Positions 1-43,455 of a stretch of 43,455 nucleotides of DNA are shown piece after piece. The notes beneath the pieces were generated by a model that worked only from the letters and a program-made list of their open reading frames with translations, had not been told where the DNA came from and made no database searches. Each line of letters starts with the position of its first letter. Position 1 is the first letter of the stretch. The DNA lies in assembly GCA_944325535.1 (NCBI GenBank), contig CALVAL010000009.1, positions 1 to 43,455 of the forward strand. Direction: 5' to 3'. Origin of the DNA: Candidatus Gastranaerophilales bacterium (lineage in GTDB: Bacteria > Cyanobacteriota > Vampirovibrionia > Gastranaerophilales > Gastranaerophilaceae). Both the position numbers and the translations under genes were made by a program.

Positions 1-1
1 T

Positions 2-1519
2 TTATTAGCAATATTAATATTTATTATTGGATATGGTCATTTTGGAGATGCAATAGTAGACTCTTTTAGGGAAGCATACATTCCAGAACAAATATCAAGC
101 GGAAAAGTCTTATATAAAAATATATTCTCTATTTATGCACCTTTTGCATATTTGTTTAATGGATTATTGTTTAAAATATTTGGTTCGAATTTAAAAGTTT
201 TATATGCAGTTGGATTAATGCTATCTTTAGGGATTTTGAATTTAACATATATTATTTCAAATTTATTTTTGGAAAAAAAATATTCTTTTAGTATTATTCT
301 TTTTATTATTTCAGGAGCTATTTTGTCTCCAAATGTATTTAACTATTTTTTTCCTTATTCATATGGAATATTATATGGCCTATTTTTTATACTTCTGTGT
401 TTATATTTTTGTTTTAAAGATAAATCTGCCCTAGCCTTTATTTTTTATAGTTTAGCAGTGTGTTCAAAATATGAGTTTATAATGTTATTGCCGCTATTAG
501 TATATGCTTGTCCTAAAAAAAATCTTTTAAAAAATCTTATATATTCATTTTTTACTGTATTAATTATCCTGTTGCCTCTTTTGCTGCAAAAAGTTGGTAT
601 AGAAAATATAATAGCGTCTTTTCAGATAATGCTAACAATGGCAACTACAAAGACTATTTATTGGTTTTATTCCATATTAGGTTTGACATTTCGCTTGGAG
701 CTTATTCCAATATATTTTATGAATTTTATAAAAATTCTAATACCTATGTTTTTTCTATGTAGGTTTTATTCTATTTTTACAGTTATTTGTACAATAATTT
801 ATTTCTATTATATTGCTTCACCTGAAATATTAATATTTATATTCCCGTTTATATTAATTTATGCATTAAAGAAATATAAAAATTTGACATCAGAGGAAAT
901 CTTTTTTGTAATAGCATCTCTATTAATTTCTGTAAAAATATTTTTTGCGTTCATAATGCAATCTTATGGAGTATTTTTTATTCCTTTTGGGTTGCTTTCT
1001 CTATATATACTTATACCTGATTCTTTTAAGAAAGCTTTATTTGTAGTAATTCTTTCGATAGCTTTTTCTTTGGGTATAAAAAATATTAATACTTTAGTTT
1101 TAAAAAATGTAAAAATACAAACTCAAAAGGGGATTTTTTATACAGATTCTAATTATGGAAATTCTATTAAACAATTAATTAGCTATATCGATAAAAATAC
1201 ACAGAATGACGAACAAGTATTAATATATCCAGAATGCTTAATAGCTAATTATATGTCGGAAAGAAAATCTGATAATAAATTTTATTCTTTAATTCCACTA
1301 TATGTTGAAACATTTGGTGAAGATATGATAATTAAAAGAATTGATAAATATAAACCTAAGTATATAATAATAAACAATTACAATACATCAAACTATTACT
1401 ACTCATATTTTGGACAAGATTATGCGGGTGAAATTATGAGTTATATTTTAGAAAACTATGTAAAGAAAACTCTAATAGGAGAAAACTTTATCTTTACTGT
1501 ATATGAAAGAAAATATTAG
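2..1519 (+). CDS. Membrane glycosyltransferase, GT-C (PMT/ArnT-like), 5' partial
   Basis: The frame is open from the window edge, so the true start lies upstream; about 505 residues are visible. The product is a very hydrophobic multi-pass membrane protein with a soluble C-terminal part of about 130 residues. Near the visible N-terminus there is a G-D, then D-S-F-R-E, followed by a G-K-V-L-Y-K-N segment. This resembles the first periplasmic loop of GT-C enzymes, which use polyprenyl-phosphate sugars and carry an acidic catalytic motif there. The likely role is transfer of a sugar to a lipid or protein at the outer face of the inner membrane. The acceptor cannot be told. Its stop codon overlaps the convergent downstream gene by 4 nt. 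Family assignment is by motif and topology, so a polymerase or flippase-like membrane protein is the main alternative. Confidence 0.65.
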   Translation, partial: LLAILIFIIGYGHFGDAIVDSFREAYIPEQISSGKVLYKNIFSIYAPFAYLFNGLLFKIFGSNLKVLYAVGLMLSLGILNLTYIISNLFLEKKYSFSIILFIISGAILSPNVFNYFFPYSYGILYGLFFILLCLYFCFKDKSALAFIFYSLAVCSKYEFIMLLPLLVYACPKKNLLKNLIYSFFTVLIILLPLLLQKVGIENIIASFQIMLTMATTKTIYWFYSILGLTFRLELIPIYFMNFIKILIPMFFLCRFYSIFTVICTIIYFYYIASPEILIFIFPFILIYALKKYKNLTSEEIFFVIASLLISVKIFFAFIMQSYGVFFIPFGLLSLYILIPDSFKKALFVVILSIAFSLGIKNINTLVLKNVKIQTQKGIFYTDSNYGNSIKQLISYIDKNTQNDEQVLIYPECLIANYMSERKSDNKFYSLIPLYVETFGEDMIIKRIDKYKPKYIIINNYNTSNYYYSYFGQDYAGEIMSYILENYVKKTLIGENFIFTVYERKY

Positions 1520-2523
1520 TCCTCATCTTTTTCCATAGCACGTCTTAGAATATTTCTATCGATTCTTTTTTTGCCATATTTTTTATAACTTTCTTCCATT
1601 AATTTTTCACTAGGTCGTTTCTTTTTAGGTGATTTATTTTCTCGAGAAATTACTGAATTTTTTGATAATTCTTTATACCATAATGACCAAAGAATAGAAC
1701 GCATTGGTAGTGAGTATTGAATTAAAATTTGTGCTATTAATGATTGGATTATTATGATTGATATTTCTGTTTTTGAAATAATACCAAGCCCGAATTGCGT
1801 TAAGTTTATATCTTGAATTTGACTAAGTAATGGAACTATAAGTTTAGATAAAAATGAACTTATACCGCTTATGTCAAATAGTTTAATAATAATTTGAGGG
1901 ATAAATAAATATGTAAAGATTCCTGTGAAACAAATTAATAAAAAAGTTGAAAGAAATTTTCCTTTTACTAATCCAATACTTCTTTTAAAGCATTCTACAG
2001 GATTTAATTCCGGCTCAAATGTGAATACTTGGAATACTAAAACAAAATATACTGCTAAAATTCCACAAATAACCCAAAATAAAGGGCAAGCTGCAATTAT
2101 TGAAAAAATGCCTACAAAAACCCAGATACCAATAAAAGCAAATGATCTTCTTTTTATTAGCTCTGTATGTGCATCAAAATCATATACCTTTCCAGATTTT
2201 GACATATTCTCATACATGGAATTAATTGCTCCATAGGCAATTAAATATTCCCAAAAAGCTTTCATAAAAATCATGAGTCCAGGAAGGGTTATGATTATAG
2301 AAAATAAAATTAAAATTAAAAAATCGTTAAAAATGTGGAATCTATCTATTAGTGCACTAATGTTTTGTGTATAGAAATATGAAATAGTAAAAATTAAGAT
2401 CAAGCCTAAAATTTGTCCTAGCACAGGAAAAGTCATATACTTTATGAACTTATCGAAATTGGAAAAGTATAGCCCTATAGATTCTATAAAAATTCCCAAA
2501 GGAGTCTGTGTCTTTTTTGCCAT
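1516..2523 (-). CDS. Multi-pass integral membrane protein of unknown function
   Basis: 335 residues. Long hydrophobic segments lie around residues 30-50, 67-92, 130-165, 190-212 and 250-270. The C-terminal tail of about 45 residues is strongly basic (K/R-rich) and probably cytoplasmic. The ATG at 2523 is preceded by GGAG with good spacing, which supports the start. I do not recognise a named family; the architecture resembles uncharacterised six-helix proteins of the YIP1/DUF4013-like kind, but no diagnostic motif is seen. It is divergent from the PHP gene at 2575, and the two -10 elements appear to overlap. Its 3' end overlaps the GT-C gene by 4 nt. Confidence 0.7.
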   Translation of the reverse strand: MAKKTQTPLGIFIESIGLYFSNFDKFIKYMTFPVLGQILGLILIFTISYFYTQNISALIDRFHIFNDFLILILFSIIITLPGLMIFMKAFWEYLIAYGAINSMYENMSKSGKVYDFDAHTELIKRRSFAFIGIWVFVGIFSIIAACPLFWVICGILAVYFVLVFQVFTFEPELNPVECFKRSIGLVKGKFLSTFLLICFTGIFTYLFIPQIIIKLFDISGISSFLSKLIVPLLSQIQDINLTQFGLGIISKTEISIIIIQSLIAQILIQYSLPMRSILWSLWYKELSKNSVISRENKSPKKKRPSEKLMEESYKKYGKKRIDRNILRRAMEKDED

Positions 2524-2557
2524 AAATTTTCTCCGCTTCTTTTTTATTCCTAATTGT

Positions 2558-2565
2558 AGTATAAA
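2558..2565. promoter_or_regulatory. Overlapping divergent -10 elements
   Basis: The sequence AGTATAAA reads as TATAAA (2560-2565) on the plus strand toward the PHP gene and as TATACT (2563-2558) on the minus strand toward the membrane-protein gene. The plus-strand element ends 9 nt before the ATG at 2575, which would leave only a 2-3 nt leader. Neither side has a clear -35 hexamer. Confidence 0.35.
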
Positions 2566-2574
2566 GATATTGTT

Positions 2575-3186
2575 ATGAAAAATTTAAAAGAAGAAGATTA
2601 TCTTTCAGGAAAGTTTAATTTACATATACATTCTACTTATTCAGATGGAAAAGCTGATTTTAAAGATATAATAGAATCTGCAAAAAATCGTGGATATAAA
2701 TTAATTTCTATTACAGATCATAATACTATTGATGGTCATAAAATATATAAAGATGAAATTCTTATCCCTGGTGTAGAATTTGATTGTTGGTATGGATATG
2801 TATTTATTCATTTATTGGCATATGGATTTGATGTAAATAATGAAGAATTAAATAAATTTATGGCAAAGACAAAAGCTGAAACTGAAGGCGATTTTATAAG
2901 ACTATTTTCAAAAAGAAATGTTCCTAAATTAATTAAAGCAATTCATGCTGCCGGTGGTATTGCAGTTTTAGCACATCCTGCCTGTTATTGGGCAATAAAT
3001 TTAGAACGCATGGTAAAAAGTTTAATAAAAGATGGTCTAGATGGGATAGAAGTGTATTATCCCTATCCAAGATTTAGAAAAATTGTAAAATTTCATTCAT
3101 CTAAAGATGTAAAAAAAATTGCTGATAAGTATCCGGAATTAATTCAAACTGGTGGGACAGATTTTCACGGAGAAATTTTTTATTAG
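2575..3186 (+). CDS. PHP-domain metal-dependent phosphoesterase (TrpH/YciV-like), short
   Basis: 203 residues. Metal-binding motifs of the PHP superfamily are present in order: H-I-H at 17-19, T-D-H-N at 47-50, the P-G-V-E-F segment near 65, A-H-P near 133 and D-F-H-G at 194-197. Members of this branch hydrolyse nucleoside 3',5'-bisphosphates or short oligonucleotides, so a nucleotide phosphatase role is likely. TrpH/YciV proteins usually reach about 270-290 residues. This one has a reduced middle insertion and stops only five residues after the last metal ligand. No Shine-Dalgarno site precedes the ATG. The radical SAM gene follows after 92 nt on the same strand. The C-terminus may be eroded (see findings). 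Confidence 0.75.
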   Translation: MKNLKEEDYLSGKFNLHIHSTYSDGKADFKDIIESAKNRGYKLISITDHNTIDGHKIYKDEILIPGVEFDCWYGYVFIHLLAYGFDVNNEELNKFMAKTKAETEGDFIRLFSKRNVPKLIKAIHAAGGIAVLAHPACYWAINLERMVKSLIKDGLDGIEVYYPYPRFRKIVKFHSSKDVKKIADKYPELIQTGGTDFHGEIFY

Positions 3187-3278
3187 TCAATAGGATATGT
3201 TTAATATCCCCAATGCGATAATTCTTTTTATAATTTGATTGAAATAATATATGAATGTCGAATTATTAAGGAGGATTC

Positions 3279-4109
3279 ATGAAAAATAGTATATTTACTG
3301 CCCCTGTCTATCAGTTAGATGAATTGAATAATCTTTTTATTGAAATGACTGCTCAAAATTGTAATCAAAGATGTAGTGTTTGTTACATAAAATTTCCGCT
3401 TAGTAAAAATATAAAGGATTTTATCTCTGTTGATAAAATAAAGGAAGCTCTTTTAGATACAAAATTTGAAAATATTTATTGTATTTATCTAACAGGTGCT
3501 GAGCCAATGACTCATCCTGATTTTAACTCGATATTGAGATTATGTTTAAAAAGATGCAATGTTTGTATCTGTACAAACGGAAGTTTTTTAAATGAAAAGA
3601 AAATCCGTTTTTTAAAAAAAGTAGAAGATGAAGGTTCAAACCAAATATTTTTTAAATTATCTTTGACACACTATAATGAGATAGAAAATGATAAATCTAA
3701 ATATCGAGGTAATTTTAGACAAACTATTTATGCTCTAAAGACTTTATGTAATTATAATTTTACATCTGTTTTAAATATCCAAAATTCTTATAGCTTAGAT
3801 AATAAAGAATTGATAAATAAATTCTCATTCATATTTCAAGAACAAAATATTACAAACACAGATATTCAAATAACACCATCTCATCCTAGTTTTAGTGAAG
3901 AAAATTTTTCTAAACCAGCTGTAAAAACGGATTGTATGCGTGGTAGAATATTATGTCAAAATGGAGTCTATGCTTGTCCTTTTCTGGCAAATGATTATCG
4001 TGGTCGAGTAGGTAGCTCTTTTAAAGATTTTTCTAAGTCAATTACTGCAGAAACAGATTTTTGTGCAACATGCTCAAAGTGTAATAATTACATTTTTTCA
4101 ATTGGATAA
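3279..4109 (+). CDS. Radical SAM protein with C-terminal cysteine-rich (SPASM-like) region
   Basis: 276 residues. The radical SAM cluster motif is C28-x3-C32-x2-C35 followed by Tyr, and the T-G-A-E-P segment near 77 matches the GGE-type SAM-binding motif. The C-terminal third adds further cysteines: single ones near 215, 222 and 229, and a C-x2-C-x2-C group near 260-266. This pattern fits auxiliary Fe-S clusters of SPASM or twitch domains found in peptide- and cofactor-modifying enzymes. A strong AAGGAGG site precedes the ATG. The substrate is unknown and no precursor-peptide gene is visible beside it. It follows the PHP gene and precedes the GH57 gene, from which it is separated by 167 nt. 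Confidence 0.75.
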   Translation: MKNSIFTAPVYQLDELNNLFIEMTAQNCNQRCSVCYIKFPLSKNIKDFISVDKIKEALLDTKFENIYCIYLTGAEPMTHPDFNSILRLCLKRCNVCICTNGSFLNEKKIRFLKKVEDEGSNQIFFKLSLTHYNEIENDKSKYRGNFRQTIYALKTLCNYNFTSVLNIQNSYSLDNKELINKFSFIFQEQNITNTDIQITPSHPSFSEENFSKPAVKTDCMRGRILCQNGVYACPFLANDYRGRVGSSFKDFSKSITAETDFCATCSKCNNYIFSIG

Positions 4110-4209
4110 AATGATTATATAAGCCTTATATATTAGGCAGAGAGCGAGTTTTAGGGCTAAGATATCGTAAACATTTGTAACATTATTCCAGTGTATTAAT
4201 ACTTAAGAG

Positions 4210-4238
4210 TTACCTTTTTGATAAAATTATGTTATAAA
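4210..4238 (+). promoter_or_regulatory. Putative sigma-70 promoter for the GH57 gene
   Basis: TTACCT (4210-4215), a 17-nt spacer and TATAAA (4233-4238), with a TG at 4230-4231 giving an extended -10. The -35 match is weak; the extended -10 and spacing support the call. Confidence 0.4.
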
Positions 4239-4278
4239 TAATAATGTAAAAATATATATTCAAACAAGAGAGATGAAT

Positions 4279-4283
4279 GGAGG
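4279..4283 (+). promoter_or_regulatory. Shine-Dalgarno site that decides the GH57 start
   Basis: GGAGG lies 5 nt upstream of the ATG at 4289. It overlaps an upstream in-frame ATG at 4277, which has no ribosome binding site of its own, so 4289 is the better start. Confidence 0.7.
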
Positions 4284-4288
4284 CAAAT

Positions 4289-6007
4289 ATGTCAGTAGGA
4301 CAATTCGTATTTATGTTGCATAGCCACCTGCCTTATTATAGAAAAGCGGGTATGTGGCCATTCGGAGAAGAGAATCTTTACGAATGTATGGCAGAAACTT
4401 ATGTACCTCTATTGAATGCTATATCTGAATTATATGAAGAAGGTATTAAGGCAAAATTAACTGTAGGTATTACACCAATTCTAGCAGAACAGCTTAATGA
4501 TGAACATTTACAAAATGGTTTTGTCGAATATATTGATTCAAGAATAGCTTCAGTATCGAAGGATTTGGAAAGATACCCTGATCCTAAAGTCGCTCATTCT
4601 CAACATTTGAAATACTTGGCTAAATATTATTTTGATTTATGGAATAAATTAAGAGATGATTTTGTAAATAAATACGAAAAAAATCTGATTAAATATTTTA
4701 AGAAATATCAAGACTTAGGTTGTATTGAAATTACTACATCAGGAGCAACTCATGGTTTTTCTCCATTATTAGCTACTGATAGTAACTTAAATGCTCAATT
4801 TAAAGTAGGTCAAGATACAACAAAGCGTTTATTTGGTAAAAAAGCAATGGGCGCATGGCTGCCTGAATGTGCATACCGTCAAGGATATGAATATGTAGGA
4901 AAAGATGGTAAAAAACATTGGAGACCTGCTATAGAAGTAACTCTTCAAAATAATGATATTCATTATTTCTTTACTGAATCACACGTTATAGAAGGCGGAA
5001 ATTCTATTGGAAATCGTCGTGTAATTGGTATGTATGGAAATATTGAATATATTCCTCTTCCAGAAAGACCTGCAACTGGATATGATACATATTCTGCTTA
5101 TTGGTTACCAGATGCTCAAGTAGCAGTTATGGGTAGAAATGATAGAGCAGGTTATCAAGTATGGTCAGCTGCTGATGGATATCCTGGGGATGGTTGTTTT
5201 AGAGAGTTCCATAAGAAAGACGATAAGTCAGGCATGCACTATTGGAGAATTACATCACCTACAACAGATTTAGGCGATAAAATGTTATATGATCCAGTAC
5301 TTGCTATGAATAAAGTAAATGAGAATTCTGACCACTATACAACTTTAATTTATCATTTATTAAATGATTACAAGCTAGCAAAAAATAAAGAAGGGCTTGT
5401 TATGGTATCATTTGATACTGAACTATTTGGTCACTGGTGGTTTGAAGGTGTTGAATTTATTAAACAAGTTATTAAGAAATTCAATGACTATTTGCCAGAA
5501 GTTGAAAGATTGACTGCTGGTGAATATGTGACTAAGTATCCTCCAAAAGAAGCTATTCAAATTCCTGAATCTTCTTGGGGACAAGGTGGTCATTTCTATG
5601 TATGGATGAATCATCTGACTGAATGGATGTGGCCAATAATTCATTCTTGTGAAAAACGTATTAATGCAATTGTTGATGCTCATTCTGAAATACCAGAAGA
5701 TAAGCTGTTGCATAGAGCATTAAATCAACTTGCTAGAGAAAATTTATTGCTACAAAGTTCTGATTGGCCGTTCTTGATTACAACATGGCAAGCTAAGGAT
5801 TATGCAACGGATAGATTTAATGAGCATGTTGATAGATTTAGCTTAATAGCTGATATGATTGAGGCTAATTCAATAGATGAAGCTAAATTAAGTGAAATCG
5901 AAAGTATTGATAATTGTTTTCCAGAAATTGATTATAGAGTATATCAATCAATAGAAGATGGTGTTATCCCTCAACAAGAGAAAAAATTAGCACCATTGTA
6001 TAAATAA
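4289..6007 (+). CDS. GH57 1,4-alpha-glucan branching enzyme (AmyC/DUF1957-like)
   Basis: 572 residues from the chosen start. GH57 conserved regions are visible: H-S-H-L-P at 11-15, G-A-T-H-G near 152, W-L-P-E at 190-193 (E193 as nucleophile) and F-D-T-E-L-F-G-H-W-W with D376 as acid/base. In this family such proteins form alpha-1,6 branches in glycogen-like glucans or hydrolyse alpha-glucans in the cytoplasm. No signal peptide is seen. The aromatic-rich C-terminal part (many Trp) matches the helical domain typical of GH57 branching enzymes. The gene stands alone between its own putative promoter and a strong terminator, suggesting separate regulation of storage-glucan metabolism. Branching versus amylase activity cannot be settled from motifs alone. 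Confidence 0.85.
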   Translation: MSVGQFVFMLHSHLPYYRKAGMWPFGEENLYECMAETYVPLLNAISELYEEGIKAKLTVGITPILAEQLNDEHLQNGFVEYIDSRIASVSKDLERYPDPKVAHSQHLKYLAKYYFDLWNKLRDDFVNKYEKNLIKYFKKYQDLGCIEITTSGATHGFSPLLATDSNLNAQFKVGQDTTKRLFGKKAMGAWLPECAYRQGYEYVGKDGKKHWRPAIEVTLQNNDIHYFFTESHVIEGGNSIGNRRVIGMYGNIEYIPLPERPATGYDTYSAYWLPDAQVAVMGRNDRAGYQVWSAADGYPGDGCFREFHKKDDKSGMHYWRITSPTTDLGDKMLYDPVLAMNKVNENSDHYTTLIYHLLNDYKLAKNKEGLVMVSFDTELFGHWWFEGVEFIKQVIKKFNDYLPEVERLTAGEYVTKYPPKEAIQIPESSWGQGGHFYVWMNHLTEWMWPIIHSCEKRINAIVDAHSEIPEDKLLHRALNQLARENLLLQSSDWPFLITTWQAKDYATDRFNEHVDRFSLIADMIEANSIDEAKLSEIESIDNCFPEIDYRVYQSIEDGVIPQQEKKLAPLYK

Positions 6008-6030
6008 TTAAAAATCATAAAATATAAGAA

Positions 6031-6066
6031 AGAGCTCTAAATGGTTAAAATTAGAGCTCTTTTTTA
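6031..6066 (+). terminator. Rho-independent terminator after the GH57 gene
   Basis: AGAGCTCTAA (6031-6040) and its exact complement TTAGAGCTCT (6051-6060) form a 10-bp stem with a 10-nt loop, followed directly by a T run. Confidence 0.9.
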
Positions 6067-6188
6067 TATGAATTTATATTGTTAAAAAATATTTACCCCA
6101 TTTGGATGATTTAATTAAATTTGCATTAAAGAAAAAAAAGTTTTTGTCGAACAACTTACTATAGACAGAATATTGGTTTGGAGAAAAT

Positions 6189-7829
6189 ATGACAGATACC
6201 CCATTAATGGCGTTAATAGATAATGCAGATGCTTTGTTGGAAGATGCAAGATCGTATCATGAAAGATATTTGATTAAGCAACAGGATGAAGACTTAGAGA
6301 AGGCTATAGAAGGTTATATAGATGTAATAAAAGTGAACCCATCTATTCCTGATGCCTATTATAGACTTGCTAGTCTATTGTTTGCAAAGGGACAAATTTC
6401 TGTAGAAGGTGCTATTGAACAATGCAAAACTGCTATTAGTTTAGAACCAAATAACGTTAATGCTCATATTTATTCTGGCTATTTTCAATGCTTAAATGGT
6501 GATTTTGATGCAGCAGAAAAAGAATTTTCTATTGCTATATCAAATTCCAAATTAAAATCTGCGCGTGCAAGACTTTTTCTTTCAAAAGTTTTGTTTTTCA
6601 AACTCAAAAATGAACATTCTTCAATAAAGAATGTTATGAAGTTTTTATATTATTTCTTATCAGGGAGCATGATGATTATGTGGGATAGCCCTTCTATAAA
6701 AATGTTTTGTAAGTTCTTAGCAAATGATTTTTCAGTTTTATCATATAAAGCACTAGGTGAAGCTTTTGAGAAGATGAAATTATTTCCATCAGCTTTTGAT
6801 GCTTATTCTAAAGGTCTTGAAAAAACTTCTCAAGGAAATTTATTTTATCAAAAAATGGGCGATTTATCTTTAGAATGTAATGATGTAGAAGCAAGTCTTG
6901 AATGCTATCAAAAGGCTTATGAATTGAATCCGCAAAATAGAGAAGTCTTAATTAAACTAGCGACTATTAATCAAACTTATTTTCCTGAAAAAATTGATGA
7001 AACAATTGATTACTATAATACTTTATTAGAATTTGGAATCGATTTAGACAAAATTTATTATGAGCTAGGACATTTATATTTAAATAAATCTGATAAAATT
7101 CATGCTGTAACTGCATTTAAATTAGCTCAGGAATTATGCCCTGAAAATCCATACTATAACAATTCACTAGCTTATGCTTATATAAAAGCAGAATTATATG
7201 ATGATGCTATTGAATATTATCAATTAGCAATAAAATTAAATCCTGATGCAGAATGGACTTCAATAGTTTGTCATGCCCTTGGCGCAATTTATGCGGAAGT
7301 AAAAGGAAACTATGAAGCAGCAGAAGCTACTTTTAATGCAGGTATCGTTCTTGATCCTAATAATGTTGATATTCAATTATCATTAGGTGATTTATTTATG
7401 GCTCAAGGTGACTTAGATAGAGCGATAAAGATTTATTGCGATGCAATATCAATTGATCCTGAAAATTATCTTTCATATGCAAAAACTGGCCTTGCATTAT
7501 GGGAAAAAGATTATCTAGAAGAATCAATTGTTGCATTCCATAAATCTATAGAATTGAATCCTGATTTTGAAATCGCTCAAAATAATTTAGGAGTTGTTTA
7601 TTTAGATGGAATGGGAGATCCAAAAGAGTCTGTTGATTACTTTAAAAAAGCTATAAACATCAATCCTAATTATACATTGGCTTATTTTAATTTAGGAAGA
7701 GCTTATCAAGCAATTGGAGATAAACCTCTTGCAGCAGAATATTTCCAAATGACCCTTGATTTGAATAAAGTGACTGAAGAATTATCAGAAAAAGATATTC
7801 GCCAAAGAATATATGACTTATTTAATTAA
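6189..7829 (+). CDS. Tetratricopeptide repeat (TPR) protein
   Basis: 546 residues, made almost entirely of TPR-type helical pairs. Typical N-P-x-x-x-x-A-Y, Y-x-x-A and L-N-P segments recur from about residue 45 to 115 and again from about 185 to 535. A less regular segment at about 115-185 includes a short hydrophobic patch. There is no signal peptide or catalytic motif. TPR superhelices bind partner proteins or peptides, so a scaffold or adaptor role is likely; the partner is unknown. A GGAG site precedes the ATG. The 3' end overlaps convergent tlyA by 8 nt. The preceding terminator and 181-nt gap suggest its own transcription unit. Confidence 0.85.
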   Translation: MTDTPLMALIDNADALLEDARSYHERYLIKQQDEDLEKAIEGYIDVIKVNPSIPDAYYRLASLLFAKGQISVEGAIEQCKTAISLEPNNVNAHIYSGYFQCLNGDFDAAEKEFSIAISNSKLKSARARLFLSKVLFFKLKNEHSSIKNVMKFLYYFLSGSMMIMWDSPSIKMFCKFLANDFSVLSYKALGEAFEKMKLFPSAFDAYSKGLEKTSQGNLFYQKMGDLSLECNDVEASLECYQKAYELNPQNREVLIKLATINQTYFPEKIDETIDYYNTLLEFGIDLDKIYYELGHLYLNKSDKIHAVTAFKLAQELCPENPYYNNSLAYAYIKAELYDDAIEYYQLAIKLNPDAEWTSIVCHALGAIYAEVKGNYEAAEATFNAGIVLDPNNVDIQLSLGDLFMAQGDLDRAIKIYCDAISIDPENYLSYAKTGLALWEKDYLEESIVAFHKSIELNPDFEIAQNNLGVVYLDGMGDPKESVDYFKKAININPNYTLAYFNLGRAYQAIGDKPLAAEYFQMTLDLNKVTEELSEKDIRQRIYDLFN

Positions 7830-8631
7830 GATTTGTATGAGCATCCTCTACAATTTGGTTGATATCAGGATTTATTCCTGAACTATCTGTAGAGAGCCAT
7901 ACTAAATATTCGATGTTTCCTGCAGGTCCTTTAATAGATGAATAAGTTAGCCCTTTAATAGAGTACTCGAGTTCTTTTATACAATTTAGAACATTTTCTA
8001 TTACGCAAATATGAGTTTTTTTATCTTTTACAACTCCACCTTTTTCAACTAAATCTTTCCCTGCTTCAAATTGTGGCTTTATAAGACATACCATTTCATG
8101 GAAGCTAGGATTTAATAGGTTTTTTAAATTCGGTAATACTTTTTCTAGTGATATAAATGATAAATCCGATACTAATAGTTCAGCTACTGGCTCATTTTCG
8201 GAATAAATATCTTCAAATTTACAAATTTTTAGATTAGTTTTTTCAATAGTCTTAACTTTTTCAGAGCTTCTAATTTTCCAATCAAGCTGGCCATAGCCAA
8301 CATCTACAGCATATACAAATTTTGCTCCATTTTGTAAAAGACAATCTGTAAATCCGCCAGTAGATGCTCCTGCATCAAAGCAAATTCTATCTTCTACTTT
8401 TACATCAAAACTCTCAAGAGCTTTTTTTAATTTAAATCCTCCTCTTGAAACAAAAGGCATTGATTTTACTTTGAATTCGTATTCCTTAGCCGGATCTATT
8501 TGAAACCCAGCTTTTGTTATAACATCAGTTCCAATCATTACATTACCTGCTAAGATAGCAGCTGAAGCCTTACTTTTATTTTCAAAATACCCTAAATCAA
8601 CTAAATGTTTATCTAATCTTTCTTTTTTCAA
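7822..8631 (-). CDS. tlyA: TlyA-family rRNA 2'-O-methyltransferase / hemolysin-like protein
   Basis: 269 residues. An S4 RNA-binding domain occupies roughly 1-62, followed by an FtsJ/RrmJ-type Rossmann methyltransferase. The linker S-R-G-G-F-K-L-K-K-A-L and the SAM-binding motif D-A-G-A-S-T-G-G-F-T near 84-94 are characteristic. Characterised TlyA proteins 2'-O-methylate cytidines in 16S and/or 23S rRNA and affect capreomycin sensitivity. The start is a TTG at 8631 whose codon overlaps the stop of tatD as TTGA, so translation is probably coupled. No other plausible start keeps the S4 N-terminus intact. It is the last gene of a minus-strand run with pfkB-type kinase, nuclease and tatD. Confidence 0.88.
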   Translation of the reverse strand: MKKERLDKHLVDLGYFENKSKASAAILAGNVMIGTDVITKAGFQIDPAKEYEFKVKSMPFVSRGGFKLKKALESFDVKVEDRICFDAGASTGGFTDCLLQNGAKFVYAVDVGYGQLDWKIRSSEKVKTIEKTNLKICKFEDIYSENEPVAELLVSDLSFISLEKVLPNLKNLLNPSFHEMVCLIKPQFEAGKDLVEKGGVVKDKKTHICVIENVLNCIKELEYSIKGLTYSSIKGPAGNIEYLVWLSTDSSGINPDINQIVEDAHTNLN

Positions 8632-9386
8632 ATTTTAAATAACCTTTCTGCATTAGATGTTGTAATATCAATAATTTCTTCTAAAGGAATTTCTCTAATT
8701 TTTGAAATCTCTTCTGCAATATATCTGACATAGGCAGGCTTATTGGTTTTTCCTCGGAATGGTACCGGTGTAAGGTATGGGGAATCTGTTTCTAATACTA
8801 GTTTATCTAAAGGGACTTCTTTTGCAACTTCCTTTATATTTTTAGCATTTTTAAACGTAACGACTCCACCTATTGCAATATACCAGCCTTGTTTTACGCA
8901 TTCTTTCATAAATTCTAAACTACCAGAAAAACAATGAAAAAGTACTTCTGAAGATTTATTATGTTCTTTTAAGATATCATAAGTATCTTTATGAGCTTCT
9001 CTATCGTGAACCACAATTGGTAATTTAAATTTATTTGCAATTTTTATTTGTTTAATAAAAACTTCTTTTTGTAAATCTTTAAAAGATTTATCCCAATAAT
9101 AATCAAGTCCGATTTCGCCAATTGCAACTATTTTTTCAATATTAGTTTCTATAAAATTTTCTACTTCTAAAGAATATGTCTTAGCTTCTGTTGGAAAAAT
9201 TCCAAGCATTGAATATAAGTTGTCATATTTTTGGCCAAGAGAAAGAACTTTTTCCATAGTAGCAATTTCTACAGATGGAATTATAGCTTTTTTTACTCCA
9301 AATTCATTCATTTGTGCAAGAACATCATCAATAGGCTCTTCTGACATATCAATATGTGCATGTGTATCAATTAAATAATCCTTCAT
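8628..9386 (-). CDS. tatD: TatD-family metal-dependent DNase (YcfH/TatD-like)
   Basis: 252 residues, the usual length. Metal-ligand motifs of the TatD amidohydrolase-fold family are present: D-T-H-A-H-I-D at 7-13, G-E-I-G-L-D-Y near 92-98, H-D-R near 127, H-C-F-S-G near 151 and T-D-S-P-Y-L near 200. Family members are cytoplasmic Mg-dependent 3'-5' exonucleases or DNases implicated in DNA repair. The ATG at 9386 lacks a Shine-Dalgarno site. Instead a TGG-TATAAT extended -10 ends 6 nt upstream, implying a leaderless transcript that begins at the start codon. It overlaps tlyA by 4 nt. Confidence 0.9.
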   Translation of the reverse strand: MKDYLIDTHAHIDMSEEPIDDVLAQMNEFGVKKAIIPSVEIATMEKVLSLGQKYDNLYSMLGIFPTEAKTYSLEVENFIETNIEKIVAIGEIGLDYYWDKSFKDLQKEVFIKQIKIANKFKLPIVVHDREAHKDTYDILKEHNKSSEVLFHCFSGSLEFMKECVKQGWYIAIGGVVTFKNAKNIKEVAKEVPLDKLVLETDSPYLTPVPFRGKTNKPAYVRYIAEEISKIREIPLEEIIDITTSNAERLFKI

Positions 9387-9392
9387 AAAAAA

Positions 9393-9401
9393 ATTATACC
9401 A
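9393..9401 (-). promoter_or_regulatory. Extended -10 promoter of tatD (leaderless)
   Basis: On the minus strand TGG followed by a perfect TATAAT (9398-9393) sits exactly 6 nt before the tatD ATG. No convincing -35 is seen at 16-18 nt, as expected for an extended -10 promoter. Confidence 0.55.
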
Positions 9402-9402
9402 C

Positions 9403-10026
9403 CTAATAACAAATTAAAGAGTATTCACAACTACACTTATCTTTTTTAGCAAAATCCTCTTCTAGATTTATTTTATTTTCAATTTGGATAAGCTTACTTG
9501 AATATTCATTTTCTAGTTCTTTTGAAAAATCAATTTTAATTTCTGATTTATTTTTCAAGTCTAGATAAACAAAACTTATTTCGCTTGTTCTAAAAAATTC
9601 TTTTACAGCAAGTGTATAAATTATTGTTTGGTAATCAAATTTTGCATTTTTAGGGATTGAGCCAGTCTTATAATCGAGTATGTAATATCTGTTATCTTTT
9701 TTTACCAAAGCATCCAGTCTTCCACCAAAGAAGCTTTTTCCAACTTTTACAGATAAATTGTATTCTGTTGCAATAACTTCATATGCTAAATACTCTAATG
9801 ATTTTAAATAATTCCAAACAATCTTTTCCTTTTCAGAAAGAGCTAATTCCATTTTATCAATATTTTCGCCTCTAAGGTAGTAAGAAGCAAGTGCATGAAT
9901 ATTTTTACCGAATTCAAAAATTTCATCATTTACTGGCATTGAAATATTCTTTATGTACTTGAAATAGAACTTTCTAGGACATAATTCATATGTTTTTAGC
10001 ATATTAGGAGATAATTGGCTAAACAA
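9403..10026 (-). CDS. PD-(D/E)XK nuclease, Cas4/RecB-like, with Fe-S-type cysteines
   Basis: 207 residues. The nuclease core is visible: G-G-R-L-D-A near 101-106, then I-L-D-Y-K-T-G near 114-120 and the Y-Q-T motif near 131. A cysteine at 16 (L-C-P-R-K-F-Y-F-K-Y) plus C198, C200 and C206 at the C-terminus resembles the 4Fe-4S arrangement of Cas4/AddB-type nucleases, but the C-terminal spacing is C-x-C-x5-C rather than the usual C-x2-C. Likely activity is single-strand DNA exonuclease in repair. There is no CRISPR array or cas gene in the window. The start is a TTG preceded by AGGAG that overlaps the stop of the upstream kinase gene, implying translational coupling. Confidence 0.8.
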   Translation of the reverse strand: MFSQLSPNMLKTYELCPRKFYFKYIKNISMPVNDEIFEFGKNIHALASYYLRGENIDKMELALSEKEKIVWNYLKSLEYLAYEVIATEYNLSVKVGKSFFGGRLDALVKKDNRYYILDYKTGSIPKNAKFDYQTIIYTLAVKEFFRTSEISFVYLDLKNKSEIKIDFSKELENEYSSKLIQIENKINLEEDFAKKDKCSCEYSLICY

Positions 10027-10036
10027 ATCCTATCTC

Positions 10037-11080
10037 CTAGCCTTCTAAATAGGTATATTCAGGATTTGCTTTAAGTTTAGCTTCTATTGTCTCAAAATTT
10101 GCTAAGCCTTCTGTTGCACCAAATTCTGATACGACACAAGAAGAATTAACAGATGCGTACATTAAAGATAGTCCAACATTTAATTTTGTTCTTTCAAGTG
10201 CTGCACAAAAAGTTGATGCAAAAGCGTCTCCAGCACCAAGAGTTGATACAACCGGAGATTGGAATACTGGACAGAAATAGAATTTTTGTCCATCATAAGC
10301 ATAAGCTCCTTTTCCACCATCTGTTATTACAATCACTTGGTAATCCATAACTTTTAATGTTGTAAGCATTTTTTTGATATCTCTATGAATCAGTTCATGA
10401 GAGAATTTTTCAGTTTTTGTATCAGGTCTCACTTGAATTCCAGTAGTCATAGTTGCTTCTTCTTTATTCATAACTACTATGTGAGCTGATTTTAAAATAG
10501 TTTTTATATGTTCAAATCCTCGTTTTATACTAGTTGTTCCTGCATTAAAGCAAATTCTTGTATTATGTTTATGAGCATAGTCGACTATTGGTTCTAGAAC
10601 TTTATTAGATTCTCCATTTAAAGGTGCAACATAAAGAAAATCTGCATCTTTTATTGCTTCATAATTTATTTCATCTTCTCTAATTTCAGCATTAGCACCT
10701 CTATGTGCTAGTACTGTCCTATCACCTTGGAAACTTACTAGAATTATCGAAAAGCCTGTAGAAGTTTCTTCTTTTTGAATAATATTATTCAAATTAACAT
10801 TTTTACTTTTAAAATAATCTAAAATCCCTTCAGAATAGATATCTTTACCAATTTTAAAAATTGCAGAGGTCTCAAACCCAAGATTTGCAAAGTTGCTAGC
10901 AGTATTTACACCGCCTCCACCTACATTAGATGAAAATGTTGTAATATCTATTTTTGCTCCATAAGGATAACTCATAAAGTCAGAATTCTTATGTTTAGAA
11001 CAAACTGAAACTATATTTGCATCATCGCATTCTACAAAAACATCCATAGTAGCGCTGCCGATTGTAAGTACTTTTGTCAT
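10037..11080 (-). CDS. PfkB-family carbohydrate/nucleoside kinase
   Basis: 347 residues, somewhat longer than ribokinase (about 310). The N-terminal glycine-rich substrate region V-G-G-G-G-V-N-T-A near 53-61 and the C-terminal catalytic signature T-L-G-A-G-D-A-F near 282-289, with Asp as base, identify the family. The enzyme phosphorylates a sugar or nucleoside with ATP in the cytoplasm. The exact substrate (ribose, adenosine, fructose or another) cannot be assigned from these motifs. A GGAGG site precedes the ATG. It heads the minus-strand run with the Cas4-like nuclease (10-nt gap), tatD and tlyA, and is divergent from mutS2. Confidence 0.85.
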   Translation of the reverse strand: MTKVLTIGSATMDVFVECDDANIVSVCSKHKNSDFMSYPYGAKIDITTFSSNVGGGGVNTASNFANLGFETSAIFKIGKDIYSEGILDYFKSKNVNLNNIIQKEETSTGFSIILVSFQGDRTVLAHRGANAEIREDEINYEAIKDADFLYVAPLNGESNKVLEPIVDYAHKHNTRICFNAGTTSIKRGFEHIKTILKSAHIVVMNKEEATMTTGIQVRPDTKTEKFSHELIHRDIKKMLTTLKVMDYQVIVITDGGKGAYAYDGQKFYFCPVFQSPVVSTLGAGDAFASTFCAALERTKLNVGLSLMYASVNSSCVVSEFGATEGLANFETIEAKLKANPEYTYLEG

Positions 11081-11157
11081 ACTTTCTTACCTCCACTTAT
11101 ACTTTAATTTTAATACAAATATTATTTTTGCATATTTTATTTATAAAAAATGAATGC

Positions 11158-11186
11158 TTGCGTTAGCTTTTTGTTCTTTTTATAAT
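11158..11186 (+). promoter_or_regulatory. Promoter of mutS2
   Basis: TTGCGT (11158-11163), a 17-nt spacer and a perfect TATAAT (11181-11186). The -10 ends 11 nt before the mutS2 ATG, so the transcript would have only a 4-5 nt leader. Confidence 0.65.
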
Positions 11187-11197
11187 TTACTCAAGTT

Positions 11198-13564
11198 ATG
11201 AGTATTGTCCAAAAATCACAAAAATCCCTAGAATATGATAAAGTGCTGGCTGAACTAGCAAAATATGCAAAAACTGAACAGTCCAGAAAGTTATGTCTTG
11301 ATTTGACTCCTTTTGTAAAAACGGAGGATATTCAAGCTCAAATAACTTTAACAAGCGAAGCAAAAGATGTTTTGGATCTTGCTAGAGACATTCCGATTGA
11401 AAAGATAGAGAATTTTAAGAAATTACGAGAACGAAATGAGTATTTTTCTGAGGAAGAGTTAGTTTTAATAGCTAAATCTATGAGGACGTCAAGACTAGTA
11501 AGAAATTTCTTGAAGGAAAATCTTCCTTTTGATGCAAAAATGCAAGTTCTAGCAAATGATTTGTATTCAAATAAAGATTTTGAGGATAAAATTCTAGATA
11601 CTTTTGATGATAATATGACAGTTAAGCAGAATGTTAATCCTGAACTCAGCGGGTTATATTCATCCCTTAAAGATACAGAATCTAATTTGAAGAAAAAAGT
11701 TCAAGAGTTAATGAATTCCGCTGAATTTCAAAAACATTTGCAAGATAATATTTATACACTGCGTGATGATAGGATTGTTTTTCAGGTAAAAGCTTCTTCA
11801 AAGAGTAAAGTAGGTGGAATTGTTCACGATGTCTCTGCAACAAATAAGACTTTTTATATAGAACCTGCTCAAATTGTGCCTATAAATAATAAAATTAGAG
11901 AAGTAAAGTCTAAAATTTATGCAGAAATTATTAGAATTTTAACTATGTTGAGTAATGAAGTAAGAAAAGAATTTGATTCTTTACTAAAAACAGAAGAATT
12001 ATTAGCTCAAATAGATTTCCATTTCGCAAAAGCGAGGTATGCTGTAAAAACACAGGCTATAGAACCTAATTTGGCAACTCAAAAATATGTAAAAATTGAT
12101 TTAATGAGACATCCTCTTTTAATAGGTCGTGTAGAAAAAATAGTAGAAAACGATTTTGAAATAGGAGAAGGTTATAAATCAATAATAATAACTGGTTCAA
12201 ATACAGGTGGTAAAACTGTTACATTAAAGACGGTTGGTTTATTTATTCTTATGGCAAAATCTGGGATGTTTCTTCCTTGTGCTGAAGCTCATATTTATCC
12301 ATTCGAAAAAGTGCTTGCAGATATTGGTGATGAACAAAGTATTTTACAAAGCCTTTCAACGTTTTCATCTCATATGAAAAATATAATAGATATTTTAGAA
12401 AATACTGATTCTGAAACTTTTATATTAATAGATGAAATGTGTGCAGGTACAGATCCTCAGGAGGGTGCAGTTTTAGCTGAAACAATTTTAAAAGAGTTTG
12501 CAAAAAGACAGGCGTTGTCAATTATAACGACTCACTATGGAGAGCTAAAGACTTTAGAATATACAGATCCATATTTTAAAAATGCTTCGGTAGAGTTTGA
12601 TACAGAATCATTATCACCGACTTATAAATTAATAATTGGTATCCCTGGACTTAGTAATGCAATTTCTATTGCTTCTAACTTAGGGTTGCCTGAAAATTTA
12701 GTATGGCAAGCTAAAGAACTTATGATTACACAAAGAGATACCTCTAGTATTGTTGTAGAACGATTGCAAGACACTCAACAACGTTTAGATTCTAATTTAA
12801 AAGAAGCTGAGACTTTATCAGCAGAAGCCGATGAATTGAAGAAAAAATATGAACAAGAGCTGTCGTTGCATAAAAAAGAAAAGAAGAAATCTTTGAAAAT
12901 TATAAAAGATAGATTTGAAGGACAACTAGAGGATGCAAAAGATCAGATAAAAGAAATTTTAACAGAGCTTAGAAAAGAGAAATCTGAAAAGATTGCCAGA
13001 AGATCTTATGAAAGATTAGCTCAGCTAGAGCAAGGTTTTAGAGCAGAAATGCATGAAATAGAAGATGCAGAACAGTATATAGAGCTCGATTGGTCAAAAG
13101 TACAAGTGAATGATAAAGTTATGATAAAGGATTTGAATCAACAGGTTGTTGTCTTATCCCTACCGGACAAGAATGATAATTTATATATTCAAATGGGACT
13201 AATAAAGACTAAAGTTAAGAAGAATAAGCTTGCTGTATATAATTCTCAATTAGCAAAGAAAACCAACTTACCTTTAGCAGCATTAAAGAAAGATTCTTCC
13301 TTCTCTTTAAAGCGCCATGATGTTTCAAATACTTTGGATTTAAGAGGGGAAAGAGTTGAAGATGCCTTGGATAAATTAGAGGCTTATTTAGATAAAGCTA
13401 GTCTTGCAAATCTATCCCCTGTGTATATAATTCACGGGCATGGTACAGGCGCCTTAAAATTAGCGGTTCGAGATTTTATATCAACATCTCCTTATGTAGC
13501 AAAATATCGTCCTGGAGAAGATACCGAAGGTGGCGATGGAGTTAGTGTGATTGATATAAATTAA
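11198..13564 (+). CDS. mutS2: Endonuclease MutS2 (ribosome-collision / recombination factor)
   Basis: 788 residues, the usual size. A MutS-type core and clamp precede the ATPase with Walker A G-S-N-T-G-G-K-T near 333-340 and Walker B L-I-D-E-M-C-A-G-T-D-P near 408-418. A coiled coil spans about 520-610 and a C-terminal Smr nuclease domain about 710-788 with L-D-L-R-G and H-G-H-G-T-G motifs. MutS2 has been linked to suppression of homologous recombination and, in Bacillus, to splitting of collided ribosomes. No Shine-Dalgarno site precedes the ATG and the promoter lies very close, so the mRNA is nearly leaderless. Its stop overlaps the next convergent gene by 4 nt. Confidence 0.93.
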   Translation: MSIVQKSQKSLEYDKVLAELAKYAKTEQSRKLCLDLTPFVKTEDIQAQITLTSEAKDVLDLARDIPIEKIENFKKLRERNEYFSEEELVLIAKSMRTSRLVRNFLKENLPFDAKMQVLANDLYSNKDFEDKILDTFDDNMTVKQNVNPELSGLYSSLKDTESNLKKKVQELMNSAEFQKHLQDNIYTLRDDRIVFQVKASSKSKVGGIVHDVSATNKTFYIEPAQIVPINNKIREVKSKIYAEIIRILTMLSNEVRKEFDSLLKTEELLAQIDFHFAKARYAVKTQAIEPNLATQKYVKIDLMRHPLLIGRVEKIVENDFEIGEGYKSIIITGSNTGGKTVTLKTVGLFILMAKSGMFLPCAEAHIYPFEKVLADIGDEQSILQSLSTFSSHMKNIIDILENTDSETFILIDEMCAGTDPQEGAVLAETILKEFAKRQALSIITTHYGELKTLEYTDPYFKNASVEFDTESLSPTYKLIIGIPGLSNAISIASNLGLPENLVWQAKELMITQRDTSSIVVERLQDTQQRLDSNLKEAETLSAEADELKKKYEQELSLHKKEKKKSLKIIKDRFEGQLEDAKDQIKEILTELRKEKSEKIARRSYERLAQLEQGFRAEMHEIEDAEQYIELDWSKVQVNDKVMIKDLNQQVVVLSLPDKNDNLYIQMGLIKTKVKKNKLAVYNSQLAKKTNLPLAALKKDSSFSLKRHDVSNTLDLRGERVEDALDKLEAYLDKASLANLSPVYIIHGHGTGALKLAVRDFISTSPYVAKYRPGEDTEGGDGVSVIDIN

Positions 13565-13896
13565 ATGCTTAGATTAAGTATTGCACCTTTATCGTATTGT
13601 TTTATTACAGGAAACATTAACTGTTCATATTCAGGAGAGCTTATTATATATGCTTCATTGCTCCAAGGAAGGAATATTGCTCCGAATTGTTTGCCAAAAA
13701 GTTTTGCTTTATCTCTAATGTTTTTAAATTTATTAATCTTATCATTTATTGTATTATTACAAAAAATTTTTTTATATCCTAAACTCTTGAATCCGGTTTT
13801 GTTAAGTTGATTAGCCATATCCTTCACTTTTTCATAATTATTAGAAGAAAGTTTTATCCCACGGAAAGTACTGTTATTGTTAGTATCTATTCTCAT
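13561..13896 (-). CDS. Small hypothetical protein with N-terminal N-x-x-F-x-G motif
   Basis: 111 residues. The start is supported by an AGGAGG site. Near the N-terminus a polar stretch rich in Asn leads to N-S-T-F-R-G (8-13), matching the N-x-x-F-x-G pattern also seen at the start of the 459-residue protein at 40578. The rest is a mixed alpha/beta fold with a basic middle and a C-terminal segment containing I-I-S-S-P-E-Y-E. There is no signal peptide, membrane segment or catalytic motif that I recognise. It is convergent with mutS2, overlapping by 4 nt, and divergent from aroE. From memory of related genomes I infer a lineage-specific family; function unknown. Confidence 0.75.
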   Translation of the reverse strand: MRIDTNNNSTFRGIKLSSNNYEKVKDMANQLNKTGFKSLGYKKIFCNNTINDKINKFKNIRDKAKLFGKQFGAIFLPWSNEAYIISSPEYEQLMFPVIKQYDKGAILNLSI

Positions 13897-13997
13897 TAAA
13901 CCTCCTAAAAACCAGTCATATTCAATTTTGCTTGTTTATTATATAAATTTTTTTTAAAAATTGCAAGTTTTTTCTGTTCAAAATAGAATAAAAGCAT

Positions 13998-14003
13998 TAT
14001 AAT
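13998..14003 (+). promoter_or_regulatory. Putative -10 element for aroE
   Basis: A perfect TATAAT lies 33 nt before the aroE ATG. The sequence 17 nt upstream (TGTTCA) is a poor -35, so this is tentative. Confidence 0.35.
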
Positions 14004-14036
14004 AATTAAAATAACAAATTAAAAAGAGAGGTAAAA

Positions 14037-14879
14037 ATGCTAAAATTAGGTATTATAGGTTATCCTTTAGGACATTCTATTTCAGCTGTAATACAAAAAG
14101 AAGGACTTAAAAGTATAGGTCTAGAAGGTTCATATGAAGTATTGGAAACTCCTCCTGAAGATTTGGTAAGTAGGATAAAGTATTTAAAAACCAATGGCTA
14201 TAGCGGATTTAATGTTACAATCCCTCTAAAAGTTCCGATGTCTCTCTTTTTAGATGATATTGATGATTATGCAAATATTGCAGGCTGTGTTAATACTGTA
14301 AAAATATTAGATGATAAATCTTTTTATGGATATAATACTGATATTTATGGTTTTAAAACTGCGATTCCTTCTGATATTAATTTAAAGGGTAAGAATGCTA
14401 GTATTTTAGGTACTGGTGGAGCAGCAAGGGCCGCGGTTGTAGGCTTGGCAGAGTTAGGGGTTAGCGAAATTGACTTTTATTCAAGGAATATCCTTAATTC
14501 TAAGCAAACCTTGGATTATGTGAGAGCGAAATTCCCTCAAATTAACTTTAATGTTTATCAAATTCAAAATATAAGAAGTCTAGAAAATACATCTATTGTA
14601 GTAAATTCTACTCCGATAGGAATGAAGGGTTTTATGGCTGATCAAATGCCTTTAGAAAAAGAAGATTTGGATAAATTAAATCCTGATACTATTGTCTATG
14701 ATATTGTTTATAATCCAGTCAAGACAATTCTTATTCAAGAAGCTCAAAAGCGTGGGTTTATGACTATTGGAGGTCTTGATATGTTAGTATATCAGGCACA
14801 AAGAGCTATAGAAATTTGGACAGGCATGTCTCCTGATGTTAAATTGATGAAAATTGCTGCTTTAGAGGCGCTTTCATAG
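14037..14879 (+). CDS. aroE: Shikimate dehydrogenase
   Basis: 280 residues, the normal size. AroE converts 3-dehydroshikimate to shikimate with NADPH in aromatic amino acid synthesis. The N-terminal substrate motif G-x-P-L-G-H-S is at 8-13, F-N-V-T-I-P-L-K near 58-65 supplies the catalytic Lys, and N-T-D near 99-101 supplies its Asp partner. The nucleotide-binding loop G-T-G-G-A-A-R-A follows near 124-131. An AGAGAGG site precedes the ATG. It is separated by 70 nt from the next gene in the same direction and may head the run ending at rubredoxin, although a separate promoter may serve the following gene. Confidence 0.94.
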   Translation: MLKLGIIGYPLGHSISAVIQKEGLKSIGLEGSYEVLETPPEDLVSRIKYLKTNGYSGFNVTIPLKVPMSLFLDDIDDYANIAGCVNTVKILDDKSFYGYNTDIYGFKTAIPSDINLKGKNASILGTGGAARAAVVGLAELGVSEIDFYSRNILNSKQTLDYVRAKFPQINFNVYQIQNIRSLENTSIVVNSTPIGMKGFMADQMPLEKEDLDKLNPDTIVYDIVYNPVKTILIQEAQKRGFMTIGGLDMLVYQAQRAIEIWTGMSPDVKLMKIAALEALS

Positions 14880-14884
14880 TAATA

Positions 14885-14913
14885 TTGCACAACTCGGATA
14901 TTTAATATATTAT
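14885..14913 (+). promoter_or_regulatory. Putative promoter for the HEAT-like gene and downstream run
   Basis: TTGCAC (14885-14890), a 17-nt spacer and TATTAT (14908-14913). The -35 matches consensus at only three positions, so confidence is limited. Confidence 0.35.
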
Positions 14914-14949
14914 GTATAAATAAGAAGAGATTTTCTTGAGGTGGAGCTT

Positions 14950-16545
14950 ATGAATAAAATTCAGATAAAAGCGGAAATATTGGCTACATTAGCAGCTCTT
15001 TCAACATCTGCACAGCCAAATTCTAGCTTAATAACAGACTTGAAACTAATAGAAGATAAAAAAACAGTCTTAGAGGTTTTAATAAAAGAGTTAGTTAATG
15101 CAAATGAACAAAGAGCTCTTTTAATATGTTGGTTGTTAACAGAATTAATTGATAAAGATGTTTTGAATGATGAATTATGGAATGTTATTAAAGCTCCTGA
15201 ATATAATGATCATATTAAGATGATTGCTTTTAATATGCTTAAGGATTTGGGAAATAAAATCGATTACGAAGTTATAAGCGGTTATTTTGAACAGTTTAAT
15301 GAGCTAATTAATAAAGAAACAAAAGAACTTTTAGAAACTGCTATAATGAATCCAGAAGCTCAAATCGATTTTATGGACTTTTTAAATGCAATTAGTGATA
15401 ATGATAAAATTGTTCTAATAAAATCTCTAGAAGAAGATTATTCACATGATGCTCTTGCAAATATCTTAATTCCTGTTTTCTTATATTATATTGATACAGA
15501 AGTCGGAAATGTTGCATTAGAGATACTAGGACGCTCAAAATCTCAGTTAGCTTATCATGCATTAGATAATGCAAAGAAATATGCGTCAGAAACATTGATT
15601 CCAAGGATTAATAAAGCTCTATCAGAACTAAAGATGGCTGGGATTAGAGTTGATAATACAGAGGAATTTTATAGAGAGATTCTAAAAGAGTCTAAACCTT
15701 ATAAGACATATATTTCATTCCCAGATGGTCATGGAAATATGGCAATTATTTTTTCAAGAATAAGAGAAAATAAGACTTTGCAATTCTTAGCGATAGTTAT
15801 AAATCCTCGCTATGGTGTACTAGATTCATTTGGTTTTAATTCAATGAATGAAAGGGATTTTTTCAAGATAGTTGATAAATTCTATAATTATAATGAGAAA
15901 TATGAGATTAAACCAGAAATAGCAAAATATTTGTTAGTTCAATCAGAAGAAAATTCTCATATTAATAATGAGCCAATTCCTTATGAATATATTTGTTGGC
16001 AGAGTATATTATTAGATATTAATGAAGAAAAGCCAGAAATAAATTTAGATAAAAAAGAATTAAATCAAAAGGATATAGATAAACTATGTTTGAATGATTA
16101 TGTACAAAATTGGTTTTTTGACGAGATAACATCAGAAGAATTTAAAATTTTTATAGATAAACTCTCTAATGAATATCGCTCTAATAATTTCGACATAGAT
16201 TTAGATAAATTTATAGCTGATAATTTTGACAGCGTCTATACAGCTAAGGAACTTGCTTATAAACTTGTTACTTTTAATCTGGCAGCTTATTTAAGGCTTT
16301 TAAAAGGAGATAAGGAACTTGCAAGAATATTGTATTCTCTAGGGTCTAATTATTCTTTTTTAACAAATATTTTAAGAAAAAGTATTTATGAATACTATGT
16401 AGGAAAACGTTATATTATTAAAAATCAAAGAAAAGCTTCTAATATATTTGAGAAAAAATTACAGCCGCAAAATGATGATTTTAAATTATTGCAATTAGAT
16501 ATGATAATTTCAGGTATAGAAGCTAGGTGGGTAGATAATGCATAA
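14950..16545 (+). CDS. HEAT-like repeat protein of unknown function
   Basis: 531 residues from the ATG at 14950, chosen because GAGGTG lies 6 nt upstream; a GTG nine bases earlier is in frame but overlaps this site. The N-terminal 220 residues are regular alpha-helical pairs resembling HEAT repeats. A more compact middle region (about 240-340) includes S-F-P-D-G-H-G-N and V-I-N-P-R-Y-G-V segments and may be a separate domain. The C-terminal part is acidic and helical. No membrane segment or catalytic signature is seen. It overlaps ruvX by 8 nt, so the two are translated from one mRNA. I cannot name a family. Confidence 0.75.
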   Translation: MNKIQIKAEILATLAALSTSAQPNSSLITDLKLIEDKKTVLEVLIKELVNANEQRALLICWLLTELIDKDVLNDELWNVIKAPEYNDHIKMIAFNMLKDLGNKIDYEVISGYFEQFNELINKETKELLETAIMNPEAQIDFMDFLNAISDNDKIVLIKSLEEDYSHDALANILIPVFLYYIDTEVGNVALEILGRSKSQLAYHALDNAKKYASETLIPRINKALSELKMAGIRVDNTEEFYREILKESKPYKTYISFPDGHGNMAIIFSRIRENKTLQFLAIVINPRYGVLDSFGFNSMNERDFFKIVDKFYNYNEKYEIKPEIAKYLLVQSEENSHINNEPIPYEYICWQSILLDINEEKPEINLDKKELNQKDIDKLCLNDYVQNWFFDEITSEEFKIFIDKLSNEYRSNNFDIDLDKFIADNFDSVYTAKELAYKLVTFNLAAYLRLLKGDKELARILYSLGSNYSFLTNILRKSIYEYYVGKRYIIKNQRKASNIFEKKLQPQNDDFKLLQLDMIISGIEARWVDNA

Positions 16546-16936
16546 AGTTATGGCATTAGATGTTGGGACGAAGCGTATTGGAATTGCGCTAAGTGATTAT
16601 TTACAAGTGATTGCTATTCCGCATAGCTTTATATCAAGGTCTCCGGAAAATGATGCAATTGCCAAGATAACACAAATAGCAAAAGAGAATAGAGTAGAAA
16701 AAATTGTTGTAGGTGTTCCATATAATATGGATGATTCAGTAGGAGGTCAAGCTCAAGATTGTATCAGTTTTTCACAAAAATTGCTTGGTTTTGATATAAT
16801 ATTAGAAGATGAAAGACTAACATCAGAAGAAGCTGAAAATCGTCTAAAAGCAAGAAAAATTGATTTTAGAAAAAATAAAGGGCTTGTAGATGTTGAAAGT
16901 GCTTGTATAATATTAGAACAGTATTTAGGGAAATAA
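16538..16936 (+). CDS. ruvX: Putative pre-16S rRNA nuclease / Holliday junction resolvase-like (YqgF/RuvX)
   Basis: 132 residues. The RNase H-like fold signature D-V-G-T-K-R-I-G-I-A near 7-16, the V-V-G-V-P segment near 60, E-D-E-R-L-T-S near 88-94 and a C-terminal D-V-E-S-A acidic motif near 115-120 identify the YqgF family. E. coli YqgF matures the 5' end of 16S rRNA; a resolvase role has also been proposed. The start codon lies within the end of the preceding HEAT-like gene (8-nt overlap), with an AGGTGGG site. The DUF1292 gene follows after 4 nt, an order common in Firmicutes as well. Confidence 0.9.
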   Translation: MHKVMALDVGTKRIGIALSDYLQVIAIPHSFISRSPENDAIAKITQIAKENRVEKIVVGVPYNMDDSVGGQAQDCISFSQKLLGFDIILEDERLTSEEAENRLKARKIDFRKNKGLVDVESACIILEQYLGK

Positions 16937-16940
16937 AGTT

Positions 16941-17213
16941 ATGAGTGAAGAATTAGAAAACAATTATGTAGAAATTATTGGTGAAGATGGTGGAATTGAA
17001 AAATGCGAGATTTATGATGTTATAGATTTCGAAGATAAGACTTATGCTTTATTACTTCCATTAGCAGAAGATGATGATTCCGATGAGAAAGAAGTAATTG
17101 TCATGGAATATGTTGAAGAAGGCGATGACGGGTATTTTAAGAATATAGATGATGAAAATCAATTTCAGCGTGTATGTGAATATATTGAATCATTAGAAGA
17201 AGAGGAAGAATAA
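16941..17213 (+). CDS. DUF1292 family protein
   Basis: 90 residues, very acidic, with an E-E-E-E-E C-terminus. The pattern I-x-D-x-x-x-F-E-D-K-T-Y-A-L-L-L-P and the later V-I-V-M-E-Y-V are typical of DUF1292 (YrzB-like), small proteins often found next to ruvX. Function is unknown. It has a weak GGAAA site upstream and is separated by one base from the Clp-N protein gene, so it sits in the same operon. Confidence 0.85.
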   Translation: MSEELENNYVEIIGEDGGIEKCEIYDVIDFEDKTYALLLPLAEDDDSDEKEVIVMEYVEEGDDGYFKNIDDENQFQRVCEYIESLEEEEE

Positions 17214-17214
17214 T

Positions 17215-18564
17215 TTGTTTGAAAGATTTACTGAAAGGGCTATAAATGTAGTTAGTGAGTCTCAAAATCTCGCGAAACAAATGAAGTGTTCAGAAGTAAC
17301 TCCAGAACATTTGCTTTTGGCTTTAGTACATGAAGCGAAAGGAGTTTCTTTAAAACTTTTTAGAATGTATGGTATCGATTATGATAACTTGCAAAAAATC
17401 GTTGAAAAATATGTAATAAAAACTTCAAAGAATATTGAAAATATCCCTTTTAGTTATTTATTTAAAGATATATTGAAACATACCCTAGATTTAGCGAATA
17501 AATCAGGAAATACCAATATTCTTTTTGAGCATTTATTTTTATCAGTAATAACAGATAAAAATTCTAATATTCATTCAATACTTTCAAATTATAATTTTGA
17601 TTTTTATAATGCAAGAGATATTTTGAATAAATTAGTACAAAGAAAAATTAGACGTTTAGAGCACCCAGAATTAGAAGAGGACGATTCTAATAAGAGTAGT
17701 TTTGAGTCTGTATATGAAGGTGAGGCTCTTGCCGGTGTATTAGAAAATGCTGTATCAAAGCTGTCAGCAGCAGGTTATGAAATTCTTGGTACTGAACAAA
17801 TAATGGCTTCTATTTTAGAAAATGTTGATTCTGATTTGGTGAAAATTATCAATAAACATGGTTTAAATGCCGAGAATTTTGAAAACAAATTGTCTGAGCA
17901 GAGTTCAAGAAAGGCTGAATATGAGGATAAAAAGATTATTTTTACACCAAATGCCTTTTTAATGATGAATTCTGCATTGCAAACCGCAAAAGAGTTAGGC
18001 TCATCTGTAATTACTCCAGAACATGTTGTATTGAGTATTTTACAGACAAAAAAAGGCTTAGCATATGAGGTTATTAATTCATTAAGGATTGATAAGGAAA
18101 AGCTTGCAGAAGATATTTTTAAGCCAATAGAAAAGCAAATGCCAGAGACTTTGACAATTATGCGCCTTGCAAAGGAAGAGGCTAGACGAATTGGAAGGAA
18201 TGTTGTAGGTACTGAGATGTTTCTGTTAGGTATAATAGCAGAAGGAACTAGTGTTGCATTTGAAGTATTAAACAACCTAGAAATAACGATGAAAGACGCC
18301 AGATTGGTAGTTGAAAATTTGGTCGGTTATGGCAATGAATATTTTGATAAAGAAATAGTTTTTACAACAAGAGCCAAAAAAGTTCTAGAAAAAGCTTGGT
18401 TGTTTGCAAAACAAGCAAATAAACAGAAAATAGAAGCAGTCGATTTATTATTAGCAATTATAAATGAACCGAATTCCTTAGCAATGAAAGCATTGGATCA
18501 ACTTGGAGTTGATGCAGTAGAAGTGCGTCATGGTATACAAGCTATTAGAGGTTCTTTGAAATAA
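17215..18564 (+). CDS. Stand-alone triple Clp-N domain protein without ATPase
   Basis: 449 residues. The N-terminus M-F-E-R-F-T-E-R-A matches the start of ClpC, which supports the TTG start at 17215. Three Clp-N double-repeat domains follow at roughly 1-145, 150-300 and 305-449, each with the P-E-H/T-E-x-L-L-L-x-I-L type helix. There is no Walker A or B motif, so it is not a Clp ATPase. Clp-N domains bind adaptors and substrates, so the protein may act as a scaffold, adaptor or competitor for a Clp machine; this is inference. It lies between the DUF1292 gene and tilS, with clpP-clpX about 3.5 kb downstream. Confidence 0.85.
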   Translation: MFERFTERAINVVSESQNLAKQMKCSEVTPEHLLLALVHEAKGVSLKLFRMYGIDYDNLQKIVEKYVIKTSKNIENIPFSYLFKDILKHTLDLANKSGNTNILFEHLFLSVITDKNSNIHSILSNYNFDFYNARDILNKLVQRKIRRLEHPELEEDDSNKSSFESVYEGEALAGVLENAVSKLSAAGYEILGTEQIMASILENVDSDLVKIINKHGLNAENFENKLSEQSSRKAEYEDKKIIFTPNAFLMMNSALQTAKELGSSVITPEHVVLSILQTKKGLAYEVINSLRIDKEKLAEDIFKPIEKQMPETLTIMRLAKEEARRIGRNVVGTEMFLLGIIAEGTSVAFEVLNNLEITMKDARLVVENLVGYGNEYFDKEIVFTTRAKKVLEKAWLFAKQANKQKIEAVDLLLAIINEPNSLAMKALDQLGVDAVEVRHGIQAIRGSLK

Positions 18565-18580
18565 TAGAAAGTAAAATAAA

Positions 18581-19942
18581 ATGGAGAATATTTACGATAG
18601 GGTCGTTGAATTTATAAAGTTTTATAGCTTAGAGGATAAAACGATTATTGTTGGCTTTTCTGGCGGGTATGATTCTATGTGCCTATTGGATCTTCTTACT
18701 AAAATAAGAGATAATGAGAAGTTTTATGATATGACTAGCGTAGCGGCTCATTTTAATCATAATTGGCGTGGTGAGGAGTCTTTGAGAGAACAGGAAGTGT
18801 GTAGAATTTTTGCGAGCAGTAAAGGTGTTGAATTTTATTGTAAAGATGCACCGCATAATTTGAAAAAAACAGAAAATGATGCTAGAATTGCTCGCTATGA
18901 TTTTTTTGAAGAAGTATATGAGAACTTTGATGCGGATGCTGTATTTACTGCACATAATAAGGATGATAATGCTGAGACAGTTCTATATCGTATAATAAAA
19001 GGTACTGGAATTGTAGGACTAAAGGGGATTTCAGAGAAAAGGGGATTCTTTTATCGACCTCTTTTAAAAACTACAAGAAAAGAAATTGTAGATTATTGCA
19101 ATAGAAATAATTTAGCTCCTAATAATGATTCTTCTAATTCTGATACAAATTATAGAAGAAATTATTTGAGATTAAATGTTATTCCAGCGCTTGAAAAAAT
19201 TAATGAAGGTGTTAAAGACGCTTTAAATACTCTTTCATATAATTCGATTAGTGATAACGAAATAATTGAAGAGTATTTGTCAGGGATAAGATGTAATATT
19301 TTTCAAGAAGATAAAATTTTAGCTCAAGAATATGCAAAACTTTCTACTCCTGTAAAAAAAAGAATTTTGCATGAATATTTGCAATCATTAGATTTGGACT
19401 ATGATTATAAAAAAATAAATGAAATTTACGATTTTATAGAAAAGAATATAACTCAGCGAAATGGCTCAACTCATTCTTTAGCAACTGCATTATGGCTTTA
19501 TGCTGATGATAAAATTATAGAGCCGATTCCATCTAGAGGGAAATGTAATAATTTAGATGAAAAGGTTCGACAAGAGATTTTAGTATCAACATCTGGAGAA
19601 TATGAAATATCTGATAAAACTTTGGTTTTAAAACCATATGTAGAAAATGATTTATTTGTTTTTCCTGAATCTACTTCCAATTTTGCGTATGTAGATTTTT
19701 CAATGATTCAATTTCCATTGGTTTTAAGGCATAGAAAAGATGGGGATGTAATAACACCATTTGGTATGACTGGTAGTATGAAATTAAAAAAATATATGAA
19801 TGCTAAAGGTGTTTCAAGGCATAATAGGGATGATATCTTTTTACTTTGTAAAGACAATGAAGTTCTTTGGGCAGTTGGTATCGGAATTAGTAACAAGGTG
19901 CGTGTTAAAAATAAACCTACTCATGTAATAGAAATTGTTTGA
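18581..19942 (+). CDS. tilS: tRNA(Ile)-lysidine synthase
   Basis: 453 residues. The ATP-pyrophosphatase P-loop S-G-G-Y-D-S is at 27-32 (S-G-G-x-D-S in the family). The N-terminal catalytic domain, a helical TilS substrate-binding region and the C-terminal domain, with P-L-V-L-R-H-R-K-D-G-D near 384-394, are all present. The enzyme makes lysidine at the wobble position of the CAU anticodon tRNA so that it decodes AUA as Ile, which matters in an AT-rich genome where AUA is frequent. No strong Shine-Dalgarno site is seen. It precedes hpt by 8 nt, a classic tilS-hpt pair. Confidence 0.92.
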   Translation: MENIYDRVVEFIKFYSLEDKTIIVGFSGGYDSMCLLDLLTKIRDNEKFYDMTSVAAHFNHNWRGEESLREQEVCRIFASSKGVEFYCKDAPHNLKKTENDARIARYDFFEEVYENFDADAVFTAHNKDDNAETVLYRIIKGTGIVGLKGISEKRGFFYRPLLKTTRKEIVDYCNRNNLAPNNDSSNSDTNYRRNYLRLNVIPALEKINEGVKDALNTLSYNSISDNEIIEEYLSGIRCNIFQEDKILAQEYAKLSTPVKKRILHEYLQSLDLDYDYKKINEIYDFIEKNITQRNGSTHSLATALWLYADDKIIEPIPSRGKCNNLDEKVRQEILVSTSGEYEISDKTLVLKPYVENDLFVFPESTSNFAYVDFSMIQFPLVLRHRKDGDVITPFGMTGSMKLKKYMNAKGVSRHNRDDIFLLCKDNEVLWAVGIGISNKVRVKNKPTHVIEIV

Positions 19943-19950
19943 GGTAATGT

Positions 19951-20475
19951 ATGATTAATGAGAGTGATTTAAAAGTTTTATTTGGCGTTAAAGAAATTGA
20001 ATCTGCTGTCGAAGAATTAGGCAAAAAACTTAATAAAGAGTATTCAAATCAAGAATTATATTTAATTTGTGTCTTAAAAGGCTCTGTTATGTTTATGGTA
20101 GATCTGTCAAAGCATTTAAAAATGCCGCTTAGAATGGAATTTATAAGACTTTCAAGCTATGGCTCAGGGTTTAGCTCTACAGGTAAAGTTAATGCTGTAG
20201 ATATTTCTCTTCCTGATTTAAATGATAAAAATGTATTAATAATTGAGGATATAATTGATACAGGTCATACTGCAAAATTTTTGATGGATTTTATAAAACA
20301 TAACTTCAAGACAAAGTCCTTGAAATTTTGCTCTCTTTTAGATAAAAAAATTAAAAGGGAGGTCGATATCGACCCAGATTATTACGCTTTTGAAGTAGAT
20401 GATAAATTTTTGGTAGGATATGGCCTTGATTATGACGGATATTATAGAAATTTGCCTTATATTGGCTACGTATAG
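19951..20475 (+). CDS. hpt: Hypoxanthine phosphoribosyltransferase
   Basis: 174 residues, the usual length. The PRPP-binding loop V-L-I-I-E-D-I-I-D-T-G-H-T near 94-106 and the N-terminal C-V-L-K-G-S-V-M-F near 45-53 are diagnostic. It salvages hypoxanthine and guanine to IMP and GMP in the cytoplasm. A GAGG site precedes the ATG. It is adjacent to tilS and 9 nt before the flavodiiron gene, in one transcription direction. In many bacteria ftsH follows tilS-hpt; here it is replaced by the oxygen/NO defence genes. Confidence 0.93.
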   Translation: MINESDLKVLFGVKEIESAVEELGKKLNKEYSNQELYLICVLKGSVMFMVDLSKHLKMPLRMEFIRLSSYGSGFSSTGKVNAVDISLPDLNDKNVLIIEDIIDTGHTAKFLMDFIKHNFKTKSLKFCSLLDKKIKREVDIDPDYYAFEVDDKFLVGYGLDYDGYYRNLPYIGYV

Positions 20476-20484
20476 GAGTATGAA

Positions 20485-21690
20485 ATGTATAATATTAGAA
20501 AAATAAATGAAGATTTAATATATTTAGGATGTTCAGATAGAAAGATTAATTTATTTGAGAGCGCATATCCTGTTAAAGACGGTATGGCTTATAATTCTTA
20601 TCTAATAAAAGATGAAAAGACTATATTATTTGATACAGTAGATAAAGTTTGTGCTGAACAGTTTTATGAGAATCTAAATTATGCATTGGCTGACCGAGAT
20701 TTAGATTATTTGGTAGTTCAGCATATGGAGCCTGATCACTGTGCTTTATTAGAAGAGGTAGTAAAAACTCATAAGAATGTAAAAATTGTATGTACTGCTA
20801 AGACAGTTAGTATGATAAAACAATTCTTTAATTTTGATATTGATTCAAAAGTAATGATTGTAAAAGAAGGTGATACTTTATCTACAGGTACTCATGAATA
20901 TCAGTTCATTATGGCACCAATGGTTCATTGGCCTGAAGTTATGGTAACTTATGATAAAAAGGATAAAGTTTTATTCACGGCGGATGCGTTTGGCTCCTTC
21001 GGTGCAATTAACGGTAATCTATATGATAGTGATGTAGATTGGACTCGAGAATGCTTAGATGAAGCTAGACGATATTATACTAATATTGTTGGGAAATATG
21101 GAATGCAAGTTCAAATGTTACTTAAAAAAGCAGCAGCTTTGGATATAAAATTACTTTGTCCTTTGCATGGTCTTTTAATAAAAGATAATATAGGTCTGTT
21201 TATTGAAAAATATGATAAATGGTCATCATATACACCAGAAGAAGAAGGAGTAATGATTGCTTACTCTTCTGTATATGGTGGTACTGAAAATGCTGTTAAT
21301 ATTCTTGCTGCAAAGCTTGCGGATAAGGGTATAAAAAATATTAAAATGTTTGATGTATCAATGACACATCCTTCTTTTGTATTGGCAGAAGCTTTTAAAA
21401 ACTCTCATGTTATACTGGCAACAACAACTTATAATGCAGGAATTTTTGAATCTATGGAGACTTTTTTGCATTCATTAATTTCTCACAATTTGCAAAATAG
21501 AAAATATGTAATTATACAAAATGGTAGTTGGGCACCGGCATGCGGTGGTCAAATAAGAGCAATGCTAGAGAAGCTTAAAGGCTCTGAAATATTGGATGAT
21601 TCAATATGTATTAAATCAACACTAAAAGAAGAACAATTAGCCGAATTGGATAATGTTGTAAATACAATTGCGAAATCTCTAAATTTATAG
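20485..21690 (+). CDS. Flavodiiron protein (A-type, O2/NO reductase)
   Basis: 401 residues, the normal size for a class A flavodiiron protein. The N-terminal metallo-beta-lactamase-like domain has the diiron motif H-M-E-P-D-H near 76-81 and downstream His/Asp ligands (V-H-W-P-E, T-A-D-A-F-G, P-L-H-G). A flavodoxin domain starts near 255 with an FMN-loop-like Y-S-S-V-Y-G-G-T-E-N. The enzyme reduces O2 to water and/or NO to N2O, protecting anaerobes. The rubredoxin gene lies 35 nt downstream and is the expected electron donor. It follows hpt by 9 nt. O2 versus NO preference cannot be read from sequence. Confidence 0.93.
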   Translation: MYNIRKINEDLIYLGCSDRKINLFESAYPVKDGMAYNSYLIKDEKTILFDTVDKVCAEQFYENLNYALADRDLDYLVVQHMEPDHCALLEEVVKTHKNVKIVCTAKTVSMIKQFFNFDIDSKVMIVKEGDTLSTGTHEYQFIMAPMVHWPEVMVTYDKKDKVLFTADAFGSFGAINGNLYDSDVDWTRECLDEARRYYTNIVGKYGMQVQMLLKKAAALDIKLLCPLHGLLIKDNIGLFIEKYDKWSSYTPEEEGVMIAYSSVYGGTENAVNILAAKLADKGIKNIKMFDVSMTHPSFVLAEAFKNSHVILATTTYNAGIFESMETFLHSLISHNLQNRKYVIIQNGSWAPACGGQIRAMLEKLKGSEILDDSICIKSTLKEEQLAELDNVVNTIAKSLNL

Positions 21691-21725
21691 TTAAATTAAA
21701 TTGTAGAAAATAAGGAGACAAAATT

Positions 21726-21887
21726 ATGCAAAAATATGTATGTACAGTATGTCACTATATTTATGATCCAGAAATAGGTGATCCAGAAAATAACATCACT
21801 CCTGGAACATCTTTTGAAAACTTACCAGCAGATTGGGTATGTCCATTGTGTTCAGTAGGTAAGGATATGTTTGAAATAGAAGAATAG
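21726..21887 (+). CDS. Rubredoxin
   Basis: 53 residues, a full-length rubredoxin. The two C-x2-C knuckles are C6-T-V-C9 and C39-P-L-C42, with the conserved Y-x-Y-D-P, N-N-I-T-P-G-T and L-P-x-D-W-V segments between them. Serine replaces the usual Gly right after the last Cys. It carries one electron on an Fe(Cys)4 centre in the cytoplasm. An AAGGAGA site precedes the ATG. The position right after the flavodiiron gene and before a strong terminator indicates that it supplies electrons to that enzyme and ends the operon. Confidence 0.95.
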
Positions 21888-21892
21888 AAATT

Positions 21893-21925
21893 AAAAAATC
21901 CCTGAAAATATATCAGGGATTTTTT
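21893..21925 (+). terminator. Rho-independent terminator after rubredoxin
   Basis: AAAAAATCCCTGA (21893-21905) pairs with TCAGGGATTTTTT (21913-21925) across a 7-nt loop, ending in a T run. The symmetric A/T flanks could make it work on both strands. Confidence 0.9.
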
Positions 21926-21939
21926 AATTTGTGAATTTA

Positions 21940-22031
21940 TGATATAATACTTTCAGCCCAATAAAGAAAGTTTCATACAAATTGCTTATTTTAGAAATAA
22001 TTTATCTAAGGTATAATAATTTGGTTATAAT
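21940..22031 (+). promoter_or_regulatory. clpP promoter region with three TATAAT elements
   Basis: Perfect TATAAT hexamers occur at 21943-21948 (preceded by TGA, an extended -10), 22012-22017 and 22026-22031. None has a strong -35 at 17 nt. Several tandem promoters for clpP-clpX are plausible, but which are used cannot be seen. Confidence 0.4.
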
Positions 22032-22062
22032 GTTCTAAATAAGAGGAAAGGAAAAGAAGAAT

Positions 22063-22647
22063 ATGAGTTTTGTACCTGTAGTAATTGAACAATCAAGCAG
22101 AGGAGAACGTTCTTTTGATATCTTTTCAAGATTATTAAGAGAAAGAATTATCTTTTTAGGCACTCCTGTTGATGATATGGTAGCTAACTTGATTGTTGCG
22201 CAATTATTGTTATTGGATAGTGAAAATCCTGAAAAGGATATTATGTTATACATTAACTCTCCAGGAGGAAGTGTTACGGCAGGGCTTGCAATTTATGATA
22301 CTATGCAGCACATAAGAGCTGATGTATCAACAATTTGTTTAGGTCAAGCAGCTTCAATGGGTGCATTTTTACTATGTTCAGGTGCAAAAGGTAAGAGAAT
22401 GGCGCTTCCTCATTCAAGAGTTCTTATTCACCAACCACTAGGTGGTGCTCAAGGTCAGGCTACTGATATTGAAATTCAAGCTCAAGAAATTTTGAGAATT
22501 AAAAAGACTTTGAATGAGATTATGGCTTCTAATACTGGTCAGTCAATTAAAAAGATCGAAAAGGATACTGATAGAGACTATATTATGACTCCTCAGGAAG
22601 CTTTAGAATATGGTATGATTGATAAAGTAATTACAAAAGATGTATAA
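22063..22647 (+). CDS. clpP: ATP-dependent Clp protease proteolytic subunit
   Basis: 194 residues. The catalytic triad is S98 (G-Q-A-A-S-M-G-A), H123 (L-I-H-Q-P) and D172 (D-R-D-Y). ClpP forms a tetradecameric chamber that degrades proteins unfolded by ClpX or other Clp ATPases in the cytoplasm. Length and motifs are normal. The ATG lies after an AG-rich leader (AGGAAAGG further upstream). clpX follows after 70 nt, with a GC-rich hairpin between them. Confidence 0.96.
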
Positions 22648-22649
22648 TG

Positions 22650-22675
22650 TTTTTGGGGGCTTGTCCCCCAAAAAA
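22650..22675 (+). other. GC-rich hairpin between clpP and clpX
   Basis: TTTTTGGGGG (22650-22659) pairs with CCCCCAAAAA (22665-22674) around a 5-nt loop. On the plus strand the stem is not followed by a T run, so it is not a standard terminator in the direction of clpX; it could stabilise the clpP end or attenuate read-through. On the minus strand it would end in a short T run, but no gene reads that way here. Confidence 0.6.
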
Positions 22676-22717
22676 TTTAAGCTTAAAATATAAATAGACC
22701 AATTAACAGGAGATATT

Positions 22718-24049
22718 ATGGCATCAAATGATAGACTAAAATGTTCATTTTGTGGAAAAACTCAAGATCAGGTGAAAAAGCTAATAGCAGGGCCTGATGT
22801 TTTTATCTGCGATGAATGTGTTGAGTTGTGTAATGAAATTTTAGATGAAGAATTTTTTGAAGGCAAAGAGGGGATAAAAGATAGTACTGAAAAACATTCT
22901 GATGATGTTGAAGATAAACCTATTCCAAAACCTCATGAAATCAAAGAATACTTGGATCAGCATATAGTGGGTCAAGATGATGCAAAAAAAGTTCTATCTG
23001 TAGCTGTTTATAATCATTATAAGCGTTTAAAACACAATCAAAAAGAAGACACTAATGGAGTAGAAATTCAAAAATCAAATATTCTTTTAGTAGGTCCTAC
23101 TGGTAGTGGTAAAACTCTTTTAGCACAGACATTAGCAAAAATGTTGGATGTCCCTTTTGCTGTTGCTGATGCTACTACATTAACAGAAGCTGGTTATGTT
23201 GGTGATGATGTAGAAAATATCTTACTAAGATTATATCAAAACGCTGATTATGATGTAAAAAGGGCTGAAAAAGGTATTATTTATATTGATGAAATCGATA
23301 AAATTGCAAGAAAGTCTGAAAATACTTCTATCACAAGAGATGTATCAGGTGAAGGTGTTCAACAAGCTTTATTAAAACTGATAGAAGGTACTTTATCAAA
23401 TGTTCCGCCACAAGGTGGTAGGAAGCATCCTCAACAAGAAATGATTCAAATCGATACAAGTAATATTTTATTTATTGTAGGTGGTGCTTTTGTAGATTTG
23501 GATAAGATTATTGAACATAGGGTAAAAGACGGCTCTTCAATTGGATTTGGAAAGTCTGCACCTACTCAAGCTGAAAAAGAGCAGGCTTCTGCTAGATTAT
23601 TGAAAAAGCTACAGCCAGAAGATTTGTTGAAATTCGGTTTAATTCCTGAATTTATAGGTCGTATACCAGTCTATGCAGTATTAGACGCTTTGGATGAAAA
23701 TACTTTGAAAATGATTCTTACAGAGCCTAAGAATGCTATTTTAAAACAGTATAAATGTTTATTAGAAATGGATGGTGTAGAATTAGAATTTGAGCCAGAG
23801 GCTATTGATTTAATTGCTAAGAAAGCTATTAAACGAAAAACTGGTGCTAGAGCTTTGAGATCTATTGTAGAAGAGCTAATGCTCGATGTTATGTATGATA
23901 TTCCAACAAAGCATGATATGACTAAATTTACTATAACAAAAGATATGGTCGAAAAGCAGGATGAAATTGATAATCAGGCAGAATTAATTCATTTACCAAA
24001 TAGCAAGCCTGCAGATATATCGCAAAAAACTAGAGCAGAAATAGCATAA
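22718..24049 (+). CDS. clpX: ATP-dependent Clp protease ATPase subunit ClpX
   Basis: 443 residues. The zinc-binding domain has C9, C12, C31 and C34. Walker A G-P-T-G-S-G-K-T is at 126-133, followed by the pore-loop G-Y-V-G-D-D and Walker [10 protein letters not shown]. The conserved A-R-K-S-E-N and G-A-R-A-L-R-S motifs of ClpX are present. ClpX unfolds tagged substrates and feeds them to ClpP. An AGGAGA site precedes the ATG. The stop codon lies inside the left arm of a 44-bp palindrome that probably ends transcription on both strands. Confidence 0.96.
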
Positions 24050-24083
24050 AACTGAATCAAATTTGATTCAGTTTTATGCTATT
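24040..24083. terminator. 44-bp perfect palindrome, bidirectional terminator
   Basis: The left arm 24040-24061 is the exact reverse complement of the right arm 24062-24083 (22 bp, no loop in the DNA). The core has AAACTGAATC on the left and TCAGTTTTAT on the right, giving T-rich 3' sides on both strands. It sits between convergent clpX and the EF-hand gene and includes the clpX stop codon. Confidence 0.8.
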
Positions 24084-24084
24084 G

Positions 24085-26505
24085 TTATAATGATGCGTAT
24101 AGTAGCTTATCAAAACAATATAGAGTTAATTGTACAAGTTCATCCATATGAATATAAAAATGATCATCCTTTCTAGAGTCGTTGCCACCCCATTTTCTTT
24201 GGTAGTCACTATCTTCAACTCTTCCCCCGGCATGACTGGTTCCATAAGGACAGTCTCTTTCATTATTTATACAAATTTGAATAGCTTCTTGTTGCGCTTT
24301 TCTAAAGACATCTGTGATGGTATTGGAATCTATGTATGAGTATTTATTTATAAGTCTGTATAATAATTCATTCATAGTAATTTGATAATCAGGGTCATCT
24401 TTACTATTTTTAAGGTGAACAACACCGTCAGCGTCAATTGTAACACCATTTTTGTAATTTATTGTTTGATCATTTCCTAAAGTAGTTTTAGTATTATAGT
24501 GTATCAATCCATTTGTCAAGTTTTTATCTGCATATGCCGTATGTTCTGTATATGCTTTAAGGTATTCAGGTTTTTCTTTAAGTTTTTCCATTATAGTTTT
24601 GATATTATCTAGTACAGTTGCTATAAAATTAGCCGCAGTATTAGAAGTTGATGAACTATAAGTGTTATATGCTGAAATCCAAGCAGCTTGAACAATTCTT
24701 TCTAAGATGTTTTCACCTCCAATATCTTCAAGAGCTGTACGTCCTTCTTCTGTTTTCTCAAGTTCTTCTTTTACTTTTTTAACAAGAGTATTATATACTG
24801 TTGTAGTTGTTTCTTCTTGGAATACAATGTTCCCATCTGCATTAATACCAAATTCAGTATGAATGCTAGAACGACCATTTATTATAGCACTTATGCTAGA
24901 ATATTTAACATTTGTTACAGAGTCTGAGATTACTTGTGCAGCGTTACAAATTTTTTCATTTTGTTCTTTTTGTTCATTTTCTTCTTTTTCTTTTTCTTTT
25001 TCTTCTTGGATTTGACTTATTTCAGCTTTTAAAGCTGTTATTTTGGAGTTTATTCCATCTAAAGAGAGCTTATCTATTTCTGTAGCATAGTCACTAGTTC
25101 CGAAAACGGTTTTAATAGCTTCACTATAACCTAAGCTATTAATTCCTGCGCAGAACATTTTTGCAGCTTTTCTTGTAGACTCTAAATCTTTATTAGGAAT
25201 TGTAATATTTGTTATATCTGTATATGTAGTATTCATTGTTTCCAATTCCATACCCTCAAAGCTAGAAGGATAGAATTCTAGAATTTTGTTCTTAAGTTCT
25301 TGAATTACCCAACTAGACACTTGTGCTGTATCTAATGTACCATTAGACGTATTAAAATCACCATTAGCTGCTTTTTGTAAAGCATCAGATTTTAAATTTG
25401 CATAAGTTTCACTATTAATAATTTTATCTTTTATATCAGTACCAAATGTAGTTTTAAGTGAATTTAAGAAGCTTTCACTTTCAAATAAATCATTAATTTG
25501 ATTTTTTACTTCAATAGTTTTAGCAATAGTTTTGTAGATTTCTGACGCTTTAAATGTTTCTAAATTATATTGTTTTATATCTTCAAAATCGCTATATCTA
25601 GCACCGCTAATGATAGTGTTAATGTATAAATTTACAGCATTGTCATAAACATCACTATTTGCTGCGTAATTAGGTTCATTTTTAATGCCAGCTAAGTTAT
25701 TTGTAAGAGTCTTTTTAAGAACAGCTTTTTGTAATTCATTTAAAGGAGAATTTGCATTTGGTGTATAGCCATAATCTTTTAGAGCATCAACGCTTCCTTC
25801 TTTTAATCCAGCTGTTGCCATATAAGAATCTATAATTTTTACAATTGTAGATTGGATTTCAGATTCGCTAGTTTCTCCTGTGATTGAGCTTAAGTAAGTT
25901 TTAATAATGCTAGAAAGAGTTGCATCATTTTCATATGAATAACCATACTGACTATTTAATTTTTTCATTTCTAGTGCTTGATATTCTGCAGCGCAGTATT
26001 CTGCAGTAACTCTATTAATACAAGCCTTAACTTCATCACCAGCAAGATAAGCTTCTATTCCTTCTTCTGTGCCACCATTTTTGATGAATTTTTCTACAAG
26101 AGCTCCAACATCAGAGCAAACATCTTTTTGCCAATCTTTAAAAGAACTATCAGAAATAATACTAGGTTTTGTAAGATTTCCTAAAAATTCATTTACTTTT
26201 TCATAAATAGTTATTCTACCTTCCATAGTCACTAGTTCTGTTTGGTTCAAGGCATTTTTGTCATATTTGTCAGTGCCTCTAATTTTACCTGTTTGAGTAG
26301 TATCGATGCTTTTCCAAAATTCATTGATTATATCTTTTTGGTTTGTTGTTTCTCCATTCCAACCAATACTATCCCAATTTGCTGTTAGATATTCTCTGAA
26401 TTCTGATTTTACAATAACACCATCGCCTGTATAATCAGCTTCTTCTTTCCAGTTAGGTCTTTGAGTTAAAAATTGGTAGATTTTTGAAATTGAGCTATCT
26501 GACAT
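24085..26505 (-). CDS. Large EF-hand protein of unknown function
   Basis: 806 residues, one of the longest genes here. A canonical EF-hand loop runs D24 to E35 (D-Y-T-G-D-G-V-I-V-K-S-E), and a weaker second loop runs D68 to D79. The remaining part is mostly alpha-helical with many Ser/Thr/Asn, and a Glu/Lys-rich coiled coil lies near 490-525. A C-terminal patch has G-R-V-E-D-S-D-Y and Cys residues. No signal peptide or membrane segment is visible, so either it is cytoplasmic or it uses a non-classical export route. The start is supported by AGGAGA. It is convergent with clpX and divergent from the pilin-like gene. Calcium binding is likely; the role is unknown. Confidence 0.8.
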   Translation of the reverse strand: MSDSSISKIYQFLTQRPNWKEEADYTGDGVIVKSEFREYLTANWDSIGWNGETTNQKDIINEFWKSIDTTQTGKIRGTDKYDKNALNQTELVTMEGRITIYEKVNEFLGNLTKPSIISDSSFKDWQKDVCSDVGALVEKFIKNGGTEEGIEAYLAGDEVKACINRVTAEYCAAEYQALEMKKLNSQYGYSYENDATLSSIIKTYLSSITGETSESEIQSTIVKIIDSYMATAGLKEGSVDALKDYGYTPNANSPLNELQKAVLKKTLTNNLAGIKNEPNYAANSDVYDNAVNLYINTIISGARYSDFEDIKQYNLETFKASEIYKTIAKTIEVKNQINDLFESESFLNSLKTTFGTDIKDKIINSETYANLKSDALQKAANGDFNTSNGTLDTAQVSSWVIQELKNKILEFYPSSFEGMELETMNTTYTDITNITIPNKDLESTRKAAKMFCAGINSLGYSEAIKTVFGTSDYATEIDKLSLDGINSKITALKAEISQIQEEKEKEKEENEQKEQNEKICNAAQVISDSVTNVKYSSISAIINGRSSIHTEFGINADGNIVFQEETTTTVYNTLVKKVKEELEKTEEGRTALEDIGGENILERIVQAAWISAYNTYSSSTSNTAANFIATVLDNIKTIMEKLKEKPEYLKAYTEHTAYADKNLTNGLIHYNTKTTLGNDQTINYKNGVTIDADGVVHLKNSKDDPDYQITMNELLYRLINKYSYIDSNTITDVFRKAQQEAIQICINNERDCPYGTSHAGGRVEDSDYQRKWGGNDSRKDDHFYIHMDELVQLTLYCFDKLLYASL

Positions 26506-26570
26506 AATTTATTCTCCTTTTTTCCCTTTTATGTATCTTAGTTATCGGCATTTTTTTCAAAAACTTTAGT

Positions 26571-26576
26571 ATTATA
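26571..26576 (-). promoter_or_regulatory. Putative -10 for the EF-hand gene
   Basis: TATAAT on the minus strand, about 65 nt before the start codon, with no convincing -35. Confidence 0.3.
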
Positions 26577-26622
26577 GTAAAAAAATTTACAAAAATTAAT
26601 ATTTATTAACAAAAATTAAAGC

Positions 26623-26651
26623 TTCAAAATGAAGAAGAAATATGTTAAAAT
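26623..26651 (+). promoter_or_regulatory. Promoter of the pilin-like gene
   Basis: TTCAAA (26623-26628), a 17-nt spacer and TAAAAT (26646-26651), with TG at 26643-26644 giving an extended -10. It lies 32 nt upstream of the ATG. Confidence 0.5.
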
Positions 26652-26683
26652 ACTAGTGTATTGAGAATTGAGGGCTTGAATAT

Positions 26684-27334
26684 ATGATAAAAAAAGGTTT
26701 TACCTTGCAAGAATTATTGATATCACTCGCTATAGTTGGAGTGGTTGCGGCAATTACTGTGCCTGGAATAATTGGAATGATGCCAGATAAAAAGAAGGCA
26801 ATGTATATGAAGTGTTATAGTACATTAACAAGTTTAACAAACGAGATATTAGATGATCCAACACTTTATTCTATAAAATATGATGATGACGGTGAGCCAG
26901 AGGAAGATGCAATATTGAAGTATACAGATGAGCCTATTGAATATCAACCTTGTTTAGGAGCTTGGAGTTGTACAGGTAATAGTAAATTCCCTGCAATATT
27001 TGCAACAAAAGTAAATTATATATCTAGAGAAATAGATGGAAACACTGCACGCATAAGAACTTCTGATGGGGTTTTATGGACTTTTGTTTCAGCAGCAGAT
27101 CTTTCTAGAACGGCTATTAATATAGATTTAGAACCAGATGGAGGAAATAATTGTACATATAATGAAGATTGCAGTGACCCTGATCAATTTACATTTGGGC
27201 TATTTCCTGACGGTGAAATAATTGCTGTAGATCGTTTAGGTCAAGCTTTTTTGAGAAATCCTACTGATTATCACTCTGTGAAGAAAGATAAAGAGCTTGC
27301 AGATACTTTAGAGGTTAATAATAGAGCCAATTAG
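26684..27334 (+). CDS. Type IV pilin / type II secretion pseudopilin-like protein
   Basis: 216 residues. The N-terminal prepilin signal is M-I-K-K-G followed by F-T-L-Q-E-L-L, with Glu at position +5 of the mature protein. A hydrophobic helix follows to about residue 28, and cleavage and methylation by a prepilin peptidase are expected between Gly5 and Phe6. The globular part is acidic and contains four Cys, plus an F-G-L-F-P-D-G-E segment typical of this class. It may be a minor pilin or pseudopilin exported to the envelope. No other pilus gene is adjacent. A GAGGG site lies about 10 nt before the ATG. Its 3' end overlaps convergent ugd by 4 nt. Confidence 0.85.
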   Translation: MIKKGFTLQELLISLAIVGVVAAITVPGIIGMMPDKKKAMYMKCYSTLTSLTNEILDDPTLYSIKYDDDGEPEEDAILKYTDEPIEYQPCLGAWSCTGNSKFPAIFATKVNYISREIDGNTARIRTSDGVLWTFVSAADLSRTAINIDLEPDGGNNCTYNEDCSDPDQFTFGLFPDGEIIAVDRLGQAFLRNPTDYHSVKKDKELADTLEVNNRAN

Positions 27335-28620
27335 TTTATTAGTTTTAGGCTATACTTACTAAGTATTTCTTTATTATATTGATTGCGTCCATCAAAAATG
27401 ATGGGCGTTTTTAGTAGTTTTTTTATTTTTATAAAATCAGGATTTCTGAATTCATTCCATTCAGTTATTAGCAATAATGCATCTGCATCTTTTAAAGCTT
27501 CGTATGAATTTTCAGCGTATGAAATTTTATCATTCCATATTTCCTTTGCATTATCCGTTGCTTTTGGATCATATGCTATAATTGTTGCACCTAGTTCTAA
27601 TAATTTATTTATAATAGTAATTGAGGGAGCTTCTCTCATATCATTAGTTTTTGGTTTAAAAGAGAGTCCCCAAATCGCTAATTTTATCCCATTTAAGTTC
27701 GTTCCAAAGTGGTTTGTAATTTTTTTTATGAAATTTTCTCTTTGTTGTAAATTTACATTATAAGCTGCATTTATAATTGAAAAACCCGTATTGTTTTCTT
27801 TAGCGGTTTTCATAAGAGCTTTTAAATCTTTAGGAAAACAACTCCCTCCAAAACCCAGTCCAGGATATAAAAATTGAGTTCCAATTCGAGAATCAGAGCA
27901 CATTCCTCGTCTTACATTATTCATATCGGCACCAATAGATTCACATAAGTTTGCTATTTCATTTGCAAAAGATATTTTTGTAGCAAGAAAACAATTAGAT
28001 GCGTATTTTACCATTTCTGCAGATTTTATGTCCATTGTTATTATTGGATGCTGATTTCTGACGAATGGTGAATATAAATCAAGCATTATTTTTTCTGCGT
28101 TTTTAGAATCTGTACCTAAAACTACTCTATCAGGTCTTAGAAAGTCTTCTATGGCAGCTCCTTGTTTCAAGAATTCAGGATTAGATACTATATCAAAGTC
28201 TTGTTCTGTATTATTTTTTATGATTTCTTTTATTTTTTCTGCAGTACCTACTGGTACAGTAGACTTGTTGACTATAATTTTGTAATCGTTCATCGATTTT
28301 CCAATATTTTCTGCAACATTGAATACGTTAGATAAGTCTGCTGAACCATCTTCTAATTCAGGGGTTCCAACTGCTATAAAACAAATTAGTGATTCTTTAA
28401 CTGCATTATCAATGTCTGCTGAAAATTTTAAACGACCTTCTTTGGTATTATTTTTTATTAAATCTTCTAATCCTGGCTCATATATAGGAATAATACCATT
28501 AGATAACTTTTCGAGTTTGCTCAAATCATTATCTATACAAATAACGTCGTTTCCCATTTCTGCAAAACAGGTGCCTGTGACTAAGCCAACATAGCCAGTT
28601 CCTATTACACATATCTTCAT
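27331..28620 (-). CDS. ugd: UDP-glucose 6-dehydrogenase
   Basis: 429 residues. The Rossmann start M-K-I-C-V-I-G-T-G-Y-V-G-L and the catalytic motif G-F-G-G-S-C-F-P-K-D with C261 are diagnostic. The enzyme oxidises UDP-glucose to UDP-glucuronate with two NAD+. Its start overlaps the stop of the UDP-glucuronate decarboxylase gene as ATGA, so translation is coupled. Together the two make UDP-xylose for surface polysaccharide. Length and motifs are normal. UDP-N-acetylglucosamine or GDP-mannose dehydrogenase is the main alternative, but the decarboxylase partner favours UDP-glucose. Confidence 0.93.
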   Translation of the reverse strand: MKICVIGTGYVGLVTGTCFAEMGNDVICIDNDLSKLEKLSNGIIPIYEPGLEDLIKNNTKEGRLKFSADIDNAVKESLICFIAVGTPELEDGSADLSNVFNVAENIGKSMNDYKIIVNKSTVPVGTAEKIKEIIKNNTEQDFDIVSNPEFLKQGAAIEDFLRPDRVVLGTDSKNAEKIMLDLYSPFVRNQHPIITMDIKSAEMVKYASNCFLATKISFANEIANLCESIGADMNNVRRGMCSDSRIGTQFLYPGLGFGGSCFPKDLKALMKTAKENNTGFSIINAAYNVNLQQRENFIKKITNHFGTNLNGIKLAIWGLSFKPKTNDMREAPSITIINKLLELGATIIAYDPKATDNAKEIWNDKISYAENSYEALKDADALLLITEWNEFRNPDFIKIKKLLKTPIIFDGRNQYNKEILSKYSLKLIN

Positions 28621-29555
28621 AGTGTAAGCTCCTTAAAATAGCGAATAGTTTTTTCTAGTCCTTCAATTATGTCGACCTTTGGTTCCCATTTAAGTTTGAG
28701 CTTTGCTAAACTAATGTCAGGTTTTCTGTTTGTAGGATCGTCTTGAGGTAATTCTTGATGAACTATCTTTGATTTTGAATTTGTTAAAGAAATAATGAGC
28801 TCTGCAAGTTCAAGCACCGTCATTTCATTAGGGTTTCCTATATTTACAGGTCCTATAAAATTGTTAGACTCCATCGTTTTTATTAGTCCTTCTACTAAAT
28901 CATCGATATAACAGAATGATCTGGTTTGTTTTCCGTCTCCATATACGGTTATATTTTCATTTTTTAAAGCTTGTACTATAAAATTAGAAATAACTCTGCC
29001 ATCATTGATAGCCATATTAGGACCATATGTATTAAATATTCTAACGATTTTTATATCAGATTTTTTTTGTCTGTAAAAATCAACCAAAATTGATTCTGCA
29101 CACCTTTTACCTTCATCGTAGCAACTTCTTACTCCTATTGGATTTACATTGCCCCAATAGCTTTCTTTTTGAGGATTTTCAAGTGGAGAGCCATAAATTT
29201 CGCTTGTTGAAGCTTGAAGGAGTCTTGCATTATTTTTTTCTACAATATCAAGTAAGTTATAAATACCAAGTATAGATGTTTTCATAGTTTTTATAGAATC
29301 TTTTTGATAATGAGGAGGGCTTGCAGGACAAGCTAGATTAAATATGTAATCAGCTTCTATTTCAAATATTTCAATAATGTCTTTTTCTAGCAATTGAAAA
29401 TTTGGGTTATTTAAAAAGGGTTTTATATTTTGTCTTGAGCCTGTATAAAAATTATCAAGACAAAATATTTTATTCTCTTTAGAAAGTAGCTTTTTGCATA
29501 AATGAGAACCAATAAAGCCAGCTCCACCTGTTATAAGAATTTTTTCCCCTTGCAC
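28617..29555 (-). CDS. UDP-glucuronate decarboxylase (UDP-xylose synthase)
   Basis: 312 residues, an extended SDR. The NAD-binding G-G-A-G-F-I-G is at 10-16. The segments A-C-P-A-S-P-P-H-Y-Q and Y-W-G-N-V-N-P-I-G near 130-140 and the catalytic Y-x3-K within S-C-Y-D-E-G-K-R are hallmarks of UXS. It decarboxylates UDP-glucuronate to UDP-xylose. The start is a GTG at 29555, two bases after the pyruvate kinase stop, with GGAG 7 nt upstream inside the end of that gene. It overlaps ugd by 4 nt. Confidence 0.92.
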   Translation of the reverse strand: MQGEKILITGGAGFIGSHLCKKLLSKENKIFCLDNFYTGSRQNIKPFLNNPNFQLLEKDIIEIFEIEADYIFNLACPASPPHYQKDSIKTMKTSILGIYNLLDIVEKNNARLLQASTSEIYGSPLENPQKESYWGNVNPIGVRSCYDEGKRCAESILVDFYRQKKSDIKIVRIFNTYGPNMAINDGRVISNFIVQALKNENITVYGDGKQTRSFCYIDDLVEGLIKTMESNNFIGPVNIGNPNEMTVLELAELIISLTNSKSKIVHQELPQDDPTNRKPDISLAKLKLKWEPKVDIIEGLEKTIRYFKELTL

Positions 29556-29557
29556 CT

Positions 29558-30994
29558 TTAAGCTCCAATTCGATGTACTCTTATAAAATTAGTTCTACCG
29601 GAAATAAGTTTGGGAATTGAACCTATTATAACAATTCTTTCATCCTTTTCGAAATCAGTTTTTGAAAGAATATAATCGTCAATTTCTTTAAGTAAATTTT
29701 CGTCGATTACTCTATCCCACTCCTTATAGTCTGAAAATATGTTCCAAAAGAGATTGAGTCTTCTACAAGTATCTTCTCTATCTGAGATTGCAATTATCGG
29801 TACGGTAGGACGTAGTTTAGATAAGAGTCTAGGTGTATACCCGCTATGTGTAAATGTCATAATAGCTTTTGCGTTTATGTCTTGAGCCATTTTAACGGCT
29901 GCATTGGCAATTGCTTGTGGTGTTATGTCATATTTATCAATAATTTCTAGATCTAAGTTTGATAGGCAGAAATTACAATTTTCAACATTTGAAGCAATTT
30001 TTCGCATCATTTTTACGGCTTCAATTGGATACTTACCAACAGCAGTCTCTCCTGATAGCATAATTGCATCTGTACCATCTAGTATTGCATTTGCTACATC
30101 ACTTGCCTCTGCTCGCGTAGGAATTGGATTTTCTATCATTGTTTCAAGCATTTGAGTAGCAACAATACAGACTTTTCTTTCCCTTATTGTTTTATCAATA
30201 ATATATTTTTGAATAGTAGGGACTTCCTCTGGAGATATTTCAATTCCTAAATCTCCTCTAGCTACCATTATTCCATCTGTTGTAGAAAGTATTGATTCAA
30301 GATTTTCTACAGCTTGAGGTTTTTCTATTTTTGCAATTATTGGAATGTCTCCATTAAATTCTTTTATATATTTTCTTGCAAGATCTATATCCTTAGCTTC
30401 TCTTACAAAAGATAATGCAATATAGTCGGCATTATTTTCTACGCTAAATTGGATAAATTCTTTATCTCTTTCGGTTACTGCTTCAAGACTAGCTGTAGCT
30501 CCTGGGATATTAATACCTTTTCTCGGCTTTATAATTTCACCATATAAGACTTTGGCTTTAACTTGGTTATTTGAATTATCAAGAACTTCTAATCCTATTT
30601 TTCCGTCATCTAGAAGGATTTTATCTCCGATACTAACATCATTTGCTATTTGAGGATAATCAACCGGAATTATACAAGAGTCTTGAATACTTGAGTCTCC
30701 AGATAGTATAATAGTATCATTTTTCGTGATATTTATCGGTGTTGTTATATTACCTACCCTTATTTTAGGGCCTTGCAAATCGACTAGTATCGGAATATAA
30801 GTATTACATTCTTTTGATACTTTTCTTATATTTTCGATATTTTTTTTATGATCTAGTGCGGTGCCATGGGATGTATTCAGTCTGAACATATTTGCGCCAG
30901 CTTTTACCAATGCCAATATAGATTCATAATTTGAAGTTGCAGGGCCTAATGTAGCAACTATTTTGGTCTTTACTTGTCTAAATTTTGTAGTCAT
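29558..30994 (-). CDS. pyk: Pyruvate kinase
   Basis: 478 residues. Conserved segments include K-I-V-A-T-L-G-P-A, M-F-R-L-N-T-S-H-G (Thr replaces the usual Phe), the catalytic-Lys region I-I-A-K-I-E-K-P-Q-A, M-V-A-R-G-D-L-G and M-L-S-G-E-T-A-x-G-K-Y-P. It transfers phosphate from phosphoenolpyruvate to ADP at the end of glycolysis. A GAGG site precedes the ATG. Gene order places it between an M48-like secreted protein (8-nt gap) and the UDP-xylose genes (2-nt gap), an unusual setting for a glycolytic enzyme. Confidence 0.95.
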   Translation of the reverse strand: MTTKFRQVKTKIVATLGPATSNYESILALVKAGANMFRLNTSHGTALDHKKNIENIRKVSKECNTYIPILVDLQGPKIRVGNITTPINITKNDTIILSGDSSIQDSCIIPVDYPQIANDVSIGDKILLDDGKIGLEVLDNSNNQVKAKVLYGEIIKPRKGINIPGATASLEAVTERDKEFIQFSVENNADYIALSFVREAKDIDLARKYIKEFNGDIPIIAKIEKPQAVENLESILSTTDGIMVARGDLGIEISPEEVPTIQKYIIDKTIRERKVCIVATQMLETMIENPIPTRAEASDVANAILDGTDAIMLSGETAVGKYPIEAVKMMRKIASNVENCNFCLSNLDLEIIDKYDITPQAIANAAVKMAQDINAKAIMTFTHSGYTPRLLSKLRPTVPIIAISDREDTCRRLNLFWNIFSDYKEWDRVIDENLLKEIDDYILSKTDFEKDERIVIIGSIPKLISGRTNFIRVHRIGA

Positions 30995-31002
30995 TCTTAC
31001 CT

Positions 31003-31833
31003 CTATCTTTCTGAAGATTCTGTTAGTGTCTTAAGTATTGTATAAGAAGCATCCCAGCCACTCACTCCTCCGGTAGTCTTATATTGTGCAACATTTTTAG
31101 CTCTAAGTTGTTTATTTTTTTCTTGTTCTTTATTAAATTTTTCTAATTTTTTCTTATTAGAATTTCTTTCTTTAACAATAGGCTCTGCATAAGCTAAAAA
31201 GTTTCTGTATTCTTGACATCCATATCCAGCTTTTATTTTAGAAGGATAATTGTATGTTAGGTAATCAAATACGTTCATTGCTCTTTCTGTATTAGCAGGC
31301 TTTCCTTGTAATATTTCAAGTGTACTTCCTGGCATTTTAGTAATAACAACTACCATTGCAAGAGGGTTATAACCCGCTTGTATCATTAAATCTACACCTG
31401 TAATATCAGCTTCTTTATTGTCACTTAAGTTTGTTTTGCTTTTTAAATAATCACTATTTGCAGCAGTTGAAATTATATTATCACTACTTAGGGTACTTGT
31501 AATAGCATTTTTTGCTATATCTCTAAACTTATCTTTTGCAGCTTTTCCGTTTATAATATGACCTATTTCATTAGAAATAACAGCTGCTACTTCGTTGTCA
31601 TTTCCTGCATATGTAAGATCTTGTTGTGAGATTTCTATAATGTTTGTGCTGGATGTATCTGTATTGTCAGCTATTCCATTTACAACTTTAAAAGTTGTTT
31701 TTGATGGTAAATTGTTTTTTGTTAAAATGTTTTTTCCAACAGTAGGTACTTTTGATGCAGGATTATATTCTGCCGCAAAAGATGGTAATACTAGTAATGA
31801 TATCGAAAATAAAAAACTAATGATTTTTTTCAT
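31003..31833 (-). CDS. Secreted M48-like protein with degenerate zinc site (likely pseudoprotease)
   Basis: 276 residues. A signal peptide occupies about 1-20 and ends in S-F-A-A, so export is expected. The M48 metallopeptidase pattern appears as I-S-N88-E-I-G-H92-I-I-N-G: the first zinc ligand of H-E-x2-H is Asn. The third ligand is present as E141 in K-E-A-D-x-x-G. The residue 88 codon is AAT, one base from CAT. A basic, Lys-rich coiled segment lies near 220-245. The start is supported by AGGAGG. It precedes pyk by 8 nt. If the His change is real, the protein is probably an inactive chaperone-like relative of M48 proteases. Confidence 0.75.
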   Translation of the reverse strand: MKKIISFLFSISLLVLPSFAAEYNPASKVPTVGKNILTKNNLPSKTTFKVVNGIADNTDTSSTNIIEISQQDLTYAGNDNEVAAVISNEIGHIINGKAAKDKFRDIAKNAITSTLSSDNIISTAANSDYLKSKTNLSDNKEADITGVDLMIQAGYNPLAMVVVITKMPGSTLEILQGKPANTERAMNVFDYLTYNYPSKIKAGYGCQEYRNFLAYAEPIVKERNSNKKKLEKFNKEQEKNKQLRAKNVAQYKTTGGVSGWDASYTILKTLTESSER

Positions 31834-31910
31834 AAAAAGCTTCCTCCTAATTAATCTCCTTTTAATTATATAATAAATAAAATCGTTTGGAGTTTTATAT
31901 TGTTAAATTG

Positions 31911-31940
31911 TTTACAACAAAGAATGAATTATATTATAAT
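31911..31940 (+). promoter_or_regulatory. Promoter of the DUF475 gene
   Basis: TTTACA (31911-31916), an 18-nt spacer and a perfect TATAAT (31935-31940), 27 nt before the ATG with a strong AAGGAGA ribosome binding site between. Confidence 0.65.
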
Positions 31941-31967
31941 TGTCTAAGATTATAAGAAGGAGAGATT

Positions 31968-33017
31968 ATGATTCGTTATTTTTTAGGTTCCTATATAGTA
32001 ACTATATTTGGATTGATTGCAGCTTATCTATGGGGTGAGCATGTACATAACGGTACAGGGCTAACTTGTATTTTTATTGCTTCTGTACTTGCGGTATTGG
32101 AAGTTAGTTTATCTTTTGATAATGCAGTAGTTAATGCGATGAAACTGGAACATATGTCTGAGAAATGGAGACATCGTTTTATTACATGGGGTATATTAAT
32201 TGCTGTTTTTGGTATGAGATTTTTATTCCCGCTGTTAGTAGTTGCGATTTTTGCAAAACTAAATATTTTAACAGTTTTAAATATGGCATTGAATGATGTA
32301 CATTCTTATGCTCATTATTTAGAATTAACTCATGCGCCTATTGTAGCTTTTGGTGGTGCGTTTTTGCTTATGTTATTTATGGATTATTTTGTCGAACAAA
32401 AAAAAGAAGTGCATTGGATAAAATTTTTAGAAATTCCAATGCAAAAGCTTTCTTCAATAAAGGGAATTTGCACTATAACAACTCTTGTTGTTTTAATATT
32501 GTTAATGTTTGAACTTCCTTTAGAAGTTAGAAGTTCAGTTTTTAAATCAGGTTTAAGCGGTATTATAACTTATTTAGTTATTGATGGTTTAGCAGAATGG
32601 CTTGAAAGACGTCAAGAAGAAAGAATGAAAGTTTGTGCAGATACAGTCAAGTGTTCTGGCTTAGTTGGTTTTTTATATCTAGAACTTATTGACGCATCTT
32701 TTTCTTTAGATGGTGTATTAGGGGCCTTTGCATTGAGTAAAGATATTTTGATTATTACAATAGGGTTATTTATTGGAGCAATGTTTGTAAGATCATTAAC
32801 AATTATGCTTGTAGAGAAAAAGACTTTGGCTCAGTATTTGTACTTAGAACATGGAGCTCATTGGGCAATTGGAACTCTAGCTATTTTAATGTTTGTATCA
32901 ACTTTCCATGAAGTGCCGGAAGTTGTAACCGGATTGTTGGGGCTTGCTTTTATTTTAAGTGCGTTTGTATCTTCACTTATCCATAACAAAAAGGTTAAAG
33001 ATGGAACTGAAGGATAA
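31968..33017 (+). CDS. DUF475 family membrane protein (TerC-related)
   Basis: 349 residues with about eight or nine transmembrane segments. Conserved acidic motifs E-V-S-L-S-F-D-N-A-V near 42-52 and E-L-I-D-A-S-F-S-L-D-G-V near 237-248 lie in membrane helices, as in the TerC/Alx superfamily. Those proteins are linked to metal ion (Mn2+) export and tellurite resistance, so metal transport is a reasonable inference. The gene has its own promoter and AAGGAGA site. The next gene starts inside its last 17 bases. Confidence 0.88.
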   Translation: MIRYFLGSYIVTIFGLIAAYLWGEHVHNGTGLTCIFIASVLAVLEVSLSFDNAVVNAMKLEHMSEKWRHRFITWGILIAVFGMRFLFPLLVVAIFAKLNILTVLNMALNDVHSYAHYLELTHAPIVAFGGAFLLMLFMDYFVEQKKEVHWIKFLEIPMQKLSSIKGICTITTLVVLILLMFELPLEVRSSVFKSGLSGIITYLVIDGLAEWLERRQEERMKVCADTVKCSGLVGFLYLELIDASFSLDGVLGAFALSKDILIITIGLFIGAMFVRSLTIMLVEKKTLAQYLYLEHGAHWAIGTLAILMFVSTFHEVPEVVTGLLGLAFILSAFVSSLIHNKKVKDGTEG

Positions 33018-33852
33018 TAATTTATATTATATAGGTGGCGTTGTAAGAGATGAAATTTTAGGGGTTTCATCTCTTGATGTTGATTATACATATGAAGGTA
33101 ATGCGATAGAGTATGCTCAAAATTTTAATATAATCAAAGCAAATCCTGATTTTGGTACTGTAAGAATATTAGCTGACAATAAAGAAATTGATATTGCTTC
33201 GACTAGGTGTGAGTATTATCCCAGAAAAGGTCATTTGCCAAAAATATTAGAAATAGGTTGTTCTCTAAAAGAAGATTTGAAAAGACGTGATTTTACGATT
33301 AATGCAATTGCGAAAAGAACTTCTGATAATGAAATAATCGATATTTTTAACGGAAAAGAAGATATTTCTTCAAAAAGCTTAAGAGTTTTGCATGATGGGA
33401 GTTTTATAGACGATCCTTCAAGAATTTTGAGAGGGCTTAAGTTTTCAATAAGGTTTGGTTTTGAGCTTGAAAAGTGCACGAAATCCTTACAAGATTCATA
33501 TCTAAAAAATGTTAATTATGATATGAGTTATCATCGTATAAAAAAAGAATTGAAAGAAACATTCAATTTGAATAAAGATATTGCTTTTGAGAGGTTTTTG
33601 TCTCAAGGAATATATAAACTATTAGGAGAAAATCAAAAACTTCCTAGCGTAAATCAGTCAATCGAAGATCTTGTAGCTAGATTTGAATGTGAAAATATCT
33701 GGCTAATATATATGAGTTTTTTTGATTTATCCAATTTTGAGCTAACCAGGGCTGAAAAGAGAATAATAGAGTGGAATGAAAAATTGAAGAAACAAAGCCC
33801 AAATAATAACACACCAATAGAGAGTGTTATTTTTGATATGTTAAGAAAGTGA
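33001..33852 (+). CDS. tRNA nucleotidyltransferase / poly(A) polymerase family protein (short)
   Basis: 283 residues from the ATG at 33001, chosen because the protein then begins directly before the nucleotide-binding G12-G13-V-V-R-D motif and AAGG lies about 8 nt upstream; longer in-frame starts lie deeper within the DUF475 gene. Catalytic acids L-D26-V-D28, the R-R-D-F-T-I-N-A flexible-loop motif near 98-105 and the D-D-P-S-R-I-L-R motif follow in class II order. Typical CCA-adding enzymes of this class have 380-450 residues, so the C-terminal body/tail is reduced. It could be a CCA enzyme or one half of a split CC-/A-adding pair. Confidence 0.8.
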   Translation: MELKDNNLYYIGGVVRDEILGVSSLDVDYTYEGNAIEYAQNFNIIKANPDFGTVRILADNKEIDIASTRCEYYPRKGHLPKILEIGCSLKEDLKRRDFTINAIAKRTSDNEIIDIFNGKEDISSKSLRVLHDGSFIDDPSRILRGLKFSIRFGFELEKCTKSLQDSYLKNVNYDMSYHRIKKELKETFNLNKDIAFERFLSQGIYKLLGENQKLPSVNQSIEDLVARFECENIWLIYMSFFDLSNFELTRAEKRIIEWNEKLKKQSPNNNTPIESVIFDMLRK

Positions 33853-34739
33853 GTTTTAAACGTTCAATGTTAAAAAAACTTCTTAAAACAAAATTTCATT
33901 TAAGACCTGTATTTCTTCCTTTGATAAGATATAGAGCGAATAATTTAGGAAATTTCTTAGGAATAAATAATTGTAAGCGCGATGTCCCTATAATCGTTTC
34001 TTTAACTTCTTATGCTGAAAGGTTTGATGAATTATCTTTAGCAATTTATTCTTTACTTATGCAGTCTGTAAAGCCTGATAGAATAATATTGTGGCTTAGT
34101 GATGAATATAATGATTTAATGGAATTACCATATGAAATCACGAGATATATTAAAAATGGTCTGGAAATAAGATTTGTCAAAGATATTAAGTCTTATACAA
34201 AAATAATTTATGCATTAAAAGAGTTTTCTGATTCAATAATAGTAACTGCAGATGATGATATCTATTATCCTAAGAATTGGCTTGCAAATTTGTATTACTC
34301 ATATATTAGTTATCCTAATGATATTCAAGTTCATCGTGCTCATAGGGTTCTTTTAAATAAGAATGAAATTATGTCTTATGAAAAATGGGAAAAACATGTT
34401 AGTGAAGAATGTGCAAGATTTGATAATTTTCTAACAGGAGTGGGCGGTGTTCTTTATCCACCAAATTGTTTTAAAAAAGAAGTGTTAAGAGATGATTTGT
34501 TTTTAAAATTGGCTCCAACTGCAGATGATGTTTGGCTTTGGGCTATGGCTTTGTTGAGTAATAGAAAGATAAGAGTTGTTAAAAACCATATAAAAACTCT
34601 TGCTTCTTTAAATATAAAACGGCAAATATTTAATACAAGTAGAAATTTATATAAAAAAAACAGTAAGGGTGGTAATGATAAACAAATAAACGCACTTTTA
34701 GAATTCTATAGACTAAATATACTTTCTAAGTTAGTTTAA
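33849..34739 (+). CDS. Glycosyltransferase (GT-A fold, GT2-like)
   Basis: 296 residues. The start is a GTG overlapping the preceding stop as GTGA, consistent with translational coupling; an ATG at 33868 is out of frame and was not used. The segment I-V-S-L-T-S-Y-A-E-R near 50-59, the metal-binding T-A-D-D-D-I-Y-Y-P near 134-142 and G-V-G-G-V-L-Y-P-P near 197-205 fit a family of GT-A enzymes common in capsule and O-antigen clusters. It probably transfers a hexose onto a surface glycan at the inner side of the membrane. Donor and acceptor are unknown. It converges with the next GT2 gene, overlapping by 14 nt. Confidence 0.8.
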   Translation: MSFKRSMLKKLLKTKFHLRPVFLPLIRYRANNLGNFLGINNCKRDVPIIVSLTSYAERFDELSLAIYSLLMQSVKPDRIILWLSDEYNDLMELPYEITRYIKNGLEIRFVKDIKSYTKIIYALKEFSDSIIVTADDDIYYPKNWLANLYYSYISYPNDIQVHRAHRVLLNKNEIMSYEKWEKHVSEECARFDNFLTGVGGVLYPPNCFKKEVLRDDLFLKLAPTADDVWLWAMALLSNRKIRVVKNHIKTLASLNIKRQIFNTSRNLYKKNSKGGNDKQINALLEFYRLNILSKLV

Positions 34740-35586
34740 TTTCATAAATGAACTTATTATTTCCGATGTTTATTTTTATAATATTTTTATTTATTTTTAA
34801 GTATATTAGTCTAGCTCGCATATAGTTTAATAATAAGAGTGCTTTTATTATAGGATTTTTCTTTTTTATTGTGTGGTAGTATAGTGAAACATTAAAAAAG
34901 TATCTAATAAACCAGTTTTGGCTATCTTTATTAATGTAGCTGTCAGAATGAATACGCCAAAAAGTTAGTTTTTTATCAAGAAAATAAATTTTATGATCGG
35001 CTAGTTGTGCCCATAAATAATAGTCAAGAGAGGCTTTACATAAAGGTTTAAAATTGCATTTTAAAAGTAACTCTTTTTTTGTCATTACGCATGAAAATGT
35101 GGGAATTATATTTATTTTAGGAATAATATTAGCAAAATTTTCAATAAACATAGAGTGATCTAGGTTTATAAATAATTTATTAACATCATCAAAATATTTT
35201 TGGAATAGAGCTATTCTATTTTGGTCTTGGAACATTTCTACCCCAGTAAATACTAATTCTGCTCCTGTTTCTATAGCTTTTACTTTTTCTTCTATTGAAG
35301 TAGGAAAGAATTTATCATCACTCTCTAAAAATGCAATCCATTCTCCAGTTGCATATTCAATACCTTTTCTTAGAGACTTTGCTAGTCCTAAATTTTTATC
35401 GTTAATAATTAATTTAATTCTATTATCGGATAAGTATTTTTTGATAATATCAATAGAATTGTCGCTAGAAGCATCATCAATTATAATAAGTTCCCAATCT
35501 TTATATGTCTGATTAATTATACTATTAATAGCTTCGTCTAAATATTGGGCATAATTATAACTAGTCATTATTATTGAAATTTTCAT
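34726..35586 (-). CDS. GT2 family glycosyltransferase
   Basis: 286 residues. The GT-A signature I-S-I-I-M-T-S-Y-N-Y-A-Q-Y-L at the N-terminus, I-I-D-D-A-S-S-D near 34-41 and F-L-E-S-D-D-K-F near 86-93 identify GT2; the acidic motif binds the nucleotide-sugar metal. It likely adds a sugar during surface polysaccharide synthesis. The ATG lacks a Shine-Dalgarno site; a -10 element ends 6 nt upstream inside a palindrome shared with the divergent GT2 gene at 35630. The two divergent genes may therefore be co-regulated. Confidence 0.88.
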   Translation of the reverse strand: MKISIIMTSYNYAQYLDEAINSIINQTYKDWELIIIDDASSDNSIDIIKKYLSDNRIKLIINDKNLGLAKSLRKGIEYATGEWIAFLESDDKFFPTSIEEKVKAIETGAELVFTGVEMFQDQNRIALFQKYFDDVNKLFINLDHSMFIENFANIIPKINIIPTFSCVMTKKELLLKCNFKPLCKASLDYYLWAQLADHKIYFLDKKLTFWRIHSDSYINKDSQNWFIRYFFNVSLYYHTIKKKNPIIKALLLLNYMRARLIYLKINKNIIKINIGNNKFIYEIKLT

Positions 35587-35591
35587 AAAAT

Positions 35592-35624
35592 AATTTTACC
35601 TTAAAGTAATTTTAAGGTAAAATT
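35592..35624. promoter_or_regulatory. Symmetric palindromic bidirectional promoter
   Basis: Left arm 35592-35605 is the exact reverse complement of right arm 35611-35624 (14 bp), around GTAAT. Each strand reads TTTACC, a 17-nt spacer, then TAAAAT. The -10 elements end 6 nt before the ATG at 35630 (plus) and before the ATG at 35586 (minus). The palindrome could also be an operator. Confidence 0.6.
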
Positions 35625-35629
35625 TCTTT

Positions 35630-36457
35630 ATGAAATTAAGTATTATAACTTTAACTCATAATAAATTAAGCTATACCAAAAAGTTTGTAGAGAGTCTTTT
35701 TCGTTATACAGATGATTTTGAGTTGATAATTGTAGATAATGCTTCAACAGATGGTACAAGAGAATTTATCTCGAAAATACCTAATGTTAAGCTTATTTTG
35801 AATGAGGATAATTTAGGGTATTCTAAAGGGAATAATCAAGGTTTATCTATAGCAGAAGGTGAGTATATAGCTTTTTTTAATAATGATATTTTGCTTTATC
35901 CTAATTGGTTTGAAAATGTAGAAAAAGTTTTTCAACAAGAAAATGTAGGATTTATTTCTCCAAGACATATAAATCCTCATTATGATAATACTAATGAAAG
36001 ACATTATATTAAATTTTTTAGAAAAAATTTTAGTTATAAGAAAGATTATGAAAAAAATTTTGATGAATGTGTTTTTTCTTGTGTAGTAACAAAAAGAAGT
36101 GTAATTGATAATATTGGGGATTTTGATGAAAATTTTACACCTGCATTTTTTGATGATATTTATTTAAAATATCGTGCTATAGAAGCCGGATATGGTGTAT
36201 ACGTGGCAAATAATGTATGTTTTTTCCATTTTGGATCGATAACATCAGCTAATAATGATTACAATTTGAAAAAAAATAGAGAATATTATTTTTCGAAGTA
36301 TCCTTTTGCTGAATATCTGACTGCTTCAGCAGAAGAACGTGATATTTATAAGTTTATAGCTTATGATATGAAAAAGTTTCCGCTGAATTATATTTATACA
36401 GTTATTTTGATTTGGAAAAAAATAAAAAGACGAATTAAAAGATTAACTAAAGGTTAG
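35630..36457 (+). CDS. GT2 family glycosyltransferase (rhamnosyltransferase-like)
   Basis: 275 residues. Motifs are L-S-I-I-T-L-T-H-N near 3-11, I-V-D-N-A-S-T-D-G-T near 35-44, N-L-G-Y-S-K-G-N-N-Q-G near 62-72 and F-F-N-N-D-I near 83-88. This N-N-D variant is typical of WbbL-like rhamnosyltransferases, though the sugar is not certain. The C-terminus is basic. The gene appears leaderless: no ribosome binding site, and a -10 ending 6 nt before the ATG. The GT4 gene follows after 4 nt, forming a pair. Confidence 0.88.
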   Translation: MKLSIITLTHNKLSYTKKFVESLFRYTDDFELIIVDNASTDGTREFISKIPNVKLILNEDNLGYSKGNNQGLSIAEGEYIAFFNNDILLYPNWFENVEKVFQQENVGFISPRHINPHYDNTNERHYIKFFRKNFSYKKDYEKNFDECVFSCVVTKRSVIDNIGDFDENFTPAFFDDIYLKYRAIEAGYGVYVANNVCFFHFGSITSANNDYNLKKNREYYFSKYPFAEYLTASAEERDIYKFIAYDMKKFPLNYIYTVILIWKKIKRRIKRLTKG

Positions 36458-36461
36458 ATGT

Positions 36462-37682
36462 ATGAAAATATTATTTGATGCTACAGAGTTGTCTTATTTT
36501 TTAGAAAAATCAGGTCATCGAGCGGGTGTGTTTTTTGTTGCTTTGAATTTTTTTAGGGAGTTGAAAAAAAATAGTGATATTGATCTAACTTTTTTTTGTA
36601 ATTTTAAGCGCTATTTTTATTTAAAAGAAGTTCTTGCTAAAGTTGATGAGTTTAAAGAAATAGACTTATTACCTGAAAAATCTTTAACAAATTTATTTTT
36701 AGCTAAAATTAACTATATAGTTAAGAATGCTCCTTTAAAAATTAAGTATGCAGTATTGAGCTTTTTAAGATATTACGAAAATATATTCTATCTGCCAAAT
36801 AAAAAGAATCTTTTGCAACTAAAGCCTTTTCAGATATATTTAAGTCCTTTTTCTCCTCCTTCAGAGGAAATTTTATGTTCTTCTCATATAAAAAGATTTA
36901 TGATGCTCCATGATGTAATTCCTATTATTGAAGCTGGTGGAATACCTGATAATAAGAGACTTTGGTGCTATAGACTATATAATACGATTAATGAAAATGA
37001 TTTTTATTTAACAAACTCTGAAAATACAAAAAAAGATATTTTAAAATATTTTCCGTTTATAAAAGATGAAAATATAAGAAATGTTTATTTAGGTGCAGAT
37101 GATAATTTTTTTCCACAAAAGAGTGATGTGGATTATAAATATGTCTTTTCTCTTTGTACATTAGGTAAAAGAAAAAATTTAATTTTTGCGATAAGAAATT
37201 TTTTAGAGTTTATAAATCAATATAAAATAAATGATTTATATATGGTATTGGGTGGTGGAATTTGGAAGAAGTTTGAGAAAGAACTAATAAATTCTATAAG
37301 TAATTTTGATAAATCAAAAATAATTTTTAAAGGCTATGTTAATGATAATGATTTACCAAAACTTTATTCAAATGCTTTGATGTTCATTTATCCGTCCTTA
37401 TATGAGGGCTTTGGACTTCCTGTTTTAGAGGCGATGAAATGTGGCTGTCCAGTTATAACATCTAATACGTCTTCTTTACCAGAGGTAATTGGTGATGCAG
37501 GAATTAAAATTGATCCAACTAATGATGAGGATATGATTGGAGCATATAAAAAGATGTATTTTGATACATTTTATAGAGAATTATCTAGCCAAAGAGGGCT
37601 TATTAGATCTAAAAAGTTTTCTTGGGCTCTTTCTGTATCAAAGACTATTGAGTATATTTCTGAAAAAACGTCGGAAATTTGA
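36462..37682 (+). CDS. GT4 family glycosyltransferase
   Basis: 406 residues, GT-B fold. The C-terminal donor-binding domain has Y-P-S-L-Y-E-G-F-G-L-P-V-L-E-A-M, followed by G-C-P-V-I-T-S-N-T-S-S-L-P-E-V, a classic GT4 E-x7-E type signature. The N-terminal half is divergent from common GT4 proteins, as expected for the acceptor domain. It likely acts with the GT2 enzyme 4 nt upstream in glycan assembly. Its last 45 bases are antisense to the end of the convergent RgpF gene. Confidence 0.9.
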   Translation: MKILFDATELSYFLEKSGHRAGVFFVALNFFRELKKNSDIDLTFFCNFKRYFYLKEVLAKVDEFKEIDLLPEKSLTNLFLAKINYIVKNAPLKIKYAVLSFLRYYENIFYLPNKKNLLQLKPFQIYLSPFSPPSEEILCSSHIKRFMMLHDVIPIIEAGGIPDNKRLWCYRLYNTINENDFYLTNSENTKKDILKYFPFIKDENIRNVYLGADDNFFPQKSDVDYKYVFSLCTLGKRKNLIFAIRNFLEFINQYKINDLYMVLGGGIWKKFEKELINSISNFDKSKIIFKGYVNDNDLPKLYSNALMFIYPSLYEGFGLPVLEAMKCGCPVITSNTSSLPEVIGDAGIKIDPTNDEDMIGAYKKMYFDTFYRELSSQRGLIRSKKFSWALSVSKTIEYISEKTSEI

Positions 37683-38576
37683 AAGTATTTTGCGATCTAA
37701 AAATTTTGAGATCAGGAAAACTTCAAATGGAAGATATCTATGTATAAAATAAATAAACCTATCGTGATATTCAAGTTCAAAAATTGTTTTGGGATAATGC
37801 TCAGAATACCTTCGGAGTTGTTTATTTATTATTTCTATTGGATATGATTTAGGGACTATATCTTGCCAATTTTGTTTACCCCAAAATAGTAGGCCTTTTC
37901 TTACAATACTTGTTTTTAATAGTGGGAATTTATATTTTTGGGTTAATGATTCCCATTTAGATAATGTACAATTTTCAGTATGTTTAAATTTATTAATGAA
38001 TACACTGTATTTAAAACCTTTTTTTTGTAGACTTTTAGTGAGCATGATTTCATATTTTATTACAATATCCTCTTTGTTTTCTTCTCGTTGTATTGTCTCT
38101 AAGAATTGCTCAAAGTCATTAAAAGTTTGTTTCTTTAACAATATAAAATAAGACTGAATATGTGGAGAATAGCAATAATCATATCCATTTTTTATTTTTT
38201 TTATACCGAAACTGTTTTGAGTTAAACCCCAAAAATCGACTCTTTTTTTATCCATTTTATTAAAAATTGTTTTAAAAGAATAAAATGGTCCATAACAAGA
38301 ATCATTAACAAGTAATAATTCATCATATGTTATGTGTTTTGTTTTTGCAAAGAAATAACCTCTTTTATAAGAGCCGAAATCATATTCACCATGCTTTTGG
38401 GCAATACAATATTTTGTAATATCTTTTAACTTATCTAATTCTTCATTTTTTAAGTTGCAGTCTGATACGAAGATAATTGTCTCACAAATTTCTTGAAGAG
38501 ATTTTAGATAATAAATAACATAATCGTCTATAATGTTATCTTTATCCCAGTGTGCAAATATGCAAAGTCTTTTCAT
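37638..38576 (-). CDS. RgpF-family rhamnan synthesis protein F-like
   Basis: 312 residues. The segment Y-D-F-G-S-Y-K-R-G near 65-73, followed by L-L-L-V-N-D-S-C-Y-G-P-F near 87-98 and later F-W-G-L-T, is characteristic of the RgpF family. RgpF proteins take part in rhamnose-glucose polysaccharide synthesis in streptococci and in related surface glycans. The C-terminus is basic and aromatic. The ATG lacks a Shine-Dalgarno site; a TGC-TAAAAT extended -10 ends 6 nt upstream. The 3' end overlaps the GT4 gene by 45 nt. Confidence 0.85.
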   Translation of the reverse strand: MKRLCIFAHWDKDNIIDDYVIYYLKSLQEICETIIFVSDCNLKNEELDKLKDITKYCIAQKHGEYDFGSYKRGYFFAKTKHITYDELLLVNDSCYGPFYSFKTIFNKMDKKRVDFWGLTQNSFGIKKIKNGYDYCYSPHIQSYFILLKKQTFNDFEQFLETIQREENKEDIVIKYEIMLTKSLQKKGFKYSVFINKFKHTENCTLSKWESLTQKYKFPLLKTSIVRKGLLFWGKQNWQDIVPKSYPIEIINKQLRRYSEHYPKTIFELEYHDRFIYFIHRYLPFEVFLISKFLDRKILSNFRRFFRNILNSL

Positions 38577-38582
38577 AGGTTT

Positions 38583-38591
38583 ATTTTAGCA
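38583..38591 (-). promoter_or_regulatory. Extended -10 promoter of the RgpF-like gene (leaderless)
   Basis: On the minus strand TGC followed by TAAAAT (38588-38583) ends exactly 6 nt before the ATG at 38576. No -35 match was found. Confidence 0.5.
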
Positions 38592-38661
38592 TAAAATCCT
38601 TTAGTAGTATGATATATAAAACTCCGTATTTTAATATAATAAAATATGAAATGGAGTTTAT

Positions 38662-38853
38662 ATGATAATAAGAATTTTATTACTTTTTTTATCTTTATTA
38701 GTATTGATAAATTTATGTATAGTTACTGCATGTTATATATTGGGAGAAAATCTCTATCAAAAATATGGAAAACAAATGTTGATTTTTTTTGGGAGTTTTG
38801 TCTTTTTTGTCGCAGTTCTATATACAACATTAGCTCTAGTAGCATTGAGATAA
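38662..38853 (+). CDS. Small two-helix membrane protein
   Basis: 63 residues with two hydrophobic helices (about 3-27 and 40-61) joined by a short polar turn containing G-E-N-L-Y-Q-K-Y-G-K. A GGAG site 5 nt before the ATG supports translation. It lies 20 nt upstream of the SPFH gene and is probably co-transcribed with it, so it could be a partner in the same membrane complex. A TATAAT at 38635-38640 may be the -10. I recognise no family; the small size keeps confidence moderate. Confidence 0.6.
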   Translation: MIIRILLLFLSLLVLINLCIVTACYILGENLYQKYGKQMLIFFGSFVFFVAVLYTTLALVALR

Positions 38854-38873
38854 CATAAGAAGAAAGGAATGTG

Positions 38874-39665
38874 ATGGACAAAAAATTTTTAGGAATGCCG
38901 GTGTTGGTGTTATGTTTATTAGTATGTTTCATTGTAATGTGTAATCCTTTTGTGATGGTAGGTCCAGGAGAAAGAGGTATAAAAATCACCTTAGGTCAGG
39001 TTCAGGCAGAAAGTTATGGAGAAGGTCTACATTTAATATTTCCATTTATTCAAAAATTCAGAACAATGAACGTAAAGACTCAAAAAAATACATATACTAC
39101 CGCTGTTTATACCAAGGATATTCAACAAGCAAGAATTACTTATGTAATAAATTTTAATGTTCAGCCTGATAAAGTAAATAAATTATTTCAAGAGGTTGGT
39201 ATAGATTATGCTACTACTATTCTTACTCCAGTAGTCGAAGGTACGATAAAAGATATTATTGGAAAATGGAATGCCCAAGATTTGATTGCTAATAGAGAAA
39301 AAGCAACTGGTGATATATTATTCAAATTGCAGCAGCAATTAAAAGATAATTACATTAATGTAACTGATTTTCAAATGACAGAAATAAATTATTCAGATGT
39401 TTTTGAAAGAGCTATTGAAAGTAAAGTAACAGCAGAGCAAGAAGCTTTAAAAGCTAAAAATAAAACTGTTCAAGTTCAAGAAGAAGCAAAACAAAAAGTA
39501 ATTGCTGCAGAGGCAGAGGCTAAATCAATGGCAATAAGAGCTAAAGCATTAAGCCAAAATAAGTCTTTAGTTCAGTACGAAGCAGTACAAAAATGGGATG
39601 GGAAAATGCCTCAATATATGTTAGGGAATTCAGTTCCTTTTATAAATGTTAGTCCGTCAAAATAA
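38874..39665 (+). CDS. SPFH/prohibitin-family membrane protein (HflC-like)
   Basis: 263 residues from the ATG at 38874; a GTG three bases earlier is too close to the AAGGA site. One N-terminal membrane helix (about 8-26) is followed by V-G-P-G-E-R-G-I and an SPFH domain, then a long Glu/Ala/Lys-rich coiled coil near 180-230. SPFH proteins form large ring assemblies at the membrane; HflC with HflK controls FtsH, while prohibitin-like members act as scaffolds. No hflK is beside it, so a prohibitin-like role is more likely. A strong terminator follows. Confidence 0.88.
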   Translation: MDKKFLGMPVLVLCLLVCFIVMCNPFVMVGPGERGIKITLGQVQAESYGEGLHLIFPFIQKFRTMNVKTQKNTYTTAVYTKDIQQARITYVINFNVQPDKVNKLFQEVGIDYATTILTPVVEGTIKDIIGKWNAQDLIANREKATGDILFKLQQQLKDNYINVTDFQMTEINYSDVFERAIESKVTAEQEALKAKNKTVQVQEEAKQKVIAAEAEAKSMAIRAKALSQNKSLVQYEAVQKWDGKMPQYMLGNSVPFINVSPSK

Positions 39666-39674
39666 GTAATAAAG

Positions 39675-39710
39675 AAAAAATCCTCTGAAATTAACTCAGA
39701 GGATTTTTTT
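39675..39710 (+). terminator. Rho-independent terminator after the SPFH gene
   Basis: TCCTCTGA (39681-39688) pairs with TCAGAGGA (39696-39703) over a 7-nt loop, extended by A6 before and T7 after. The A/T flanks may let it also end the convergent gene at 39721. Confidence 0.9.
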
Positions 39711-39720
39711 GTAAAAACTT

Positions 39721-40446
39721 TTATTTAGAACATTGTGAATTGCAGATACTCATTTCATCAATTAATAAAGCATAAACTGTTTCGCCTTTTTTAGCTTTAT
39801 AATGACAACCAGGAGTAACAAGTCCTAAAACTAATCCTACACTGCACCCTATTGGGATACCAATAGCAAGACCAGCTCCTATTTTTGCTGGGTTAGGAAT
39901 GAATGCAAATCCAACACCGGCACCAGCTCCTACAGCTCCCATAGTAAGTGTTGATAGAGTTAGTTTTCCTGCTGTTGTCCAAGGTCCCTCTTTAAGCTTA
40001 CAGTCTTTTGTGAATGGACGTGCTTTAATGTCTATGCAGGTGTTATCAGGTAATACTATTTTTCTAAAAATAAGGCTAACTCTTGCATTTTTATTGAACC
40101 ATTTTGGTTTTTCAACATTTGTAATTTCTGCAACAATTTTGGTTCCACAAGGTAAAAGCATTGTTCCTTCACAAGTATAGAGTGCTTGTGGTACTACAAA
40201 ATTAACATATTCTCCGGCTTTAGCACATTTAGAGAAGAACTTTTCGTCAAAAGCAAATTGCAGTACGTTACCTTTTTCAACAACTTTTCTTAAATTAGTA
40301 ATTGTAACTACATTGCAAGGTGCTTCTTTATGTACATCTAAGTGTTCAATTGCAATTGTTTTTTCGCAACATTGTGCAAATGCCGGAAAAGAATTTAAAT
40401 ACAAAATAGAACAAATTGATAAAAATGAGATTACCTTTTTACACAT
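39721..40446 (-). CDS. Secreted or envelope protein with glycine-rich hydrophobic segment
   Basis: 241 residues. A signal peptide (about 1-24, ending in F-P-A-F-A) precedes a Cys-Cys pair. A beta-rich central domain contains L-P-C-G-T-K-I-V-A-E-I, a pattern seen in several envelope barrel-forming or secretion-related proteins. A Gly/Ala-rich hydrophobic stretch near 160-205 resembles a glycine-zipper membrane segment. There are about a dozen Cys, which suggests disulfides. Function is unknown. AGGAG precedes the ATG. It converges on the SPFH gene, separated by a terminator. Confidence 0.7.
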   Translation of the reverse strand: MCKKVISFLSICSILYLNSFPAFAQCCEKTIAIEHLDVHKEAPCNVVTITNLRKVVEKGNVLQFAFDEKFFSKCAKAGEYVNFVVPQALYTCEGTMLLPCGTKIVAEITNVEKPKWFNKNARVSLIFRKIVLPDNTCIDIKARPFTKDCKLKEGPWTTAGKLTLSTLTMGAVGAGAGVGFAFIPNPAKIGAGLAIGIPIGCSVGLVLGLVTPGCHYKAKKGETVYALLIDEMSICNSQCSK

Positions 40447-40577
40447 ATTAAATACTCCTAAATTTTTTTACATAGTATAACTCAGTTGAATATTTTTCTC
40501 AAGTTATACAATTTGAGAATTTTAATAGCAAATTTTTTTTTTAGCGTATTTTAATAAAATGAAATGGAGATTGAAAT

Positions 40578-41957
40578 ATGAATATTGGCAGTCAAAATAG
40601 TGTATCTAATAGAAATACCAATTTTTATGGATTGAATAGGGTTATTCAAAAAAGAATATATAATAATCCAGAATTTTTAAAAGCGATTCCTGATATTTAT
40701 AAACGAGAAAAAGGAAGTGTAGGTAATTTGCCTAAAGACCTTTTTAATTTATTTAAAACAAATTCAAAGCAAGAGAATGCAAAAAAAATAGCTGATGTAA
40801 AAGAAGCTCTCAATGTACTTAGTGATATTCTTTTGGAAATAGAAGATGAAAAAATAAAAAATGGAAAGAAATTGAATAAAAGCAATTTATTTAATCCTTT
40901 TTTACCATTAATAGCAAAGGTGCATATTCAACCAGAAAGAATTCCGCGAATTATAAGTGATATAAGAAGAAAGTTTACTCCTTCTAAAGATGTTATATCA
41001 GGTATTGCAGAAAAAGGTGAAAAATATTTAGAAGGAAAATTTAAAGAAATAGGTGTTATAAAAGAAAAAGATAAATTGTCTTTAAAATATTTAGATCAAG
41101 GAAAATTTAAAAATACTTTTAAACTAAGATTGTTGAATGAAAAAGGTGAAGATATTATTCATCCAAAAGTTATTTTAAGTTTTAAACCCCAAAATAAGTT
41201 GCTTGAGCAAATAAATTTAGTAGTTAGTATGATGAGTGAATATTTTCAATCATATGCACCTAAAAAGTTTGTAACTATTATAGATAATATTTTAAGTCAT
41301 GCTTCTGTTAAAGTAGTTCCACCTGCAGAAAGAGATAAATATAGAAGCTCATTATTAAATATATATTCAAAAATGAAAACAATAGGCGAAGTTCCGGAAT
41401 TAAATAGTCTATTAACAGCGAAAGCAAAAGATGAGATAAAATATAATGGAATAGGTGCAGAGGCTAATATTACCCAATTTGTTAAAAAGGCAGCTGGACA
41501 TCCTTTGGATAAATCTGATTATATTGATGTTTATTATTTAAATCTTAACAATAATATAGGTATATCAGAATTTTCTGATGCAAGTTTGCCAGAGATTACT
41601 CAGAATATAAATTTACATAAATATGGCTTATTTCATGATGACTTGATGATGAATAGGAATAATTTAATAGCAGGTCGTGTTATCGATTATGGTGGAATAA
41701 AGCCTTTGTATGGATTTAGAACGTTGACGAATAATAAGGCTGCTCGTCGTTATTATCATAAACTATCTCAAATAAAGTATAAAGATGACAAAAAAACTCA
41801 ATTGGAAAGAGTAAAATATTGGAATAAATTGTACAAATTAGCATCTGAACATAAAGTTTCAAATCATGGCGATATTTTAATAAGCTTAGAAAAATCAAAA
41901 CGTTTGATAGCTCCAGAATATTGGTTTATGTTAGCGGATGTTAGAAAATTTTTGTAA
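40578..41957 (+). CDS. Hypothetical protein with protein-kinase-like fold and N-x-x-F-x-G N-terminus
   Basis: 459 residues, no signal peptide. The N-terminus carries N13-T-N-F-Y-G18. From about 165 the order of segments resembles a eukaryotic-like kinase: a G-loop-like G175-K-F-K-N-T-F-K, a beta-3-like V198-I-L-S-F-K203, a catalytic-loop-like F-H353-D-D-L-M-M-N359 and a DFG-like I-D370-Y-G-G. The 1-165 region is helical and basic. A TGGAG-type site precedes the ATG. Kinase activity is inference: the H-D-D-L-M-M-N spacing is one residue off the H-R-D pattern. It stands alone between divergent and convergent neighbours. Confidence 0.65.
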   Translation: MNIGSQNSVSNRNTNFYGLNRVIQKRIYNNPEFLKAIPDIYKREKGSVGNLPKDLFNLFKTNSKQENAKKIADVKEALNVLSDILLEIEDEKIKNGKKLNKSNLFNPFLPLIAKVHIQPERIPRIISDIRRKFTPSKDVISGIAEKGEKYLEGKFKEIGVIKEKDKLSLKYLDQGKFKNTFKLRLLNEKGEDIIHPKVILSFKPQNKLLEQINLVVSMMSEYFQSYAPKKFVTIIDNILSHASVKVVPPAERDKYRSSLLNIYSKMKTIGEVPELNSLLTAKAKDEIKYNGIGAEANITQFVKKAAGHPLDKSDYIDVYYLNLNNNIGISEFSDASLPEITQNINLHKYGLFHDDLMMNRNNLIAGRVIDYGGIKPLYGFRTLTNNKAARRYYHKLSQIKYKDDKKTQLERVKYWNKLYKLASEHKVSNHGDILISLEKSKRLIAPEYWFMLADVRKFL

Positions 41958-41973
41958 ATTGAATTTATATAAA

Positions 41974-42096
41974 TAAAAAAACTGGGGGCGGAAGCTCTTG
42001 CTTTGTCGCGAGTAACTGCATTTCGAGTTGTGCTTCGAGATTTCATCTCTTGCAAAACTCTTCAGCCACAGCTCCTTCTCCGGTTCGAACCCTCTA
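41974..42096 (-). ncRNA. GC-rich island, possible structured RNA or dispersed element
   Basis: By my count about half of the bases are G or C, against roughly 30% around it. On the minus strand GAGAT and ATCTC form a tight hairpin (near 42040-42055), GCGAC-loop-CAAG-type pairing lies near 41998-42014, GGAGCT can pair with AGCTTCC across the element, and the element ends in CCCCCAG plus a T7 run. The motif GGTTCGAACC is present, but no tRNA can be folded. No protein is supported. Strand and identity are inferred. Confidence 0.35.
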
Positions 42097-42145
42097 TAAA
42101 ATGACAGTCTGTTTGATGATTTGGAACAGAGAGTTTGAGTATTTT

Positions 42146-43228
42146 CTAATAAACATTAATTTTTCCACTCTCATCAGGTGTTTGAAAAATTGAATAAAAT
42201 AATTCAATAATAGATATAATAAATGGTATTGAAGTCCAACATAATATTAAATATAAGAATCCTACTCTTATTTTGCCAGCATAAAATTTATGAATACCAA
42301 GTCCACCAAGCAAAAAAATAAGTAGAACATAGAACCATTTTGAAACTTTAGATTTATTCTTTATTTCTTGTAAAAATTTGTGTTCTTTTTTTTCATTAAA
42401 ATTATTAATAATCTTTACGTCAACATAATCAGGAGTGTTTGAAGTTATATCGGTATATATATACTTATAACAAATAAGTATTTCCATAATTATTATAAAT
42501 GTATAAAAAATATTTATAGCAATCGGATAATTTATTACTTCTTTATTCATTTCAATAAAATTTGATATTGAATAATTAAATATTAGAACTGGTATGATAG
42601 TAATCTTTAAAATTTTTGTAGGTATAAATTTTTTCCTTACTATAAATCCATATATACATATTAATATATATATATTAGATATGATAACTAATAAATCTAT
42701 AAATGGATTTATATCAAAAGATCCTTTTATATATAAAAAACAATTTTTTAAAGTAGTTGGTAAAACAAATGAAATAAACCACATTAAAGCATAACTACTA
42801 TAAAAATTATTTTTAATTTTTCTTTCAAAAATATTATATTTTTTTAAATAAGATATCAACGGGATATAGATAGGTATTAAAATTATGCCATATAAAACCA
42901 GCATTATTTCAATAAATCCTAAATAATGTAGAGGTTTTGATAAATGATTGACTTGCATAAAATTTGCAGGATTTAATGCCAAACAAATGTTTGTTATTAT
43001 TGTTAACGTAATTAAAATTATCGTTGATGTTTTAGATAATACCTGTATTTTTCTTGCTAACCCGTATAAAATATTAAACATAAAATATAAAAGTACAAGT
43101 AAAAGAATTCCTTGTAATGCTTCTATGTTGGACGTATTTGTTAAATTTTCATGCTCAACATCAACAGATAGCCAGCCTATATAAAAAAGACCCAGTGAGT
43201 ATAAAGCAAATATTATTTTCCAAAACAT
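42146..43228 (-). CDS. TM2-domain multi-pass membrane protein
   Basis: 360 residues. About seven hydrophobic segments fill residues 1-265. A hydrophilic linker rich in Lys, Glu and Asn follows, and a C-terminal TM2 domain occupies about 300-350: W-F-Y-V-L-L-I-F-L-L-G-G-L-G-I-H-K-F-Y-A then G-K-I-R-V-G-F. The TM2 domain is a two-helix module with a conserved G-x-H-x-F-Y motif, of unclear function in bacteria. The seven-helix N-terminal part is not a family I recognise. A weak GAGAAA lies before the ATG. The GC-rich island lies just downstream of its stop. Confidence 0.75.
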   Translation of the reverse strand: MFWKIIFALYSLGLFYIGWLSVDVEHENLTNTSNIEALQGILLLVLLYFMFNILYGLARKIQVLSKTSTIILITLTIITNICLALNPANFMQVNHLSKPLHYLGFIEIMLVLYGIILIPIYIPLISYLKKYNIFERKIKNNFYSSYALMWFISFVLPTTLKNCFLYIKGSFDINPFIDLLVIISNIYILICIYGFIVRKKFIPTKILKITIIPVLIFNYSISNFIEMNKEVINYPIAINIFYTFIIIMEILICYKYIYTDITSNTPDYVDVKIINNFNEKKEHKFLQEIKNKSKVSKWFYVLLIFLLGGLGIHKFYAGKIRVGFLYLILCWTSIPFIISIIELFYSIFQTPDESGKINVY

Positions 43229-43449
43229 AATAATCTTTTTCTCGTAAACAATTCTTTCTTAAATACACACTCCATTATAATATATAAAATCTATGTATAC
43301 AATAGTACCGTCTGATTTCCAACTCCCCCCCCCTAAAAAAAAATTAAGCAAAGTTCGGGTTCGTTGGTTGGGCGTTATTGAATTGTCCCCCTAAAAACGT
43401 AATCGGTCAGTAGGCAAGTTTTCGAATATAATAAAAAAAAGGAGGAACG
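43229..43449. other. Intergenic region with homopolymer tracts and short repeat
   Basis: A C9 tract (43325-43333) is followed by T and an A9 tract (43335-43343). CCCCCTAAAAA occurs twice, at 43329-43339 and 43387-43397. The stretch 43345-43420 is richer in G and C than its surroundings. A TATAAT at 43427-43432 lies 17 nt before the start codon of the gene at 43450. No coding sequence or RNA family is recognised. Confidence 0.6.
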
Positions 43450-43455
43450 ATGAGA
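43450..43455 (+). CDS. Start of a further gene, 3' truncated by the window
   Basis: An ATG-AGA follows an AGGAGG site at optimal spacing, with a TATAAT 17 nt upstream of the ATG. Only two codons are visible, so nothing can be said of the product. Confidence 0.5.

Follow-up and report, generated by a model that had tools for sequence, protein, structure and literature searches.

Separate overlapping divergent promoters are a classical arrangement in bacteria. Another type has been described by Warman, Grainger and colleagues, in whose bidirectional promoters the two strands share a -10 element and the transcription starts lie 7–25 bp apart, most commonly 18 bp and also 10 and 23 bp (PMC12825309, PMC10268837). 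In E. coli the basal activity of bidirectional promoters is too low for competition, and one direction is repressed only when the other is strongly activated (Warman et al. 2026, PMC12825309). A TANNNT motif located about 10–12 bp before the start codon, without a Shine-Dalgarno (SD) sequence, is used to call leaderless (TA-led) bacterial genes (Zheng et al. 2011, PMC3160421).

The DNA analysed here (the window, 43,455 nt) corresponds to contig C9 in a draft genome of 2.0 Mb, referred to as G000; the G+C content is ∼29%. A gap of 43 bp (35587–35629) separates two divergent genes for GT2-family glycosyltransferases, the left gene (34726–35586, minus strand, 286 aa; Pfam Glycos_transf_2, PF00535, E = 7.7e-35) and the right gene (35630–36457, plus strand, 275 aa; same Pfam family, E = 4e-28). 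The right gene is followed after 4 bp by a gene for a GT4-family glycosyltransferase (36462–37682, plus strand; Pfam Glycos_transf_1, E = 1.8e-27), which presumably belongs to the same operon. A gene without Pfam match (33849–34739, plus strand) converges on the left gene, their 3′ ends overlapping by 14 bp; its homologues adjoin the right glycosyltransferase gene in relatives, with 66–75% identity.

Read along the plus strand, the gap region consists of CAT (35584–35586), the left arm AATTTTACCTTAAA (35592–35605), the centre GTAAT, the right arm TTTAAGGTAAAATT (35611–35624), TCTTT and the ATG at 35630. Direct reading bears out the perfect 14-bp inverted repeat of the original prediction: the right arm is the exact reverse complement of the left arm at all 14 bp, around a 5-bp centre. 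When mismatches are allowed the palindrome grows to arms of 38 nt with 79% complementarity, and a BLAST self-match covers 55 bp at 87%. The 14-bp repeat is well beyond chance: when dinucleotides are shuffled, a perfect inverted repeat of at least 14 bp with a loop of 3–10 nt arises in one out of 100 randomizations of the whole window, and in one out of 20,000 of the 43-bp gap. A terminator hairpin was considered and rejected as an explanation of the palindrome, which lies 5′ of both genes and ends 5 nt before each start codon. Three other perfect inverted repeats in the window (21888–21930, 24040–24083 and 39675–39709), with arms of 14–20 bp, are all located 3′ of genes, the one at 24040 between convergent genes, and are probably terminators.

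On each strand the palindrome carries the hexamers TTTACC and TAAAAT separated by 17 bp, which agrees to the base with what had been proposed. For the right promoter the -35-like hexamer occupies 35595–35600 and the -10 element 35618–35623 (plus strand); for the left promoter, read directly from the minus strand, they occupy 35615–35620 and 35592–35597. The right -35-like hexamer thus overlaps the left -10 element by 3 bp. Both -10 elements end 6 nt before the respective ATG (35586 on the minus and 35630 on the plus strand), also as proposed. With hexamers on each strand, a spacer inside the range of 16–18 bp and mutual overlap, the gap has the make-up of overlapping divergent promoters of the sigma-70 type.

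The exact spacing of 6 nt is a property of a wider class of genes. In 1.19 Mb of sequence drawn from three congeneric genomes, surveyed by means of mechanical open reading frames of at least 100 aa with the mechanical starts taken as called, a TAWWWT hexamer ends exactly 6 nt before the ATG in 18 of 327, 24 of 263 and 18 of 209 ATG genes (60/799 overall), compared with about 3 at neighbouring distances (binomial p 3e-8 to 1e-14). This leaderless class, which is directly computed, comprises 5–9% of the ATG genes in the genus. The consensus of its 60 members is close to TTTTATGnTAAAATnnnnTT-ATG, with T at -35 and -34 from the ATG. A T at -1 is present in 90% of the class versus 48% of other genes, and SD-like 4-mers in 5% versus 67%. 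As in the TA-led genes (Zheng et al. 2011, PMC3160421), both genes of the pair carry TANNNT at the same position and have no SD sequence at the usual distance; the difference is that here the signature flanks both sides of one 43-bp gap. Outside the pair, two further genes of the window show the 6-nt spacing. One is an RgpF-like gene (37638–38576, minus strand) with TAAAAT exactly 6 nt before the ATG, which is absent from the list of the original prediction and is predicted to be leaderless too; the other (8628–9386, minus strand) has TATAAT-6-ATG (GGTGGTATAATTTTTTTATG) and is likewise predicted to be leaderless.

The proposed absence of SD sequences at both genes holds with one qualification, the tetramer AAGG 12 nt before each ATG. 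Its presence at both starts could mean that the genes are not leaderless, with transcription beginning further upstream and AAGG acting as a weak SD sequence, and GGAG is indeed found before TAAAAT in several genomes whose right gene directly follows a co-directional one. The AAGG tetramers are, however, situated inside the promoters and beyond the distance of ∼4–11 nt before the ATG at which SD-like motifs peak in the same genome. An upstream start would furthermore place the 5′ end of the mRNA in the promoter or coding region of the opposite gene, and the exact 6-nt spacing belongs to a genus-wide class without SD sequences. A weak SD sequence is therefore regarded as very unlikely. The preferred reading is that both genes are leaderless, which the 6-nt class, the depletion of SD motifs and the weight matrix described below strongly support. 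A start 7 nt after the -10 element would fall on the A of the ATG; from this position and the T at -1, the predicted first transcribed nucleotide is 35586 for the left and 35630 for the right gene.

A weight matrix was built from 58 genes of the leaderless class, the gap pair being left out. The right and left promoters score 15.2 and 13.7 bits, both above the upper quartile of the class (leave-one-out median 10.1, 95th percentile 14.3), and rank in the top 3 and top 5, respectively, among 86,834 window positions in the matrix scan. The match at -35 is modest (0.9 bits). The matrix region from -21 to -13 matches the inner arms of the palindrome, with partial scores of 4.4 and 3.3, and the inner arm TTTAAGG fits the class consensus upstream of the -10 element (T at -20 to -17, A at -16 and G at -14). 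Together with the genus-wide statistics and the conservation described below, these scores strongly support two face-to-face overlapping leaderless promoters, whose activity we infer from their elements.

Two complete overlapping leaderless promoters in mirror arrangement within the 43-bp gap are probably the explanation of the symmetry. Two opposed promoters of the housekeeping (sigma-70-like) type would be superimposed such that each -35 element overlaps the -10 element of the other by 3 bp. The promoter of this lineage appears to be close to its own reverse complement, the -35 sequence TTTAC corresponding to GTAAA of the extended -10 element. Overlaying two such promoters with a spacer of 16–18 bp (17 in the gap) would therefore generate mirrored arms, since TTTAC is the reverse complement of GTAAA. 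Each transcript would have the A of the start codon as its first nucleotide and would be translated in leaderless form, and a dedicated regulator would be unnecessary. Self-complementarity of the promoter may thus account for most of each arm without an operator, but not for the covarying outer pairs described below.

The gap was compared among 65 species genomes of the genus, including G000. Close homologues of the right gene are present in 33 of the 65 genomes, G000 included, and in eight of them (G000, G022, G080, G027, G011, G068, G074 and G081) the right gene is paired divergently with a left gene of the same family as in G000. The distance between the start codons is exactly 43 bp in G000, G022, G080, G027 and G011, in all of which the best promoter is found at d = 6 on both sides. 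The gap in G068 measures 46 bp and its promoters score lower (6.2/4.5 at d = 7), and in G074 and G081 the gap is 59–60 bp, the left gene being leaderless and the right gene lying 22–23 nt from its -10 element. The original prediction had made its case dependent on the palindrome being conserved in relatives that keep the gene pair. The two -10 elements are found in all eight paired genomes, but the strong palindrome (15–16 of 18 pairs) only in G000, G074, G068 and G081; it is weaker in G027 (13/18), G080 and G011 (11/18 each) and G022 (9/18). By that measure four of the eight genomes speak against the prediction. The symmetry is real and partly conserved, but the two promoters are kept more widely than the palindrome.

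The gene pair itself has a complex history. For the right gene of G000 the nearest relative is found in G022 (78%), which disagrees with the lineage of the left gene, so that the locus looks mosaic. In the right-gene tree, paired genomes occupy several separate positions amid unpaired ones. Five genomes lacking the left gene have a homologue of the 33849–34739 gene (66–70% identical) that directly abuts the right gene, with TAAAAT-6-ATG in four of the five; the left gene was hence gained between these neighbours, or lost from there, probably more than once. A right gene standing alone keeps (G)TAAAAT-6-ATG in L007, L009, L016, L017, L046, L047 and L049, and in seven further genomes a different, second left gene is located opposite the right gene, 45 bp away.

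The pattern of conservation bears on two other explanations of the palindrome. It could be the operator of a dimeric transcription factor which represses or switches both genes, beside or instead of the mirror promoter. A palindrome of 14–16 bp is kept in the four diverged pairs of G000, G068, G074 and G081, whose left proteins are 55–68% identical. Its presence follows a single left-gene lineage: the genomes with the strong palindrome are those with left genes most similar to the G000 one (57–68% identity, versus 49–55% for the remaining left genes). Some of the outer pairs covary (C-G, T-A and T-A in G081 versus A-T in G000), and they lie beyond the hexamers, where two promoters do not require them. 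Against an operator, the palindrome is weak in four relatives which keep the pair, and the -10 elements are still present on both sides. A search of G000 and the rest of the genus for another copy with identical inner arms was negative, giving no sign of a regulon. In addition, Pfam reveals no regulator-like domain among the ten neighbouring genes, and a regulator could be encoded elsewhere in the genome. An operator is hence considered improbable. Somewhat more plausible, though still unlikely, is that a mutational process (template switching or quasi-palindrome correction) in two overlapping promoters completed their symmetry, the symmetry having no function of its own; such a process is compatible with the mirror arrangement of two promoters. 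The strong palindromes in four pairs and the imperfect ones (9–13 of 18) in four others, all with the same promoters, are consistent with such an origin, which would also account for the covarying pairs outside the hexamers; on the other hand, no closely related pair of before and after states was found.

Similar arrangements occur at other loci, where gene names are assigned from N-terminal sequence only (miaA, TPR, coaBC, mnmG, cysS, purA, glyA, typA, era and maf). In the 65 genomes the pattern CATN6ATWWTA-N16-24-TAWWATN6ATG (gap of 40–48 bp) has 43 matches, compared with 5 for the reversed control. Double-leaderless matches with two real open reading frames occur with gaps of 43–48 bp at unrelated genes (miaA-like/TPR and coaBC-like/mnmG-like). 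Strict double-leaderless pairs are found at every spacing tested, with a modest excess at 43–46 bp (∼5 versus ∼3 per spacing). A recurrent match with a 58-bp gap looks, by eye, like conserved coding sequence. The combination of symmetry and two leaderless starts had been called unusual. This stands only in part, as leaderless genes form 5–9% of the ATG genes and divergent double-leaderless pairs recur well above the control.

The palindromic pattern TTTTACNNTAAA-N3-9-TTTANNGTAAAA was found in 18 of 383 genomes of the order, a raw count only ∼2 times that of the reversed control (18 versus ∼9 genomes, the control being compared by count). Seventeen of the 18 matches lie between divergent genes, in regions that account for 2.5% of the sampled sequence; counted by independent locus, this applies to five of six sites. 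The divergent sites are cysS/purA, glyA/typA, era/maf, one unnamed pair and the glycosyltransferase pair. Several sites score as promoters both ways, usually with one direction stronger. Between cysS-like and purA-like genes a near-palindromic TTTTACTATAAA-N4-TTTATAGTAAAA is present in L197, L198, L200–L203 and L205 (genus g33 of the same family), where cysS is predicted to be leaderless and purA has a leader with an SD sequence; L199, L204 and L206 have a similar element between their glyA-like and typA-like genes. The palindromes of other genera are thus located at unrelated housekeeping genes and differ in their inner letters, with the promoter hexamers being the same, which again argues against an operator. 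Tentatively, at somewhat less than even chance, the palindromic promoter of this bacterial family (-35 element TTTTAC, the reverse complement of GTAAAA in the extended -10 element; spacer 16–18 bp) fires both ways and represents a recurrent second bidirectional geometry, with starts ∼44 bp apart, separate from that of the shared -10 promoters.

Within the genus, G057 and G009 each have a near-palindrome that is not between divergent genes; in G009 a 34-bp palindrome, ATTTTACATGGACAAA-AA-TTTGTCCATGTAAAAT (L117:1876–1909), lies between two same-strand genes. Elsewhere in G000, beyond the window, four copies or near-copies of GTAAAATTACAAAATG are spaced at exact intervals of 102 bases (C3:7214–7535), an arrangement that points to a tandem repeat with a promoter-like motif.

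With regard to expression, the established footprint size of the polymerase implies that simultaneous binding in both orientations should be sterically impossible. Polymerase would occupy one orientation at a time and the two genes would compete for binding; the mutual exclusion or strict balance of the original prediction may follow from this footprint size. By analogy with the E. coli promoters, independent weak expression would be expected as the default, and under weak basal transcription both genes are probably expressed independently. As 43 bp leave room for little else, the gene pair offers a compact natural system in which to study polymerase competition. If the starts were mapped as predicted, the gap would provide a second simple rule for obtaining bidirectional transcription from a symmetric promoter, with a geometry beyond the 7–25 bp definition, and would extend the list of bacterial families in which an appreciable fraction of genes is leaderless. 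A literature search, with most subscription journals outside its reach, returned no direct precedent for palindromic or face-to-face leaderless promoters.

Like the shared -10 promoters of Warman, Grainger and colleagues, the gap comprises a short symmetric DNA segment from which both strands are predicted to be transcribed, with one polymerase orientation at once. Unlike in those promoters, the -10 elements (35592–35597 and 35618–35623) are separate, 20 bp apart, and each overlaps the -35 element of the other promoter; the predicted starts at 35586 and 35630 are 44 bp apart, outside the range of 7–25 bp. Because of both differences, as judged from the predicted starts, the gap is not assigned to the shared -10 type, although a similar mode of working is expected. 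With classical overlapping divergent promoters it has in common two distinct promoters with overlapping polymerase footprints, and it differs from these in its near-perfect mirror symmetry, in the predicted leaderless state of both genes and in that no operator or regulator gene is evident. The gap is a real but fairly ordinary variant of the overlapping divergent promoter, leaderless on both sides.
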